A DNA stretch of 64,000 nt from positions 3,969,501 to 4,033,500 of the forward strand of contig NZ_CP050440.1 of the NCBI RefSeq assembly GCF_011769525.1. The letters are read 5' to 3'. The translations under genes and the position numbers were made by a program. This DNA is from Tolypothrix sp. PCC 7910. Lineage in GTDB: Bacteria; Cyanobacteriota; Cyanobacteriia; Cyanobacteriales; Nostocaceae. The notes below the pieces were generated by a model. It made no database searches. It saw only the letters and a list, made by a program, of their open reading frames with translations, and had not been told where the DNA came from. Of the stretch, positions 1 to 64,000 are shown piece after piece (the stretch's first letter is position 1; every line of letters starts with the position of its first letter).

Positions 1-48
1 CGAATCGCTGATATTTTATCTCAGTCAGAATTGTGGATATCTGGGAAT

Positions 49-1221
49 TTAATATTCGGGAACCGAAGAATCTACTTCCCGACTCCAAGCGGTGATTCCG
101 CCTTTGACATTTGTCCCAACAATCCCAGATTCTTTAAGAATGCTCAGGGCTTTTGCCGATCGCCCGCCCATTTTACAATGAGCAATTAAGCGGTGACCGT
201 TGAGTATTTCTTTGACTTGTTTTACGCCATCGCCATTTTCAATATCTGGTAATGGTACTAAGACGGAACCAGGAATTTTGGCAATTTCATATTCATGCGG
301 GTTACGCACATCTAACAGTACAAAGTCTTTTGCACCGCTATCTAATAACTGTTTCAATTCCGTCACAGTCATTTCTTGAATTTCCTGCTGCTGTTTCGCT
401 TCCTCAGCTTGAGCTTGGGGAATACCGCAGAATTCTTCGTAGTCTATCAGTTTTTCTATAACTGGGCGAATGGGGTTAGGACGCAGCTTCAATTCGCGGA
501 ATTTCATTTCCAATGCGTTGTACAGCAGCAGCCTTCCGCTTAAAGTGTTACCTTGTCCCAGAATAATTTTCACAGTTTCCGTGGCTTGGATCACACCGAT
601 AATTCCGGGCAATATTCCTAACACCCCACCTTCTGCACAAGAGGGAACCATTCCTGGTGGTGGTGGTTCGGGATACAAGTCACGATAGTTCGGCCCACCT
701 TCGTAGTTAAATACTGTGGCTTGTCCTTCAAAGCGGAAAATTGAACCGTAAACGTTAGGCTTGTTGAGCAACACACAAGCGTCGTTCACAAGATACCTTG
801 TCGGGAAATTATCAGTACCATCGACGACAATATCATAGGGTTCCAAAATACTCAGCGCATTTTCGGAACTGAGGCGCACTTCATGCAAATCAACCTGACA
901 GAAGGGGTTAATCTCCAGAATTCTATCCTTAGCGGATTGAATTTTGGGTTTACCTACCCAGGATGTCCCATGAATGACTTGGCGTTGCAGGTTAGAAGTA
1001 TCGACAACATCGAAATCAACAATACCGATGCGTCCCACACCCGCAGCTGCCAAATATAACAGCAGTGGCGCACCCAGTCCACCCGTACCGATACAGAGTA
1101 CACTGGCGGCTTTCAAGCGTTTTTGTCCCTCTAGTCCCACCTCCGGCAAAATCAGGTGGCGGGAGTAGCGTTCGTAGTCGTCTTTAGTCAACTGGATTTC
1201 ATCCAGATTGGGATTGAGCAT
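49..1221 (-). CDS. moeB: MoeB/ThiF-type adenylyltransferase with C-terminal rhodanese domain
   Basis: 390 aa. The N-terminal two thirds is a ThiF/MoeB E1-like domain with the nucleotide-binding motif GTGGLGAP and the conserved stretch DFDVVDTSNLQRQV. The C-terminal ~110 residues form a rhodanese domain with the active-site loop HCKMGGR. By family knowledge such proteins adenylate, and through the rhodanese Cys thiolate, the C-terminal Gly of a ubiquitin-like sulfur carrier (MoaD/ThiS type) for molybdopterin or other thio-cofactor synthesis in the cytosol. Only one Cys is seen at VPSCAEGG, rather than the two CxxC pairs of E. coli MoeB. It starts with ATG. The JAMM peptidase gene lies 165 bp upstream on the same strand, a neighbourhood suggestive of sulfur-carrier processing. 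Confidence 0.9.
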   Translation of the reverse strand: MLNPNLDEIQLTKDDYERYSRHLILPEVGLEGQKRLKAASVLCIGTGGLGAPLLLYLAAAGVGRIGIVDFDVVDTSNLQRQVIHGTSWVGKPKIQSAKDRILEINPFCQVDLHEVRLSSENALSILEPYDIVVDGTDNFPTRYLVNDACVLLNKPNVYGSIFRFEGQATVFNYEGGPNYRDLYPEPPPPGMVPSCAEGGVLGILPGIIGVIQATETVKIILGQGNTLSGRLLLYNALEMKFRELKLRPNPIRPVIEKLIDYEEFCGIPQAQAEEAKQQQEIQEMTVTELKQLLDSGAKDFVLLDVRNPHEYEIAKIPGSVLVPLPDIENGDGVKQVKEILNGHRLIAHCKMGGRSAKALSILKESGIVGTNVKGGITAWSREVDSSVPEY

Positions 1222-1286
1222 AGCAATTTCAAGTGGAGGGCGGATTATTTATCGTAGCGAAAAATGATATCCGTATTAAATAAGGT

Positions 1287-1383
1287 TGTGATTTGTCATT
1301 GGTCATTGGTCATTGGTAAGGGTTTCAAGCTTGTCTATGTAAGGTACATAGTTGTATGCAATCGCCTACCTACCTACTTAAGT
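1287..1383 (-). repeat. Partial copy of the TA-type MITE family
   Basis: Read on the minus strand this begins TAAGTAGG and reaches the family core GAAACCCTTACCAATGAC, also present in the copies near 19194, 40128 and 58167. It contains three direct copies of a CATTGGT-like heptamer. The right edge is clear (CTACTTA); the left edge is not. It looks like a half element in the moeB/JAMM intergenic region. Confidence 0.45.
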
Positions 1384-1386
1384 TGT

Positions 1387-1845
1387 TTAAATTATGTTGT
1401 TAATTGCTTCGGGTTGGAATTGATGGCTTTCATCTAGACTCCAGCTTTGGAGTGTTTCAGCTTTACCTTTTTGAACGGAAACTATTATATACGAGTATTC
1501 AGGCCAAGCATAGAGGCGATCGCACTCCGAAGGAATTGCCGCGGCATCGGGGTGGGAATGGTAAATACCGATAATATTGACAGAGCGATCGCGTGCTTCT
1601 CTTTGTGCTTGTAACATAACTTGAGGTGCGATCGCATATCGTCGCCTTTCGGTTTCGGTGGTGCGGTCAGCAGAAAAAGTTGCTGCTTCTGTATTCCACG
1701 CATTTTCTGTAGGCATAATTTCGACTACAGTTTTACCCTCAAGGGTGACATGACCCAGAATTATACCGCAGCATTCATCTGGGTAAGTGCTTTCAGCATG
1801 GGTGCGGATAATTTGTAAATGTTCGGGGAGGAGTTGGAGAATCAT
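1387..1845 (-). CDS. M67-family (JAMM/MPN+) metallopeptidase
   Basis: 152 aa. It has a complete JAMM signature: an N-terminal catalytic Glu in DECCGIILG and the zinc-binding run HSHPDAAAIPSECD, which fits HxH-x7-S-x2-D exactly. Bacterial M67 enzymes are zinc isopeptidases; the actinobacterial Mec+ type removes Cys from a sulfur-carrier protein. The adjacent moeB-rhodanese gene on the same strand suggests a role with a ubiquitin-like sulfur carrier, but no carrier gene is present here, so this is inference. The ATG overlaps the stop of the upstream four-helix-bundle gene by one base (TAATG), implying translational coupling. Confidence 0.85.
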   Translation of the reverse strand: MILQLLPEHLQIIRTHAESTYPDECCGIILGHVTLEGKTVVEIMPTENAWNTEAATFSADRTTETERRRYAIAPQVMLQAQREARDRSVNIIGIYHSHPDAAAIPSECDRLYAWPEYSYIIVSVQKGKAETLQSWSLDESHQFQPEAINNII

Positions 1846-2204
1846 TAAAAATTCCGACTCAGTTTGTCAATCTTACTTGTCATTAATTCTTTCACTTCCA
1901 CAACACCACTGACCAAGCGATCGTAACTAGAACTTTGCAGCAGTTCCAACTCATAGCAAAGCAACAGGTAATATTCCACCTCAATTGCTGCATCCTTCGC
2001 CAATTGTAAAAAATCCAGTTGTGCTTCTCGATCATCGCGATCGCATCCTTGAGCAATTTTAATCGGAATAGAGGCAGAAGCTAAACGTATTTGTTGCGTT
2101 AAGCCCAATAATTCATCATCCGGGAAATTCCCAGTCACCTGATAAACTGCAACTGTCAGTTCATGGGCTTTTTCCCACTCTGGAATATTTCTAAATTCTG
2201 TCAT
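1845..2204 (-). CDS. Four-helix-bundle protein (23S rRNA IVP / S23-like family)
   Basis: 119 aa. Sequence features such as IPEWEKAHELTVAVYQVT, the short loop FPDDELLGLTQQIRLA and SIPIKIAQG match the four-helix-bundle family (TIGR02436-like), first named from proteins encoded in 23S rRNA intervening sequences. In cyanobacteria these are stand-alone small soluble proteins of unknown function. The whole family-length domain is present. It is translationally coupled to the JAMM gene downstream (TAATG overlap), the only hint about its role. Function not assigned. Confidence 0.8.
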   Translation of the reverse strand: MTEFRNIPEWEKAHELTVAVYQVTGNFPDDELLGLTQQIRLASASIPIKIAQGCDRDDREAQLDFLQLAKDAAIEVEYYLLLCYELELLQSSSYDRLVSGVVEVKELMTSKIDKLSRNF

Positions 2205-2523
2205 TTAGCAATCCTCAATCATTGCTCTGAGCCATATATCATAAAGAGATGTTGCATTTCAACATCTCTACACAGCCAAAATGGTAACTGAAATCTTTCT
2301 ACTTTTGTACTCAATAAAATATTTTATCGAGTGGTAGAACGCGATAAGGAGACGCGATGAATTGCGTCTCCTACAAAATTTAAACATCTTGTAGGGGCAA
2401 GCAATGCTGTGCCCGTAGAAAGTACAGCATATTGCAAACAATATTTTAAATTGTTGGCAGCAACTATAAAAGCTTTGCCAAAGTCAGCAGATTTTGTAAA
2501 GTACCAAAATACTACACTTTATT
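2205..2523. other. Intergenic region with an inverted repeat
   Basis: No credible gene. It contains a strong palindrome at 2347-2372 (GGAGACGCGAT with its complement GCGTCTCC), a member of a family also at 20706-20733 and 56985-57012. A 61-codon open frame at 2409-2594 runs into the convergent SDR gene and has no family resemblance. The palindrome could act as a transcription barrier upstream of the four-helix-bundle gene. Confidence 0.5.
2347..2372. repeat. Dispersed palindrome (GAGACGCGAT family)
   Basis: GGAGACGC and GCGTCTCC flank a short A/T-rich loop. The same core with small changes is at 20706-20733 (near-perfect 28-bp palindrome) and 56985-57012. All three lie between genes, as expected of a dispersed palindromic repeat. 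Confidence 0.7.
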
Positions 2524-3294
2524 CTACCAAGGCAATCTGCTACCATTCCAAGAGAAAAATTGCCCGCTATCGCCTTCCTGAAGATGTTCGATAACATTTA
2601 TCAATTGACTAACAGTATGTTCTACTGAAAATAGCTTTTCTGGTGGTACATTACTTTGAAAAGGACGCGAAAGGCGTGTATCTGTTGTCCCTGGATGTAA
2701 TGTCACTACTAAAGTTTGGGGACTACTTCTGCCATACTCAATTGCGACTGTACGCATAAACATATTCAGTGCAGCTTTAGAGGCGCGATAACCATACCAT
2801 CCACCCAGTTGATTATCGCCAATACTACCAATCTTGGCAGAAATACTAGCAAATACGTTGCGTTCTTTATGTTTAAATAAAGGCAACAAATGTTTAGCTA
2901 ACAATACAGAGCCAATACTGTTAATTTGGAAGTAACGTAGTAAATTCTCTGGGTTGATTTGTCTTAAACTTTTCTCGGGTTGCAAAGTACCATCATGCAG
3001 TAATCCTACACAATTAACTACCAAGTGCAGCTTGTTAACTTGGTTACGGATTGTTTGCACTGCTTCTGCAATTTGCGATTCTTCAGTAATATCTAAAGGT
3101 AAACAAATTAATTTCTCAGAATGTTCTGCGGCTAAATTAATTAACTCTGAGGCTGACTCTAATTGGCGATAGGTTGCATAAATTTTGGTAATTCTTGTAT
3201 CTTGTAGTAAATTTTTCACAAAACCAAAACCAATGCCTTGATTAGCTCCCACAATCAATGCATTTACATGATTAATTTCATCAATAAAGGACAT
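2524..3294 (-). CDS. Short-chain dehydrogenase/reductase, C-factor-like
   Basis: 256 aa. The Rossmann start reads ALIVGANQGIGFGFVK (variant TGxxxGIG), with VNCVG replacing the usual NNAG and the catalytic motif YGYRASKAALN (Y-x3-K). Length and motif order fit an NAD(P)-dependent SDR of the C-factor/CsgA-like group, cytosolic, substrate unknown. The gene starts 22 bp beyond the stop of mnmE on the same strand and may be co-transcribed with it. SDR membership is firm; the reaction cannot be read from sequence. Confidence 0.85.
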   Translation of the reverse strand: MSFIDEINHVNALIVGANQGIGFGFVKNLLQDTRITKIYATYRQLESASELINLAAEHSEKLICLPLDITEESQIAEAVQTIRNQVNKLHLVVNCVGLLHDGTLQPEKSLRQINPENLLRYFQINSIGSVLLAKHLLPLFKHKERNVFASISAKIGSIGDNQLGGWYGYRASKAALNMFMRTVAIEYGRSSPQTLVVTLHPGTTDTRLSRPFQSNVPPEKLFSVEHTVSQLINVIEHLQEGDSGQFFSWNGSRLPW

Positions 3295-3316
3295 AATTTT
3301 AAATTTATATATCTAC

Positions 3317-4711
3317 TTATTTGCCAATACAAAATTTACTAAAAATTTTATCTAAAACTGATTCTGTAACTTCCTCACCAGTAATTTCTCCTAATGCATG
3401 AATGGCATCACGTAAGTCAATTGTCCAAAAATCTAGGGGTAGTTGTTGAGTGATTGTAGCTTGCACTTGCTCGAGAGATATTTTGGCTTTTGTTAAAGCT
3501 GCTGCTTGTCTTTGATTAATTGCTAAATCCAGATCAGCAGCCTGAACTTTTCCAGTTTTGACTATCTCTAAAATTGCAGTTTCTAAATCTTCAATACCTT
3601 GATTTTGTGCTGCGGCTGTGAAAATTTGAGATTTTATATTTGGGATTTGGGATTGGAGATTATTTCCTATATCTGTTGTTACTAAATCAATTTTGTTAAT
3701 CACTAAAATTAATGGGCGGTGTTGCACCTGTTCGTAAATTTCTTGATCGCCTGCCGTCCAACCTGTAAATGCATCGATGGTTAATAAAACTAAATCAGCT
3801 GCACTGGCAGCACGGCGCGATCGCTCTACTCCAATTTTTTCTACTTGGTCTTCTGTTTCCCGAATCCCTGCTGTATCTAGCACTTGCACGGGGATTCCAC
3901 CCACAACTAACTGAGATTCCACAACATCGCGGGTAGTTCCAGGTAAGTCGGTGACAATAGCGCGATCGCTCCGGCTCCAAGCATTGAGCAAGCTGGATTT
4001 TCCCACATTCGGCCGCCCCACAATTGCTACTTTTAAACCTGTGCGGAGTAGTTCGCCTTTATCTTTGGTTGCTAATAATTGAGAAATTTCTGCGGCTATG
4101 CCATCAATTGCTGATATGATCGCTTTATCATCCAGCGGAGGTAAGTCTTCCTCAAAATCAATCCGCGCTTCAATTTCTGCCAAAATATCCAAACATTTAG
4201 CGCGTAACTGGCGGATAGGATGAGCTAATTTACCTTGTAAACCAGCTAAAGCAGTTTGAGCAGCTTGGGGCGATCGCGCTCCTACTAAATCGGCAATACC
4301 TTCAGCTTGGGTTAAATCCAATCGCCCATTTAAAAAAGCGCGTAGGGTAAATTCTCCCGGCTGTGCTAGCCTTGCACCATTTTCCAAACACAGTTGCAAT
4401 ACTTGCTGCACCGCCATAATTCCACCGTGGCAATGAAATTCCACCACATCTTCCCGGGTGTAAGAACGGGGTGCTTGCATAATCAACAACAAAGCTTCAT
4501 CCACCAGTTTTTTGCTCTGGGGATGGCGAATATAACCATAAAGAATGCGGTGACTTTCCCAAACTTGACCACCAGGAGCATGAAAAAGAATTTGGGCGAT
4601 CGCGATCGCTTGGGAACCAGACACCCGCACAATGCCAACGCTACCCTGCTGCGGAACGACAGCAGTTGCGATCGCGGCAATGGTTCCAGTTGTGGCAAAT
4701 ACTTCCGACAT
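3317..4711 (-). CDS. mnmE: tRNA uridine-5-carboxymethylaminomethyl GTPase MnmE
   Basis: 464 aa, normal for MnmE/TrmE. An N-terminal folate-binding domain ([20 protein letters not shown]) is followed by a helical domain holding a G domain with GRPNVGKSS (G1), GTTRD (G2), DTAGIRE (G3) and NKIDL (G4). It ends in the diagnostic CIGK with the invariant Cys. With MnmG it installs the cmnm5 group on the wobble uridine of some tRNAs. It starts with ATG. The downstream SDR gene is 22 bp away. Confidence 0.97.
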
Positions 4712-4977
4712 GAGCGCCCTTTTTCACAGATATATATTATGAGACTAGCAGGTACATTTGTATAAGATGGGGAAAGGTGAAAGGAGAAAAGGTGAAAGGG
4801 TAGAAGAATTTACAGTTTGTTTTCAGGTAGATCTCGTCTCTTACTACGGACAGAAGCTTAGGGATCAAGGAATTATATACTAAAGAATGGTAAGTATTTA
4901 AACCAATTACAGGGTAACAAGCAAGGTAAGATTTATCTGAAGAGTAGAAAAAAGCTCTTACTAGAGAGGGATTCACT

Positions 4978-5178
4978 GTGGAGCAAAAGATTAACTGCGC
5001 GGAAGCCTGCGTTAACGGTTGTGTTTTAGGGGATAAATGCCCCAATATTGAATTTAGAGAAGCTGCTGCACAATTTATTGAAGAGACTTCTTTAGATCAA
5101 ATGCTGGCGCTCGCGGAAGAACGACTGCGGCGAAAATTCATGGAACCGCCAAAATGGGTTCTTCCAGACGAAGAATAG
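4978..5178 (+). CDS. Small Cys-rich hypothetical protein (66 aa)
   Basis: 66 aa from a GTG start preceded by a purine-rich ACTAGAGAGGG ribosome-binding region. Four cysteines are regularly spaced in the first third (C7, C11, C15, C21: C-x3-C-x3-C-x5-C), followed by an acidic amphipathic helix and a C-terminal PPKWVLPDEE. I recall similar short proteins as conserved hypotheticals in cyanobacteria, but no function is known to me. The Cys spacing suggests a bound metal or iron-sulfur centre (inference). The overlapping minus-strand frame is less plausible by composition. Confidence 0.7.
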   Translation: MEQKINCAEACVNGCVLGDKCPNIEFREAAAQFIEETSLDQMLALAEERLRRKFMEPPKWVLPDEE

Positions 5179-5614
5179 CATTTTTGTGAGTATATAACAG
5201 AATGACAGGGGGGAGATTCTTAACCTTTCACATCTTTGCTACTAAGCGATCGATCGCCTTCAGGAACACTCAACATTCAATAATTCCATAGGTAAAGGCG
5301 CAGCATTTAAAAACTTCCGGTGAGAGATAATTTATTTATGCTCTGCTACTACTGTTGAAATATATTTTAGGCGGCTGGTAAATTTATTGCACTTTCATCG
5401 GCTTGCTTTTTATTTAACAGAATTTCCCAAAATCGGATGAGTGTTGGGTTAAGCGCAGCGTAACCCAACATTCATATCAAAAGATAAATCTATATTTCGG
5501 TGTTGGCATTCTTTACTTCAACCCAACCTTGTATCTTAAGCGAATTATCCGAAAATGAGTTAATAGGGTTTGATGTTAATAGATGATACTATCTCTCCAG
5601 TAACCTATTAACTC
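5179..5614. other. Intergenic region with a palindromic repeat
   Basis: 436 bp without a credible gene. It holds a strong inverted repeat at 5442-5471 (TGTTGGGTTA / TAACCCAACA) and one HIP1-like overlap (GCGATCGATCGC). No RNA gene recognised. Confidence 0.5.
5442..5471. repeat. Palindromic repeat with GCGCAGCG loop
   Basis: TGTTGGGTTA and TAACCCAACA pair perfectly around the loop AGCGCAGCG. It resembles the intergenic palindromes at 25176-25199 and 25354-25380 that share the TTACGCTGCGC-type centre. Probably a REP-like element. Confidence 0.65.
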
Positions 5615-6607
5615 ATGAACCATCGGTTATTGTTAATTGTCGCCACAGCTACCTTATTGATTTTAGGATTTTTATCTTTAGGTAGTTATTTTGCTTGGTT
5701 CTGGCCGCTAGAATTATTTTCCCATTTTCGTATTCATTATTTAATTTTATCATTAATATTTACTATTATTTTAGGCACTCTGTGGAGAACCAGACATCTC
5801 AAAAGCAAAGCCATAATTTTTGTGTCATTACTACTAGTAGGTTTGAATGTAATTGAGGTGCTTCCTTGGTATTTGCCTCATGCACAACAGTTATCTAGTA
5901 ATACAGATAAACAAATTCGGCTGATATCTTTTAATCTGAATATTGATAATAAAAATTATAACGAAGTTATTAATGTAGTTGAGGATAATCAACCTGATAC
6001 GGCATTATTGATTGAAATTGACCGCAATGGATTTGAAACTTTAAAGCAAGGCTTCAAAAATACTTTGCCTTATTCTTTTAGAAGTCCAGGTGGTGGACTG
6101 GCTCTCTTTAGCCGCTTACCAATTAAAGATATTAAGGCAGACAATTTCAATGGTAAAGGCGGTCATAATATCATTGCAAATTTAGTAGTAGATAAAAAGC
6201 CAGTTACTTTAATAGGCACTCATCCCTTAGTACCCATAACACGTAATAATTTTCATAGACGTAATCTTCAGCTAGCAGCACTGGCTGATTATATTCAAAA
6301 AATTAATCAACCTTTAATTATCATGGGAGATTTTAACTTAACACCTTGGTCTCCTTATTATCGCAGATTTATTAATAAAACTAATTTGCATAATACCCGG
6401 TTAGGTTTCGGCATTTTACCAAGCTGGCCAAGACCAGCAACTCACGTACATCTACCAAACTGGCTTATCCCACTGCTGAATATTCCTATTGACCATTGCT
6501 TAGTTAGTCAGCATTTTAGCGTAGCCGGAATTACTACTGGAGCGAATGCTAATTCTGACCATGCACCATTAATTACTGACCTAGTTTTACGCTCGGGAAA
6601 AAACTAA
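5615..6607 (+). CDS. Endonuclease/exonuclease/phosphatase-family protein with N-terminal membrane segments
   Basis: 330 aa. About three hydrophobic segments occupy residues 1-90, followed by an EEP catalytic domain: SFNLNIDN, LIEID (metal-binding Glu), GTHPL, MGDFNLTPWSP and the terminal SDHAP. All active-site motifs of the DNase I-like fold are present. Membrane-anchored EEP proteins of this layout are common in cyanobacteria; the substrate could be nucleic acid or a phosphodiester and is not known. It starts with ATG and is convergent with the Uma2 gene 3 bp beyond its stop, suggesting a shared terminator zone. Confidence 0.85.
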   Translation: MNHRLLLIVATATLLILGFLSLGSYFAWFWPLELFSHFRIHYLILSLIFTIILGTLWRTRHLKSKAIIFVSLLLVGLNVIEVLPWYLPHAQQLSSNTDKQIRLISFNLNIDNKNYNEVINVVEDNQPDTALLIEIDRNGFETLKQGFKNTLPYSFRSPGGGLALFSRLPIKDIKADNFNGKGGHNIIANLVVDKKPVTLIGTHPLVPITRNNFHRRNLQLAALADYIQKINQPLIIMGDFNLTPWSPYYRRFINKTNLHNTRLGFGILPSWPRPATHVHLPNWLIPLLNIPIDHCLVSQHFSVAGITTGANANSDHAPLITDLVLRSGKN

Positions 6608-6609
6608 TA

Positions 6610-7311
6610 TCACTCAATACTATCTAGATCGATACCTAATTCTCGCAGTTTTGCTGCCAAGCGATCGCTTCTTTGCTTTTCTTGTTCAGCTCGCAGCTTT
6701 TCTTGTTCTGCAAGTTCTTCTGGTGTTGCAACTAGTTGTCCGTCAGCAGTAAAAAAGCGTAACTTTTCTTGCTCAACTCCTAAATATAGCTCTAGCTGCT
6801 GACTCCACAACCAACCTTGAGCATTCGCTTCTATTGCTTGATATTTACCAGCTACTAAAACAAACCCAGCAAATTCTAAATTCTGCGGATCAAACCAGAA
6901 ATATTCGGGTGTGCGAAAAGTATCTTGATAAATTTGTTTCTTCAAGCCTTTGTCAGTTAAAGCTGTAGAATCTGATAACAGTTCGATAATTACATTGGGA
7001 TACTTGCCATCTTCTTCCCAAAGCACCCAACTTTTACGGGGTTTGCGTTCAGTTCCTAGCACCACAAAAAAATCTGGGCCGCGAAAATCTTCCGATTTGC
7101 GCTGACGTGGGCTGTAGTAAATTGTAATATTGCCTGATACATAGAAGTCATTGCGATCGCGCCACAATAACTCCAGACATTGGATCAGCAATGTCATTTG
7201 TAGACGATGTAAGTCAGTTTCCAAAGGCGGTTCGTTACTGTATAAATCTCCTGGAGGAAATATTACATTATCTGGGGTAGCTAAATCTTGGGCAACAGAC
7301 ATGGCAATCAC
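6610..7311 (-). CDS. Uma2-family (PD-(D/E)XK-like) endonuclease
   Basis: 233 aa. It has the Uma2/DUF820 motifs in order: FRGPDFFVVLG (metal-binding Asp), VIIELLSDST (catalytic Glu), DKGLKKQIYQ and PEYFWFDP, then a charged coiled tail rich in EQEK repeats. Uma2 proteins are abundant in cyanobacteria and share the restriction-endonuclease fold; their biological role is unclear. An alternative start lies three codons in (MSVAQDL). Single gene, convergent with the EEP gene. Confidence 0.88.
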   Translation of the reverse strand: MIAMSVAQDLATPDNVIFPPGDLYSNEPPLETDLHRLQMTLLIQCLELLWRDRNDFYVSGNITIYYSPRQRKSEDFRGPDFFVVLGTERKPRKSWVLWEEDGKYPNVIIELLSDSTALTDKGLKKQIYQDTFRTPEYFWFDPQNLEFAGFVLVAGKYQAIEANAQGWLWSQQLELYLGVEQEKLRFFTADGQLVATPEELAEQEKLRAEQEKQRSDRLAAKLRELGIDLDSIE

Positions 7312-7356
7312 TGTCTCAGTGCTATAAGTTTAGCGTAGCAGGGCAAATATCAAATT

Positions 7357-8985
7357 TTAAATATCTAAACCAACTACTGTTAATTCTGGTGGATACTCAA
7401 CTGTAAATTGATAAGTTACCTCTCGTCTTTCCTGCGGTAGCAGAGTTAAATCCCATTCTAAAGTCCCCATCTCTCCTAGTTGAATTTGGGGATGGCTGTG
7501 GTTGAGGCGGATTTTAATTTTTTCGTTACGGCTAACTGGTATTTGTTCAGTAAGTATCAGATGAGTTTCTTCTTCAAGCAAGTTAGTAATTATCACCCGA
7601 TAACCATACGCAATCCGGCGCTGGTTACTCATTAATTTTTTGTCAACTATCCGCTCAAACAAGTCACGCTCGATTTTCAAGCCTTCATCAATTCCTAAAT
7701 TAATTTTAAATTCTTGTCCTGGCGCAATATTATCTAATTTGGTTATTCCCACAAACATATTGTCGCGGAAAATATTGGCTTTGCCTGGTAATAAAGTTGC
7801 GTTGTTAGCACTATTTTTTACTATGGCTTGGAGATAAGCAAAGCTAACTAACCGCGGCATGGCAACATAATGGCAACTACTCAGATAATCATCGTGAAAA
7901 ATTGTAGTTTTATGGGGTGAGCCATCATTAGGAATATTACCGCCAGCACTGAGTTTAAAGGTGACTACACTTCCTGTTTTCGAGACTTCCGCATCAACAG
8001 TTTCAGCTTCTATAGATTTTTCTTGTGCAACCTCGTCCGCTTCTTCATCCATTTCCCGAGTTACAGCAGCTTGCTCTGATTGAGCCGCCATCATCGGCAT
8101 TTGAGTGACTCTGCGCCGCATAAAGTCTGCTGTATAACTGGGAGTAGTTATATACCAAGGTTGCAGTTTTGGAGGAATAGTACCTAAGCCTGGTTTAGCG
8201 GTAGAAAGGGTTAGAGCCACACCTAGCCAATCTTCTCCTGTACTTTGAGTAACTTCAGCTAAGTAAGTGAGATTCACAACATTGCTGGTACTGCTAAAGC
8301 GCAAATCATAAAGCGGAGTCCAACTAGCGCGATGAACTACGTAAGATAGCTCTAACTCAAAGTCACCCGCACCAGCAACTTCCACTGGCACAATTATGCT
8401 CAGGCTTTCTTTAGGGTGTGGCGTTTGGATTTTTTGTAATGAAGCGCGCAGTACTTGCAACTGCTTATCTAATTCTTCCTGTTGAGTTTTGCACTCCCCA
8501 GAGGCGATCGCATATTCGCTATACTGGCTGCCAATAAAGTTAAGAAAATCTAGAGTTTCGCTGAGGCTGAAGTTTTTCCGTGACAAACTCTGCGAAAAGG
8601 GTTCTTCTGTCTTTTCCCGTAAGCCAGCAATAAAACTAGATTGCAATGCTAAAGCGTCGATTTGGGCTTGCAGATGGCGTTTATCTGCCTCTAGCTGCTC
8701 AATCTGTCTTGTTAACTGCGCCACCCGTTCGGTAATCGGTTCTGTAGTGTAGATGCGATCGCAACTCACTCCTAACAAGCGCACCCCTACCGTCCCTTTA
8801 CCACCAACCCTCACAGAATCAGTTTCTAGCGTTACCGGCAGTGAGGTAACGACTAATTCCTGTTCTTCTCCTGTTAGAGAAACCATACCCCGTCTTGTCA
8901 CTAGGGCTTGATCGCTGTACACTGTCACAGCTACAATCTGGCTTTCTACTATCTTGCGTAAAGAAGGCATTTCTGGGTTAACCAC
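7357..8985 (-). CDS. MuiA-like (mucoidy inhibitor A) family protein
   Basis: 542 aa. The N-terminal region (VTVYSDQALVTRRG) is the DUF4140 part, followed by a coiled coil near residues 85-115 and 165-190. A large DUF4139 beta-rich domain runs to the end, with ASWTPLYDLR, WLGVALTLSTAKP and LEWDLTLLPQERREV as landmarks. Full-length architecture, no signal peptide. A low-complexity Glu-rich linker follows residue ~300. The name comes from family resemblance; biochemical function is unknown. Confidence 0.85.
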   Translation of the reverse strand: MVNPEMPSLRKIVESQIVAVTVYSDQALVTRRGMVSLTGEEQELVVTSLPVTLETDSVRVGGKGTVGVRLLGVSCDRIYTTEPITERVAQLTRQIEQLEADKRHLQAQIDALALQSSFIAGLREKTEEPFSQSLSRKNFSLSETLDFLNFIGSQYSEYAIASGECKTQQEELDKQLQVLRASLQKIQTPHPKESLSIIVPVEVAGAGDFELELSYVVHRASWTPLYDLRFSSTSNVVNLTYLAEVTQSTGEDWLGVALTLSTAKPGLGTIPPKLQPWYITTPSYTADFMRRRVTQMPMMAAQSEQAAVTREMDEEADEVAQEKSIEAETVDAEVSKTGSVVTFKLSAGGNIPNDGSPHKTTIFHDDYLSSCHYVAMPRLVSFAYLQAIVKNSANNATLLPGKANIFRDNMFVGITKLDNIAPGQEFKINLGIDEGLKIERDLFERIVDKKLMSNQRRIAYGYRVIITNLLEEETHLILTEQIPVSRNEKIKIRLNHSHPQIQLGEMGTLEWDLTLLPQERREVTYQFTVEYPPELTVVGLDI

Positions 8986-9059
8986 TGCCAGTTTTCCCCC
9001 ATTTTGAATGATTCTGCTGCTTAATTGTTAATGGTTCAAGGTTCTACCGTCAAGCCATT

Positions 9060-9163
9060 AACAAATTTGGTGTTTGGTGTTTGGTTTTCTGTGTTTGGTA
9101 TTTATCCCAATTACCAATTACCCATTACCCATTACCCAATTCCCAGTCCCCAATCCCCATTAC
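9060..9163. repeat. Short tandem heptamer-like repeats between genes
   Basis: Runs of GTGTTTG and of ATTACCC/CCCATT-type heptanucleotides fill this spacer. Such STRR sequences are typical of Nostocales intergenic regions. It directly follows the LysR gene stop on the minus strand. Confidence 0.6.
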
Positions 9164-10123
9164 CTAATTCTTCACCTCTTCCTCATCCTTGAGTTGCTCA
9201 AAGGTACCCCAAGAAAAAGACGTATTTTGCTCAATAAAATTCTTGGCAGCATTGATGAGGTAATCATAATAGGTACGAGCCACAATCGATAGCTGTTTAC
9301 CAGAAGGGTAAACTATGTACCAAGTGCGCTTAATAGGAAAGTGCTGTACATCCAAAATACTGAACTCCGAATAATCGGAAGTTAATGTATGACGAGATAA
9401 TACAGAAATTCCTAAACCACCTGCGATCGCTTGTTTAATCGCCTCATTGCTACCCAATTCTAATTTAACTTTCACTGTTAATTCATGCTGATCAAACAGA
9501 CTCTGCACAGCACGACGAGTTCCTGAACCCGGTTCTCGCATAATGAAAGCTTCTTGCGCTAGGCGTTCGATGGGAATATTTTTCTCTTTTGCTAATGGAT
9601 GATTAACTGGAGCAAAGACAACCAAAGGATTATCTAAAAATGGTTGGCAATTTACATCAATATTTTCTGGGACTTGGCTCATAATATACAAGTCATCCAG
9701 ATTATTAATCATTCGCTCCAAAATCCGCTCATGATTTGTTACTTGCAGTGAGATATCTATGCCCGGATAAAGTTGGCAAAAAGGCCCCAATAAACGCGGT
9801 ATAAAATATTTTGCAGTTGTAATTACTGCTAATTTTAATTGACCTTGCTTTAGCCCTTTTAAGTCTGCTACTTTCATTTCAAATTGGGCTATAGTTTCAA
9901 AAATCTGCCGACAAGTAGCAAACAATTCTCGTCCTGCTTCAGTCAAATATAGGCGCTTACCAACCTGCTCAAATAAAGGCAATCCGACCGATTTTGTTAG
10001 TTGTTTGATCTGCATAGAAACGGTAGGCTGGGTGAGGAACAATTCCTCAGCAGCACGAGTAAAACTACCGTGTCGTGCTGCCGCCTCGAACACCTTCAAC
10101 TGGTGCAGCGTCGCTTGGTTCAA
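9164..10123 (-). CDS. LysR-type regulator of inorganic-carbon genes (RbcR/CmpR-like)
   Basis: 319 aa. An N-terminal winged HTH (LKVFEAAARHGSFTRAAEEL, then TQPTVSMQIKQL) is followed by a LysR substrate-binding domain. The start is TTG, supported by a GAGGAG Shine-Dalgarno eight bases upstream and by the family start NQATLHQL. Relatives in cyanobacteria (RbcR, CmpR, NdhR/CcmR) control Rubisco, bicarbonate transport or NDH-1 CO2-uptake genes using 2-phosphoglycolate, 2-oxoglutarate or RuBP as signals. Its position just downstream of ccmO, in the same orientation as the ccm genes, supports such a role. Which paralogue it is cannot be settled from sequence alone. Confidence 0.85.
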   Translation of the reverse strand: MNQATLHQLKVFEAAARHGSFTRAAEELFLTQPTVSMQIKQLTKSVGLPLFEQVGKRLYLTEAGRELFATCRQIFETIAQFEMKVADLKGLKQGQLKLAVITTAKYFIPRLLGPFCQLYPGIDISLQVTNHERILERMINNLDDLYIMSQVPENIDVNCQPFLDNPLVVFAPVNHPLAKEKNIPIERLAQEAFIMREPGSGTRRAVQSLFDQHELTVKVKLELGSNEAIKQAIAGGLGISVLSRHTLTSDYSEFSILDVQHFPIKRTWYIVYPSGKQLSIVARTYYDYLINAAKNFIEQNTSFSWGTFEQLKDEEEVKN

Positions 10124-10407
10124 GGGTGATTCTCCTCTAATAGCGATACATAGATATTAATCTAGTATCACTGAACACTTGCATTAGCGATAGCATTGAT
10201 CATACAAAAATTATGATTCATAAGTATAGAGATTGCTCTATGAATTCTATTACGAGATAGATCTTTTCCTATTGGAGTGAAACAGTTATTATCAAAACAA
10301 CAAAGCAAAGCGTAAGATGCCTTCCAGCTCAAGATGAATGCTGAATACTGAATCCTGAATTTGGATCGCCTACAATCCATAATTCCTAATTCATCATTCA
10401 CCATTCA
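10124..10407. other. LysR/ccmO spacer, no gene called
   Basis: 284 bp. The 78-codon minus-strand frame here is built partly from intergenic repeat text (TGAATGCTGAATACTGAATCC, with TCATCATTCACCATTCATC at its start) and has no family resemblance, so I do not call it. The LysR promoter should lie here. Confidence 0.4.
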
Positions 10408-11202
10408 TCATTCTTCTAAAACTTTGACGGGTAACTGAGCTAAATCTGGCAATTGAAGGCGTTCAATTTCGGCAACCTGCTCTTTAATATTAATTGGCAA
10501 ATTAATTGGTTGGCGTTGTTCTATCCAGCAACTTGCTAATGGTAATGTCTGCTCTAATTCATCTAACGGACGAGGAATCACCATAACTGCATTCAATTCC
10601 CCGATGCGTTCTGCCTCATACATTCCTGCTTCTACTGCTACTGCAACATTGGCTACAGAACCACGAATAATAGCTGTACACAAACCTGCACCAATTTTTT
10701 CATAGGCTGCCAAATGTACATCAGCTGATTTCAGCATGGCATCGCAAGCTCCTACCATCGCGGGAAATCCTCGCGTTTCCACCAAACCCACGGCTTGGTT
10801 ACTCAAACGACTGTAATTTCCATCCTCCATGATTTTACTGAGCTTGGAGGTAATGGGCAGTACTATTTCTAAATTAGGGTAAGGACGGGGAATCACCAAG
10901 CTGGAAACCAATTGACCAAACTGTTCCGCCGTTTGGATACCAGCTTCTACAGCCAAACGTACATCGGCAATCCCGCCTCGGACAATTGCCGTACAATGAC
11001 CACCACCAATTTTTTCGTAACCAACTAAATGAACCCCTGCTGATTTCAGCATCATATCCGCTGTTCCCACGATCGCAGGAAAACTCAGCGTAGATACCAT
11101 ACCCAAAGCAGTATCCTTGAGGCTATCTCGACGACTGGTGTCTTTAACAGTGCTAAGAGCTTTTTGGTTAGATGTTTCCATGTGAAGTCTCCGGATACTC
11201 AC
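10408..11202 (-). CDS. ccmO: Carboxysome shell protein CcmO (tandem BMC domains)
   Basis: 264 aa with two bacterial-microcompartment domains in tandem. Each has the BMC pattern: GMVSTLSFPAIVGTADMMLK then GYEKIGGGHCTAIVRG, and GLVETRGFPAMVGACDAMLK then AYEKIGAGLCTAIIRG. CcmO is a tandem-BMC shell protein needed for beta-carboxysome closure. An internal ATG at codon 8 (METSNQK) is an alternative start. It is last in the ccmK-K-L-M-N-O series, 109 bp downstream of ccmN, and is followed by the LysR gene. Confidence 0.93.
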   Translation of the reverse strand: MSIRRLHMETSNQKALSTVKDTSRRDSLKDTALGMVSTLSFPAIVGTADMMLKSAGVHLVGYEKIGGGHCTAIVRGGIADVRLAVEAGIQTAEQFGQLVSSLVIPRPYPNLEIVLPITSKLSKIMEDGNYSRLSNQAVGLVETRGFPAMVGACDAMLKSADVHLAAYEKIGAGLCTAIIRGSVANVAVAVEAGMYEAERIGELNAVMVIPRPLDELEQTLPLASCWIEQRQPINLPINIKEQVAEIERLQLPDLAQLPVKVLEE

Positions 11203-11311
11203 AAAAAGGATAAAGGCTAAAGGCTAAAGGATGAAAATATATAAATATTTAACTCCTGAATTAGCAGGAATTTCATCCTTCATACTTCAGATGACATCTT
11301 ACAATTAACAC

Positions 11312-12115
11312 TTATTGAGACTGCTCGTCTGAGATGGGTTCATTTAGAGATTGCCGATGAGGAAATAATGTAACTAACAGCCTTTGAATACTCCCTGAAC
11401 CATAAATCTGAGTTCCAAAAGTATTAGGTGATTCGGTAGTAGGTGGACTCGATTGCGACTCTTGGCTGATTTCTTGTGAGGCTTCTGCGGCGGCTTCTAG
11501 TTCAGCACTACCCAATGGAGGGTTTTCTTCTAAAGCCGGAGACTCATTTGACAAATTAGTAGCAGGCTGAGTTTCAGAAATAGATTGGTGTTGTAACTCC
11601 AGGTAAAATCCACCAGAGAGAGTAGTTGAGGTAGTAGTAGTTTCCCCTTTACTACCTTGTTCCTTATTTCTTCGCCTCCCAATCAAAGTTTTCTGTTCTC
11701 TCAACCCTTGCGTATTTGTAGAAGCATTACTTGCTGATGGTTCTGGTGTGATCCCACCAATGCGCCGACTACTGTCTCCCAAAATTGAACCAGGCGGAAT
11801 CACTTGTCCTGGTGCAACTGAACAGTTAAACACTGTGGTTGCTGAACCAATACAAGCATTTATTCCGATTTTGCCTTGACCAACCATGAGAAAACCGGCT
11901 CCCAAGTTTGCTCCTGCTTCTATTTCTAGGGTTCCTTCATCAATTTGCAGAATCGACCCCATGCCAATACAGACTCCTGGGCCAATGATGATTTTGCCGT
12001 TAACAGCCGCTTGGAGTATCACCCCTGGTGCAAGTACTGCACTTGGATGAATAGTCACCTCGCCACTAATGTAAGAGTCAAAGTTATTGCTGAGGCGCAG
12101 TGGCGGCACAGACAT
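11312..12115 (-). CDS. ccmN: Carboxysome assembly protein CcmN
   Basis: 267 aa. The N-terminal half is a left-handed beta-helix of hexapeptide repeats (ITIHPSAVLAPGV-like pattern). A long Ser/Thr/Gln-rich linker follows, then a short C-terminal amphipathic helix (IYGSGSIQRLLVTLFPHRQS) that matches the encapsulation peptide known to recruit the shell onto the CcmM-Rubisco core. CcmN binds CcmM through the hexapeptide domain. Position between ccmM and ccmO is canonical. Confidence 0.95.
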   Translation of the reverse strand: MSVPPLRLSNNFDSYISGEVTIHPSAVLAPGVILQAAVNGKIIIGPGVCIGMGSILQIDEGTLEIEAGANLGAGFLMVGQGKIGINACIGSATTVFNCSVAPGQVIPPGSILGDSSRRIGGITPEPSASNASTNTQGLREQKTLIGRRRNKEQGSKGETTTTSTTLSGGFYLELQHQSISETQPATNLSNESPALEENPPLGSAELEAAAEASQEISQESQSSPPTTESPNTFGTQIYGSGSIQRLLVTLFPHRQSLNEPISDEQSQ

Positions 12116-12230
12116 GGAAATTGTAACCTCGGAAGCCGGAAAATTAGAAATATGAGAAAGGTCTAAGTGTAAAGGATTAGGATGAAAAATTTTAATTCAT
12201 ACTTCATCCTTTATACTTCATCCTTCCTCT

Positions 12231-13874
12231 CTATGGACGTTGGATAATGCTCTCCAGTACCCGACGCTTAGCTTTGGGGTCAATGCCAATCAGACGCACA
12301 TATTCCCCTGCATATTCAGCGAGGGATGCTTCTATCGCTGCGATCGCTTCTCTTTCAGAATTGGCTTGAATGGGGCCTGTGCTTGTCCAGGAACCAGTGC
12401 GGAAACGTCTTTGGTCTACGTGCTCGATACTAATCTTATAACCAGCACCTAGTAACTGCCGTAACTGGTCTACTACTTCCCCACTTAAACGAGTGCTAGT
12501 TGCTGTAGCTGTGGCTGTAGAAGCAGTGCTGGTAAAAGATTTTTGGCTGCTAGAGGGATTAACCTGACCGTTGGGACGTTGGATAATGCTTTCCAATACC
12601 CGACGCTTGGCTTTGGGGTCAATACCAATTAAACGTACATACTCACCTTGATGGTTACTGATACAATCTTCTAGAGCTGCAATCACTTCATTGGTGGAAG
12701 TAGAGCTAATTGGTTGACAGCTTTGCCAAGAACCTGTACGGAACCGACGCTCATCTACGTGTTCTGTACCTATTTTGTACCCACCTGCTAACAGCTGACG
12801 GATTTGTTCTACTGTTTCTGTACTCAGTCCGCCACCAGAACCGTTACCGTTACTATTGGCTTTATAGCTGCCATTAGAAGAGGTATTGGTAGCTTTAAAG
12901 GTAGAAGGTGCTGAAACCGTGCCATCTGGACGTTGGATAATGGTTTCGAGGACACGTCTTCTGCCATTATCGATGCCAAACAATCGCACATATTCACCAG
13001 CGTGATCTGCCAGACAACCTTCTAATGCTGAGATTGCTTCACCGATGGATCTGGCATTGATTGGCTGACAACTTGTCCAAGAACCAGTGCGGAAACGTCT
13101 TTGGTCTACATGTTCCGTGCCGATTTTGTAACCTTGCTGTAACAAATAGCGTACTTGCTCTATTGTTTCTGCACTCAAACTACCGCTTGCCACTTCACTA
13201 CTCCTTTCTAGCTCTAAAACAGTAATGCCATTACTTGTAGAAGATTTTTTTATTTCATCCCGAATGGGTGTAATACATTTACTATCCGCAACGCACAAAT
13301 ATCCAGCTCGCAGTGCCTGATTAATTCCCACTACATGATGGGTAAATTCCTGATCCTGCGATTGGACATCTGGTAAACGGTCAGCTTGCTGCTGATTAGT
13401 AATGATCGCTCCCGAAGGCACATATTTACCAGGGGGAATTTCTACATCTTGAATCAAAGCGTGCATCATCACGATGCAACCTGCACCCACCCTGGCATTA
13501 AATACCGTAGAGCGAAAGCCTATAAAAGAATTATCCCCAACATAAGCAGGCCCGTGAATTAGGGCCATATGGGTAATGGAAGCATTTTTACCAATCCACA
13601 CCGAGTATTCTTCTTGGTCATCACCAATTACTCGGCCTTGCTCCAACCCATGAATTACTACACCATCTTGAATATTAGTATTTTCACCAATGAAAAAAGG
13701 TGTACCTTCATCCGCTCTAATCGAAGTCCCCGGAGCAACGATTACATTTGCACCTATTCGCACGTCTCCAATCACCTTGGAGAAAGAATGTACAAATGTG
13801 CTTTCATGGATTGTTGGCTCAGCTAAGTTCCTCGACCACGGGGTTGGGGGTGCCACCGTGCTGCTGACTGCCAT
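12231..13874 (-). CDS. ccmM: Carboxysome scaffold CcmM with gamma-carbonic-anhydrase domain and three RbcS-like repeats
   Basis: 547 aa. Residues ~15-200 are a gamma-carbonic anhydrase-like beta-helix. From ~228 onward come three Rubisco small-subunit-like modules of ~90 residues, each with GYKI(G/S)[14 protein letters not shown] and ending RRVLE(T/S)IIQRP, joined by Ser/Thr/Asn-rich linkers. CcmM58-type protein clusters Rubisco inside the beta-carboxysome. A good internal ribosome-binding site precedes GTG codon 228, which would give the short form (separate entry). The three DNA repeats are very similar, a possible site of unequal recombination. Confidence 0.96.
13191..13207 (-). promoter_or_regulatory. 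Internal ribosome-binding site and GTG start for the short CcmM isoform (CcmM35-type)
   Basis: On the minus strand AAAGGAG is followed after seven bases by an in-frame GTG, codon 228 of ccmM (SSE-V-ASGSL). Translation from here would give 320 aa made of the three RbcS-like modules only, the size of the ~35-kDa form known from Synechococcus elongatus. The site is read directly; use in this organism is inferred. Confidence 0.75.
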
Positions 13875-13892
13875 TGCGAGATTCCTCCTAAA

Positions 13893-14037
13893 ATTGTCAA
13901 CTGTCAGTTGTCAGTTGTCCTTTGTTATTTCTCCTTTGTCATTTGTGTCTTGCCATTTGTCCTTTGTCATATTTTTTGGGACTAATGAACAGTAACTAAT
14001 GACTAATGACCAATAACTAATGACCAATGACTAATGA
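13893..14037. repeat. Heptamer-type tandem repeats between ccmM and ccmL
   Basis: Degenerate direct repeats of TGTCAGT/CTTTGTC and of TAATGAC/CAATGAC fill the 163-bp spacer. They interrupt an otherwise tightly spaced ccm cluster and may separate transcription or mRNA stability of ccmKKL from ccmMNO. Confidence 0.55.
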
Positions 14038-14340
14038 CTAACGGTATTGGTCTTTTTTGCTGTAAATGAGACGATCTTCAACATGAATAGTATCAATTAT
14101 CGCCACTACTGCCGCATCTAACGGACGATTTTCGTTGCCAGGAACTTGACGAGCTGCACTACCACGACTGAAAAGTACCCATTCGTCTACTCCTGCGCCA
14201 ACAATATCCGCTGCTACCTCGTATTTTTGCAGGAGGTTTCCTTCTTCATCTACTAATTGCAACAACAGTAGTTTCACACCTCTAAGACTTGGTTCTTTTT
14301 GCGTGCTAACTACTGTGCCACGAACTTTAGCAATTTGCAT
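14038..14340 (-). CDS. ccmL: Carboxysome vertex protein CcmL
   Basis: 100 aa, full length for the CcmL/EutN pentamer family. It starts MQIAKVRGTVVSTQKEPSL and contains the conserved DIVGAGVDEWVLFSRGSAAR. CcmL pentamers cap the vertices of the icosahedral shell. It lies six bases after the stop of the upstream ccmK, implying a shared transcript. Confidence 0.96.
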   Translation of the reverse strand: MQIAKVRGTVVSTQKEPSLRGVKLLLLQLVDEEGNLLQKYEVAADIVGAGVDEWVLFSRGSAARQVPGNENRPLDAAVVAIIDTIHVEDRLIYSKKDQYR

Positions 14341-14346
14341 TACAAA

Positions 14347-14691
14347 TTATGGTCTTCTGCCGAAAGGACGAATGGCGTTGACATTTTCCCGGAACTGCTC
14401 TACATCTTCTGTATAACGAATTGGCAGGACATACTCCAAGTTTTCGTGAGGACGAGCAATGATATGGGTAGACAGCACTTGTCCGCCGTTAACTCGCTTC
14501 ACAGATTCTACGCCAGCAGCAACTGAGGCTTGAACTTCCGATACATCTCCCCGAACAATGACTGTAACGCGACCACTACCAATTTTTTCGTAGCCTACTA
14601 AGGTAACGCGAGCTGCTTTCACCATCGCATCTGCAGCTTCTACTACTGCGGGAAAGCCTAGCGTTTCTACCATTCCTACTGCAATTGACAT
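14347..14691 (-). CDS. ccmK: Carboxysome shell protein CcmK (114 aa)
   Basis: Single BMC domain: [38 protein letters not shown] and [20 protein letters not shown]-terminal tail ([12 protein letters not shown]) makes it 12 residues longer than its neighbour. Hexamers form shell facets with a central pore (KIGSGR). The gene is second in the cluster, 90 bp after the first ccmK and 6 bp before ccmL. Confidence 0.95.
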
Positions 14692-14781
14692 TAGTTTTAA
14701 TCCTTAATGAAAGTTTTTAACTCTGGACAACAAAAGCACTCAAGAAGGCAACCCCGTTAATGATGATTTTTTAATGGGTTT

Positions 14782-15090
14782 TTAAGTGCGGAACTGTTCT
14801 ACAGCTTCGGTATACCGAATTGGTAATACATATTCGAGGTTTTCATGAGGACGGGCAATGATGTGAGTTGATACTACTTCCCCACCATTCACTCTTCTGG
14901 CTGCTTCTACCCCAGCGGCAACCGAGGCTTGCACTTCCGATACGTCTCCCCGCACAATTACAGTGACTCGTGCGCTACCAATTTTTTCATATCCTACTAA
15001 TGTTACACGGGCAGCCTTCACCATCGCATCAGCAGCTTCTACTACTGCGGGAAAGCCTTTAGTCTCAATCATTCCAACTGCAATTGGCAT
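14782..15090 (-). CDS. ccmK: Carboxysome shell protein CcmK (102 aa)
   Basis: Single BMC domain nearly identical to the neighbouring ccmK but starting [20 protein letters not shown], with pore motif KIGSAR instead of KIGSGR and no C-terminal tail. First gene of the ccm cluster, so its upstream region should carry the main ccm promoter. The pore Ala/Gly difference between the two paralogues may matter for facet mixing (inference). Confidence 0.95.
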
Positions 15091-15681
15091 CGCAGAACTC
15101 CTACAAAATTAATCCAATCAGTACTGAACTTTGAAATTTTTGACGGGGAAGCTCATCTTGAGCTAAGAAAACACTTCCAAAATAAGCATAGGAAAGCTTG
15201 GCGTTCCTGGCAATATAAATCACTATAATAGTTTATAATAAAATAGTTTAAAAAAACTTAACAAAAATTAATGCTGTCATTTGGTTAATGAAATTTCACG
15301 GATTGCTAGAGCGGTCAATTAAGCTTTATAATTTTTTAATTACATTTGTCAAACTTCTATTAATAAAGTTTTTAATTTCTTCTCAAGAGAGTTGACAGGA
15401 GCCTAGATCCTTTAGCTGAGACAGCTTTCATGGATTTATCTATATGTTTCCAACTAGAATATAAAAAGCAGATAAGTTTTACTAATAATATATATAAATT
15501 GAAAATGTAAAAGTAAAAATTCCCATACTACAATTCAACTGTAGTTTAGGAATTAAATATTTTTTATCTGTTATATTCACTTTTCCTCTCGATCTAATGT
15601 CAAGCTAATTAGAGAAAATATATTTAATAAAAGTCGTTTTAAAACAAGGCATTCCATACTGAGTCGTCAAAGGAAATTTAA
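15091..15681. promoter_or_regulatory. Divergent control region between the ccm cluster and the ndhF-ndhD-chpX operon
   Basis: 591 bp, AT-rich, without an ORF. It must hold promoters for both carbon gene sets. Visible signals: TATAAT at 15224-15229 and an inverted repeat ACTACA-N7-TGTAGT at 15527-15545, 137 bp before ndhF. LysR-type regulators use interrupted palindromes of this sort, and a LysR gene lies at the far end of the cluster, but the match is not diagnostic. Confidence 0.4.
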
Positions 15682-17538
15682 ATGGATCATTTTCTCTACA
15701 TCACAAGTTGGTTTGTGCCTTTTTATGGTTTAATAGGTGCTATTTTGGCTTTGCCTTGGTGCATGGGAATTATTCGCCGAACAGGGCCAAGACCAGCAGC
15801 ATACTTCAACTTGTTGACGACCATTGCCGCATTCATCCATAGCCTGTTGATATTTCAAAACATCTGGGATAAAGAGCCAGAAACTGTACTGATTAACTGG
15901 TTTAAAGTCGCAGATTTGGATTTATCCTTTGCCTTAGACATTTCACCCGTCAGTGTTGGGGCAACGGTTTTAATTACTGGGTTAAGTTTTCTAGCACAAA
16001 CTTACGCCCTAGGCTATATGGAAAAAGACTGGGCATTGGCACGGTTTTTTGGACTGATCGGATTTTTTGAGGCGGCGCTGAGTGGTTTAGCTATTAGTGA
16101 TTCTCTATTTCTCAGCTATGCCCTGTTGGAAGTGCTAACGCTTTCCACCTATTTATTGGTGGGATTTTGGTATGCACAACCCTTGGTTGTAACGGCAGCG
16201 CGGGATGCATTTTGGACAAAACGGGTCGGAGACTTGTTACTGCTGATGGGGGTAGTGACCCTTTCTTACCTAGCAGGTAGTTTGAACTTTTCTGATTTAT
16301 CTGAATGGGCACAAACAGCTAGCTTAGATCCAGTCACTTCTGCGTTACTAGGACTAGCTTTAATTGCTGGGCCTGCTGGTAAATGCGCTCAATTCCCCCT
16401 CCATCTGTGGTTAGACGAAGCGATGGAAGGGCCGAACCCTGCTTCTATACTGCGGAACTCATTGGTGGTAGCAGGTGGTGCTTATGTGCTATATAAAATG
16501 CAGCCTTTGTTGGCCCTGTCTCCAGTGGCTTTAAATGCCTTGGTAATTATGGGTACGGTGACAGCAATTGGTGCAACATTAGTGTCCTTAGCGCAAATTG
16601 ATATTAAGCGGGCACTATCTCATTCCACTAGTGCATACATGGGCTTGGTATTTTTGGCAATGGGTTTACAGCAAGGGGGTGTAGCCTTGATGTTGCTGTT
16701 AACTCATGCGATCGCTAAAGCTCTATTATTCATGAGTTCGGGTTCCATTATCTCTACTACCCACACCCAAAACCTTACAGAAATGGGCGGTTTGTGGTCG
16801 CGCATGCCAGCTACAACCACTGCCTTTGTTGTTGGTTCAGCGGGCATGGTCACACTGCTACCACTAGGCAGCTTTTGGGCAATGCTGGCTTGGGCTGATG
16901 GTTTTGTGAATATTAGCCCTTGGGTAATTGGTGTATTGGTGATAGTCAATGGCTTGACAGCACTCAATTTAACCCGAGTCTTTAGGTATATTTTCTGGGG
17001 TACACCACAACAAAAAACCCGTCGTGCGCCAGAAGTTGGTTGGCAAATGGCCTTCCCAATGGTGACCTTGACAATCTTTACTCTGTTATTACCCGTAATG
17101 CTACAGCAATGGTACTTACTTCCTAGTTGGGAAAGTATTAACTGGTATGTAGTAGCGATATTAGTTTCCTCAACCTTAATAGGGGTAGCAATCGGCTCGG
17201 TAATGTATCTAGACAAAGCATGGTCAAGGTCAAGAATCCTAGCATGGAGATTTATCCAAGACTTGTTAGGTTATGACTTCTACATCGACCAAGTGTATAA
17301 AGTCACAGTAGTCAGTGCCGTAGCCATCCTATCAAAAATTTCCGCATGGAGCGATCGCTATTTGATTGATGGCTTAGTTAACTTGGTTGGTTTTGCCGCC
17401 ATTCTCAGCGGGCAAGGTTTAAAATACAGCATTTCTGGACAATCCCAAGGTTATATGCTGACTATCCTCTTCGTCGTCAGCGTCCTGGGCTTTTTCATTA
17501 GCTGGTCATTAGGGCTACTGGATAAGTTGCCTTTTTAG
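15682..17538 (+). CDS. ndhF4: NDH-1 subunit NdhF of the CO2-uptake type (NdhF3/F4 class, probably NdhF4)
   Basis: 618 aa, many transmembrane helices. Landmarks of the CO2-uptake NdhF class are FWTKRVGDLLLLMG and LHLWLDEAMEGPNPASIL. The protein is a proton-pumping antiporter-like subunit of the thylakoid NDH-1MS complex, which couples ferredoxin-driven cycling to hydration of CO2. A CO2-hydration-protein gene follows, as in all such operons. I favour the constitutive F4/D4/ChpX set because of its ccm-adjacent location and the short ChpX-like third gene; the F3 assignment is not excluded. Confidence 0.85.
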   Translation: MDHFLYITSWFVPFYGLIGAILALPWCMGIIRRTGPRPAAYFNLLTTIAAFIHSLLIFQNIWDKEPETVLINWFKVADLDLSFALDISPVSVGATVLITGLSFLAQTYALGYMEKDWALARFFGLIGFFEAALSGLAISDSLFLSYALLEVLTLSTYLLVGFWYAQPLVVTAARDAFWTKRVGDLLLLMGVVTLSYLAGSLNFSDLSEWAQTASLDPVTSALLGLALIAGPAGKCAQFPLHLWLDEAMEGPNPASILRNSLVVAGGAYVLYKMQPLLALSPVALNALVIMGTVTAIGATLVSLAQIDIKRALSHSTSAYMGLVFLAMGLQQGGVALMLLLTHAIAKALLFMSSGSIISTTHTQNLTEMGGLWSRMPATTTAFVVGSAGMVTLLPLGSFWAMLAWADGFVNISPWVIGVLVIVNGLTALNLTRVFRYIFWGTPQQKTRRAPEVGWQMAFPMVTLTIFTLLLPVMLQQWYLLPSWESINWYVVAILVSSTLIGVAIGSVMYLDKAWSRSRILAWRFIQDLLGYDFYIDQVYKVTVVSAVAILSKISAWSDRYLIDGLVNLVGFAAILSGQGLKYSISGQSQGYMLTILFVVSVLGFFISWSLGLLDKLPF

Positions 17539-17637
17539 TCATTTGTCATGGGTCATTTGTCAATAGGCAATAATCATTTATCGCCTCTGCTTCTTCCTCT
17601 GTGCCCTATTTCCTCATATCCTTAACTAGTTCTGTGT

Positions 17638-19137
17638 ATGCTGAGTGCGTTGATTTTAGTGCCATTAATTGGTGCTGTTGTAATTAGCTTATGGCCCCCG
17701 GGAATAAATGGTAAAAACTCCCGTGGCATAGCTTTGGTAGTTGCCAGTATCGCCTTTGTGTGGTCGATAATTTTAGCAATTCAATTTAATCCTGGAGAAA
17801 TTAGTCAACAGTTTGTAGAATTCTTACCTTGGGTAGATGCCTTAGGTTTAAATTATAATTTAGGGGTAGATGGCTTATCTCTGCCTTTGCTAGTTTTGAA
17901 CGGCTTGTTGACTTGCATTGCTATCTACAGCAGTGATGAATCTCTGCAACGTCCGAGATTGTACTACTCTTTAATACTGCTGCTAAGTGCTGGGGTAACT
18001 GGCGCTTTTATTGCCCAGGATTTACTGCTATTTTTCCTGTTTTATGAAGTTGAACTCATACCCCTATATCTTTTGATTGCAATTTGGGGTGGTGAAAAAC
18101 GGGGTTATGCAGCTACCAAATTCCTAATATATACTGCTCTTTCTGGGATTTTGATTTTAGCCAGCTTCTTAGGCATGGTATGGCTAAGTGGTGCACCCAC
18201 CTTTGCTCTCGGCTCTTTGAATGCCACAACCATACCATTAGCAACGCAACTTTTGTTACTAGCCGGAATTTTAGTTGGTTTTGGTATTAAGATTCCGCTA
18301 GTTCCTTTCCATACATGGTTGCCAGATGCTCACGTGGAAGCTTCCACACCAATTTCTGTGCTATTGGCTGGGGTACTTTTGAAATTAGGGACTTATGGCT
18401 TACTGCGCTTTGGTATGAACTTATTGCCAGAAGCGTGGGCTTATTTAGCTCCTTGGTTAGCGAGTTGGGCTGTAGTCAGTGTACTTTATGGTGCATCTTG
18501 TGCGATCGCCCAAAAAGATATGAAAAAAATGGTGGCATATAGTTCCATTGGACACATGGGCTATATTCTGTTAGGGGCGGCAGCAGCTACGCAGTTAAGC
18601 ATTTTAGGCACTGTTATGCAGATGATTAGCCACGGCTTGATTTCTGCACTCCTGTTTTTGCTGGTAGGAATCGTGTATAAAAAAGCTGGTAGCCGCAACC
18701 TAGATGTAATTCGGGGACTGCTCAATCCAGAACGGGGTATGCCCGTAATTGGTAGCTTAATGGTTTTAGGAGTGATGGCTAGTGCTGGGATACCAGGAAT
18801 GATCGGGTTTATTTCCGAATTTGTCATCTTCCGCGGTAGTTTCCCAGCTTTTCCAGTGCAGACCTTGTTATGTATGATTGGTACAGGTTTAACTGCCGTG
18901 TACTTCTTAATCCTGGTGAATAAAGCCTTTTTTGGACGCTTATCTGAGCAAGTTGTCAATCTACCAAGGGTATATTGGAGCGATCGCCTACCATCGATAG
19001 TATTAGCTGTAGTGATTGTAATTCTCGGTATCCAACCATCTTGGTTAGCGCGCTGGACTGAACCAACAATCACAGCAATGGTGAATACACAAAACACCGT
19101 AGTAACTGTGGCATTGGATCATCAAAGCAAAAATTAA
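17638..19137 (+). CDS. ndhD4: NDH-1 subunit NdhD of the CO2-uptake type (probably NdhD4)
   Basis: 499 aa, a hydrophobic antiporter-like subunit. It shows FYEVELIPLYLLIAIWGG with the conserved membrane Glu, FHTWLPDAHVEA and AYSSIGHMGY. It pairs with NdhF at the distal end of the membrane arm in the CO2-uptake complex. The start ATG is 99 bp after the ndhF stop; the spacer contains degenerate repeats. A hairpin at 19145-19188 follows the stop. Confidence 0.9.
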   Translation: MLSALILVPLIGAVVISLWPPGINGKNSRGIALVVASIAFVWSIILAIQFNPGEISQQFVEFLPWVDALGLNYNLGVDGLSLPLLVLNGLLTCIAIYSSDESLQRPRLYYSLILLLSAGVTGAFIAQDLLLFFLFYEVELIPLYLLIAIWGGEKRGYAATKFLIYTALSGILILASFLGMVWLSGAPTFALGSLNATTIPLATQLLLLAGILVGFGIKIPLVPFHTWLPDAHVEASTPISVLLAGVLLKLGTYGLLRFGMNLLPEAWAYLAPWLASWAVVSVLYGASCAIAQKDMKKMVAYSSIGHMGYILLGAAAATQLSILGTVMQMISHGLISALLFLLVGIVYKKAGSRNLDVIRGLLNPERGMPVIGSLMVLGVMASAGIPGMIGFISEFVIFRGSFPAFPVQTLLCMIGTGLTAVYFLILVNKAFFGRLSEQVVNLPRVYWSDRLPSIVLAVVIVILGIQPSWLARWTEPTITAMVNTQNTVVTVALDHQSKN

Positions 19138-19144
19138 AATAAAA

Positions 19145-19188
19145 GATTGAGTTTGTAGTTTTGCATCATCCTGACGACAAACTCAATC
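19145..19188 (+). terminator. Hairpin between ndhD4 and chpX
   Basis: GATTGAGTTTGT and ACAAACTCAATC form a perfect 12-bp stem with a 20-base loop, eight bases after the ndhD stop. No long T-run follows, so it may be an mRNA-stabilising or attenuating structure rather than a full terminator. Confidence 0.5.
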
Positions 19189-19193
19189 ATCTA

Positions 19194-19302
19194 AGTAGAG
19201 CGGTGCATTTAAAGATAACTAGTCAGGACTGTCATTTGTTTTTTGTCATTTGTCATTGGTAATGCTTTCAAGCCTATTGATGTTAATTTATACCAACTTA
19301 CT
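19194..19302 (+). mobile_element. MITE-like repeat, TA-flanked
   Basis: 109 bp beginning AGTAGAGCGG and ending CAACTTACT, flanked by TA on both sides. It shares the core GATAACT...CTGTCATTTG...TCATTGGTAA...TTTCAAGCCTAT with copies at 40128-40371 and 58167-58279. It lies between ndhD4 and chpX. Confidence 0.65.
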
Positions 19303-19425
19303 TATTTAGTAGGTGATGACTAATTAATAATTGATAAAGATATATAAAAACTACTTAATTTCCCCATTTTAATAAAAAATACACCTTGAAAAAATCATAT
19401 TTTAAATTACTAGGAGAAACGTCCA

Positions 19426-20556
19426 ATGGTCACAATCAAAAAGAAACCATATAACAACCCTTTAGGTGAGTTTGTTAAACGTTTGCAAACAGGAGAAGCG
19501 TTGCTTGCCGATAGTCCACAAAACGTTTTAGAAGTAGTTGGCATTCTTAAAAGCTATGGCGTAGTTTTAGATGCTTACTCAAATAATCTCATCTACATTG
19601 CTGAACATCAATTTTTAGTATTTTTTCCGTTTTTTAAATACTTTAATGGTGAATTTAGTTGGCAAAAATTATTTCGTCATTGGTGGCATGACCGAATTAA
19701 TTTTGAATATGCCGAATATTGTATGAAGTCCATGATGTGGCATGGTGGCGGTGGACTAGACACATATTTAGATACAAAAGAATTTCACGTAGCAGCCCAA
19801 GCGGTAATTGCTGCTAAATTTAAAAACAATCCTTTTGTCCAAGGAATGCACCAACTGTTTCCTGACTTCTTAATTGAACAGTTGCGTGTTTCTGCATATT
19901 ACAGCGGTTTGGGGCAATTTTGGCGGGTAATGGCTGATATCTTCTTGAGTTTATCAGACCTATATGACCAAGGAAAAATCAAAACAATTCCCGAAGTTGT
20001 AGAACATATTAAAGCAGGGTTAGTTGCTGATGCCAGTAAGCCAGTTACTTATGCAGTCAAAATTGATAACAAAGTTTATGAACTCCTGCCAAAGAAACTT
20101 GGTTTAACCTTCTTAGCAGACACAGCAATACCTTATGTAGAAGCTGTTTTCTTCCGGGGCACACCTTTCTCTGGCACAGTTACATATAATGCCCAAGCAT
20201 ATCAAATTCCCCCCGATCAAGCGCGCTTTCAATATGGTGCATTATATGCCGATCCTTTACCTATTGGTAGTGCGGGTATTCCTCCCACTTTATTAATGCA
20301 GGATATGCGGCATTATTTACCAGAGTATTTACATGAAGTGTATCGCCGCAGTCGTCGGGGTGAAGATGATTTGTTAGTGCAAATTTGTATTACTTTCCAA
20401 AAGTCAATGTTCTGTGTAACTACAGCCACTATTTTGGGATTAATGCCTTATCCTTTAGATAGCGAAGATCCGTCAGAACAACAAGCTAATCAAGTTTATT
20501 TAGAAAAGTGGATGGAACGTTTTAAAACTTCTCGTTTGTTGGAAGTGAATAAATGA
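19426..20556 (+). CDS. chpX: CO2 hydration protein of NDH-1 (ChpX/CupB-like)
   Basis: 376 aa, ChpX/ChpY (Cup) family. Landmarks are HWWHDRINFEYAEYCMKSMMWHGGGG and FLSLSDLYDQGKI. The subunit sits on NdhD/F and is thought to catalyse CO2 hydration to bicarbonate on the cytosolic face, with a zinc site; several His are conserved in the first half. Length is nearer to ChpX/CupB than to the longer ChpY/CupA. A good AGGAGA site precedes the ATG. A terminator follows immediately after the stop. Confidence 0.88.
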   Translation: MVTIKKKPYNNPLGEFVKRLQTGEALLADSPQNVLEVVGILKSYGVVLDAYSNNLIYIAEHQFLVFFPFFKYFNGEFSWQKLFRHWWHDRINFEYAEYCMKSMMWHGGGGLDTYLDTKEFHVAAQAVIAAKFKNNPFVQGMHQLFPDFLIEQLRVSAYYSGLGQFWRVMADIFLSLSDLYDQGKIKTIPEVVEHIKAGLVADASKPVTYAVKIDNKVYELLPKKLGLTFLADTAIPYVEAVFFRGTPFSGTVTYNAQAYQIPPDQARFQYGALYADPLPIGSAGIPPTLLMQDMRHYLPEYLHEVYRRSRRGEDDLLVQICITFQKSMFCVTTATILGLMPYPLDSEDPSEQQANQVYLEKWMERFKTSRLLEVNK

Positions 20557-20587
20557 AAAACTCCACCCACAAGTGGGTGGAGTTTTT
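20557..20587 (+). terminator. Rho-independent terminator after chpX
   Basis: AAAACTCCACCCA and TGGGTGGAGTTTT form a near-perfect stem with a four-base loop followed by T residues. It begins at the stop codon of chpX and closes the ndhF4-ndhD4-chpX operon. Confidence 0.9.
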
Positions 20588-20901
20588 GGGCATAGGGCAT
20601 AGGAAAAAGTTACTGTGTCCCGCCACAAACCCGAAGCGATGGGGTGAGTATCCCTGTTCATCGAATACGGTTCGGATAAGACAAATAGATTGACATTTAA
20701 ATCCTGTAGAGACGCGATTCATCGCGTCTCTACAACTCCAAAATCACGACGAAAAATTATTACCCGAACCGTATTGCTTGTTCATCCACAAGGAAATAAA
20801 GTTTCTCCTCGCTTTCAATAATTGAGGGATAGATCCTGTACGTTACGGCTTACGCCTAACGCACGCTACATGGTAATAAGATTCCAATTACCAATTACCC
20901 A
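20588..20901. other. Convergent spacer between chpX and nifJ
   Basis: No gene. It holds the near-perfect palindrome at 20706-20733 (GTAGAGACGCGAT family), a GTTACGGC/GCCTAAC inverted repeat near 20840-20862, and ATTACCC-type short repeats just before the nifJ stop. Confidence 0.5.
20706..20733. repeat. 28-bp palindrome (GAGACGCGAT family)
   Basis: GTAGAGACGCGAT and ATCGCGTCTCTAC are exact complements with a two-base centre. Relatives are at 2347-2372 and 56985-57012. Confidence 0.8.
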
Positions 20902-23900
20902 TTACCTATTTGCCAAATATTGATACATCTGCCAACGCGCATCTACTTCCGCTTGCGCTTGTTCTAGCAGTTGTTTGGCAACTTCAGGCTTACTTTTGGT
21001 GAGCATTTTGAAGCGATTTTCTTGATACATTGATTGCTCTACCGATTGTTTCGGCGCTTTCATATCCAATTGCAAGGGATTTTTACCTTGTTTTTGCAAC
21101 TCAGGATTATAGCGATACAGCAACCACCTTCCAGATTCTATCAAAGATTTTTGGTGATTCATGCCTGTGGTCATGTTGATGCCGTGGGCGATGCAATGGC
21201 TGTAAGCAATAATCAAGGATGGGCCGTTGAAGGCTTCGGCTTCTAAAAATGCTCTCAGGGTATGTTCATCTCTGGCACCTAAAGCTACACTCGCTACGTA
21301 AACATTACCGTAGGTGATAGCGATTAAGCCTAAGTCTTTTTTCGGCGCAGGCTTACCACTGGCGGCGAATTTGGCGACTGCGGCTTTGGGGGTGGCTTTT
21401 GATGATTGTCCGCCTGTGTTGGAATATACTTCTGTATCCATTACTAAAATATTCACATTGCGACCGCTGGCTAAAACATGGTCGATACCGCCAAAGTCAA
21501 TATCATAGGCCCAGCCATCACCGCCGACAATCCAAACACTTTTCCGCACTAGGTAATCTGCGATCGCTTTCAGATTTTGGATTTGTGAATAGGGCATTGG
21601 GCATCGGGCATTGGGCATTGAGAGATTTTGTTTTTGCAACAATTCATCTAGCTTTTGTTTTAAGATTTCTACTCGTTCTCGTTGTTCCCAAATGTCAGCT
21701 TCGGTGCTTTGCGTGGCGTTGAGGATGGCGTTAATTAGATTATCATCGATGTTGCCATTGAATTTTTGCAGTAGTTCCGCCGCAAATTCTGCTTGCTTAT
21801 CTAAAGAAAGGCGGAAACCATAACCAAATTCAGCGTTATCTTCAAATAAGCTATTCGACCAAGCTGGGCCTCTTCCTTCAGCATTGGTTGTCCAGGGAGT
21901 TGTGGGTAAATTTCCGCCGTAGATGGAAGAACAACCGGTTGCATTGGCAATGACGGAGCGATCGCCAAACAGTTGGGTTAATAATTTTAAATATGGTGTC
22001 TCGCCACAACCAGCACAAGCACCAGAAAATTCAAATAATGGTTCTTGCAGTTGTTGTTGGCGAATTTGGTTGAGTTTGAGTTGTCTGCGATCGGGATTGG
22101 GCAAAGTTAAGAAGAAATCCCAGTTTTTGCGTTCTTGTTCCCGCAAAGGTAGTTGCTTTGCCATGTTAATGGCTTTTTTCAATGGCTCAGTTTTATTTTT
22201 GGCTGGGCAGACGTTTACACAAATAGCGCAGCCTGTACAATCTTCTGGGGCTACCTGAATGGTAAATTTCTGATTGGCAAAGTCTCTATCTTTGGCATCA
22301 ACTGACTTAAAGCTGGGTGGTGCGTTCAGTAATTCACTGGGTTGATAAGCTTTAGCACGGATGGCGCTGTGAGGACAAACCATCACACATTTACTACATT
22401 GAACGCAGACATCCTCATCCCATACAGGAATTTCTTGAGCAACGTTGCGCTTTTCCCACTTGGTTGTACCTGTGGGGAATGTACCATCAGGGGGTAGTGA
22501 ACTTACAGGTAAATCATCACCTTCCCAAATCATGATTTTACCCAGAACTTCGCGGATAAATTCTGGGGCTTGGTCGAGTAATGGAGAATTTTCGCCTAGG
22601 GATTGAGGATGGTGAATTGTTTGGGGGATGTCTACCTTATGCAAGTTAGCCAGGGTGTGATCTACGGCTTGCAGATTCATCCGCACAACTTCTGCACCTT
22701 TTTTACCGTAGGTTTTCTCAATCGCTTGCTTAATTTTAGCGATCGCTTCTTCTTGGGGTAAAACGTTAGCTAAGGCAAAGAAGCACACCTGCATAATGGT
22801 GTTTATTCTCCCACCCATACCACTATTACGGGCTACTTGGTTAGCATTAATTACATATAACTTCAGGTGCTTGTCGATAATTTGCTGCTGCACCTTTACA
22901 GGTAAATGTTGCCAAACAGTATCCGTATCATAGAAACTATTTACTAAAATTGTCGCCCCTGGAATCGCCGCTTTGAGAATGTCAATGTTTTCTAAAAATC
23001 CCCAATGGTGACAACCAATAAAGTTGGCTTTGTCGATGAGGTAAGTTGACCGAATAGGTTCCGGGCCAAAGCGCAGGTGAGAAACCGTCATCGAACCGGA
23101 TTTCTTGGAGTCGTATACAAAGTAGCCTTGGGCGTAGTTGTCGGTTTCTTCGCCAATAATTTTAATTGAGTTTTTATTTGCCCCCACTGTACCATCGGAA
23201 CCTAAGCCGTAAAACATCGCCCGCACCACATTATCGGGTTCCGTGGAGAAATTCGGGTCAAAGCTTAGGGATGTATGGCTAACATCATCATTAATCCCAA
23301 TAGTAAAGTGATTTTTCGGCGTAGGTAAAGCTAGGTTATCAAAAACGCCTTTGACCATCGCCGGGGTAAATTCTTTTGAGGATAAACCGTAGCGACCACC
23401 AACTATCGATTTTAGATTTTGCGAAAAGTTGCAAGGAGGGTTTCCCTCCGTAGCAAACTTTTCAAGACGGATTTTAGATTTTGGATTGGCTTCATGAATG
23501 GCGGTGACTACGTCCAAATAAAGTGGTTCGCCGGCGCTACCTGGTTCTTTGGTGCGGTCGAGGACTGCGATCGCCTGTACAGTATTAGGTAATGCTGCGA
23601 TAAATCTTTCGACATCAAAGGGGCGGAATAGTCTAACTTTGACGACACCAACTTTTTCCCCTTGATTGTTGAGGTAATCTACGGTTTCATGGACGGTTTC
23701 GCAACCGGAACCCATAATGACAATTACTCGTTCGGCATCAGGTGCGCCATGATATTCATAGATTTGATAATACCTGCCAGTGCGATCGCCAAATTCATCC
23801 ATCAGGCGCTGCACAATAGCGGGAGTGGCGCTGTAGTAAGGGTTAGCGCCTTCACGGGCTTGGAAGTAGATATCAGGGTTTTGGGCTGTACCGCGCAATA

Positions 23901-24543
23901 CTGGACGGTCTGGGGTAAGGGCGCGATCGCGATGAGCTAATATGAGGTTGTCTTTGATGAGCGATCGCAAATCATCATCAGCCAGTAGTTTTACTTTCTG
24001 CACTTCATGGGAGGTGCGGAAACCGTCAAAGAAGTGCATAAACGGGACTCGCGCCTCTAAAGTTGCAGCATAGGCGATCAGGGCAAAATCCAGATTCTCC
24101 TGCACCGAAGCTGAACATAGCAGCGCAAAGCCTGTAGCCCGGGCTGCCATTACATCACTATGATCGCCAAAAATAGATAAAGCGTGAGTAGCTAAAGAAC
24201 GTGCAGCAACGTGAATTGTTGTACTTGTTAATTCCCCAGCAATTTTGTAGAGATTGGGAATCATTAACAATAATCCCTGAGATGCGGTGAAAGTGGTACT
24301 TAGGGAACCTGTTTGCAACGCCCCATGTACCGCACCAGCTGCGCCACCCTCACTTTGCATTTGCACCACACTGGGAACTGTACCCCAGAGGTTAGGGCGA
24401 TTTTCCGCCGCCCAAGCATCCGCCCATTCACCCATTGTTGAGGAGGGGGTGATGGGATAAATGGCAATTACTTCATTTAATTTGTAAGCAATCCGGGAAA
24501 CAGCCTCATTCCCGTCAATAGTAGCAAAGGTTTTGTTCATCAT
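20902..24543 (-). CDS. nifJ: Pyruvate:ferredoxin (flavodoxin) oxidoreductase NifJ
   Basis: 1213 aa single-chain PFOR. Domains in order: pyrimidine/TPP-binding domain I (IYPITPSSTMGEWADAW), domain II, the gamma domain, two 4Fe-4S motifs (CVQCSKCVMVCP and CTGCAICVNVCP), the CAGCGE region and a TPP-binding domain (GGDGWAYDID). It converts pyruvate and CoA to acetyl-CoA and CO2 while reducing ferredoxin or flavodoxin, in N2 fixation, fermentation or mixotrophic growth. Two stretches look like translated intergenic repeats: residues ~353-379 and ~974-985 (separate entries), making the protein somewhat longer than I recall for the family. No nif genes adjoin it. Confidence 0.95.
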   Translation of the reverse strand: MMNKTFATIDGNEAVSRIAYKLNEVIAIYPITPSSTMGEWADAWAAENRPNLWGTVPSVVQMQSEGGAAGAVHGALQTGSLSTTFTASQGLLLMIPNLYKIAGELTSTTIHVAARSLATHALSIFGDHSDVMAARATGFALLCSASVQENLDFALIAYAATLEARVPFMHFFDGFRTSHEVQKVKLLADDDLRSLIKDNLILAHRDRALTPDRPVLRGTAQNPDIYFQAREGANPYYSATPAIVQRLMDEFGDRTGRYYQIYEYHGAPDAERVIVIMGSGCETVHETVDYLNNQGEKVGVVKVRLFRPFDVERFIAALPNTVQAIAVLDRTKEPGSAGEPLYLDVVTAIHEANPKSKIRLEKFATEGNPPCNFSQNLKSIVGGRYGLSSKEFTPAMVKGVFDNLALPTPKNHFTIGINDDVSHTSLSFDPNFSTEPDNVVRAMFYGLGSDGTVGANKNSIKIIGEETDNYAQGYFVYDSKKSGSMTVSHLRFGPEPIRSTYLIDKANFIGCHHWGFLENIDILKAAIPGATILVNSFYDTDTVWQHLPVKVQQQIIDKHLKLYVINANQVARNSGMGGRINTIMQVCFFALANVLPQEEAIAKIKQAIEKTYGKKGAEVVRMNLQAVDHTLANLHKVDIPQTIHHPQSLGENSPLLDQAPEFIREVLGKIMIWEGDDLPVSSLPPDGTFPTGTTKWEKRNVAQEIPVWDEDVCVQCSKCVMVCPHSAIRAKAYQPSELLNAPPSFKSVDAKDRDFANQKFTIQVAPEDCTGCAICVNVCPAKNKTEPLKKAINMAKQLPLREQERKNWDFFLTLPNPDRRQLKLNQIRQQQLQEPLFEFSGACAGCGETPYLKLLTQLFGDRSVIANATGCSSIYGGNLPTTPWTTNAEGRGPAWSNSLFEDNAEFGYGFRLSLDKQAEFAAELLQKFNGNIDDNLINAILNATQSTEADIWEQRERVEILKQKLDELLQKQNLSMPNARCPMPYSQIQNLKAIADYLVRKSVWIVGGDGWAYDIDFGGIDHVLASGRNVNILVMDTEVYSNTGGQSSKATPKAAVAKFAASGKPAPKKDLGLIAITYGNVYVASVALGARDEHTLRAFLEAEAFNGPSLIIAYSHCIAHGINMTTGMNHQKSLIESGRWLLYRYNPELQKQGKNPLQLDMKAPKQSVEQSMYQENRFKMLTKSKPEVAKQLLEQAQAEVDARWQMYQYLANR
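21590..21623. repeat. GGGCATT heptamer repeat inside nifJ
   Basis: Four tandem GGGCATT/GGGCATC units lie within the nifJ coding sequence and are read as roughly SMPNARCPMPYS. The same heptamer array is intergenic at 63708-63735. The reading frame is kept. It falls in the linker before the final TPP-binding domain. Confidence 0.8.
23408..23487. repeat. Hairpin repeat inserted in frame inside nifJ
   Basis: GAAAAGTTGC / GCAAACTTTTC enclose GGAGGG-TTT-CCCTCC, flanked by ATTTTAGATTTTG on one side and ATTTTAGATTTTGGATTGG on the other. An intergenic relative with the same order is at 42973-43054. In nifJ it is translated as about 27 residues (KIRLEKFATEGNPPCNFS in the middle). Confidence 0.8.
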
Positions 24544-24612
24544 TTACTCCTGCCTTGTCAGCCAGATGCGAGAATAGCCACATTGCTCAGTAGAAGGGCA
24601 TAAATAAACGTC

Positions 24613-24635
24613 AAGAGTCCATAATTTGGACTCTT
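24613..24635. terminator. Hairpin upstream of nifJ
   Basis: AAGAGTCC and GGACTCTT pair around ATAATTT with a T-run on the plus strand. It lies 70 bp upstream of the nifJ start. It could be part of the nifJ leader or terminate plus-strand antisense transcription. Confidence 0.45.
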
Positions 24636-25175
24636 TTCTGCCTGTCATTGCCAACTAGGTTTTATTTATAACTGCCTGCTACTAAAAATTAGGGAATGTA
24701 TGAATAGATGAATTAGAGTTAGCCAATCCCAGGCAATAGTATTTCTCAATATTCTCTTTTAAAGAACTGTCTTCTGCTCAAGTTAAAATTATAATTTGTG
24801 GGCAGATTTTAGCTCTATGTTTATCTCTAATTCCTTATGATTATCTCATAAGGTTTCTATACATATATAAATATATTAATTTTGTACTCAATATAAACTC
24901 AACCTCTAAACTATGGATTTCAGGCGAAACATTAATGTTTTGGGGGGAGAGGTACGAGAATTAATTATTCAATAATTTTAAGCATATTACCTAAATTGTT
25001 GGATTTGTTTGTGGATTTTATAGCAATTAAAAATTATGATTTTGTACTCATAACTTCAATCATCAAATTTAGGATTAAATCCATAACTACAGAAATCCAG
25101 ATTATCTAAGGTGTGTTACGGCTTCCGCCTAATCTATCAAAACCGTTGGGGAAAGTTTCTGAGGTTCTGTGTCAA

Positions 25176-25199
25176 ATGCGTTACGCTGCGCTAACGCAT
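25176..25199. repeat. REP-like palindrome
   Basis: ATGCGTTA-CGCTGCGC-TAACGCAT, an eight-base perfect stem. A related palindrome with inverted loop lies 155 bp on. Confidence 0.7.
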
Positions 25200-25353
25200 C
25201 CTACATACATTGTCAAAATAAAACTTCCTATTGATAAAAATGCGGAATCGCTAGTTCACAGTTTGTAGTTGTAATACCCAAGATTTAGGTTCATGCATTG
25301 TCAGCTTGCCATACTGATGAGTTTCTCATCTTGGTTATATATAGTTCGCGTAG

Positions 25354-25380
25354 GATGCGTTAGCGATAGCGTAACGCATC
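25354..25380. repeat. REP-like palindrome
   Basis: GATGCGTTA and TAACGCATC pair around GCGATAGCG. It is a relative of the palindrome at 25176-25199, in the region just before the TolB-like gene. Confidence 0.7.
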
Positions 25381-25467
25381 ATCTGAGATTTTTTCTAGTC
25401 AAGATAATTGAGTGAATCAATAAACTCATCATTAAAATACATTGCTGTACTTTTAAAGCGAATAATC

Positions 25468-26535
25468 ATGTTTATTTTTTATAATCGTCCTCTGGTTTTG
25501 TCTTTATTCTTAGGAACGCTACTTAGTCTAACTAGCTGTATTAGTAAGAATTTCACAGCAGCTAAAGCGGAAATTTCTGCTCAAAAATCTCCTAATATTC
25601 AGCAAAAAATCACAGATTTAACTCCCAAAATTCAGCTTGCGGAAGAACCGCAATGGTCACCAAATGGTAAGCAGATTGCTTTTATGAGTTTAGATAATCC
25701 TGGTAATGAAGAAATTTATGTCATCAATGCTGATGGTTCAAATTTAAAGAATCTCACCAAGAATAAAATTAAGGATCGCTCTCCTTTATGGTCACCGGAT
25801 GGTAAGAAAATTGCCTTTTTGTCTGGACGCGATCGCAACCCGGAAGTTTATGTAATGAATGCTGATGGTTCCAAGCAAACTAATTTAACAAAAAATCCAG
25901 CAGGTGATTATCCTTATGTCTGGTCACCGGATGGCAAAAAAATTGCTTTTGGTTCGCGTCGAGAAAATAATGATTATGAAATCTACGTGATGAATGCTGA
26001 TGGTTCTAATATTACGAGAATAACGAAAAATCCAGGATATGATTCTGTACTTTCTTGGTCACCCGATGGTCAAAAGATTGCTTTTATTTCAGAATGCGAT
26101 GGTAACGAAGAAATTTATGTGATGAACGCCGATGGTTCTAAGCAAACTCGATTAACTAAAGACCCAAATAATAATGCAGGTGCAGTTTGGTCACCAGATA
26201 GCAACAGAATTGCTTACCATGCAAGCCCAGAACCTTTTAAGGATAATGGATATATATATGTCATCAATGCTGATGGTTCTGGTAATACTCAGCTGACATA
26301 TAAAGGCGTGTCCCAAAACCCCGTTTGGTCACCTGATGGGAAACGCATTGCTTTTGAATCCAATCGTGATGGTAACTCAGACATTTTTGTCATCAACGCT
26401 GATGGTTCTGGTGAAATTAAATTAACGAATAATAAAGGTAGAGATTCACGTCCAGTTTGGTCACCTAACGGTAAACAAATCGCTTATGAATGCTTACAAA
26501 ACGGAAAATCCCATATTTGTAGGCTGAATGCATAA
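25468..26535 (+). CDS. TolB-like beta-propeller lipoprotein (PD40 repeats)
   Basis: 355 aa from the ATG chosen here; the frame stays open upstream to a TTG, but this ATG gives a proper lipoprotein signal (hydrophobic VLSLFLGTLLSLTSC with lipobox Cys). Residues ~55-355 are about seven PD40/WD40-like units with WSPDGKKIAF and IYVMNADGS alternating, as in the TolB propeller. It is likely anchored at the cell envelope. It lacks the TolB N-terminal domain and no tol-pal genes adjoin, so a Tol-system role is not implied. A terminator follows. Confidence 0.85.
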   Translation: MFIFYNRPLVLSLFLGTLLSLTSCISKNFTAAKAEISAQKSPNIQQKITDLTPKIQLAEEPQWSPNGKQIAFMSLDNPGNEEIYVINADGSNLKNLTKNKIKDRSPLWSPDGKKIAFLSGRDRNPEVYVMNADGSKQTNLTKNPAGDYPYVWSPDGKKIAFGSRRENNDYEIYVMNADGSNITRITKNPGYDSVLSWSPDGQKIAFISECDGNEEIYVMNADGSKQTRLTKDPNNNAGAVWSPDSNRIAYHASPEPFKDNGYIYVINADGSGNTQLTYKGVSQNPVWSPDGKRIAFESNRDGNSDIFVINADGSGEIKLTNNKGRDSRPVWSPNGKQIAYECLQNGKSHICRLNA

Positions 26536-26559
26536 CTTATGAGTACTGTCTAAAAACTA

Positions 26560-26593
26560 AAAGTCCAAAGTTACGATTGACTTTGGACTTTTT
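26560..26593 (+). terminator. Terminator after the TolB-like gene
   Basis: AAGTCCAAAGT and ACTTTGGACTT form a stem with loop TACGATTG followed by TTT, 25 bp past the stop. It also lies downstream of the convergent small-gene cluster. Confidence 0.85.
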
Positions 26594-26678
26594 AGCTGCG
26601 ACTGCATTGATGAAAATTACTGCAACTTTTAGGCGTATTAACCGATCAGCCTCATCTTCAGTAACGCCAAGTTCTAAG

Positions 26679-27032
26679 CTATATTTCATCTGAGGCGTGC
26701 AGTAACCTGTAGTCTTTAGTAAGTTTTGTCAGTCGCTCAATTTTCTTGTTTGCATCCCTAGATAAGGGAATGTACAGCCCAGTAGAAATTAATCCTGTGA
26801 CAGCTGTCACATTTGCCTGAGTTGCGTTGTTAAATAGCATCAGGAAGGCAGCTAATAAACTCATCGCAATGGAAGCTGCGATCGCAATACAAGCTAAAGT
26901 GTAGCTTAAACGAGCTTGGTAACAATGCTCATCATAGGTTTTCCATTCCATCTCTTCGTAGCAATTGGCTTTTTGAGCATTGCTACGAGAATTATTTTTG
27001 CGAGAATTGATTTTTGGGTTAATGTTTGTCAT
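26679..27032 (-). CDS. Small two-TM protein resembling the cyanobacterial TRADD-N-associated membrane domain
   Basis: 117 aa. A polar Asn/Lys-rich start (residues 1-40) is followed by two hydrophobic segments (~43-67 and ~76-92) and a charged tail (DANKKIERLTKLTKDY). The hairpin with a GLISTG turn and the trailing DANKKIERL match what I remember of the cyanobacterial TRADD-N-associated two-TM family, found in predicted conflict systems. The assignment is by pattern only. Its ATG overlaps the end of the upstream small gene by 14 bases. A TGTGA-N6-TCACA palindrome lies within the gene. Confidence 0.65.
   Translation of the reverse strand: MTNINPKINSRKNNSRSNAQKANCYEEMEWKTYDEHCYQARLSYTLACIAIAASIAMSLLAAFLMLFNNATQANVTAVTGLISTGLYIPLSRDANKKIERLTKLTKDYRLLHASDEI
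26796..26811. promoter_or_regulatory. Perfect CRP-type palindrome TGTGA-N6-TCACA (inside a gene)
   Basis: The 16-bp sequence is fully self-complementary and matches the consensus of cAMP-receptor proteins (SyCRP1/AnCrpA type). It sits inside the two-TM gene, so it may be chance or a regulatory or antisense site. A near copy is at 28293-28308. Confidence 0.35.
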
Positions 27033-27213
27033 AGACTAAAAGTAAGAGTGGTATACGACTTGCTAAGAGTTGTGTAACTGCGATCGCTACCTGTTTGGGA
27101 GGTGAGAGAACCAAGCGGGTAGCGTGAGAAAAATATTGTTGTTGCTGGTAATAAGCCTGAGTAATAATGCTTTCCTCCGTGGTATTAAATAAATTTCTTG
27201 TGGAGGAAAGCAT
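27019..27213 (-). CDS. Hypothetical 64-aa protein, hydrophobic C-terminus
   Basis: 64 aa from an ATG preceded by GCGGAAAT; the frame is open to an upstream TTG at 27243. A Gln/Tyr-rich middle (AYYQQQQYF) is followed by a C-terminal hydrophobic stretch (LLASRIPLLLLVY). It overlaps the two-TM gene downstream by 14 bases, which supports translation as a coupled pair. No family recognised. Confidence 0.5.
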   Translation of the reverse strand: MLSSTRNLFNTTEESIITQAYYQQQQYFSHATRLVLSPPKQVAIAVTQLLASRIPLLLLVYDKH

Positions 27214-27261
27214 ATTTATTTCCGCACTAAAAATGACAGTCAAATCTAGCTATCCGTTAGC

Positions 27262-27498
27262 TTATTTTTGCACTACAGACTCTAGGATCATTGCTGCGGC
27301 GAATAGGCAGAGTAACAGGAGTGCTAATCTTCCTAACCATTGTCCAATCATGGGTAGCAACATGATAGTAATATGTGACGCTCCTAAACTCATCGACATT
27401 ACACAGGCGATCGCCAAGCCTGATGTAAACAGGAGGAGGTATTTCAAAATTCTTGAGGCTAAGCGAAATAAGAAATTGTTTTGCTGTTGAATTTTCAT
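27262..27498 (-). CDS. Small two-TM membrane protein (78 aa)
   Basis: Two hydrophobic helices (~18-40 and ~55-73: LALLLLCLFAAAMILES) with a basic N-terminus (MKIQQQNNFLFRLASR). A GGGAGAAAAACT site precedes the ATG, good support for translation. It is first of three closely spaced small genes on the minus strand, each hydrophobic in part. No known family. Confidence 0.65.
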   Translation of the reverse strand: MKIQQQNNFLFRLASRILKYLLLFTSGLAIACVMSMSLGASHITIMLLPMIGQWLGRLALLLLCLFAAAMILESVVQK

Positions 27499-27698
27499 AG
27501 TTTTTCTCCCAAATAATTACTGATTTAGTTGAGAATTTAGCCCTAAAAAATTAGACAGAAAAAGTTAATTAACTAACTTTTCCTGCCTTGTAAAAAATCA
27601 CAATTTATCAGGGCTAAGGATTGAAAAATTCTGAGTTGTTTCATCTTTCCATTGGCTAGTCATCACAACTATGCCTATTTTTGAGGAAAGATATATGC

Positions 27699-27986
27699 TT
27701 ATTCAGTTTTGGAGTAGTTATTCAATTGTTTAGATATTTCGTATTCAGTTGTGCTGTGACTCGCTTCTTCCTCCTCAACCCACCAACTTTGTAAATCTTC
27801 CTTACTGATGACATACCGATAATGAGTAGAACCCATGATCGTCACGGCTATGAGGTCACGCTTAATTCGTTCACTTTTGATTTCTATATGACCAAAGCCA
27901 GTTTCATGCCAACAACTCAGAAGAATTACTAACAGTCGAGTCACCATTTTGTCAACTTCGTTCGCTTGGCTAGTTTCTCCGGGCAT
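27699..27986 (-). CDS. Hypothetical 95-aa protein
   Basis: ATG start with AAGG upstream at normal spacing. A soluble alpha/beta-looking protein with an acidic, Ser/Thr-rich tail (WWVEEEEASHSTTEYE). No family recognised. It diverges from the large STAND gene, so the intergenic region 27987-28375 may serve both. A 73-codon plus-strand frame overlapping its start is less convincing (TTG start). Confidence 0.55.
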   Translation of the reverse strand: MPGETSQANEVDKMVTRLLVILLSCWHETGFGHIEIKSERIKRDLIAVTIMGSTHYRYVISKEDLQSWWVEEEEASHSTTEYEISKQLNNYSKTE

Positions 27987-28375
27987 AGTATGGAACCTTA
28001 ATGGTAAACCAGTGCTAGACCCTCAATCAGAAATTAAAAATGTGTCAAGCGTTCAATTAAAGAAGGCTGTCACTTTTGTGAGTGAGAATCTGCCGGGGTA
28101 TTTGCTTTACGTAACTGTGCGGAAAAAATTTAATTATCTTTTCCTGACGACTAAGTGTCGTATTGTGTGACAATCATCTCATGTGTTTTTGAATGCTGTC
28201 AAGTAGGATCTTCATTGAAATTTTACTGAAAATCTCCTGATTTATGCTCAAGGAATTTAGTATCAAAAAAGAAAAATCAAGATTCTCGTACAAGTGACAG
28301 GTGTCACAAGTTGTTTTAAGCGGTAAGCTATTCTCAGTCACTAAATCCTATGTTGGGTGGATAGCCACAAACCAG
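27987..28375. promoter_or_regulatory. Divergent region between the 95-aa gene and the STAND gene
   Basis: 389 bp with an AT-rich core and the palindrome at 28293-28308 (AGTGA-N6-TCACA), 68 bp before the chosen ATG of the STAND gene. No further gene called. Confidence 0.4.
28293..28308. promoter_or_regulatory. CRP-type palindrome upstream of the STAND gene
   Basis: AGTGA-CAGGTG-TCACA; GTGACA/TGTCAC is an exact inverted repeat, one mismatch from TGTGA-N6-TCACA. Its position just upstream of the start suits a regulator site. Inference. Confidence 0.4.
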
Positions 28376-31300
28376 ATGAATCAACAACAGTTGAACGAAA
28401 CCTTCTTGAAACTAACACCACGCCGCCAAGAGGTATTGCGTTTAGTTTTGGCTGGGGAGTTAGACGATGATGCGATCGCCCAAGTACTCAGCATTAAACC
28501 AGCAACCGTCAGAAAATACTTAGAAAGGCTCTACCGAGCATTTGATGTCAGTAAAAAATCTGAGTTAGTCACTTTGTTTGCCAAATACAAACCAGAATTC
28601 ATCAGTGCATCCCCTAGCAAGACCATACCAGCAGCCCAAATAACAAACGCCGATAGTAAACAAGATTTAGGAGAACAGGATTTAGGAGAAGCACCGGATA
28701 CTGTCACATTTTACGGACGTACTCAGGAATTAGATACTCTTACGCAATGGATCGTCAACGAGCATTGTCGGATGATTGCATTGCTGGGAATGGGTGGACT
28801 GGGAAAAACCGCTTTATCTGTAAGATTAGCCCAAACACTCAAGCCAGAGTTTGATTACATTATCTGGCGTAGTCTGCGAGAGACACCCAAGCTGAGTACA
28901 TTACTTGATAGCATCATTAAATTCTTATCGAATCAAGAAGAAATTAATTCTACAGATGATATTTATGAAAAAATCGCCTGTCTGATTGAACATTTTCGCT
29001 CTTGCCGTTGTTTATTAATATTAGATAATTTTGAATCAATTCTTGCTGATGGTATGCAAGAACAGTATCGTGATGAATATCAAGAATATAGTATTTTAAT
29101 TCAGCGGATTGGTGAATTACAGCATCAAAGTTGTTTAGTGCTCACAAGTCGTATTAAACCTCAAGAAATTGCGGTGCAAGAAGGTGAGCATTTACCAATT
29201 CGTTCTTTATTGCTGCATGGCTTGGAAAATCAAGAAGCTATCAAAGTTTTGGCAGATAAAAGACTTTTTGGCTCAGATGAAGAAATGCAGCAATTAATCG
29301 GATTATACAGTGGTAATCCTTTAGCCTTAAAAATAGTCTCTACGTTTATTCAAGACTTATTTAGCGGAAATATTTCGGAATTTTTATCCCAAGAAATTGC
29401 CCTTACTCCTTTTGTGGGAATAGAAAGCTTATTAGATAAGCAATTTAATCACTTATCGGCATTAGAACAAGAAATTATGTACTGGTTGGCAATTAATCGT
29501 GAACCAGTGTCAGTGAATGAATTATTTGACGATATTTCTGAGAAACCAATATATATTGATGTGATTAATGCCTTAGAAAAACTGAAACGCTCATCACTCA
29601 TCGAAGCAATTGATGGCAAATTCACGTTGCAAAATGTCGTGATGGAATTTATGACTGGGCTTCTCATCCGCTATGTGAGTGCAGAGCTAAACTCAGGTAA
29701 ATTTCACATTTTTAATCAGTACGCCTTAATTAAAGCTACTACTAAAGATTATGTCAGAAATTGCCAAACCCAATTAATTCTCAAACCCATTGCTAAAAAT
29801 ATTAATAATGTTAAGCAGCAATTAGTTAAATTAATCAATAAAGAGAATAAAACAATTAGAGATTTACCCAAAGGATATGCTGTCGGTAATATCTTGAATT
29901 TATTACTTTATTACAACTACAATTTATCTGGGCTAGATCTATCACATTTAACTGTATGGCAAGCATACCTCCGGGGTGCAGATTTAAGGAATGTGAAATT
30001 TATTGGTGCAGATTTAAATAAATCTCGATTTACTGAAGCTTTTGGCACTGTTTTGGCAGTAGCATATAACCCTAAAAAAGCAATAATTGCTTTGGGTGAT
30101 ACTAAAAGTAAAATTCGTCTTAGAGATGCTAATGGGCATCAATTGCTAACTTTAGAAGGACATACAAATTGGATTAGATCAGTAGCTTTTAGTCCTGATG
30201 GAGAAATTTTAGCGAGTGGTAGTGATGATAAAACCGTCAGATTATGGAATACCCAAACTGGACAATTTTTGAAAAAATTAGAAGGACATGAACAAAGAGT
30301 CTGGTCTGTAGCATTTAGCCCAGATGGAAAAACTGTAGCTAGTAGTAGCGAAGATAAAACTGTCAGACTATGGGATATCCATACTGGTAAATGCTGGAAA
30401 ATTTTAGAAAAACATACTCATTGGGTAAGGGGAGTTGCTTTTAGTCCTGATGGCAAAATTTTAGCCAGTGGTAGTAGTGACAGGACAGTAATTTTGTGGG
30501 ATGCACATACAGGTAATTACATCAGAACTCTAGAAGGACAACATACAGCACGGGTACGTACAGTTGCCTTTAGTGCTGATGGTAAAATTTTAGCTAGTGG
30601 TAGTGATGACCACACAATTAGACTTTGGGATATTGATAGCGGTAAATATCTTAAAACTTTATCAGGACATACCGAAAGAGTGCGATCGCTAGCTTTTAGC
30701 CCAGCAGCAAATTCTCGCATTTTGGCTAGCGCCAGTGAAGACTATAAAGTAATTTTGTGGGATATTAATGCCAACAAACGCCACCGAATTTTATCAGAAC
30801 ATACAGAGAAAGTTTGGTCTGTAACTTTTACAGACCCTGAAGGCAAAACCTTAATCAGTAGTAGCGATGATAAAACTGTTAAACTTTGGGATGCTCATAC
30901 AGGTGAATGCCTAAAAACTCTTCAAGGTTACACAGATTGGGCTTGGTCTTTAGTTTTTCATCCCAGTAGTAACATCTTAATTAGTGGTAACGATGACAAA
31001 ACCATTAAACTTTGGAACTTAGATACTGAGGAAGCTAAATCTTTAGCAGGACATACTAATAGAATTCGTGCCGTTGCTTTAAGTCCTGATAGTAGTTTAA
31101 TTGCCAGTGGTAGCGACGACCGAACTATTAGATTATGGGATGTTGAAACTGGTCAACATCGCAAAACTTTTGTAGATCATTTTGACCGGGTTCTGACTGT
31201 TGCTTTTAGTCCCAATAATCGTTATTTAGCCAGTGGTGGCGATGACAAAATATTAAGAATCTGGAATATCCATACAGGTGAATATCGCCAAACCCAAGAT

Positions 31301-31909
31301 AATCATAAAAACTGGCTCTGGTCTGTAACTTTTAGTCCAGATAGCAGCATTTTAGCTAGTGGTAGTGAAGACTGCACAATCAAATTTTGGGATGTAGAGA
31401 CAGGTAAATGCTTGCAAACTCTTTATGGTCACCGTGGATGGGTGCGGTCTGTACGTTTTAGCCCCGATGGTAATACCCTTGTGAGTGGTAGCGAAGACAA
31501 CACAGTTAGGCTCTGGGATGTAGCTACAGGTAAATGTATCCAAACCTTAGAAGGAAAAACTGGATGGGTGCGGACTGTTGCTTTTAGCCCCCAAGGTCGT
31601 TTTGTCGCCAGTGCAGGGGGAAACCCCGTTGTGGAAATTTGGGATATCAAAACCGCTCAACTCTACCAAACTTTGAGCGGACATCAAGAAAGAATCTGGT
31701 CTGTAGTCTTTAGTGCTGATGGTCAAACTCTGGCCAGTAGTAGTGAAGATGGCACGATTATGCTTTGGCATACAGAAACAGGAGAACTGAGGAAATCACT
31801 GAAATCTCCCCGACTTTACGAAGGTATGGATATAACAGATGTGGTTAATCTCACCGCCGCACAAATAAAAACTTTAAAAAGTTTAGGAGCTCAGAAAAAC
31901 AATGAGTAG
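28376..31909 (+). CDS. STAND NTPase: HTH - NB-ARC - pentapeptide - 14 WD40 repeats
   Basis: 1177 aa from ATG MNQQQLNETF (an in-frame GTG lies 75 bp upstream). Order: LuxR-like HTH (~8-70: TPRRQEVLRLVLAGELDDDA, KPATVRKYLERLY); linker with a short QDLGE duplication; NB-ARC NTPase (Walker A GMGGLGKT, Walker B LLILDNF, GNPLALKI); a few pentapeptide repeats (GADLRNVKFIGADL); then 13 regular and one degenerate WD40 units, enough for two seven-bladed propellers. Such proteins are signal-sensing switches in multicellular cyanobacteria, some in antiphage defence. The stop overlaps the next gene by eight bases, so the two are probably co-translated. Confidence 0.9.
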   Translation: MNQQQLNETFLKLTPRRQEVLRLVLAGELDDDAIAQVLSIKPATVRKYLERLYRAFDVSKKSELVTLFAKYKPEFISASPSKTIPAAQITNADSKQDLGEQDLGEAPDTVTFYGRTQELDTLTQWIVNEHCRMIALLGMGGLGKTALSVRLAQTLKPEFDYIIWRSLRETPKLSTLLDSIIKFLSNQEEINSTDDIYEKIACLIEHFRSCRCLLILDNFESILADGMQEQYRDEYQEYSILIQRIGELQHQSCLVLTSRIKPQEIAVQEGEHLPIRSLLLHGLENQEAIKVLADKRLFGSDEEMQQLIGLYSGNPLALKIVSTFIQDLFSGNISEFLSQEIALTPFVGIESLLDKQFNHLSALEQEIMYWLAINREPVSVNELFDDISEKPIYIDVINALEKLKRSSLIEAIDGKFTLQNVVMEFMTGLLIRYVSAELNSGKFHIFNQYALIKATTKDYVRNCQTQLILKPIAKNINNVKQQLVKLINKENKTIRDLPKGYAVGNILNLLLYYNYNLSGLDLSHLTVWQAYLRGADLRNVKFIGADLNKSRFTEAFGTVLAVAYNPKKAIIALGDTKSKIRLRDANGHQLLTLEGHTNWIRSVAFSPDGEILASGSDDKTVRLWNTQTGQFLKKLEGHEQRVWSVAFSPDGKTVASSSEDKTVRLWDIHTGKCWKILEKHTHWVRGVAFSPDGKILASGSSDRTVILWDAHTGNYIRTLEGQHTARVRTVAFSADGKILASGSDDHTIRLWDIDSGKYLKTLSGHTERVRSLAFSPAANSRILASASEDYKVILWDINANKRHRILSEHTEKVWSVTFTDPEGKTLISSSDDKTVKLWDAHTGECLKTLQGYTDWAWSLVFHPSSNILISGNDDKTIKLWNLDTEEAKSLAGHTNRIRAVALSPDSSLIASGSDDRTIRLWDVETGQHRKTFVDHFDRVLTVAFSPNNRYLASGGDDKILRIWNIHTGEYRQTQDNHKNWLWSVTFSPDSSILASGSEDCTIKFWDVETGKCLQTLYGHRGWVRSVRFSPDGNTLVSGSEDNTVRLWDVATGKCIQTLEGKTGWVRTVAFSPQGRFVASAGGNPVVEIWDIKTAQLYQTLSGHQERIWSVVFSADGQTLASSSEDGTIMLWHTETGELRKSLKSPRLYEGMDITDVVNLTAAQIKTLKSLGAQKNNE

Positions 31910-32645
31910 AAAATTAAAAAATGCCTTGATTGGGATTACAACTTATGGGCGCAAAGACGCATTACCATTTTCTTTACCCAGTGCTTACATAGATGCTGTC
32001 CGCGCCGCTGGTGGGACTCCCATATTATTACCACCAGGAGAAACTGAGCCAGCCAGGCTATTAGAACCACTAGATGGATTGATTATCTCTGGTGGTGGAG
32101 ATATTAACCCTGTGTGGTACAACGGCTCTGACCACCCTAGCATTTATTCTGTGGATGGCGATCGCGATGTCTTTGAACTGCAACTAGCTAAGTTTGCCCT
32201 TGAGCATCATTTGCCTGTATTTGGTATCTGTCGGGGTTTGCAAATTCTCATTGTTGCTGCTGGCGGTACTCTCATTCCCCATTTACCAGAAGTATATGGT
32301 ACGTCAGTTTTGCATCGTCTAGATCCTGAACCTGGAAGGCGTTTATCAACAGAACACATGGTCAAAATTAGTGCCGAAAGCCGTTTAGCTAACTGTGTAC
32401 AAAATACTCACATATCTGTAGTGTCTTGGCACCACCAAGCTGTACACCAAGTACCCCCAGGATGGCGTGTTGTTGCTCATGCTTTAGAAGATGAAGTCAT
32501 TGAAGCTGTAGAACATGAAGATCATCCTTGGGCTATTGGCGTGCAATGGCATCCGGAGCTTTCAGCCAATGATCCAAATCACCAAAGAATATTTCAAGCT
32601 TTTATCCAAGCAACTTATACTCAACAACGTTTATTAATAGCTTGA
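31902..32645 (+). CDS. Class I glutamine-amidotransferase-like hydrolase (gamma-Glu-GABA hydrolase / peptidase C26 family)
   Basis: 247 aa. Complete catalytic set: nucleophile Cys in FGICRG, His and Glu in QWHPE, plus SGGGDINP near residue 65. PuuD-like enzymes cleave gamma-glutamyl amides; the true substrate here is unknown. The ATG lies within the end of the STAND gene (8-base overlap), an unusual partner for a housekeeping catabolic enzyme. The stop is 9 bp before the left end of the IS element, so any third gene of the operon would be cut off. Confidence 0.87.
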   Translation: MSRKLKNALIGITTYGRKDALPFSLPSAYIDAVRAAGGTPILLPPGETEPARLLEPLDGLIISGGGDINPVWYNGSDHPSIYSVDGDRDVFELQLAKFALEHHLPVFGICRGLQILIVAAGGTLIPHLPEVYGTSVLHRLDPEPGRRLSTEHMVKISAESRLANCVQNTHISVVSWHHQAVHQVPPGWRVVAHALEDEVIEAVEHEDHPWAIGVQWHPELSANDPNHQRIFQAFIQATYTQQRLLIA

Positions 32646-32654
32646 ATTATCATT

Positions 32655-33803
32655 AGACACGTCCGGAATATGAATTGGGTACAAAAAAATGGTAGAAAGT
32701 AAAATTGACCCTCTACCAAAATTTAATTAAATGATTAGTATATTTGATTATATACAAAAGTATCCACGAAGAGCAAAGCAACTTTTGGGGATTAGTTATG
32801 ACCAATTTACTGACCTTGTAAACTATGCTAAAAACAGTCATGAAGAAGAACAACTCAAATTGGAACAGAAGAAAGTTAGAATACATCGTCGTGGAGGTGG
32901 ACGCAAAGAATTATTATCCATCCCAGAACAAGTATGTTTGTGCTTGTTTTATCTGAGACAAATACCCACATTTGAAGTTTTAGGAATAATGTTTGGTATA
33001 TCAAAAACTTTATCTAATGATACTTTTCATTACTGGAGAAAAATATTACGTAAGATTCTCCCTTCTAGTTTAATAGAGCAAGTAGAAAATAAAGAAGGAG
33101 ATTTGCTCATTATACAAGAAATATTAACGAATTTTAAGTTGCTAGTTGATAGCGTAGAACAGCCTATAGATAGACCATCTGACAACGAAGAACAGAAAAA
33201 GTTCTTTTCGGGAAAGAAAAAACAGCATACTATAAAAAACCAGATAGTTTCCTTGCCAGAGGGAAAAGATATTATTGATGTTACAGTAGGCTCTCCAGGG
33301 CCAACAGCAGACATAAAATTATTTAGAGAGCAACAAACAAAATTTGATGAAAAACAAGAATTTACGGGAGATAAAGCGTATCAAGGTGGGAATAATATTA
33401 CTACCCCTCATAAGAAGAAAAGAAAACAACAATTAAATGAACAACAAAAAGAAGAAAATAAAGCTCTATCAAGTAAGCGTATATTTGTTGAGCATTTAAT
33501 ACGTATTGTAAAAATTTTCCAAGTGGCATCACAAAGATTTAGATTAAATGCTGATGTTTATAATGAAATAGTTTTGTTAGTTTGTGGTCTAGTAAGACTG
33601 CGAATTGGCACTTTCGTATTACCGAATAGCGCCATAAATTAGTATCAATTAAAAATTGTGTTTGCGTTAGGCAAGATTATGTATTTTTCTGCTCTAAACT
33701 ATCAGTAACTATATCAAACACTTATTGTTCCATTGCAACAGAATCTGCAAGGACTGGTCTCAAAGCCTTGTAAATATAGGCTTGCGAGTTTTCGGACGGG
33801 TCT
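32655..33803 (+). mobile_element. Complete IS5-family insertion sequence (about 1149 bp)
   Basis: Imperfect terminal inverted repeats AGACACGTCCGGAA (left) and AGACCCGTCCGAAA (right, reverse complement) match at 12 of 14 positions. The flanking ATT on both sides (32652-32654, 33804-33806) fits a 3-bp target duplication. It contains one intact DDE transposase. It sits 9 bp downstream of the hydrolase stop, so no CDS is broken by it. Confidence 0.85.
32731..33642 (+). CDS. IS5-family transposase (DDE_Tnp_4-type)
   Basis: 303 aa. An N-terminal HTH region (EQVCLCLFYLRQIPTFEVLG, then GISKTLSNDTFHYWR) is followed by a DDE catalytic core with LVDSVEQPI (first Asp), TGDKAYQG (second Asp) and RIFVEHLIRIVKIF (Glu). 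All three acidic residues are present and no frameshift is seen, so the enzyme could be active. The codons are AT-rich and Lys-rich relative to neighbours. It lies inside the IS with readable ends. Confidence 0.9.
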   Translation: MISIFDYIQKYPRRAKQLLGISYDQFTDLVNYAKNSHEEEQLKLEQKKVRIHRRGGGRKELLSIPEQVCLCLFYLRQIPTFEVLGIMFGISKTLSNDTFHYWRKILRKILPSSLIEQVENKEGDLLIIQEILTNFKLLVDSVEQPIDRPSDNEEQKKFFSGKKKQHTIKNQIVSLPEGKDIIDVTVGSPGPTADIKLFREQQTKFDEKQEFTGDKAYQGGNNITTPHKKKRKQQLNEQQKEENKALSSKRIFVEHLIRIVKIFQVASQRFRLNADVYNEIVLLVCGLVRLRIGTFVLPNSAIN

Positions 33804-33998
33804 ATTAAATGCTGAATTGATTAAATAATAAATTTGATTTTGGAGAAGCTAGTACCGCTGCCTTGGAAGTCAAAAGTCAAAAGTCAAAAGGCTAATATAT
33901 CAAGGCTTTTGACTGTTTGAAAGGGTAGCTAGATTTACGCCGCGTTGTACTAGGCACACATCAAGGAGGTTTATTTTCTGTTCCCTATTCCCTCTCTC

Positions 33999-34709
33999 TT
34001 ATAATAAATCTTCTAACCCAGACCAAAATTTATCTAGCTCCGTAGCCATCATTTTTGCCCCTGCAATTGTTGGTTCTAATAATTTTGGTGAATTATCAAG
34101 AATCATAGTGGTTAATTCCTTTGCTTCTTGAGCGTGCCTTTCTTCTACACCTTGGTCAAAACATTCAGCAAAATACTGCTCTTGTTGAATAAATGGAAAA
34201 CAATGGGATAGAGCATTCATTAATGCTTCCATCCAATCATGGGCAAACATTTCAATTACGCACCAAGGGCCTAAAGACTGAGGGTAAATTCTCTGAACTA
34301 AAGAAACAAAATTAGCCGTAGTTGGGTCGAGTATTTTTTGTAATTCATCTAGACTCCCAAAATCTTCGTCAGAGATGATAAATTTTGCTCCCATATTGGC
34401 AAATGCTCGACTCAATTGATAGTGATGAGTATCGCCACCTTGTAAGCTATCATCATCACTAATAATTCTCAGCTTTCGTACCCGTAATGCCGGGCTATCT
34501 AGGTGAGGTACAAAGTACACCATGACACGAGTTGCATGGCAAGCTGCTTGGTATCTTAAGTATATTTGTCCTAATACATCTGGAGAACGCAGCTTTTCCG
34601 GTGACAATATAGCCAAACGAGAAAAAAAAGGATGTTTTGATGGCAGATATTGTTGGTAAATTGTATCTAAAACTTCATTAAATAAATCTGTAGCATTTTG
34701 AGTGTGCAT
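33999..34709 (-). CDS. Heme-oxygenase-fold iron protein (Haem_oxygenase_2 / HOLDO-like)
   Basis: 236 aa, all-helical. Candidate metal-ligand motifs are VIEMFAHDW and EERHAQEAKEL, spaced as in the CADD/HOLDO diiron oxidase group (iron-containing redox enzyme family). Members cleave C-C or C-N bonds of small substrates or amino acids in natural-product and cofactor pathways; the substrate here cannot be told. Single gene beside an IS. Confidence 0.75.
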   Translation of the reverse strand: MHTQNATDLFNEVLDTIYQQYLPSKHPFFSRLAILSPEKLRSPDVLGQIYLRYQAACHATRVMVYFVPHLDSPALRVRKLRIISDDDSLQGGDTHHYQLSRAFANMGAKFIISDEDFGSLDELQKILDPTTANFVSLVQRIYPQSLGPWCVIEMFAHDWMEALMNALSHCFPFIQQEQYFAECFDQGVEERHAQEAKELTTMILDNSPKLLEPTIAGAKMMATELDKFWSGLEDLL

Positions 34710-35125
34710 TTTAAATAAAAATAAGGTTTAAGTCTATGCAATAAATTTTATAAAAAATAATATTTAATTGCTGTTTATTTCATAATTTTTCATACTTTCT
34801 CTCATTTATTTTTTATTTCTTAAAAAGATTTTCCTGGTTAATTTAAAAACAGAATTTTTGCTAAAAGTATCTTAAATCTTAAACTTTGATTTTGCGGAAA
34901 TAGTCAAAATATGAAGCTGAGAAAAGCTTTTAGATCATGAGTGCTGCAACCAAGAAATCTTGATTGCGATCGCAATGGGAAATACAGCCGATAAATGAGG
35001 AACTGGGCAATTTTTGAGATTTGAGCCGACCCAAAGCGCGATCGCCTCCCCTAATTACTACCACCCAAAGTCCCAAACTAAGCTAAAATTCAAGCATAGT
35101 AAGCATTTCCCTGTCATAATGCCCC
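34710..35125. other. Intergenic region before ccdA
   Basis: 416 bp, the first half very AT-rich, with two HIP1-like sites (34968-34975 and 35038-35045). No gene or clear hairpin recognised. Promoters for the divergent heme-oxygenase-like gene and ccdA are expected here. Confidence 0.4.
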
Positions 35126-35866
35126 ATGCTTGAGACTTTGCAAATCCAACTTTACAAACTAGAACAATTTGCCAATGCCCTAGTCTCTAATCAGCTGGGA
35201 CACCTCAGCGTGGTGAGTGTTGGCGTTATTTTCGCGGCTGGTTTACTTACCAGTCTCACGCCCTGTATGCTTTCTATGCTGCCAATTACCATTGGCTATA
35301 TCGGCGGTTATGAAGCTAAAAGTCGTCTGCAAGCTGCCGCCCAATCAACTTGGTTTGCGCTAGGATTAGCCACCACATTAGCAGGGTTAGGGATAGTAGC
35401 GGCTTTTGTGGGTAAAGTTTACGGTCAAGTGGGAATGGGTTTGCCGATAATTGTCAGTATTATTGCCATTCTCATGGGGCTGAACTTGCTGGAAGCACTA
35501 CCTCTGCAGTTTCCCTCTTTAGGTGAAACAAATTGGATTTCCCAAGATTTACCCCCAGGAGTGCGTTCCTACTTAATAGGTTTAACTTTCGGTTTAGTTG
35601 CGTCACCTTGTAGTACCCCAGTTTTAGCCAGCTTGCTGGGTTGGGTGGCGAATACTCAAGACTTAATTTTAGGTGCGGTGTTGCTCATTGCTTACACAGC
35701 AGGTTATGTCGCACCATTAATTTTGGCAGGTACATTTACAGCAGCAATTAAAAGGCTGCTGGAATTACGCCGCTGGTCTGGTTGGATTAATCCAGTTAGC
35801 GGTGTGCTGTTAGTTGGGTTTGGTGTATTTTCCTTAATTTCGCGGATTCCGTTTGGAAGTTTTTAA
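35126..35866 (+). CDS. ccdA: Cytochrome c biogenesis protein CcdA
   Basis: 246 aa, six predicted membrane helices. The two redox cysteines are in LTPCMLSMLP and SPCSTPVLAS. CcdA carries reductant across the thylakoid or plasma membrane to keep apocytochrome c thiols reduced. It is followed three bases later by ccsB, the System II haem-attachment partner, so the pair is an operon. Confidence 0.92.
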   Translation: MLETLQIQLYKLEQFANALVSNQLGHLSVVSVGVIFAAGLLTSLTPCMLSMLPITIGYIGGYEAKSRLQAAAQSTWFALGLATTLAGLGIVAAFVGKVYGQVGMGLPIIVSIIAILMGLNLLEALPLQFPSLGETNWISQDLPPGVRSYLIGLTFGLVASPCSTPVLASLLGWVANTQDLILGAVLLIAYTAGYVAPLILAGTFTAAIKRLLELRRWSGWINPVSGVLLVGFGVFSLISRIPFGSF

Positions 35867-35869
35867 GCA

Positions 35870-37267
35870 ATGACAACAGACAATTCCACGACCACAGAAT
35901 TAAGTTGGTGGTCAATACCTGGGCGCTTTTTGCGGCGAGAGTTTTTACCTGTACTGACAGATTTACGATTAGCGATCGCGCTTTTACTGCTGATCGCACT
36001 ATTTAGTATTAGCGGTACTGTCATCGAACAAGGTCAGTCACCTGCATTTTATCAGGCTAACTATCCAGAACACCCTGCTTTATTTGGTTTCCTCAGTTGG
36101 AAAGTAATTCAAGTAGTGGGATTAGACCATGTATATCGTACTTGGTGGTTTCTTAGCTTACTAGTTTTATTTGGTACTAGTTTGACAGCTTGTACTTTTA
36201 CGCGCCAACTTCCCGCCTTAAAAGCTGCTCAAAGGTGGAAATATTATGAAGAACCGCGACAATTTCAAAAATTAGCTTTGAGTGCGGAACTAGATACAGG
36301 TTCCTTAGATAGCCTCATCCCCATATTACAAAAACAGCGTTATAAAATTTTTCAAGAAAAAGACGATATTCTTTACGCCCGTAAAGGAATAGTGGGACGC
36401 ATTGGGCCGATTATCGTTCATATCGGCATCGTCACTATTTTATTAGGGGGAATTTGGGGGGCAATGACTGGGTTTATGGCCCAAGAAATGGTTGCTAGCG
36501 GCGATACATTTCAAGTAAAAAATATTGTAGATGCCGGGCCTTTGGCAGCATCTCAAGTTCCCAAAGATTGGTCTGTCAGAGTTAATCGATTTTGGATTAA
36601 CTACACCCCCACAGGTGGAATTGACCAGTTTTATTCAGATATGTCTGTTTTAAATCAGCAAGGGGAAGAAGTTGACCACAAAAAGATTTTTGTCAACGAA
36701 CCTTTGCGTTATCATGGTGTCACTTTTTATCAAACAGATTGGGGACTGGCGGGGGTTCGCATTCAATTTAATAACAGCCCCATTTTTCAATTGCCAATGG
36801 CACAATTAGATACCAATGGTGCAGGGCGAATTTGGGGTACTTGGATTCCCACAAAACCAGATTTAAGCGAAGGTGTGTCTTTAATCGCCAAAGATTTACA
36901 AGGGATGGTGTTAATTTACGATGCCACTGGTAAGTTAATTGATACCGTCCGTGCCGGAATGTCTACCCAAGTGAATGGCGTAACCCTAAAAATTTTAGAA
37001 GTCATCGGGAGTACTGGCTTACAAATCAAAGCCGATCCAGGGATTCCCATTGTGTACACTGGTTTTGCTTTACTGATGTTGGGTGTAGTGATGAGTTACT
37101 TTTCCCACTCGCAAATTTGGGCATTACAAAAAGGCGATCGCCTTTTTGTTGGTGGTAAAACTAATCGCGCCCAAGTTGCTTTTGAACAGCAAGTTTTGGA
37201 AATTTTAGATAACTTGAGTAATCATACAAATGATGAGCCAGTAATTACTCAACCTCGGTCAAGTTAA
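35870..37267 (+). CDS. ccsB: Cytochrome c biogenesis protein CcsB/Ccs1 (ResB family)
   Basis: 465 aa. ResB-like protein with N-terminal helices ([19 protein letters not shown]), a second helix pair around [19 protein letters not shown], a large lumenal domain and a C-terminal helix. With CcsA it forms the System II haem ligase for c-type cytochromes (cytochrome f, c6). It starts ATG three bases after ccdA. ccsA itself is not in the window. Confidence 0.93.
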
Positions 37268-37522
37268 TACCGCTTATTTCCAATAAATGAATTACACGAG
37301 TAGGGACACGGCATCTAAAATATTTTGATATATTCAATCATCTTACTAGTGCCGTACCCCTACATAGAATTTATTTGTCGTCAACATTATTTGAAGTGGG
37401 ATAAAAGATAAATTCAAAATTACGACTTTTGGCATTTTCGTATATCACTCTAGATGGTTAAAAAAGGCAATAAGTATTGTTACTATCTATTAGTTGATAG
37501 AATTTTTCGTAAAATATCTAGA

Positions 37523-38299
37523 ATGTCAACTGCTTTAATTACAGGTGCCTCTAGTGGTATTGGTAGAGCCTTTGCCCAAGAACTAGCTGCACGCAATACA
37601 AATCTTGTTTTAGTGGCGCGTTCTCAAGAAAAACTGCATCAACTTACTCAAGAAATCCAAAAAAATTATCAAGTTCAAATTGAAGTTATAGTTAAAGATT
37701 TAACAGAGCCTAATGCTGCTCAAGCGGTTTTTGCAGCCACCCAAGCCAAGGGATTATCTATTGACTTATTAATTAATAATGCTGGGTTTGGTGATTATGG
37801 TGAATTTGCTAGCTCTGATGGTGAAAAGCAAGTAAAGATAGTGCAATTAAATATTTTATCTTTAGTAGACTTAACCCATAAATTTCTACCTTTGATGCGG
37901 CAACGTCAATCAGGTAGCATTATTAATGTATCTTCAATTACGGCATTTCAGCCGATGCCTTATCTTTCGGTTTATGCTGCAAGCAAAGCTTTTATTCTCA
38001 GTTTTAGTCAAGCATTATGGGCAGAAAATCGCCCTTATGGTATTCGTGTTCTTGTTACTTGTCCAGGGCCGATAGAAACTAACTTTTTTGCCGAAGCTAA
38101 TTTCCCTCCCACTTTAGCAGGTAACACAAATCAAATGTTTACTAGTGAAGAAGTAGTACAAGCTTCTTTAAAAGCTTTGGAAAATTGGCAACCAACCGTT
38201 GTAATTGGCGATGTGAAAACTCAAATTAGAACTACATTAGCTAGAGTAGTACCAAGAAAAATTCTGCTAAATATGTTAGCAAGAAGCTTTAAATCTTAA
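37523..38299 (+). CDS. Short-chain dehydrogenase/reductase
   Basis: 258 aa from the chosen ATG, which places the Rossmann motif TGASSGIGRA at residue ~8; the frame extends 23 codons upstream without similarity. It has NNAGFGDYG, SSITAFQPMP and the active-site YAASKAF. Classical NADP-type SDR of the DltE-like group, cytosolic, substrate unknown. Monocistronic by spacing. Confidence 0.87.
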   Translation: MSTALITGASSGIGRAFAQELAARNTNLVLVARSQEKLHQLTQEIQKNYQVQIEVIVKDLTEPNAAQAVFAATQAKGLSIDLLINNAGFGDYGEFASSDGEKQVKIVQLNILSLVDLTHKFLPLMRQRQSGSIINVSSITAFQPMPYLSVYAASKAFILSFSQALWAENRPYGIRVLVTCPGPIETNFFAEANFPPTLAGNTNQMFTSEEVVQASLKALENWQPTVVIGDVKTQIRTTLARVVPRKILLNMLARSFKS

Positions 38300-38346
38300 T
38301 AGCCAAGGCTAGACTTTGGTGGATAGAGAAAATTTTGGTGTATGGT

Positions 38347-39249
38347 CTAAACACTACTTATCTCTTGCTGATAACGCTTCGGAGTTGTATGTAGCATTCG
38401 TTTAAACACAGATGTCATGTGACTCTGGTTGCCAAATCCTGCTGCTACTGCTACTTGTGCTAGGGGCAGCTTTTGAGTGCGTAATAATTGTTGGGCAAAT
38501 TCCAAGCGACACCGAAGGATATATTGATAAGGAGACAGTCCAGTTGTAACTTGAAATGCGCGAGCAAAATGATAGGGGCTAAATCCTATTGTGGCAGCAA
38601 TTTGGTTCAGGCTCAGTTCTTGGGATAAATGCGCTCTAATGTATTCTAAGACAACCTTGAATAAGTTTGGCTCCAAAAATTCTGGTGGACGTTTAAACCT
38701 TCCACAGAAGTTTGAACGGCGGTAAATGATCTGTGCCAAAACTGCCGTGGCGACTGATTCTAAGTAAAATGCACCACCAGTTTGTCCATTATCAAAAAAC
38801 TCTTGTATAGCGATCGCAACACTCAAACCCCAATGAGTTTTAGGAATTTGCCCTGGCTGTAATTCAATTGTCTGTCCTTCGGCTTCAACTTGGACTATGC
38901 GCTCAAGAAAAGATTGAGAATATCCAAACGCCACAAAACAAGCAGCATCTTCTACCGAACTATAAGTAGTACCATTCGGCACAATATCAAAACCTCCTGG
39001 TAGCGCTTGGTAAGGTTGCAGGCGATCGCTATTGAAGGCAGCAATTCCCTGAGTTTCCCCAAAACTTGTGACTACAAGGTTAAGTGGTGAACGAATATTG
39101 ACTTCTAAATGTCCTGGGGGAATAATTGCTACCATCATTTCTGGTGTTTCTAGCCAGTGTCCCCACTGAGGTAGAGTTTCTAACGGGGGTTCATCCAGAG
39201 GGATTTTGCGTTCTGGGGGATTGAACAAAAACTCTTTGAGCAGATTCAT
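38347..39249 (-). CDS. AraC-family transcriptional regulator
   Basis: 300 aa from ATG MNLLKEFLFNPP; the open frame continues 47 codons upstream but that part is Cys-rich and overlaps the divergent MAPEG gene. The C-terminal ~100 residues hold two HTH motifs (LSLNQIAATIGFSPYHFARAF and LPLAQVAVAAGFGNQSHM) typical of AraC/XylS. It is divergent from the MAPEG gene with a ~140-bp gap, suggesting that it controls that gene (inference). Confidence 0.87.
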   Translation of the reverse strand: MNLLKEFLFNPPERKIPLDEPPLETLPQWGHWLETPEMMVAIIPPGHLEVNIRSPLNLVVTSFGETQGIAAFNSDRLQPYQALPGGFDIVPNGTTYSSVEDAACFVAFGYSQSFLERIVQVEAEGQTIELQPGQIPKTHWGLSVAIAIQEFFDNGQTGGAFYLESVATAVLAQIIYRRSNFCGRFKRPPEFLEPNLFKVVLEYIRAHLSQELSLNQIAATIGFSPYHFARAFQVTTGLSPYQYILRCRLEFAQQLLRTQKLPLAQVAVAAGFGNQSHMTSVFKRMLHTTPKRYQQEISSV

Positions 39250-39389
39250 CAGCACAGACAAGCAAGTATTAAATGTTTTAACCCTTATTGTCTCAAAAGC
39301 AGATTTCAAGATTCCGCAAGAATTGAAAAGACACTGACAATTGCAGCCGAGTATTTTCAAAATTAAGATTTTGCAACAAGTAATTGTCA

Positions 39390-39893
39390 ATGATGGTTCT
39401 TATTCCTATTTCAACCTTCTTTATTGGCTGTCATGGGCTACTTGCCTTATTTTTGTCATATCTAGTGGCAATGGAACGCACTCGTACTCGGATTTGGCAT
39501 GGTGCATCTCCAGGTGAGGTTGCATCACAACCCAATTACTTAGATCGTCCTAATGCTTGGGCACAGTTTGTGGAAAAAATAACACAACAGTTTATCGTAG
39601 CCAAAAATATGGAAGATGGGGCTTTGCAACGTACTATGCGAGCGTATGGTAACTTTACAGAATACGTACCCCTGGGTCTGATGTTCCTGATTGCCCTAGA
39701 GTTAATGCAGGCGGAGAGGGTACTGTTGTGGGTGCTAGGTACTCTGTTAATAGTTGCGCGGATTGCTCATGCTTGGGGATTAATACAGACTTATGGCCCA
39801 TCGCCAGGTAGAGCAATCGGTTTCTTTGGCACTTGGGTCGTTTATGTAGTCGGTAGTATGGCTTGTCTTTACTACAGTGTGCAGAAATTTTGA
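39390..39893 (+). CDS. MAPEG-family membrane protein
   Basis: About 167 aa with four hydrophobic helices; starts ATGATG. The motif MERTRTRIWHG and NFTEYVPLGLM (E-x-x-P) fit the MAPEG family of glutathione-related membrane enzymes, found widely in cyanobacteria. Substrate unknown. Divergent from the AraC gene. Confidence 0.8.
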   Translation: MMVLIPISTFFIGCHGLLALFLSYLVAMERTRTRIWHGASPGEVASQPNYLDRPNAWAQFVEKITQQFIVAKNMEDGALQRTMRAYGNFTEYVPLGLMFLIALELMQAERVLLWVLGTLLIVARIAHAWGLIQTYGPSPGRAIGFFGTWVVYVVGSMACLYYSVQKF

Positions 39894-39926
39894 TAGTCCA
39901 GCGACAATCCTCACTCAAAAATTATC

Positions 39927-40883
39927 ATGCTAAAAGCAATTGATACTGACATTTGGGTTGCGGAACAACCCCTAAAATATTTTGGCTTGGAAGTAGGAAA
40001 GAGGATGACTGTGATTCGTCTGAGCAGCAATAAATTAATGGTGATATCACCAATTAAGATTGATAACTCAACTATCAATGATCTCAATCAATTGGGAGAA
40101 GTAATTTACATTATTGTTCCTAACTTAAGTAGGTCGGCGAAATTAAAGATAACTGGCTGAGGCTGTCATTCTTACAAAGTTCTGATCGGAGGAACCCTCC
40201 GCTCAGACTTTGCGCTTTGTCCTTAGTCATTGGTGAGCCACTGCGTTGGACGGGTTCCCCGGCTGGTTCGCGTAGCGTCTCCCATTGGGAGAAGCAAGTG
40301 GCGACATTGGTAAGGATTTCAAACCTATTTACGTTTCTAAACATAGTTTGGTTTATTTCCACTGGCTTACTTATATCATCATCTATTTGTTGCAGACTTT
40401 CAGCTTTACTACCCCCATGCAAAACTATTAGCAGTATCTGGACTGGAGAGCAAACGACCAGATTTGCAGATTGACAAAATTATTAGCAATCAAAGCATTT
40501 CTGTGATTGATGAAGTTGAGTATGTCTTAATAGAAGGATTCAACACAGTTGATATCAATGGATATTCACCACTCAATGAATGCGTCTTTTTTCATGCCAG
40601 AAGCCAGACTTTGATTGTCACTGATATAGTTTTTCATTTTGATGAGCAATGTGCACCAAGGACAAAGTTAATAGCTAAAATGTTTGGCAATTACAAACAA
40701 CTTCGTCCATCATTATTGGAGAAATTAGCAACTAAAGATAAAATCAAAGTCAAGCGTTCAATGCAACAGATGCTCAGTTGGGATTTTCAACGAATCATCA
40801 TGGCGCATGGCAGCATAATTGAACAAAATGCTAAACCTCAGTTGAAAGCAGGTTATGAGTGGTTTTTAGAAATAACCTTGTAA
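39927..40883 (+). pseudogene. DUF4336 gene disrupted by a MITE
   Basis: The 5' part encodes MLKAIDTDIWVAEQPLKYFG up to IVPNL; the 3' part resumes as YHHLFVADFQLYYPHAKLL and runs to the end. Both halves match the DUF4336 (metallo-beta-lactamase-like) family as I recall it, including the HH motif. Between them lies the element at 40128-40371 with TA on both sides. Removing the element and one TA (246 bp) joins TTA to TAT CAT CAT in frame and gives 236 codons plus stop. As it stands, translation stops at 40160. Confidence 0.88.
40128..40371 (+). mobile_element. 244-bp MITE-like element inserted in the DUF4336 gene
   Basis: Ends AGTAGG... and ...CTTACT are short inverted repeats (AGTAGG/AGTAAG), flanked by TA duplications at 40126-40127 and 40372-40373, as for Tc1/IS630-type targets. 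It contains nested repeats: a hairpin CGGAGG-AAC-CCTCCG at 40189-40203 and a GCGTCTCC-ATT-GGGAGAAGC block. No ORF of its own. Relatives at 19194-19302 and 58167-58279 lack the nested inserts. Confidence 0.85.
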
Positions 40884-41005
40884 TATTCAACCCAAAACTT
40901 AAGCCGGGAAATCAGTCCAACACACTGGCTCAACTTTGCGCTATTTACGCCGTTATGTACTAGTGGGTTTCCCCGCCTTTTACAACCATCTATGGCTACA
41001 ACTGT

Positions 41006-41785
41006 TTACATATACCTGGTTAATTGCACCCGGTAACGGTCTTTTTTCGTAACAGCAACTTCCCCAACTTCTAAGCGTCCCTTACCACGAATGGCGATTA
41101 AGTCTCCGGTTTTGACTTGAGAACTAGCTTGAGAAACATCCTTCCAGTTAACGCGCACATCACCGGAATCGATTAAATCCACCATTTTGCTCCGAGACAT
41201 CCCAAAACCAGCAGAGGCGATCGCATCTAATCTTAAAGAAGCCTCGACAGTAGTCATTTCTTTTTTCTTCGGTTCCCTAACCTTTAATTCGCTAATCTCA
41301 ATAGGTTGGGTTTTTACAGGAACTGATCGCACCTGTTTAAGATTCATCTCTAAAAATTCCGCCAACTCTGGTGCGACAATTGCTTGTGCGCCGCGTTCGC
41401 CTAAGACAATAATATCTCCTGTCTTTTCCCGGACAATGCCTGTCCCTAGCATTGCGCCTAAAAAGTCGCGGTGTGTGGCGGTATCAAACAAAAAATTCCC
41501 AGCAATTTCTAATGCTGTTAAGGCGACTTGAGATTGATCTAAAGGTATTTCTGCACGCGCGATCGCCAGTCTTTGACGTTCGGCTTGAGGATATCCACCC
41601 CACGCCACCAACTGCACCTCTGTTAACCGACTAAATACGCGTTGAATTTCTGCTAATTCTGGAGGAGACAGAAAATCTGTCAACACAACTTCCCAAGTTT
41701 TAATTGCTTGTTCCGCCTGATCGATGACACGCGCTACACTATCTCGATTTTCAACGCTTTTTAAAAGTTCTTCTCTGGGCAACAT
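41006..41785 (-). CDS. Photosystem II S4-domain protein (YlmH-like RNA-binding)
   Basis: 259 aa. The N-terminal two thirds matches the YlmH-like cyanobacterial/plastid family; the C-terminal S4 domain reads LRLDAIASAGFGMSRSKMVD, then SGDVRVNW and GDLIAIRGKGRLE. The family is linked to photosystem II in cyanobacteria and plants, presumably through RNA binding. Monocistronic; ATG start. Confidence 0.85.
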   Translation of the reverse strand: MLPREELLKSVENRDSVARVIDQAEQAIKTWEVVLTDFLSPPELAEIQRVFSRLTEVQLVAWGGYPQAERQRLAIARAEIPLDQSQVALTALEIAGNFLFDTATHRDFLGAMLGTGIVREKTGDIIVLGERGAQAIVAPELAEFLEMNLKQVRSVPVKTQPIEISELKVREPKKKEMTTVEASLRLDAIASAGFGMSRSKMVDLIDSGDVRVNWKDVSQASSQVKTGDLIAIRGKGRLEVGEVAVTKKDRYRVQLTRYM

Positions 41786-41840
41786 TCTTAAAAATGATGA
41801 GTTTTGAGCCGCAAGTCAACAATCAAAAACTATTGACTAA

Positions 41841-42398
41841 TTACTCATGACTACTGTTTGATTCTAGCGTCATCTGCCATTTCAAGAGCGGTGCAGTTGG
41901 ATAATCAGGCGAATCAAATGTTCCCAAATGCTCCATTCCCAGCTTTTCTAAAATTCGACAAGATGCCACAATATCTTGTGGAGCATGGGCAATAATTCGC
42001 TTCAGTCCGGGTTGAGTAAAGGCAAAATTGACTAATGCTTTTACTGCTTCAAAGGTATATCCCTGACGACGATACTTTGCTAGCACCTCATAACCTAATT
42101 CCACAGTTCCTTGTGCATCAGGTTTACCAGTAAATCCCAAATCGCCTATCAAGGTAGAGTCACTAGTGTGAATCATCAGCCACACACCCCAACCTAATAC
42201 AGATGGATCATCTCTCAGCATTTGAGCATAGGTAGGCAAGAAATCCAGTACATGAGAAGCATACCAATCACCAGGAAGCTTTACCTGTAAGAGCTTTTCA
42301 ACTACGGATGTATTTTTTGCGATCGCGCCTTCTGCTACCTCCAAAGCACAGGGCAGTAACTCAAGGCGCGGTGTGGTAATCTGTAATCTCTGATGCAT
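41841..42398 (-). CDS. GNAT-family N-acetyltransferase
   Basis: 185 aa, RimJ/RimL-like fold: an N-terminal TPRLELLPC, the acyl-CoA-binding loop around YRRQGYTFEAVKALV, and SCRILEKLGMEHLG near the end. Substrate (protein N-terminus or small molecule) unknown. Its ATG follows directly after the TGA of the upstream gene, so the two are probably co-transcribed. Confidence 0.85.
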   Translation of the reverse strand: MHQRLQITTPRLELLPCALEVAEGAIAKNTSVVEKLLQVKLPGDWYASHVLDFLPTYAQMLRDDPSVLGWGVWLMIHTSDSTLIGDLGFTGKPDAQGTVELGYEVLAKYRRQGYTFEAVKALVNFAFTQPGLKRIIAHAPQDIVASCRILEKLGMEHLGTFDSPDYPTAPLLKWQMTLESNSSHE

Positions 42399-42908
42399 TC
42401 AATATGTGTTAGTTGTATCTGCGTAACCCTGCAAATTTTCTGGCTCAAACTGGCGTAAAATTCTGGTCGCTTGCTTGGTAAGCATTTCAGAACCTTGGAC
42501 TACGACAAGATATTTACCTGCATCCAAGCGATTGCGGTAGGGTAAAGCATCTCCGCCACCTGTAATTAAACCGACTCCACCACCAACAAACACACTACCC
42601 ATAGCGCCGCTGGCTGCACCCAATAGTCCCCCGACGATATGATTACCAATTTCACCAGCCCAAGCAAAGGTATCTAAACCTGTAATGTAGCTGAAAGTAA
42701 AGCCAGCAAAAAAGCCGAAGGGTACTAGCCAGATTGCCATTAGCCGTACTTGCTTCTTGGCTTGTTCTTGAGGGTCAATCAAGCCGAACTCATCGGCAGT
42801 CTTATAACCTTTGCCAAGGATAGTACTTTTGATGGCTTCTTTTTCTAAAGCTAAGTAAGCAGCTTCAGCTTGGATACGGTCTGCTAATACGGCAACAAGG
42901 TAATACAT
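42399..42908 (-). CDS. Conserved hypothetical membrane protein
   Basis: 169 aa. The N-terminal ~50 residues look like a small alpha/beta ferredoxin-like domain; a hydrophobic helix (WLVPFGFFAGFTFSYITG) and a Gly-rich stretch (GGLLGAASGAMGSVFVGGG) follow, then a second soluble part (KYLVVVQGSEMLTKQA). I recognise this as a general-stress-like cyanobacterial protein with no proven function. It is joined end to start (TGA|ATG) with the GNAT gene. Confidence 0.7.
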   Translation of the reverse strand: MYYLVAVLADRIQAEAAYLALEKEAIKSTILGKGYKTADEFGLIDPQEQAKKQVRLMAIWLVPFGFFAGFTFSYITGLDTFAWAGEIGNHIVGGLLGAASGAMGSVFVGGGVGLITGGGDALPYRNRLDAGKYLVVVQGSEMLTKQATRILRQFEPENLQGYADTTNTY

Positions 42909-42972
42909 TGTTTCAAAAAGGTTGTCTTTGGAAAATTTGCCTTAATTAACAGCGTACCAGTGCAGGTCAGAC

Positions 42973-43054
42973 AATTTTAGATTTTGCGGAAAGTTGCGTA
43001 TGAGGGTTCCCCCCACCCTGGCAAACTTTCTAAGACAGATTTTGGATTTTGAAT
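42973..43054. repeat. Hairpin repeat, intergenic relative of the nifJ insertion
   Basis: AATTTTAGATTTTGCGGAAA followed by GTTGC, an inner GAGGGTT/CCC pair and GCAAACTTTC, ending ATTTTGGATTTTGAATTG. Same order of blocks as the sequence inside nifJ at 23408-23487. It is directly followed by a truncated MITE copy (43058-43121). Confidence 0.75.
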
Positions 43055-43057
43055 TGA

Positions 43058-43121
43058 CCAATGATAAATGGCAGTCTTAGTCAGTTATGTTTAATTGCGC
43101 TGCTCTATTGATCACTTAAGC
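43058..43121 (-). repeat. Truncated MITE copy
   Basis: On the minus strand the end TAGAGCAGCGCAATTAAA followed by CATAACT and CTGCCATTT matches the left half of the 19194 copy. It overlaps the last codons of the 125-aa gene by about ten bases. Only half of the element is recognisable. Confidence 0.5.
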
Positions 43122-43489
43122 AAGTCTAGAGGCTCGCAAAAATTATTTACACCTTGTTTGATTACATATATCAAAACGGGTACTGCTAAAACTTTAGGAA
43201 ATGTTGGCATTGTATAAAGATATGCCATCATCTCTTTAATTGAACCAGTCAACAATTCACCCCGATACTCTTGCTCACAAATTACAGCACGCCACTTTCT
43301 CGCCAAAGCATCTAACCATTCAGAGTTAGCTCTTTCTGGTTCCTGTCCTGCTTTAATAGCTAGGGTCATAGCCGCATCTTCCAAATCTCCATCACAGTCC
43401 TCAATTAAGTCCAGTACTTCCATTGCTCTAAGATCATCTGTTAATTGAGAGCGAAACTGTGCAATTTCTTGAGATGTAACTGTAGTCAT
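43112..43489 (-). CDS. Conserved hypothetical protein (125 aa)
   Basis: An acidic soluble N-terminus (MEVLDLIEDCDGDLEDAAM, AIKAGQEPERANSEWLDALA) is followed by a hydrophobic C-terminal segment (FPKVLAVPVLIYVIKQGV). I recall similar proteins in Nostocales but no function. The stop lies at the edge of a truncated MITE, so the last residues may differ from relatives. Confidence 0.65.
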   Translation of the reverse strand: MTTVTSQEIAQFRSQLTDDLRAMEVLDLIEDCDGDLEDAAMTLAIKAGQEPERANSEWLDALARKWRAVICEQEYRGELLTGSIKEMMAYLYTMPTFPKVLAVPVLIYVIKQGVNNFCEPLDLLK

Positions 43490-43604
43490 ATGCGTATTGT
43501 CAGCCGAGTAATTAAATACTCAGCTATGGTATTCCAATTTTGATTGATTATTCATCGTCCGGCTTAGAAGGACTGGGGATATGAGGAAGCGGAGGAGCAG
43601 AGGG

Positions 43605-43677
43605 GACAAGAAGGACAAGGGGGATGAGGCAGACAAAGGCAAATTACCATTGACCCTTGACCCTTGACTCTTGACCC
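43605..43677. repeat. GGACAAG / TTGACCC heptamer repeats
   Basis: Direct repeats GGACAAG and then TTGACCC-type heptamers just after the hgdD stop. STRR-like. Confidence 0.5.
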
Positions 43678-45945
43678 CTAACGAAATGCTCTTAAAGTCA
43701 CAGCGCGTTGTAACTGAGCCAAAGCACGGTTGTAGTCCAAAATTGCTCTGATACGATTACCCTCAGCTCTTGTTAAATCGTTTTCAGAGTTAATCACGTC
43801 AGTTTGAGTACCTACACCTGCTTGGAAACGCAAACGTGCTAGACGCAAAGCTTCTCTGGCCTGTTCTAGAGCAGCATTAGCGGTTTGAACATTTTCTAAA
43901 CTAGATTGCTGTGTAGAAAAAGACTGCTCTACTTGAAACCTAATTTGATTGCGCTGTTCAGCAAAGTTTGTTTCTGCGATCGCAATATTAGCTCTGGCTT
44001 GAGCGGCTCTGGCTCTAGCTGCTCCACCATCAAATAAGTTGAGAGTTGCTCTTACCCCTACTGAATAACCATCGGCAACGCTGATATTATCGTTAAACTG
44101 ATCGAGAAACTGATAGCTAGCAATTAAACTCACCTGTGGCCCTAAAGCCGCTAATGCTTGCCGTCTTTGTTGTTCGTTGATGTTCCGTTGTGCCAATTGT
44201 TGTTGCAAGTCTGGGCGATTTTGCAAAGCGAGGATAATACTTTGTTCTAATGTCTGGTTCCAAAGCCCAGCCAATCTTACTGGATCTGCGGCTGTTATAT
44301 TCACCGCCTGTGGTAAACTCAACCGAGCTGCTAACTGACGGCGGGCAATTTGCTGCAAGGAAACAGCATTAGTTAAATCTTGTTGTGAGTTCGCTAAATT
44401 AACCTGAGAACGTAGCACATCAAATCTAGTACCTACCCCAGCTCGCTCTAATGCTTCTGCATCCCGCAAACTTGCTTGTGCATTTTGTACTGCTGACTGA
44501 GCAATACGCACTTCTTCATCACGTTGTTGCAGATTGTAATAGTCAGTAGAGACTGTCAAGCGAATTTCTTCAGACTGATTCTCTACAGCCAACTCATTAA
44601 AACGTACCTGTTCTTCAGCTGCGCCAATATTAGCTTGCCGACTACCAGAAGTATATATGTCATAGCTGAGCTGTGCTTGACCATTAAAACTGGTGGTGCT
44701 GGGTGCAGGGTCAATTTGTTGCCGGAATGCAGGTGGTAAGCCTTCTTGTTGCTGCTGTTGTACTTTTACACGGTAGGTATCGGAAACAGTACGCTGACGA
44801 GTGACATCAGCACTCACACCTACAGTGGGAAACAGAGCAGCTTGTGCTTCCCGTAACGCTGCTCGACTACGCTCTAACTCTAACTGCGACACCTGTAACT
44901 GCCGATTGTTACGCTTTGCTAGCTCTAATGCTTGCGCCAAAGTAATCGGCTGATTTCCTTGGATGGTAACTTCTTCGGGTTTGGTAGGAAATTGCAGGGG
45001 GTTGGGGTTAGGAGTTAAGTTTTCTGGAACCTGTACAGAACCACTTGGTGTCTGAGTCCCGGTTGCTGGCGCTGTCACAGGTACCGTAACGCTTGGTGTT
45101 GTATTTCCCGTGGCTGGTGCAGTCGGAACCTGTACAGCACTATTAGGTGTTGTATTTCCCGTGGCTGGTGCAGTCGGAACCTGTACAGCACTCCTAGGTG
45201 TGGGGTTCGCTGTAGCTGGTGTTTGAGCCAGCAGATCCTTAGCAGTTCTGGCTGTTGGGCAAGTTCCAGATCTCAAGAGTAAATAAGCTGAAGTAGTAGA
45301 GTTGTTCCCCGATTCCTCTGAGCAATTGGGTATTTCCAACAACTTTGCCGAGCCTGGATTCGTGATTATAGGCGATAAAGCGGCCTGTAATTGAGCTTGA
45401 GGATTTTTCTTCTGGGTCGTTACTGGTTGCGAAATAGACAACAGCAAATTTCTTTGTTGAACCGGAAGTTTTGCTCTAGAACTAGGAACGACTTTACGGG
45501 TGAATTTTTCTCCAGTAGTGGCTAAGTTATTTTGTATTTGGTGGCTTGGGGGAGATTTTTTTAAATCTGGCTGTTGGGAAATATATGAGGTAGATGTCAG
45601 ATTGAAAAATCGGCTTTGATTGTCTCTAAGTATTTGACCTTTAAAGGAACTATTATTTCCTATAGCGATCGCGGGTAAAGTGCGATCGCTTAAACGTTTT
45701 ACATCCCGTAAATTCCAATTACTAGTAGGTACTAAGGTTGTAAACCCACTGTCTACTGGCTCTGTGAATTTTGCATTGGTGACATCTGCAACCAAGGTTC
45801 GACTATAAGTAGAAGTCAAAACACTAGGAGAAGATGTTAGCTGTACCTGATTTACTTTTACAGCTCCAGCCCAAGCAGGCTGGGTTGTTAATACTGCTGC
45901 TGTAACACCAGGCAAAAAAGTATGGAATAATTGCTGTCCTTTCAC
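43678..45945 (-). CDS. hgdD: TolC-family outer-membrane efflux protein, HgdD-like
   Basis: 755 aa. The N-terminal ~330 residues are poorly ordered, with a hydrophobic export signal and 17-aa tandem repeats (TPNSAVQVPTAPATGNT). The C-terminal ~430 residues are a two-fold OEP/TolC domain (LAQALELAKRNNRQL, RLRFQAGVGTQTDVINSEND). In Anabaena sp. PCC 7120, as I recall, a TolC gene directly after kaiC is hgdD, needed to export heterocyst glycolipids and other compounds. The same kaiA-B-C-tolC order here supports that identity. The stop is followed by repeats; the promoter should lie in the 103-bp gap after kaiC. Confidence 0.85.
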   Translation of the reverse strand: MKGQQLFHTFLPGVTAAVLTTQPAWAGAVKVNQVQLTSSPSVLTSTYSRTLVADVTNAKFTEPVDSGFTTLVPTSNWNLRDVKRLSDRTLPAIAIGNNSSFKGQILRDNQSRFFNLTSTSYISQQPDLKKSPPSHQIQNNLATTGEKFTRKVVPSSRAKLPVQQRNLLLSISQPVTTQKKNPQAQLQAALSPIITNPGSAKLLEIPNCSEESGNNSTTSAYLLLRSGTCPTARTAKDLLAQTPATANPTPRSAVQVPTAPATGNTTPNSAVQVPTAPATGNTTPSVTVPVTAPATGTQTPSGSVQVPENLTPNPNPLQFPTKPEEVTIQGNQPITLAQALELAKRNNRQLQVSQLELERSRAALREAQAALFPTVGVSADVTRQRTVSDTYRVKVQQQQQEGLPPAFRQQIDPAPSTTSFNGQAQLSYDIYTSGSRQANIGAAEEQVRFNELAVENQSEEIRLTVSTDYYNLQQRDEEVRIAQSAVQNAQASLRDAEALERAGVGTRFDVLRSQVNLANSQQDLTNAVSLQQIARRQLAARLSLPQAVNITAADPVRLAGLWNQTLEQSIILALQNRPDLQQQLAQRNINEQQRRQALAALGPQVSLIASYQFLDQFNDNISVADGYSVGVRATLNLFDGGAARARAAQARANIAIAETNFAEQRNQIRFQVEQSFSTQQSSLENVQTANAALEQAREALRLARLRFQAGVGTQTDVINSENDLTRAEGNRIRAILDYNRALAQLQRAVTLRAFR

Positions 45946-46048
45946 CGCATCCCCTCACACGAAATCAATCTAGCGGCAGAAACCTTTTCTTCACCACAGA
46001 ATATAGCACGTCACTAAATTGAGAAGAGAATATAGTACGATACCAAAT

Positions 46049-47611
46049 TTAGGAATCGGAACTCTGTTTACCTTCAAAACTTTTGACTATGCGAGAAAGT
46101 TCCGCCTTTTCATCGATACTAACGCGGGTAGGAGCACCACTAACAATTCTTTCATAATTCCTGAAAGAATCTTTAATATCTGGGCCAGCAGCGGTAATAT
46201 TGTACTCGCGGATACCTTTGTCATGCCAAGATCCCCGCATTTTGAATACATTAATTGCCCGCGACATTTCTCCACGAATTTCTACATACTGTAACATCAA
46301 AATTGTGTCAGTAATCGTGGAAATATGGGAATCAGTAATAGAATGCGATCCCATAAATTGATCAGTTGTGTTGGTAAAAAACCCTGTAATTTCTTCTTGC
46401 TTCGCGTAACCGGTAACACCAATGACAAACTGTCTAAAGGCATTATTGCTGACTCCTCTAGCTAATGCGGAAAGAGAGTCAATGGCAATTCTCGCTGGCT
46501 TAAAAACAGCAATTTCTGATTTAATAATTTGCAAATGATCTTCTAAGCCAGTTGATTCGGGATAGGTACAGATGATTTTGAGTAAACCTTGTTTTTCTAA
46601 CTCCTCAAAATCAATTCCCCAAGAGGAAGCATTGCGAGAAAGCTGGGCACGCGATTCCTCATAAGCAAATAATATCGCCTGTTCGCCATTGAGGCAGCCG
46701 TCTTGAATAAATTTGCTGACTAATAATGTTTTACCAGTACCCGTGGCTCCTGTGGCTAAAATAATTGAATCTTTAAAGAAACCACCACCACACATTTCAT
46801 CCAAGATTTTCACCCCAGAGGATACCCTTACATTAGAAGACCTTTGTGTCAAGCGCATTGCTCCCAATGGGAAAATATTCACTCCTTCATTGGTAATGGT
46901 AAAAGGATATTCACCTTTCATATGAGTTGTACCGCGCAATTTCAAAATTTCTATGGTGCGGCGGCGGCGTTCTCCTTCTAAAACGTTGCGAACTATGACA
47001 ACGTTATCAGAAACAAACTCTTCCACTCCAAAAGAAGCGACTGGCCCATATTCTTCGCTACGTTCGGTAGTAATTACAGTGGTAACATTCAGATGTTTGA
47101 GACGGGCTACCAGACGAAAAATCTCTCGTCGCACTACCCCCATTGCTTCATACTGCTGAAATACAGCTGTGATCGAGTCAATGGATACTCGTTTAGCTTT
47201 GTATTTGCGAATCGCATATTGCAAACGCTCAATCAATGCTGAAAGGTCAAAGTTTCCTACAATATCTTGACCTTCTGGATCAGGGGAAGCATCGAGAATA
47301 AATAATTTCCCTTCGTCTATTAAGCGTTGCAAATTCCACCCAAAAATATGGGCATTTTTAATAATATCGCTAGGGGATTCTTCAAAGGTAACAAATACCC
47401 CAGGATCATCAAAGAATGTGATACCGTTATAAAGAAATTGTAGAGATAATAAAGTTTTACCCGTACCAGAGGTGCCACTGACTAAGGTAGTTCTCCCAAT
47501 AGGTAAACCACCGTGACTAATATCGTCAAAGCCCTCTATCATTGTGCTAATCTTTTCTACACCCCCAATTAACGGTGTTTTGCTTGGCTCTGGCTGGTCT
47601 TTTTCAATCAT
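46049..47611 (-). CDS. kaiC: Circadian clock ATPase/kinase KaiC
   Basis: 520 aa with tandem RecA-like CI and CII domains: Walker A GTSGTGKTLLS and GATGTGKTLLV, catalytic Glu pairs (TFEESP, AYEES). The CII phosphorylation residues lie in the conserved SHISTITDTI. The C-terminal peptide after residue ~490 is the A-loop/tail contacted by KaiA. It autophosphorylates in a daily rhythm. It lies 278 bp after kaiB. Confidence 0.98.
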   Translation of the reverse strand: MIEKDQPEPSKTPLIGGVEKISTMIEGFDDISHGGLPIGRTTLVSGTSGTGKTLLSLQFLYNGITFFDDPGVFVTFEESPSDIIKNAHIFGWNLQRLIDEGKLFILDASPDPEGQDIVGNFDLSALIERLQYAIRKYKAKRVSIDSITAVFQQYEAMGVVRREIFRLVARLKHLNVTTVITTERSEEYGPVASFGVEEFVSDNVVIVRNVLEGERRRRTIEILKLRGTTHMKGEYPFTITNEGVNIFPLGAMRLTQRSSNVRVSSGVKILDEMCGGGFFKDSIILATGATGTGKTLLVSKFIQDGCLNGEQAILFAYEESRAQLSRNASSWGIDFEELEKQGLLKIICTYPESTGLEDHLQIIKSEIAVFKPARIAIDSLSALARGVSNNAFRQFVIGVTGYAKQEEITGFFTNTTDQFMGSHSITDSHISTITDTILMLQYVEIRGEMSRAINVFKMRGSWHDKGIREYNITAAGPDIKDSFRNYERIVSGAPTRVSIDEKAELSRIVKSFEGKQSSDS

Positions 47612-47889
47612 TGCTTGTTAAAAAAGGGGTATTCTACCCAGGTTTTATGACTAATTTTTGGATTATTCCATCAAATTTTTACGCTTAACGCTTAAATATT
47701 TTACTAAAGAAGCTGAAAGTGTAAAAGATAAACGATAAAGAAGTCTGAAGTTTCAAGCACAAAGTCAAAAATTACTATCTACTCCAGGACTGGTAGACGA
47801 GAAAATCTGATTTTTCAGATTCCTTAGGCATTAATCCCTCATGATTTAGGAAAACAGGCAATTTCCTACCTCGTACTTCATACTTCGGT
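47612..47889. other. kaiB-kaiC spacer
   Basis: 278 bp without a gene. A separate kaiC promoter, as in other cyanobacteria, could lie here. No clear motif recognised. Confidence 0.4.
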
Positions 47890-48204
47890 TTACTCTTCCC
47901 AGCCTTCTTCACTCAGCTCTTCATATAGTAAATCTAATCCAATTAACACTCTTTCTCTGTCTGAAAGGTCACCAATAATTTTACGAACAGGTGGAGGCAA
48001 AATTTTAGATAATGTTGGAGTGGCTAATATTTTATCCTCTTCTGCCAGTTGGGGGCTTTTTAAAACATCGATGACTTTCAAAGCATAAACACCTTGAAAT
48101 TCTTGTTCTAAAATATCCTTTAGTGTTTTTAATGCCCGTACTGAGTTAGGTGTGTTTCCAGCTACATAAAGCTTGAGAACATAGGTCTTTCGTGCTTTAT
48201 TCAT
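47890..48204 (-). CDS. kaiB: Circadian clock protein KaiB
   Basis: 104 aa, thioredoxin-like fold-switching protein: [20 protein letters not shown] then [23 protein letters not shown]. Full length. KaiB binds KaiC at night, sequesters KaiA and passes the signal to the histidine kinases SasA and CikA. It lies about 100 bp downstream of kaiA. Confidence 0.98.
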
Positions 48205-48309
48205 AAAAGATACAGGCTAAACTTGAGGCTAGAAATAGAGGAGGTGAAAAAGCATTGGTCAGGAGTCATAGCAGCTGTTTTTGCCAAGCTTAACTTCGAT
48301 ACATTTACT

Positions 48310-48894
48310 CTATTTATATATCGAACATCTATAAGTTTCACACAAGTGAGCCAGAATATCTATTAGTGCCAGTCGATAATCTAGTAATGTTTCATCACTC
48401 CTTCCTTCTAGCCTTAACTGTTTAGAAAACTCGTCAATCAACTCCATGTGCATTTCGATGATTTGGGGCACAGGAATATTAGCACAAAATACTGCATTGA
48501 TAAATTTGTCAATCTTTTCTTTTAAACTTTGTTCTGTAGTAAAGTAGTATATAAGTATTTCTCGGTAATCAGATTTGATTTCTCGCAACAACTGTTGTCG
48601 GTCGTGTGCATCCATCTGTTGAAACAAATTCTGGTGTTTTTCCTTATAAGATGCAAATCCATAGCAATATTTTGCAATGAAGTTTTCATTATTGTTGGGT
48701 AGCAAGCCCTTCATGAAAAAATTTATATTACAAGTATCCAATAACGGAAAAGATGTGATAAAAAACTTGTTATTTGTAATGGTGTTAGGCAAGTTAAATA
48801 CCCACCCAGCCCACCTTGGACAAATAACTAAGGTTGATAAATAATATAAAGTTTTTTTAATATACGGTGGGAGAATTAATATTGGTAATAACAT
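48310..48894 (-). CDS. kaiA: KaiA, N-terminally reduced form
   Basis: 194 aa from the first ATG. The C-terminal ~100 residues are a clear KaiA domain (REIKSDYREILIYYF, EMHMELIDEFSKQLR, LLDYRLALIDILAHLCETYR). Residues ~77-95 (YKEKHQNLFQQMDAHDRQQ) still match the linker of long KaiA (YKRxPxRFLRNLPAxE), so translation may begin well before the ATG at 48615 that would give a 101-aa short form like that of Anabaena. The first ~75 residues do not resemble the usual pseudo-receiver domain. Neither start has a strong Shine-Dalgarno. KaiA stimulates KaiC phosphorylation. Confidence 0.85.
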   Translation of the reverse strand: MLLPILILPPYIKKTLYYLSTLVICPRWAGWVFNLPNTITNNKFFITSFPLLDTCNINFFMKGLLPNNNENFIAKYCYGFASYKEKHQNLFQQMDAHDRQQLLREIKSDYREILIYYFTTEQSLKEKIDKFINAVFCANIPVPQIIEMHMELIDEFSKQLRLEGRSDETLLDYRLALIDILAHLCETYRCSIYK

Positions 48895-49560
48895 TTGTGT
48901 TTGGTCTATACATATCCTCGAGCGCCTTGAGCAATTTTAGCGAGATTATTCAACCCAGGAGACCGTTAGAGGCTCAAGTTAGGTGTGAATTTAACTAAAT
49001 TAATAGCCATCAAGAGAAGAATTCGTGTCAGCGCAAGGGCGGGGCACTCAAAAGACTCATGTAGTTAGTGAGCCGTAAGACTTAATAACTTGTTGATGCC
49101 GCGTTGCTCATAGAGAGCATTGTTAGTAGATGATTATCACCATGTATATCTATCCAAATAAAGATTTTTTATTTGCTCCTTGATAAGATACTTAAACGAA
49201 CTTAACGGATTGTCGCATTCTAAATCATTATAATTCCTCAAGGTTCTAAAGCGAATCTTTAGAGCCATAATTGTTTTAGCTAATGCGAGCAAGGAGGATT
49301 TTTAACACCAGTCAGAATACTGGTTAGAATATTTGTCCGCAGTAAAATGCAAAGAAGGGAAATGCCACAGACATGAACATGAGTATAGGTAACAAGTGTC
49401 AGTCAGGGCAAAGCCCATAGTTCAATGGCATTGAAATTTTCACCAGAATTCTTTAATTAGAGTCTTCTGAAAGGATATTGCTTCAGGTCTGAGCGTCATC
49501 TGCCCCAAAGCTAATCGTAAGACCAGAGGCTTCCTCAGGAAGAACAACCACCGAAGCCGT
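48895..49560. promoter_or_regulatory. Divergent region between kaiA and the hybrid kinase gene
   Basis: 666 bp without a credible protein gene. It must contain the kaiA promoter and the kinase promoter. No tRNA or named sRNA recognised. A weak GAGGCTTC/GAAGCC inverted repeat lies just before the kinase start. A small RNA cannot be excluded. Confidence 0.4.
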
Positions 49561-52500
49561 ATGTCAATGCTACAGTACCCGCTTTATGACTTTCTAGCAA
49601 CCGTACCCATCTGCATAGAAACAAGTACTCTGGCAATGGTGCTGGAGATTTTTGAGAAAGAGCAGTGCGATCGCGTGGTAGTGGTAAATCAGCAGCAACA
49701 CCCAGTTGGGTTGCTGCACTCTGCCAGATGTATTCAAAAGCTATTGGCAGCAGTGGGAGGCGATCGCCTCAATGTTCAACAACCAATTACAAATTTCGCT
49801 TTATCATTAATTGAACCAATACAAACCATACCAGCTGTTGAGCGCGTAGAGCAATTTGGCTTATTTTTGCGCTACCAACAAACTCAAATCAATCACAATA
49901 ATTTTAATTGGGCGCTCATTGATCCTGATGGCAAATTTGTGGGCTTGCTAGATAGCTCACGATTGTTGGCATTATTAGCAGGTCAAAAAGCAGCAATTTC
50001 TCAATATGTAGAAGATGAAATTAGAGAAGATGTTACCATAGCAACTCAATCCCCAGTACAGATCCCCAATCCTAGCCAAACATCAGTTTATCAGCCACTG
50101 GTGCAATTGTTAGAACGCTTGCCTTGGCCTTTGATGTTGCAAACTGGTACTGGAGAGGTGGTGGCACAAAATCCAGCGTGGTGGCAGCAATTGGGGATAT
50201 TGAAAGATCCAGAAGAAGTCAGGCGACAAGTAGAGCGCATACTCATCCCTACCAGAGCCAAACATGCAGAATATGCCACACAACAAGTCAATAGGCATTA
50301 TACCCATGTGACTGATAATGCTTATAGTCAGCAAGAGCCAGCCACGCCCATCAAACTACATTTGGATGAGAGTACCTTATCCTTAAGAAGTGAACCCATC
50401 CCGCCAAAGCGGAAACTCAGATCTGAACCTGCTGCTACTCCCAACTTGTTCACAGAAGGCTTGTCTGGCAACTTACAATCTACGCCATTGCCTGCAGATA
50501 ATCCTTCAGAGACCTCATCCAATCAATGCTTCTGGGATAGCCAGATGGGGACTTGCACCTGTATTGTAGAGGTGCAAAATGGTCAAGAGCGAGTTTGGCA
50601 GTTTGCCAAAATTCCTTTAGATAGTCCAGAGTTAAAAGTTTTAAGTTCTGATACAGAAATCACACTGAGTAATCAAGATTTAAATATCAATACTGATGAT
50701 CTGTGGCTAGTGTTAGCTACTGATGTCACCGAACAACAACAGCTTAGTAAAGAACTAGCAGCCAAAAATGCCGATCTTATTCAATTAAATCGTTTAAAAG
50801 ATGAGTTTTTAGCTTGTATTAGTCATGAACTGAAAACACCCCTAACTGCTGTTTTAGGGTTATCACGGTTGTTGGTAGATCAGCAATTAGGAGAATTAAA
50901 CGAACGTCAAGCCCGTTATGCCGGACTAATTCATCAAAGCGGACGACATTTGATGAGTGTGGTCAACGATATTTTAGATTTAACCCGTATGGAGACAGGG
51001 CAGATGGATCTGACCCTAGCCCCAGTAAATATTCAGGCAGTTTGCGATCGCGCCTTATCTGAAGCAAAAGCGATTCAAACTCAAAGCAATAAACCTAAAA
51101 CCATCAAACCATCTCCTGCTAACCGTGCGAGCGAACATCAATTTAGCATCGTCATTGAACCAGGTTTAGAGCAGATGGTGGCAGATGAATTACGCCTGCG
51201 GCAAATGTTGGTACACCTGCTTTCCAATGCCTTTAAATTTACGGAAGAATCTGGGGAAATTGGCTTGCGGGTGAGTCATTGGGAAGGGTGGATTGCCTTT
51301 ACAGTTTGGGATACAGGCATTGGTATTCCCGAACACCAGCAACATTTGATCTTTCAAAAATTTCAACAGCTAGAAAATCCCCTGACTCGGCAATTTGAAG
51401 GCACTGGTTTAGGGCTAGTCTTAACTAGGGCTTTGGCAAGGCTTCATGGTGGGGATGTCAGCTTTCTGTCGCGGGAAGGCAAAGGCAGCCAATTTACTCT
51501 GCTTTTACCACCCAGCCCACCCAAAACAGGCTTTTCTGAACAAGAGGAGGAAAATCTAGAGTACAGTGATACAACCAATACCAGGACACGTGGCCACACA
51601 ACATCAACGCGTCAGCTAGTTAACCCATCTACAAAACAGCTAGTATCTTCAAAAAGGCTGGTATTAGTAGTTGAAGCAGTAGCCCGATATATTGAAGATT
51701 TAACCGATCAGCTTAAAGGTTTAGGTTACCGCGTAGTCATTGCGCGATCGGGAACAGAAGCAGTAGAAAAAGCCCGTCGCTTACAACCAAAAGCTGTATT
51801 CTTAAATCCACTGCTACCACTGTTATCCGGTTGGGATGTACTTACCTTACTTAAATCTGATGCCGCAACTCGCTACATTCCCTTAATTGTGACAGCCACG
51901 GGAGCTGAAAAGGAACAGGCATTTGCTAACAGAGCCGATGGTTTTTTAAGCTTACCAGTGCAGCATCAAGCCTTGGTGCCACTGTTAGAAACTCTATGTG
52001 CTAAACCAACAAGTTCGCAATCAGGGTTGGACAGCAACGACATATCTCTTATGAAAACCCCGCTGCGAATTCTGCGACTAGTCAATCCAGAATTGGAAGC
52101 CATTAATCCCTACCCTTCATTGCGAGAACACCGAGTTATCGAAGTAGATGATCTAGATCAGGCAGAACTGTTAGCTAGAGTTTGGCAGTTCGATGTCGTG
52201 TTACTAGATGTAGAAACTCCTGTAGCGCAAGCCTACCTGCAACAACTCAGCCAACATCCGCGATTGGCGGCGTTACCGCTCGTGACTTGCGATGTCGTCA
52301 CTACCCTAGCAGCTTCCCAAATCCCTGGATTATCTGTGTTTCCTTGCTTAACCCCAATGGGTAAAGACAACAGCAGTAGTGGGAGTAAAACTGATGCTTT
52401 ATTGTCAGTGCTACAGATTGCTTCGGGGATATGTTGCCCACCAAGTATTTTAGTGGTGGATATTACCATGCTGCGAGATTTACCTCAGGGAAGACGTAAG

Positions 52501-52974
52501 CCTGTTAGGGGTGATCGTGCCGAAAAGAACTCTTCGCTGAGTAATGAAACTGCGGAAAGGGGATCTGAGTGGTTTCAAGCCTTAATTCAATACTTGCAAA
52601 CCGCTGGCTTAAAAGCCGCAATGGGTAGCTGTTGGACAGAAGTCTTACAACAAATTCGCCATCAAAGCGTTGATTTACTCTTAATTGGTCTAGGAGAATC
52701 TACTATACCCAAAGAAATGTTGAAAGCATTAAAAGCATTAGGAGATTTACCAAGTAATCTGCCACCCATTTTAATACTTGACCAGCAATTAAATTCCTCA
52801 AGGGCTAAAGTCCAGGCAGGAAGCGAGAGAACCAAAAAGAATGGATTAGAAACTATCAAAACTGTAGGAAATACAATTTCTGCTCAGATTTTACCGCGCT
52901 CAATATCAATGGAAGATTTATTAAATGAAGTCAATCAAGCTTTAGCTATTAGTCGTAATCATGTAAAAGGATAA
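49561..52974 (+). CDS. Hybrid sensor histidine kinase with CBS pair and degenerate receivers
   Basis: 1137 aa. Residues ~1-150 hold a CBS-domain pair, ~180-400 a PAS-like segment with a low-complexity linker, ~405-480 HisKA with His422 in FLACISHELKTPLTAVLG, and ~540-660 HATPase_c (NAFKFTEESGEI, DTGIGIPEHQ, GTGLGLVLTRAL). From ~700 come receiver-like modules: the first (LVLVVEAVARYIEDL) has FLNPLLP where the phosphoacceptor Asp would be expected, the second has VVLLDVETP, the third LLLIGLGES. Cytosolic; CBS domains could sense adenine nucleotides. It is divergent from kaiA, so a clock link is possible but unproven. Confidence 0.85.
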   Translation: MSMLQYPLYDFLATVPICIETSTLAMVLEIFEKEQCDRVVVVNQQQHPVGLLHSARCIQKLLAAVGGDRLNVQQPITNFALSLIEPIQTIPAVERVEQFGLFLRYQQTQINHNNFNWALIDPDGKFVGLLDSSRLLALLAGQKAAISQYVEDEIREDVTIATQSPVQIPNPSQTSVYQPLVQLLERLPWPLMLQTGTGEVVAQNPAWWQQLGILKDPEEVRRQVERILIPTRAKHAEYATQQVNRHYTHVTDNAYSQQEPATPIKLHLDESTLSLRSEPIPPKRKLRSEPAATPNLFTEGLSGNLQSTPLPADNPSETSSNQCFWDSQMGTCTCIVEVQNGQERVWQFAKIPLDSPELKVLSSDTEITLSNQDLNINTDDLWLVLATDVTEQQQLSKELAAKNADLIQLNRLKDEFLACISHELKTPLTAVLGLSRLLVDQQLGELNERQARYAGLIHQSGRHLMSVVNDILDLTRMETGQMDLTLAPVNIQAVCDRALSEAKAIQTQSNKPKTIKPSPANRASEHQFSIVIEPGLEQMVADELRLRQMLVHLLSNAFKFTEESGEIGLRVSHWEGWIAFTVWDTGIGIPEHQQHLIFQKFQQLENPLTRQFEGTGLGLVLTRALARLHGGDVSFLSREGKGSQFTLLLPPSPPKTGFSEQEEENLEYSDTTNTRTRGHTTSTRQLVNPSTKQLVSSKRLVLVVEAVARYIEDLTDQLKGLGYRVVIARSGTEAVEKARRLQPKAVFLNPLLPLLSGWDVLTLLKSDAATRYIPLIVTATGAEKEQAFANRADGFLSLPVQHQALVPLLETLCAKPTSSQSGLDSNDISLMKTPLRILRLVNPELEAINPYPSLREHRVIEVDDLDQAELLARVWQFDVVLLDVETPVAQAYLQQLSQHPRLAALPLVTCDVVTTLAASQIPGLSVFPCLTPMGKDNSSSGSKTDALLSVLQIASGICCPPSILVVDITMLRDLPQGRRKPVRGDRAEKNSSLSNETAERGSEWFQALIQYLQTAGLKAAMGSCWTEVLQQIRHQSVDLLLIGLGESTIPKEMLKALKALGDLPSNLPPILILDQQLNSSRAKVQAGSERTKKNGLETIKTVGNTISAQILPRSISMEDLLNEVNQALAISRNHVKG

Positions 52975-53190
52975 TTAGTAGTTGGTAATTCTAATTAATA
53001 CCAATTTGAAAAATTATTTTCATAAATTTAGGTAGGACAATTGCGTGGTCTATGGCTATGGGGAAACCGCGCATCTTATACCAATGCAATTATGATTGCT
53101 GGGGACACAGCAGTGTTGTGTTGATGTTTGCATTGAGAATATAGCCATCCTATTTCAGTTATGAAAATTATCCCTTGTGGCAGTCAACAA

Positions 53191-54294
53191 TTAACATTCA
53201 ACAGTCAACTTTGTGGTTAGTCTTTGACTAACTAACTCCGCCGCTAACTCAATGGCTGCTTTCATACTTGTAGCATCAGCAATTCCTTTACCCGCAATAT
53301 CAAATGCTGTTCCATGATCCGGCGAAGTTCTAACAAAAGGTAGACCTATCGTCGTATTAACTGCACGGTCAAATGCCATCAACTTGACGGGGATTAAGCC
53401 TTGGTCATGGTAAAGCGCCAAATAGCCATCAGCCGGATTTTGGTTTTGACTATTGCCATACCAAGCTTGACCAGGTTTAACCCACATCGTATCTGGTGGT
53501 ATTGGCCCTTCTAACTGCAAATTTGGGCGATTTTGGCGTTCTTGCTCTAACCAAGGAATTAGCCAATCTCTTTCTTCAGTTCCCAATTGTCCCTGTTCGC
53601 CACTATGGGGATTTAAACCCGCGATCGCAATTTTCCCATTCTCTATGCCAAAATCTTTCTCTAAACACTCCACCAGCAAATCTAGCTTCTTGCTGAGTAA
53701 CTGGGGTGTTAACGTATCTGCTACTTGACGTAATGGTATATGTGTAGTGGCTAGCAATGTCCGCAGTGTCCAACCAGTATAAGGCGATCGCGCCACAAAT
53801 AACATCCCAAAGCGCTCAACACCAGACTTTTCGGCTAAAAGTTCCGTTTGCCCTGGATAATTATATCCCGCAGCCTTCCAAGCTGATTTAGCGATTGGGG
53901 CAGTGACGATACCATCAATTTTACCAGCTAATGTTTGGGCGATCGCATATTCCATGTAGGCAAAACTAGCCGCACCACTAGCCTGATTACCAGTACCGAT
54001 CATCATTTCATCTTTGATTTTCCTTGGCAATGGCACATCAATCACTGACAATTGCTCAGGGTTTGCCAAAGGGACGAGATTATTAGTTAAACCCAATAAA
54101 TTCTTGTGAGTTTGCACTAATAAATCTAAATTACCTATAACTGTTACGTTAAATTTTTGGCTTATATCTGGATCAGCCAAAGCTTTTAAAATCACCTCAG
54201 GCCCTATTCCAGATGGATCTCCCAATGTTAGCGCCAAACGAGAGCGATTTTCTAACGATGAATTTACAAATTGATTTTGATTAACTTGATACAT
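53191..54294 (-). CDS. pdxA: 4-hydroxythreonine-4-phosphate dehydrogenase PdxA
   Basis: 367 aa, slightly longer than usual at the N-terminus. Conserved [13 protein letters not shown], metal-binding His in [14 protein letters not shown] and YHDQGLIP, and [18 protein letters not shown]-dependent oxidation in pyridoxal-phosphate synthesis (DXP-dependent route). Monocistronic, ATG start. Confidence 0.95.
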
Positions 54295-54609
54295 ATATTT
54301 AATTAATTTATAGTTTTTTCAATAAATACCCAGCTTATAACAATCCTCGCCAAGATAGATTTCTCATAAAAAGCAACTTCATCTTTTTCTATCTTGTCCC
54401 CCTTATCTCCCTCATCCTCTCCCCACATACCAATAGTAGGGTTTAACCCCCAAACTGGTTTAAAATTATTTACACTGGTCTAATGCAACAGTGGCTGTGA
54501 TCAAGCTTCTGGTAGACCTAGTTGACTTAAACTTGTTAGCAATCTGATGTCAGCAGGTTTTAACGGCGAGACATATTCAGTAAACCATTCGCTAAGGAGA
54601 ATCGCACCA
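54295..54609. other. petM upstream region
   Basis: 315 bp separating divergent pdxA and petM; no gene. Short CCCCTTATCTCCCTCATCC-like repeats occur near 54400. Promoter for petM expected close to 54480-54600; an AAGGAG site lies just before the ATG. Confidence 0.4.
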
Positions 54610-54714
54610 ATGAGCGGTGAAATGTTGAATGCAGCTCTGTTGTCCTTCGGTTTAATCTTTGTAGGTTGGGCCTTAGGTGCTTTATTACTGAAAATTCAGG
54701 GTGTAGAAGAATAA
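54610..54714 (+). CDS. petM: Cytochrome b6f complex subunit PetM (34 aa)
   Basis: 34 codons, one transmembrane helix: [15 protein letters not shown], then [16 protein letters not shown] and VEE. This is the small subunit VII of the thylakoid cytochrome b6f complex. AAGGAG lies at a good distance before the ATG. It is followed by a terminator-like hairpin and then by ycf39. Too short for most ORF callers. Confidence 0.93.
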
Positions 54715-54770
54715 TTCTTCTAAGGAACCAATTTTCAGCAGCTAGAGGCTGTTGTCTCTTGAGGGAAATA

Positions 54771-54800
54771 GCTTGTCCGGTTTTCGGACAAAGCTTTTTC
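54771..54800 (+). terminator. Terminator after petM
   Basis: CTTGTCCG-GTTTT-CGGACAAAG stem with one bulged base, followed by CTTTTTCC. It lies about 60 bp beyond the petM stop. Confidence 0.7.
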
Positions 54801-54913
54801 CGATGGGCTGTCTCTATTTAATATGTCTTTCTGAAAAAATTGTAAACTTTTGTTTCTTTAGTGATTCTGTTAAAATTCTTTTCATATAAATTTAAAAAAT
54901 TGTTACAACCCTC

Positions 54914-55912
54914 ATGACTATATTAATCGTCGGTGCCACTGGCACCTTAGGAAGACAAGTGGCTCGTCGTGCTATCGATGAGGGGTATAAGGTACGCTGT
55001 CTTGTCCGGAGTACCAAAAAAGCTGCTTTTCTGAAAGAGTGGGGTGCAGAACTCGTAGGCGGAGATTTATGTTATCCCGAAACCCTTCCTAGAGCATTGG
55101 AAGGAATAACCGCAGTAATTGATGCGGCTACATCTCGCCCGACAGATTCACTGAGCATTAAACAGGTGGACTGGGACGGCAAGGTAGCATTAATACAAGC
55201 TGCTAAAGCTGCGGGTGTAGAACGCTTTATTTTCTTTTCGATTCTGGAGTCTGAGAAGTACCCAGAAGTACCCTTAATGGAAATTAAGCGTTGTACAGAG
55301 CTTTTCTTAGCTGAGTCTGGTTTAAAGTATACCATCTTACGCTTAGCTGGATTTATGCAAGGCTTAATCGGTCAATATGGAATTCCTATTTTGGAAAACC
55401 AACCGGTTTGGGTAACAGGTGAATCTTCTCCTGTGGCCTATATGGATACTTTGGACATTGCTAAGTTTGCGATTCGATCTCTGAGTGTACCAGAAACAGA
55501 AAAACAAACCTTCCCAGTTGTAGGTACTCGTGCTTGGAGCGCACAGGAAATTATTAGTGTGTGTGAACGCTTATCTGGAAAAGAAGCCAGAGTCACACGA
55601 ATGCCGATCAACTTACTACGTACAGTGCGGCATTTTATGCGGTTCTTCCAGTGGGGATGGAATGTGGCTGATAGATTGGCATTTACAGAAGTTTTAGCTA
55701 GTGGTAAACCTCTCAATGCGCCAATGGACGATGTATACCAAGTCTTTGGGATAGATCCACAACAAACCACCACCCTGGAAAGCTACTTGCAAGAGTACTT
55801 TAGCCGCATTATGAAAAAACTTAAAGAATTAGATTACGAGAAAAAACAAAGTAAAAAGCAGAAATCTAAAAAGACACCGTTTAAGCAGTCTTCTAAAGTT
55901 AATGGTCAATAG
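54914..55912 (+). CDS. ycf39: Ycf39-type atypical SDR (photosystem II assembly)
   Basis: 332 aa. NAD(P)-binding motif GATGTLGRQVARRA, then GAELVGGDLCYPETL, typical of the NmrA-like Ycf39/HCF244 family. In cyanobacteria Ycf39 with Hlips helps deliver chlorophyll to newly made D1. It carries a Lys-rich C-terminal tail (EKKQSKKQKSKKTPFKQSSK). It is preceded by petM on the same strand. Confidence 0.92.
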   Translation: MTILIVGATGTLGRQVARRAIDEGYKVRCLVRSTKKAAFLKEWGAELVGGDLCYPETLPRALEGITAVIDAATSRPTDSLSIKQVDWDGKVALIQAAKAAGVERFIFFSILESEKYPEVPLMEIKRCTELFLAESGLKYTILRLAGFMQGLIGQYGIPILENQPVWVTGESSPVAYMDTLDIAKFAIRSLSVPETEKQTFPVVGTRAWSAQEIISVCERLSGKEARVTRMPINLLRTVRHFMRFFQWGWNVADRLAFTEVLASGKPLNAPMDDVYQVFGIDPQQTTTLESYLQEYFSRIMKKLKELDYEKKQSKKQKSKKTPFKQSSKVNGQ

Positions 55913-55935
55913 TTAACGATCAACTTTGAGATAGA

Positions 55936-55967
55936 TATTACACTTTTGACTTTTGACTTTTGACTTA
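55936..55967. repeat. TTTTGAC heptamer repeats
   Basis: Three direct copies of TTTTGAC in the ycf39/nadK gap. STRR-like. Confidence 0.6.
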
Positions 55968-56044
55968 AAACTCATGACTACATTGTCAAAAATGTGTAAC
56001 GATTAGCATAATACAGAGCATCGCCTAAACTTGGATATTTGAGT

Positions 56045-56962
56045 GTGCCGAAAGCAGGCATTATTTACAACGACGTTAAACCGATAGCGACTCGCATCGC
56101 TATCGAACTAAAAGACAAGCTAACCGCAGCCGGTTGGAATGTATGCATCACATCGAGTATTGGTGGCATACTGGGCTACTCAAGTCCCGAGAGTCCTGTA
56201 TGTCACACCCCAGTTACTGGGCTAACACCACCTGGATTTGACTCAGATATGGAGTTTGCAGTGGTATTGGGAGGAGACGGCACTGTTTTGGCCGCTTCTC
56301 GCCAAGTTGCTCCCTGTGGGGTTCCAATACTAACAGTCAATACTGGTCACATGGGATTTTTGACGGAAGCTTATATTAATCAACTTCCTCAAGCCCTAGA
56401 ACAGGTAATGGCGGGTGACTATGAAATTGAAGAACGAGCAATGCTCACCGTCAAGGTTTTACGGGGAGAAGCAGTGCTTTGGGAAGCACTCTGCTTAAAT
56501 GAAATGGTGTTGCATCGCGAACCCTTGACCTCTATGTGCCATTTTGAAATAGCCATAGGTCATCATGCGCCGGTTGATATAGCAGCAGATGGTGTGATTG
56601 TGTCTACACCAACTGGTTCCACTGCTTATTCTTTAAGTGCTGGTGGCCCAGTAGTTACCCCTGGCGTACCCGCTTTGCAACTAGTACCTATTTGTCCTCA
56701 CTCTCTAGCTTCTAGAGCTTTGGTATTTCCAGATACGGAACCTGTAAATATTTATCCAGTGAATATTCCCCGTCTGGTAATGGTGGTAGATGGTAATGGT
56801 GGGTGTTATGTTCTCCCAGAAAATAGAGTACATTTAGAGCGATCGCAATATAGCGTCAAATTCATTCGCCTACAATCACCAGAATTTTTCCGCATTTTGC
56901 GCGAAAAATTGGGCTGGGGTCTACCCCATATTGCCAAACCGACTTCGGTAGAGTTGCCTTAA
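56045..56962 (+). CDS. nadK: NAD(+) kinase
   Basis: 305 aa from GTG ([11 protein letters not shown] is the family start; a TTG two codons upstream is also open). [10 protein letters not shown] nucleotide-binding motif, LNEMVL, and [16 protein letters not shown]. It phosphorylates NAD to NADP in the cytosol. Cyanobacteria have two NadK; this resembles the group with the [15 protein letters not shown] insert. Monocistronic. Confidence 0.95.
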
Positions 56963-57377
56963 AAAGGGTCAAGGGTCAAGATTTGGAGAGACGCGATTAA
57001 TCGCGTCTGTACTCAAAAGTCAAAAATTGGCACTCTTAACTTCCCAATTACCCCTTATCCCCAGAGGGGCCCCGAGTTCCCCAATTTCCTTCCAGAATTG
57101 CTGATGTAGTTATGGTATTTGGAACTAGTGATTAAAATTGCTTAGTAAAATTTGATGAGTCATACCTGAAAGTGTTAAAACATCCGCAGACGCAATCTGA
57201 GGGCAAGTTATATTCAATATATATAATTTGTATAATTTGTCTTGATTCTGAGCGCTAGTTTGCCCATAAGCTTTTTCTACTCAATTAGGATTCCCCATCA
57301 AAAACTGAGAAACTATATCTCTAGCTTATGTACTTTTGTACAATCCAATATTCCGTACCTAACATTGCAAGATTAAT
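56963..57377. other. nadK to response-regulator spacer
   Basis: 415 bp, no gene. It contains a GAGACGCGAT palindrome (56985-57012), ATTACCC-type repeats and an AT-rich stretch with ATATAT-type boxes before the regulator. Confidence 0.5.
56985..57012. repeat. Dispersed palindrome (GAGACGCGAT family)
   Basis: GAGAGACGCGATTAATCGCG with a slightly degenerate right arm (TCTGTAC). Third member after 2347-2372 and 20706-20733. Confidence 0.65.
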
Positions 57378-58064
57378 ATGACCTCTGCTCACAGTCCTTG
57401 TGTTTTAGTGATTGAAACCGATGAAAGCCTAGCTAATCAGCTTTCTTTCGATTTGCAAGAGGCAGGCTATGAATCCATTTTGGCTCATGATGCCAATAGC
57501 GGTTTACAATATAGTCGCGATCGCCAACCTGCTTTAATTGTTTTAGACAGAATGTTAGCAGGTGAATCAGGACTTTCATTGTGCAAAAATCTCAGAACAG
57601 CTGGTTTGCGTTCTCCTGTGCTAGTGCTGATGGCGCGGGATACAGTGGATGACCGTGTAGCTTGTTTAGAAGCAGGAGCTGACGATTACATCCTCAAGCC
57701 TTACCGTTCAGAAGACTTTTTAAAGTTGATTCGTCTCTACTTAAAACCTGATATCGATACCACAGAACAGTTACGTTTTGGGGAACTGGTTTTAGACATC
57801 GCTACCCGTCGTGCTATCCATAACGGACGGGTAATTGACCTAACTATGAAAGAATTTGAACTATTAAAGTTCTTAATGGAACATCCCCGTGAAGTATTAA
57901 CGCGAGAACAAATACTGGAAAATGTCTGGGGTTACGACTTTATGGGTGAGTCTAATGTAATTGAAGTATATATTCGCTACTTACGCCTCAAAATCGAAGA
58001 TGAAGGTCAAAAGCGTTTAATTCAAACAGTAAGAGGCGTAGGTTACGTTTTAAGGGAATCTTAG
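57378..58064 (+). CDS. OmpR-family response regulator (NblR-like)
   Basis: 228 aa. Receiver: VIETDES at the acidic pocket, phosphoacceptor Asp in VLDRMLAGESG, Lys in ILKPYR. The C-terminal winged HTH reads LTMKEFELLKFLMEHPREVL and VYIRYLRLKIE. The sequence start SPCVLVIETDESLANQL is like NblR, the regulator of phycobilisome breakdown, but other OmpR regulators cannot be excluded. No kinase adjacent. A terminator follows. Confidence 0.8.
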   Translation: MTSAHSPCVLVIETDESLANQLSFDLQEAGYESILAHDANSGLQYSRDRQPALIVLDRMLAGESGLSLCKNLRTAGLRSPVLVLMARDTVDDRVACLEAGADDYILKPYRSEDFLKLIRLYLKPDIDTTEQLRFGELVLDIATRRAIHNGRVIDLTMKEFELLKFLMEHPREVLTREQILENVWGYDFMGESNVIEVYIRYLRLKIEDEGQKRLIQTVRGVGYVLRES

Positions 58065-58107
58065 AAGCTCATGCTACGAGCCGCAGAAACTACAGTGTCT
58101 TCTTTCC

Positions 58108-58134
58108 AAATCCCACCTTTAAATAGGTGGGATT
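58108..58134 (+). terminator. Terminator after the NblR-like gene
   Basis: AATCCCACCT-TTAA-ATAGGTGGGATT stem about 45 bp beyond the stop, followed by ATTAG rather than a T-run. Confidence 0.7.
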
Positions 58135-58166
58135 ATTAGTTAAAAATTAAGATCATCTCACCTCTA

Positions 58167-58279
58167 AGTAAGTCATTGGAAATAAACCAAACCATGTTAC
58201 GAACCGGAAATAGGCTTGAAACCCTTACCAATGACTAATGACAGCCTCAGCCAATTATCCTTAATTTCGCCAACCTAGT
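58167..58279 (-). mobile_element. MITE-like repeat, minus orientation
   Basis: About 113 bp. The left end TA-AGTAAGTC and the core AATAAACCAAACCATGTT, CTTGAAACCCTTACCAATGAC and CTGAGCC-type block match the DUF4336-inserted copy in reverse orientation. The right end CCAACCTAGTT is diverged. It lacks the nested hairpins of the 40128 copy. Confidence 0.7.
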
Positions 58280-58489
58280 TCAAGGCTGGTAATGTTCACT
58301 AATCTAGGCTTTGAGGTCTTTTCATCTTCAATAAAATCCTCACTTGAATTTTAAAACATTCGCTCAGTGACTACTGAGTGCGCCTACAAACTTATCTCGG
58401 TTTTAAGTATCTATCGTTACATTTAAATATTCAGTATATAAATAAATTATGAGGTCATCGCTAAAGTGCGTTGACACGGGCTAAAATCT

Positions 58490-58535
58490 GGGTAAATTAT
58501 GGATGAGGGGTCACACCCCTCGCTAAATTACCCCA
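58490..58535. ncRNA. Long structured hairpin of unknown role
   Basis: GGTAAATTA ... TAAATTACC enclose an inner GAGGGGT-CAC-ACCCCTC stem, a two-part helix of about 17 pairs. It could be an RNA structure or a repeat; no T-run follows. Function unknown. Confidence 0.35.
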
Positions 58536-58661
58536 CAGTATCCCCTATTATCTTATGTCACAATTCCTTTACCTCATCCCAGTAAAAACTTCTATAAGTT
58601 GTGGGTTTTTTTCCTTAAATTTTGTAAAATCAAAATCTAAATTACGAAATCACTCATCATC

Positions 58662-59171
58662 ATGCCAAATTTGTTAAGTTTTATGTCAATATTGCTGAGT
58701 GTTTTGTTGATGGGTTGTTCTCCACCCACGACGGCTAAACCTCCGGCTACTACATCGGGCTCTCAAACTCAAGCACCAGTATCCGCTGGTCAACAACTAC
58801 CCATTACGGCTGAGGCTACTGTTCCCAATAATACTAAGATTCAATTGGAAGTAGCACAGACACCAGAACAACAAGAAATAGGGTTGATGTATCGGAAATC
58901 TTTGCCAGATAACCGAGGAATGCTGTTTAAATTTCCTTCAGCGCAACCAGTTAAGTTCTGGATGAAAAATACGCTTATCCCTCTAGATATGGTTTTTATG
59001 CAGAATGGGGTCGTCAAGTACATCAAAACTTCTGCACCTCCCTGCACTAATGACCCTTGTCCTAGTTACGGGCCAAATACACTAGTTGATACAGTAATTG
59101 AACTCCGATCTGGTCGAGCTACGGAATTAGGATTGAAGCCAGGCGATAGTATAAAAATAAAGTTTCTATAA
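58662..59171 (+). CDS. DUF192-domain lipoprotein
   Basis: 169 aa. Lipoprotein signal ending LLMGCSPP (lipobox Cys), a Pro/Thr/Ser-rich linker, then DUF192 (TPEQQEIGLMYRKSLPDNRG and MLFKFP...KFWMKNTLIPLDM). Two Cys in APPCTNDPCPSY are extra. Exported; role unknown. Confidence 0.88.
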   Translation: MPNLLSFMSILLSVLLMGCSPPTTAKPPATTSGSQTQAPVSAGQQLPITAEATVPNNTKIQLEVAQTPEQQEIGLMYRKSLPDNRGMLFKFPSAQPVKFWMKNTLIPLDMVFMQNGVVKYIKTSAPPCTNDPCPSYGPNTLVDTVIELRSGRATELGLKPGDSIKIKFL

Positions 59172-59716
59172 TCCGCAGCATTGCGGAGATAAAAATTTTG
59201 TAAGTACGCTTTTCAACTCATGCCAAACCTTAATAAATAATGTAAGGTTAAAAAAATATCACGTCCAATGGTATAATACTCACTCACAAAGCTGCTATCT
59301 AGTACATTGCAAACCATCGAAAGGTACTCTATCTGCCTGATAGAATGCACAAAATTAAACTTTATTACCAAAAGATCTTCCTTTTGACGTACGTGTAAAA
59401 GCCGCTCATAAGAGACTATAAACTAAGGAATATTTGTTACCAGATGTGTAATTGAATCAAAGACTGACTTTAATAAAAAAGATACAAATGCGATTTAGGG
59501 AAAGAACTACTAGAGAATCGAGCAGACAACTAGTTCTTAAGTGAAAAATTTTTCCCGTTCGTAATCAGAGCAATTCTTTAAGGTAAATTTAGACAAAGTT
59601 TGCTCTTACTTTTAAGTATTAATGCGATAGTGACAGATAAGATACTGGCTACTAGCTACTAAGAAATGGTGAACTGATATATGACAATACACTCTGCACT
59701 AGGAGGTGAGATACAA
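59172..59716. other. AT-rich intergenic region
   Basis: 545 bp. No gene or obvious hairpin. It ends in a very strong AGGAGG Shine-Dalgarno at 59701-59706. Confidence 0.4.
59701..59706 (+). promoter_or_regulatory. Shine-Dalgarno deciding the DUF2949 start
   Basis: AGGAGGTGAG is complementary to the anti-Shine-Dalgarno and lies ten bases before ATG 59717, which argues for that start rather than the upstream in-frame ATG at 59681. Confidence 0.75.
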
Positions 59717-59908
59717 ATGTCACCATCAAAGTATTCTCGACTGATTCATTTTTTGCAAGAAGATTTGGCAATTTCTACAGCCTCTTTAGCCGTAGCATTG
59801 CGACATCGCGAGCAAGATCCAGGGCCTTTACCGATGATTCTTTGGCAGTATGGTTTGGTTACCCTCGATCAGTTAGAGAAAATTTATGATTGGTTAGAGA
59901 CGGCATAG
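59717..59908 (+). CDS. DUF2949-family small protein (63 aa)
   Basis: 63 aa from the ATG with the AGGAGG site; an upstream in-frame ATG at 59681 would add 12 codons. MSPSKYSRLIHFLQEDLAIS, ALRHREQDPGPLPMILWQYG and LDQLEKIYDWLE match DUF2949, a cyanobacterial domain of unknown function that looks like a small winged helix. A perfect palindrome lies 120 bp downstream. Confidence 0.85.
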   Translation: MSPSKYSRLIHFLQEDLAISTASLAVALRHREQDPGPLPMILWQYGLVTLDQLEKIYDWLETA

Positions 59909-60026
59909 GTTATGAATAGCTCATTTAGGAGAATTGAGGTATGTCAAATCAACTATGCCTGTTTCCCAGGCTAATAGATTGGGAATCAAAAATTTATCCT
60001 GACTTAATTTATTATCCTTTCCAGCG

Positions 60027-60058
60027 AAAGAGCGAGTTAAATATTTAACTCGCTCTTT
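60027..60058. terminator. Perfect 32-bp palindrome, probable bidirectional terminator
   Basis: AAAGAGCGAGTTAAAT and its exact complement form a 16-bp stem; A-run and T-run at the ends suit termination in both directions. It lies 118 bp beyond the DUF2949 stop. Confidence 0.7.
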
Positions 60059-60263
60059 TGATTTAGTACTGTATTCCAAGTCATGGAAAAATAACAAATA
60101 AAAAATTTTTAATATATATAGCTGAGATTAAATTGGTATTTTAAGAATTTGAGGCTTAGAGATAATGATTGTTAATCACAACGCAACTCAATACTTGTCG
60201 GTTAAGGGCAAAAGGGGAAGGGATAAGGCACAAGAAAAAACCTTTAACCCTTACCATTTCTCA

Positions 60264-60302
60264 TGCGGAGACGCTAAGCGTAGCTTGCTTCCCCGCAGGG
60301 GT
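60264..60302. repeat. GCGTAGC-type dispersed repeat
   Basis: GCGGAGACGCTAAGCGTAGC followed by TTGCTTCCCCGCAGGGGTA, related to the block GCGTAGCGTCTCCC inside the MITE at 40128. A common intergenic repeat of Nostocales. Confidence 0.5.
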
Positions 60303-60577
60303 ACACCTTTTCCCCAAACTAAATTTCCCGTTGAAAATGCTTAATCGAGTAGTATCACAAAGCACCTTATATATATTTAGATTTTTTCAAGATTCTGACA
60401 AATGTTCAAAGGACAATGCCCTCAATTTGGCTGCACCAAATTGAGTGTAGTGTCCGAGTGAAGATGATTCTGCTTGGAGAGATAGCAACTCTCAGCAGCG
60501 ATATTTAAAATCCCCCTGTTATAGTTCGAGAACCGAATTTCGATAACCGAATATAGTGGGACAAAATATTAAGATTT

Positions 60578-60847
60578 TTATTCGGGGGTAACAGCTTTTT
60601 CAGTATGATGATTGATTGACCAACGATGGTCAACTATTACAGAAGAAAACTGGCAAATTTCTTCCAGGTGCTTTTGTTGAACAGCTGCTTTACGTAAAGT
60701 AATAATTAGCTGATTCACCTGGTGCCGCAAATCCGGATTTTTACTTACTGCTGACATTGTTTGTCTTTCTAAAAGTTGCAGTATAAGTTCGTAATGGATA
60801 GGTGAGGGCAGTGGAATTTGCTCCATGAAGTTGATTTGGTTTTTCAA
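60578..60847 (-). CDS. DUF5340-family small protein (89 aa)
   Basis: MEQIPLPSPIHYELILQLLE and NPDLRHQVNQLIITLRKA match the DUF5340 cyanobacterial family as I recall it. The first seven residues may not be translated; an internal ATG (MEQIPLP) is a better match. Helical, soluble, function unknown. Convergent with DUF2949. Confidence 0.75.
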   Translation of the reverse strand: MKNQINFMEQIPLPSPIHYELILQLLERQTMSAVSKNPDLRHQVNQLIITLRKAAVQQKHLEEICQFSSVIVDHRWSINHHTEKAVTPE

Positions 60848-61052
60848 ATAAGGGATTTTTGGATAAGCTAAGGTTGTTTTGCTACTAACTTAATTGTTAC
60901 ATAGGCAACCAGTATTTGCTGATACCTTAGATTGGCTAGGCTATAAAGATTTGACAAAGAGAGCAAGTGATGGGTTTAGCACAACTTATTATTCAACCAT
61001 ACCGAGTATGGTTGATTTCATCCACAGGAAGATGAGATATATTTTGGAATTA

Positions 61053-61937
61053 CTACCTTGGTAATAGATTAGCGATCGCAGCTGCTGGATCTGGTTGTTT
61101 TACTAAAGACTCACCAATAAGTACAGCGGATGCGCCTGCTGTTGCTACTAAATTTAGGTCATCTGGTGTATGTAATCCTGACTCACTAACAACCAAGATG
61201 TTCCGTTCCTGCAACTGCTGACCTCTATCTTTAAGTAGTTGACAAGTGGTCTGCAAGTCAACTGAAAAATCCTCTAGATTGCGATTGTTAATTCCTATCA
61301 AAGTAACGCCATCTAAGGCTAACACACGATCGAGTTCTGCTAAGCTATGGACTTCAATTAAAGCTGCCATGTTGAGAGATTTGGCAATTTTGATGAAGTA
61401 CTGCAAATCTTGGTCGCTGAGTATCGCCGCAATCAATAAAACTGCATCTGCCCCCCGCAAACGTGCTAAGTACATTTGATAAGGATAGATGATAAATTCC
61501 TTACACAGCAACGGTAAATCTACGACAGCACGAACTTTGGCTAAATTGTCAAAGCTGCCTTGAAAGAATTTCTCATCGGTGAGGACAGAAAGACAACTAG
61601 CGCCGCCTTCTTGATAAGAGAGGGCGATCGCTTCTGGATCAAAATTTTCCCGTAATATGCCTTTACTGGGTGAAGCTTTTTTGACCTCCGCAATTAACGC
61701 TGGTTTTGTCTTACCTTGTCGTAGCGCCCCTACAAAATCGCGGGTTGGCGGTGCAGTTAACGCTTGCTTTTGCAATTCCCGCAAAGGTACTCTTTCCCGC
61801 ATTTGGTCAACTTCGATTTCTTTTTGCCAAACAATTTTCTCCAAAATGTTGTTTGGTTCTGCACCTGGCATTGCAACCTCATAACGGATGACGGAAACAG
61901 CAACAGTTGAACTAGGGGAACGGCGACGGATTTGCAT
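61053..61937 (-). CDS. trpC: Indole-3-glycerol-phosphate synthase TrpC
   Basis: 294 aa. A cyanobacteria-type N-terminal extension ([20 protein letters not shown]) is followed by the TIM barrel: [45 protein letters not shown]. It catalyses ring closure of CdRP to indole-3-glycerol phosphate in tryptophan synthesis. It starts ATG, immediately before a heptamer repeat array. Confidence 0.95.
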
Positions 61938-61941
61938 GTTA

Positions 61942-62007
61942 GGGACTGGGGACTGGGGACTGGGGACTGGGGACTGGGGACTGGGGATTGGGGATTGGGG
62001 ACTGGGG
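61942..62007. repeat. GGGACTG heptamer tandem array
   Basis: About six GGGACTG units grading into GGGATTG, followed by degenerate ATTACCC repeats up to the lpdA stop. Typical STRR. It lies between trpC and lpdA, in the trpC promoter region on the minus strand. Confidence 0.8.
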
Positions 62008-62080
62008 GATGAGGGGACAAGGGGAGAAAAGCCAATTACCCATTACCAATTACCCATTACCCATTACCCCATCCCCATTG

Positions 62081-63508
62081 TTATGCGATCGCTCTTTTGT
62101 ACGCTTCGTCTAACACTTCTGAAAGTGTTGGGTGGGCGTGTACTAAGTGTGCGAGGGTATGCACAGATTGGCGGTTAGCAACGGCGGCTGAGGCTTCGTG
62201 GATGAGATCTGAGGCGTGTAGTCCAAAGATGTGAACGCCTAGGACTTCTCCGGTATCTTTGCGATAAATTACCTTCGCCATACCGTCGGCTTCATTTTCT
62301 GCTAAGGCTTTGGAGTTACCTTTGAAGTAACCTTTGCTAGTACCGATTTCAAAACCTTCAGCTTGGCCTAATTCCTTGGCTGCGGTTTCGGTTAAGCCGA
62401 CATAGCTAACTTCTGGGTGGGTAAAAGCGGCGGCGGGGATGCTGCGATAATCAACTTCCCTGGGACGACCAACAATATTTTCCACTGCAACGATACCTTG
62501 AGCAGAAGCAGCATGAGCTAGCATCATTTTGCCGTTAGCATCGCCAATTGCCCAGAGATGAGGGACAACTTCACCTGCTGACAACACTGCCATGCTGTCA
62601 TTCACTGGGATAAAATTCCGGCGGTCGAGTTCTACACCCACAGATTCTAAACCGAGATTTTTGGTAGCTGGGATGCGTCCGGTAGCGACTAGACAAGCAT
62701 CCACCTCGATCACATCTAAATCTTCTTTTGTTTTAAAATCAGCTAATTCAATCACTACCGGGGAACCGGGAATGACTCTTTTAGCATATATTCCCACTTT
62801 TGTTTCTATATCGCGGGGGGTAATCAGCACGCGTTCAGCAAGTTTGGCAATATCTCTGTCAAATCCTGGCATGAGTTGATCTAAGGCTTCAATCATGGTG
62901 ATTTCAGCGCCTAATGCCGAGTAAATATCAGAAAATTCCAAACCAATATAGCCACTGCCAATAATTGCCACCCAGTTTGGTAGCGATTCTAACTTCACAC
63001 CTTGGTCACTGGTAAAGACAGTTTTACCGTCAACTTCAATGCCTGGAGGTACGAAAGGCACAGAACCGGGAGACAGGATAATGTCTTTAGCTGTGATAGT
63101 TTTTTCACCACCATCACCAGTCACGGTGATTTTTTGAGTCCCAGCGACTTTTCCCCAGCCTCGAATAATATCAACACCCAAACGCTTGAGGCTGTTGGTT
63201 AAATCGCCTTGGATTTTGGCGACAAGATTGGTAGCATGGTTGGCGATCGCTTCTCGATCAAACTCCACATTACTAACTTGAATGCCCAAGGACTTGAGGT
63301 GGTGAGCATTACGTAACTCCCGCACACGTCCGGATGCAGCCAGCAGCGCTTTTGAAGGAATGCAGCCCCGGTTGACACAGGTTCCCCCCATATCAGCTGC
63401 TTCAATAATCGCTGTTTTCAGACCACAGCTAACGGCGTGTAGGGCTGCTCCATGTCCACCTACACCAGCGCCTATAATCACTAAATCGTAATCGAATCCC
63501 TGACTCAC
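62081..63508 (-). CDS. lpdA: Dihydrolipoyl dehydrogenase (LpdA)
   Basis: 475 aa from GTG ([20 protein letters not shown] is the family start; the frame runs 30 codons further upstream). FAD-binding [10 protein letters not shown], redox disulfide [13 protein letters not shown], second Rossmann GSGYIGLE, catalytic His in HAHPTLSE. E3 of pyruvate dehydrogenase and glycine cleavage; cytosolic. trpC lies downstream on the same strand. Confidence 0.93.
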
Positions 63509-63598
63509 GTTAGTTTCCCCGTGTGCTTCGCCTATATATTCTCGACTTGACCTGCAATCAGCGCAACCCCTTTGATGTTCGGGTCTTACTAATTCCAA

Positions 63599-63849
63599 TT
63601 TATGATTTACGCTAGCAGGCCAAGGGACTGAATATCTTCAGTATCATAATTTAACTTATATACTCGCTGTATCTTATACTTAAAATTCGCAAAATTTGGC
63701 ATTGGGAATGGGGCATTGGGCATTGGGCATTGGGCATGGGTAATGGGTAGTAGGAATTTCTCCCCTCATCCCCCTCATCTCCCTCATCCCCAATACCCAG
63801 TCACCAATCCCCAGTCACTAATCCCCAGTCACCACTCCCCACTCCCTCC
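63599..63849. repeat. Heptamer repeat arrays before the SWIM gene
   Basis: GGGCATT units around 63708-63735, then CCCCTCATC- and CCCCAGTCACC-type units to 63847. The GGGCATT units are the same as those inside nifJ at 21590-21623. Confidence 0.75.
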
Positions 63850-64000
63850 ATGCTAATCCCCAAGCTAAGTGAATTTACAATCCGCCGTCATGCTAACGCT
63901 AAGTCTTTCCAGCGAGGTGAGGCTTATTATGAGGCTGATGCTGTGATGTCTCTTACCCAAAGAGGTAATTTGCTGTTGGCAGAAGTTGAAGGCAATGAAA
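63850..64000 (+). CDS. SWIM zinc-finger protein, N-terminal part only
   Basis: 50 codons before the window ends. MLIPKLSEFTIRRHANAKSF and RGEAYYEADAV match the N-terminus of cyanobacterial SWIM zinc-finger proteins, often linked to SNF2 helicase genes. The zinc-binding residues are beyond the edge. Confidence 0.7.
   Translation, partial: MLIPKLSEFTIRRHANAKSFQRGEAYYEADAVMSLTQRGNLLLAEVEGNE

Follow-up and report, generated by a model that had tools for sequence, protein, structure and literature searches.

In the cyanobacterium Tolypothrix sp. PCC 7910 a DUF4336 gene is present in two pieces, and the locus raises the question of what separated them, when this happened and whether it could be undone. 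The window analysed here is a stretch of 64,000 nucleotides (contig NZ_CP050440.1, positions 3,969,501 to 4,033,500). In the reading-frame translation, the gene opens with an ATG at 39927 and reads to ...PNL (TTA at 40125-40127). Five stops lie in frame within the following 246 bp (40128-40373), the earliest of them after codon 77; the frame then picks up as YHHLFVADFQ and ends with a TAA at 40881-40883. As 246 is a multiple of three, the reading frame is not shifted, and it is the stops carried by the insert that break the gene. The joined flanks form 711 nt (236 aa plus stop), and the split gene with its uninterrupted 237-codon frame, described in an earlier sequence-only reading of this DNA, was thus recovered. 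The 5' part (67 codons, 39927-40127, plus strand; E = 5e-8) and the 3' part (40374-40883, plus strand; E = 6e-11) match consecutive parts of the PF14234 profile in the right order (positions 3-65, then 87-171). Both halves pass the 28.5-bit cut-off (32.9 and 42.5 bits), as does an intact orthologue, which covers profile positions 3-173 as one stretch (79.6 bits). Since the stop after codon 77 comes from the insert, the interrupted gene is most likely a pseudogene. Substitutions on its own branch (7 non-synonymous, 2 synonymous; 5:3 and 5:5 on two sister branches) are too few to tell. Two further DUF4336 matches, both longer, are present elsewhere in the Tolypothrix genome. In Nostoc sp. XA010 (locus L211, 1110-1500) a different insert, about 390 bp long, interrupts the same gene behind residue 58.

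The insert, together with both TAs, spans 40126-40373. A body of 244 bp (40128-40371, plus strand) lies between two copies of a TA (40126-40127 and 40372-40373), where the empty sites of G001 to G004, four genomes of the same genus, have a single TA; the body is missing from these congeners and repeated within its own genome. The left terminal inverted repeat TAAGTAGGTCGGCG (40126-40139, plus strand) has no mismatches to the family pattern and is identical to one end of a Dolichospermum IS630 element, while the right repeat TAAGTAAGCCAGTG (40360-40373, minus strand) has two mismatches. This right repeat and the subterminal stretch next to it (together 40326-40373, minus strand) resemble the transposase-side end of an IS630 element. 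The interior carries a hairpin module, CTTACAAAGT...GCGCTTTGT (40171-40220, plus strand), and a second module, GTGAGCCACTGCG...AAGTGGCGAC (40233-40305, plus strand). Three ORFs of 48-100 aa that overlap the element matched no Pfam family at E 0.1. Being short, with no recognisable gene, terminal inverted repeats, a duplicated TA and dispersed copies, the element is a MITE, and its earlier description as TA-flanked was accurate. As RNA it folded better than all 200 shuffles (z -3.8), which is expected from the inverted ends and inner hairpins and implies no function; no Rfam family reached its gathering threshold in 39900-40900.

Seven other genomes of the genus were searched for the orthologue, and a clear one was present, among the matches listed, in four (G001 to G004; 80-98% identical, and 84-98% over the 5' part). 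In all four the gene is intact, CCTAACTTATA[T/C]CATCAT is unbroken and one TA lies exactly at the insertion point. The other three congeners, which are uninformative on the site, had no clear orthologue among the matches listed, except for a fragment of 92 bp in G005. Species genomes were searched as well and yielded 24 homologous loci, in all of which the protein runs across the junction, P[N/S]L being directly succeeded by YH[H/Y]LF. One of them, L196, probably represents the G004 genome again; L217 has two stops elsewhere within the matched stretch, and L211 is the Nostoc sp. XA010 locus, interrupted at another point. The sequence-only reading had named, as evidence against its interpretation, a homologue that does not go on as YHHLF after NL; the four orthologues and the 24 loci all go on as YH[H/Y]LF. 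The intact gene in these four congeners and the continuity of the 24 loci indicate a lineage-specific insertion. G003 and G004 are approximately 95-97% identical to the window on either side of the site, and as the site is empty in both, the insertion is younger than the split from both; the exact empty sites with a single TA bear out the proposal that it is recent. We are highly confident that a MITE derived from an IS630-family (Tc1/mariner-like) IS inserted at a TA in the DUF4336 gene after the split from the nearest relatives.

The element has many relatives in its own genome. A 20-bp end pattern, allowing up to two mismatches, gave at least 135 matches, compared to one for the reversed control. 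A script, which omitted copies whose ends matched less well and counted identical copies once, paired these ends into 47 copies, most often of 131 bp and ranging from 85 to 354 bp, although the longest is doubtful. A TA was present at both ends in 42 of the 47, a count that is biased because the search pattern itself contains TA, so that the empty sites are the real evidence. Copy lengths include 124, 131, 138, 145, 152 and 159 bp, and these steps of 7 arise from a core that is an array of GGTCATT-like heptamers. Two further members lie in the window, one of 113 bp (19192-19304, plus strand) and one of 117 bp with one end decayed (58165-58281, minus strand), and both sites are empty in G004; G003 was left out of the count at 58165, where it has a different insertion. 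For another own copy (L065), exact empty sites were found in G002, G003 and G004, and G001 aligned by one flank only. Five own copies were looked at, including L078, which was left out as a single flank aligned; the four that could be judged were all missing at the same place from at least one close relative. A segment of about 1.5 kb elsewhere in the window (25027-26507), overlapping by eye a gene with TolB-like repeats, is also missing from G004.

The inner modules are distributed unevenly among the 47 copies: the hairpin is in 19, the second module in 11, both in 7 (as in the window copy at 40128-40371) and neither in 24. The 3' part of the hairpin had 30 matches in the own genome and the 5' part of the second module 19. 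Thirteen of the 30 hairpin matches lie over 400 bp from any MITE end among those listed, and at least two of these 13 are at MITE copies. Five of the remainder of the 13 were read: three (L225, L226 and L229) are in heptamer arrays without MITE ends, and two (L224 and L227) have weak end-like matches. The presence of the hairpin in heptamer arrays lacking paired MITE ends points to a separate small repeat, and the module at 40171-40220 is probably a small dispersed repeat nested in the heptamer array of the MITE. At those three loci CTTACAAAGT..GCGCTTTGT sits inside the arrays as if targeting them. Elhai et al. (2008) reportedly described small dispersed repeats and tandem heptamers in heterocystous cyanobacteria, including short hairpins nested in heptamer arrays, a layout that the module at 40171-40220 resembles.

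A stretch similar to the right end of the MITE, in another copy of the family, matches the end of IS630 genes. Plasmid records searched with a 131-bp own copy gave 13 matching records, five of which match the right 48 bp only. Four of these five were inspected, and annotated genes adjoin the 48-bp match in each: an IS630 transposase gene and a helix-turn-helix protein gene in H6, a helix-turn-helix protein gene alone in H8 and H9, and a transposase gene in H10. The family sequence had no match in phage records. H6 is the Dolichospermum plasmid pUHCC0315a, where the far end begins with TAAGTAGGTCGGCG and the whole element measures 1176 bp, with two overlapping frames matching HTH and DDE_3 domains (the DDE part scores 112.3, above the NCBIfam IS630 cut-off of 100, and the HTH part 60.9, below it). 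With a limit of E 1e-30, the Dolichospermum transposase had matches in at least 59 of the 145 family genomes; some matches are 42-52% identical and so, judged by sequence, perhaps belong to other IS630 groups. Thirty IS loci were fetched and their ends scored against the 14-mer, three mismatches at most being allowed and one chance match inside a gene being left out; both ends were found in 16, one end in 10 and none in 4. The right end of the MITE is identical to the transposase-side end of IS copy L142 at 37 of 48 positions (26 of 34 beyond the first 14), a value reached in none of 20000 shuffles; the left end is similar to the opposite IS end chiefly in the 14-bp repeat, with little likeness beyond. 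These shared ends mark the MITE as derived from IS630, and the probable mover is an IS630-family IS of about 1176 bp with the inverted repeat of the family at its ends. In G007, another congener, 12 of the 20 matches to this IS630 start no more than six bases from the edge of a contig, a pattern suggesting a multi-copy IS630 left unassembled. In G001, an IS copy (L170, G001:C3) contains disrupting stops and is also interrupted by a short element of about 129 bp that carries like ends on either side.

The own genome was missing from the matches listed for the Dolichospermum-type transposase (145 family genomes searched), and a related transposase query had no match there at E 0.001; this second query had no positive control of its own, and its sister query matched at least 59 genomes. 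The whole IS, used as a DNA query, had 11 matches in the own genome (40 of 49 candidates scored), all within its first 53 bases, which identifies them as MITE ends. Because the matching transposase was not found in the own genome, we infer the mover from relatives. Unpaired ends were considered as possible autonomous copies and rejected on reading by eye: the 15 loci represent 14 places (L023 and L088 being one place), L063 and L074 have a right end after all, and the neighbouring frames of the others look like other genes or another IS. The DDE_Tnp_4 transposase gene of the window (32731-33642), presumably IS5-like, was rejected as the mover, having by eye other flanking repeats. The segment of about 1.3 kb in which it lies (32655-33951) is missing from G004 at the same place.

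Recent and repeated insertion of this family in a nearly complete genome in which no cognate IS630 was found might be explained by a transient IS, for example a plasmid-borne one, which drove a burst and was then lost, or by a non-cognate transposase; we put this forward tentatively. Taken by itself, movement of the element by one of the host's own IS630 transposases, not cognate to it, is unlikely. It would account for recent own copies where the cognate transposase was not found, and the genome does have 21 DDE_3 matches, of which 17 fall into three multi-copy groups; however, the ends of these three groups (TATAGCGTTT.., TAATACCAAT.. and TATAGGA..) are unlike the MITE ends, and they were rejected as movers. 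One of the other four matches, a fragment of another IS630 group in the own genome (L132, near 3880739-3880985), is followed by an end-like TAAGTAGTTAGACAAAATTA, identical to the MITE left end at 16 of 20 positions, so this group, distinct from the Dolichospermum type, may have moved the MITE, as far as such end similarity can tell; the fragment itself is stop-broken and retains just a third of the domain.

How such elements leave a site bears on two further alternatives. ISY100 (ISTcSa) of Synechocystis PCC 6803 belongs to the IS630/Tc1/mariner family and duplicates its TA target; its terminal repeats are short and imperfect, and 30 bp of each end were enough (PMC2170065). Cleavage takes place at the 3' ends and, on the 5' side, two bases into the element; a ligated donor reads TATATA, and simple rejoining gives TA-NN-TA, a junction 4 bp longer (PMC2170065). 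The element studied here has in common with ISY100 the cyanobacterial IS630 family, the TA duplication and short terminal repeats, but its repeat sequence differs and no gene is recognisable in it, and the presumed mover, in its Dolichospermum copy, carries two frames that overlap. By analogy, simple rejoining at 40126-40373 would leave TA-NN-TA, 4 bases over the empty site, and would shift the frame of the DUF4336 gene. For the gene to be restored exactly, the break would have to be repaired from a sister chromosome with an empty site, or the DNA between the TAs deleted by slippage; the small window comparison with G003 and G004 showed no sign of either. The sequence-only reading had claimed that precise excision restores the frame: exact joining does give the 711-nt frame, but the ability to excise in this way found no support, as no event was seen and rejoining of the ISY100 type adds 4 bp.

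The exactness of the empty sites would also fit an ancestral element that was lost from the relatives by repeated precise excision, the window keeping the old state. This is extremely improbable, given that footprint-free loss would be required separately in each of G001 to G004, the element is in none of the 24 homologous loci and TA-NN-TA is what simple rejoining produced for the IS630 element that has been studied. A reversible switch, in which the insertion does not inactivate the gene because precise excision in some cells, or from RNA, restores the 236-aa protein, is only slightly less improbable. Exact joining restores the frame, neither gene part has another break and the few own-branch substitutions, too few to tell, are in keeping with it. 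Against it stand the matching transposase not found in the own genome, the Rfam result for 39900-40900 and the known excision product, which would be 4 bp longer. In addition, the small comparison of alignable window parts with G003 and G004 gave four 4-bp differences each, none of them TA-AG/CT-TA, so the TA-NN-TA footprint was not seen. A recent insertion into a gene that is most likely now a pseudogene is the reading we retain.

MITEs of cyanobacteria have been described before, and our literature search found mentions of them and of Nezha; two forms of the family end sequence were found only in papers on unrelated subjects. Nezha (Zhou et al. 2008) is reportedly of a size class similar to that of the present element. 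It is described as a cyanobacterial MITE with an ISNpu3-like IS as proposed mover (PMC3049150), and it resembles our element, compared by description only, in having an IS as proposed mover. The genome of Anabaena sp. 90 has 147 MITEs, 15 of them within disrupted ORFs, with no evident similarity to the ends of its ISs according to the authors (PMC3542288). The disruption of ORFs is common to both cases, whereas here a matching IS630 was found in relatives.

Both the anatomy of the site and known IS630 chemistry make it likely that a transposase acting in trans inserted the element at the TA. An IS630 transposase would bind the TAAGTARGTCGGYG-like ends of the MITE, which are shared with the IS; it would cut the element from a donor site and join it to a TA in a cut-and-paste step, and repair would then produce the duplication of the target TA that is seen here. 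The event is ordinary in kind, and recent insertions where no cognate transposase was detected are a mild surprise, which makes the case modestly interesting. The locus is a clean case of insertion whose empty sites are exact to the base, and it ties an abundant MITE family of Nostoc to one specific group of IS630, so that mobilisation becomes testable. It also tempers the expectation that the gene is repaired on excision, known chemistry making restoration the less probable outcome.
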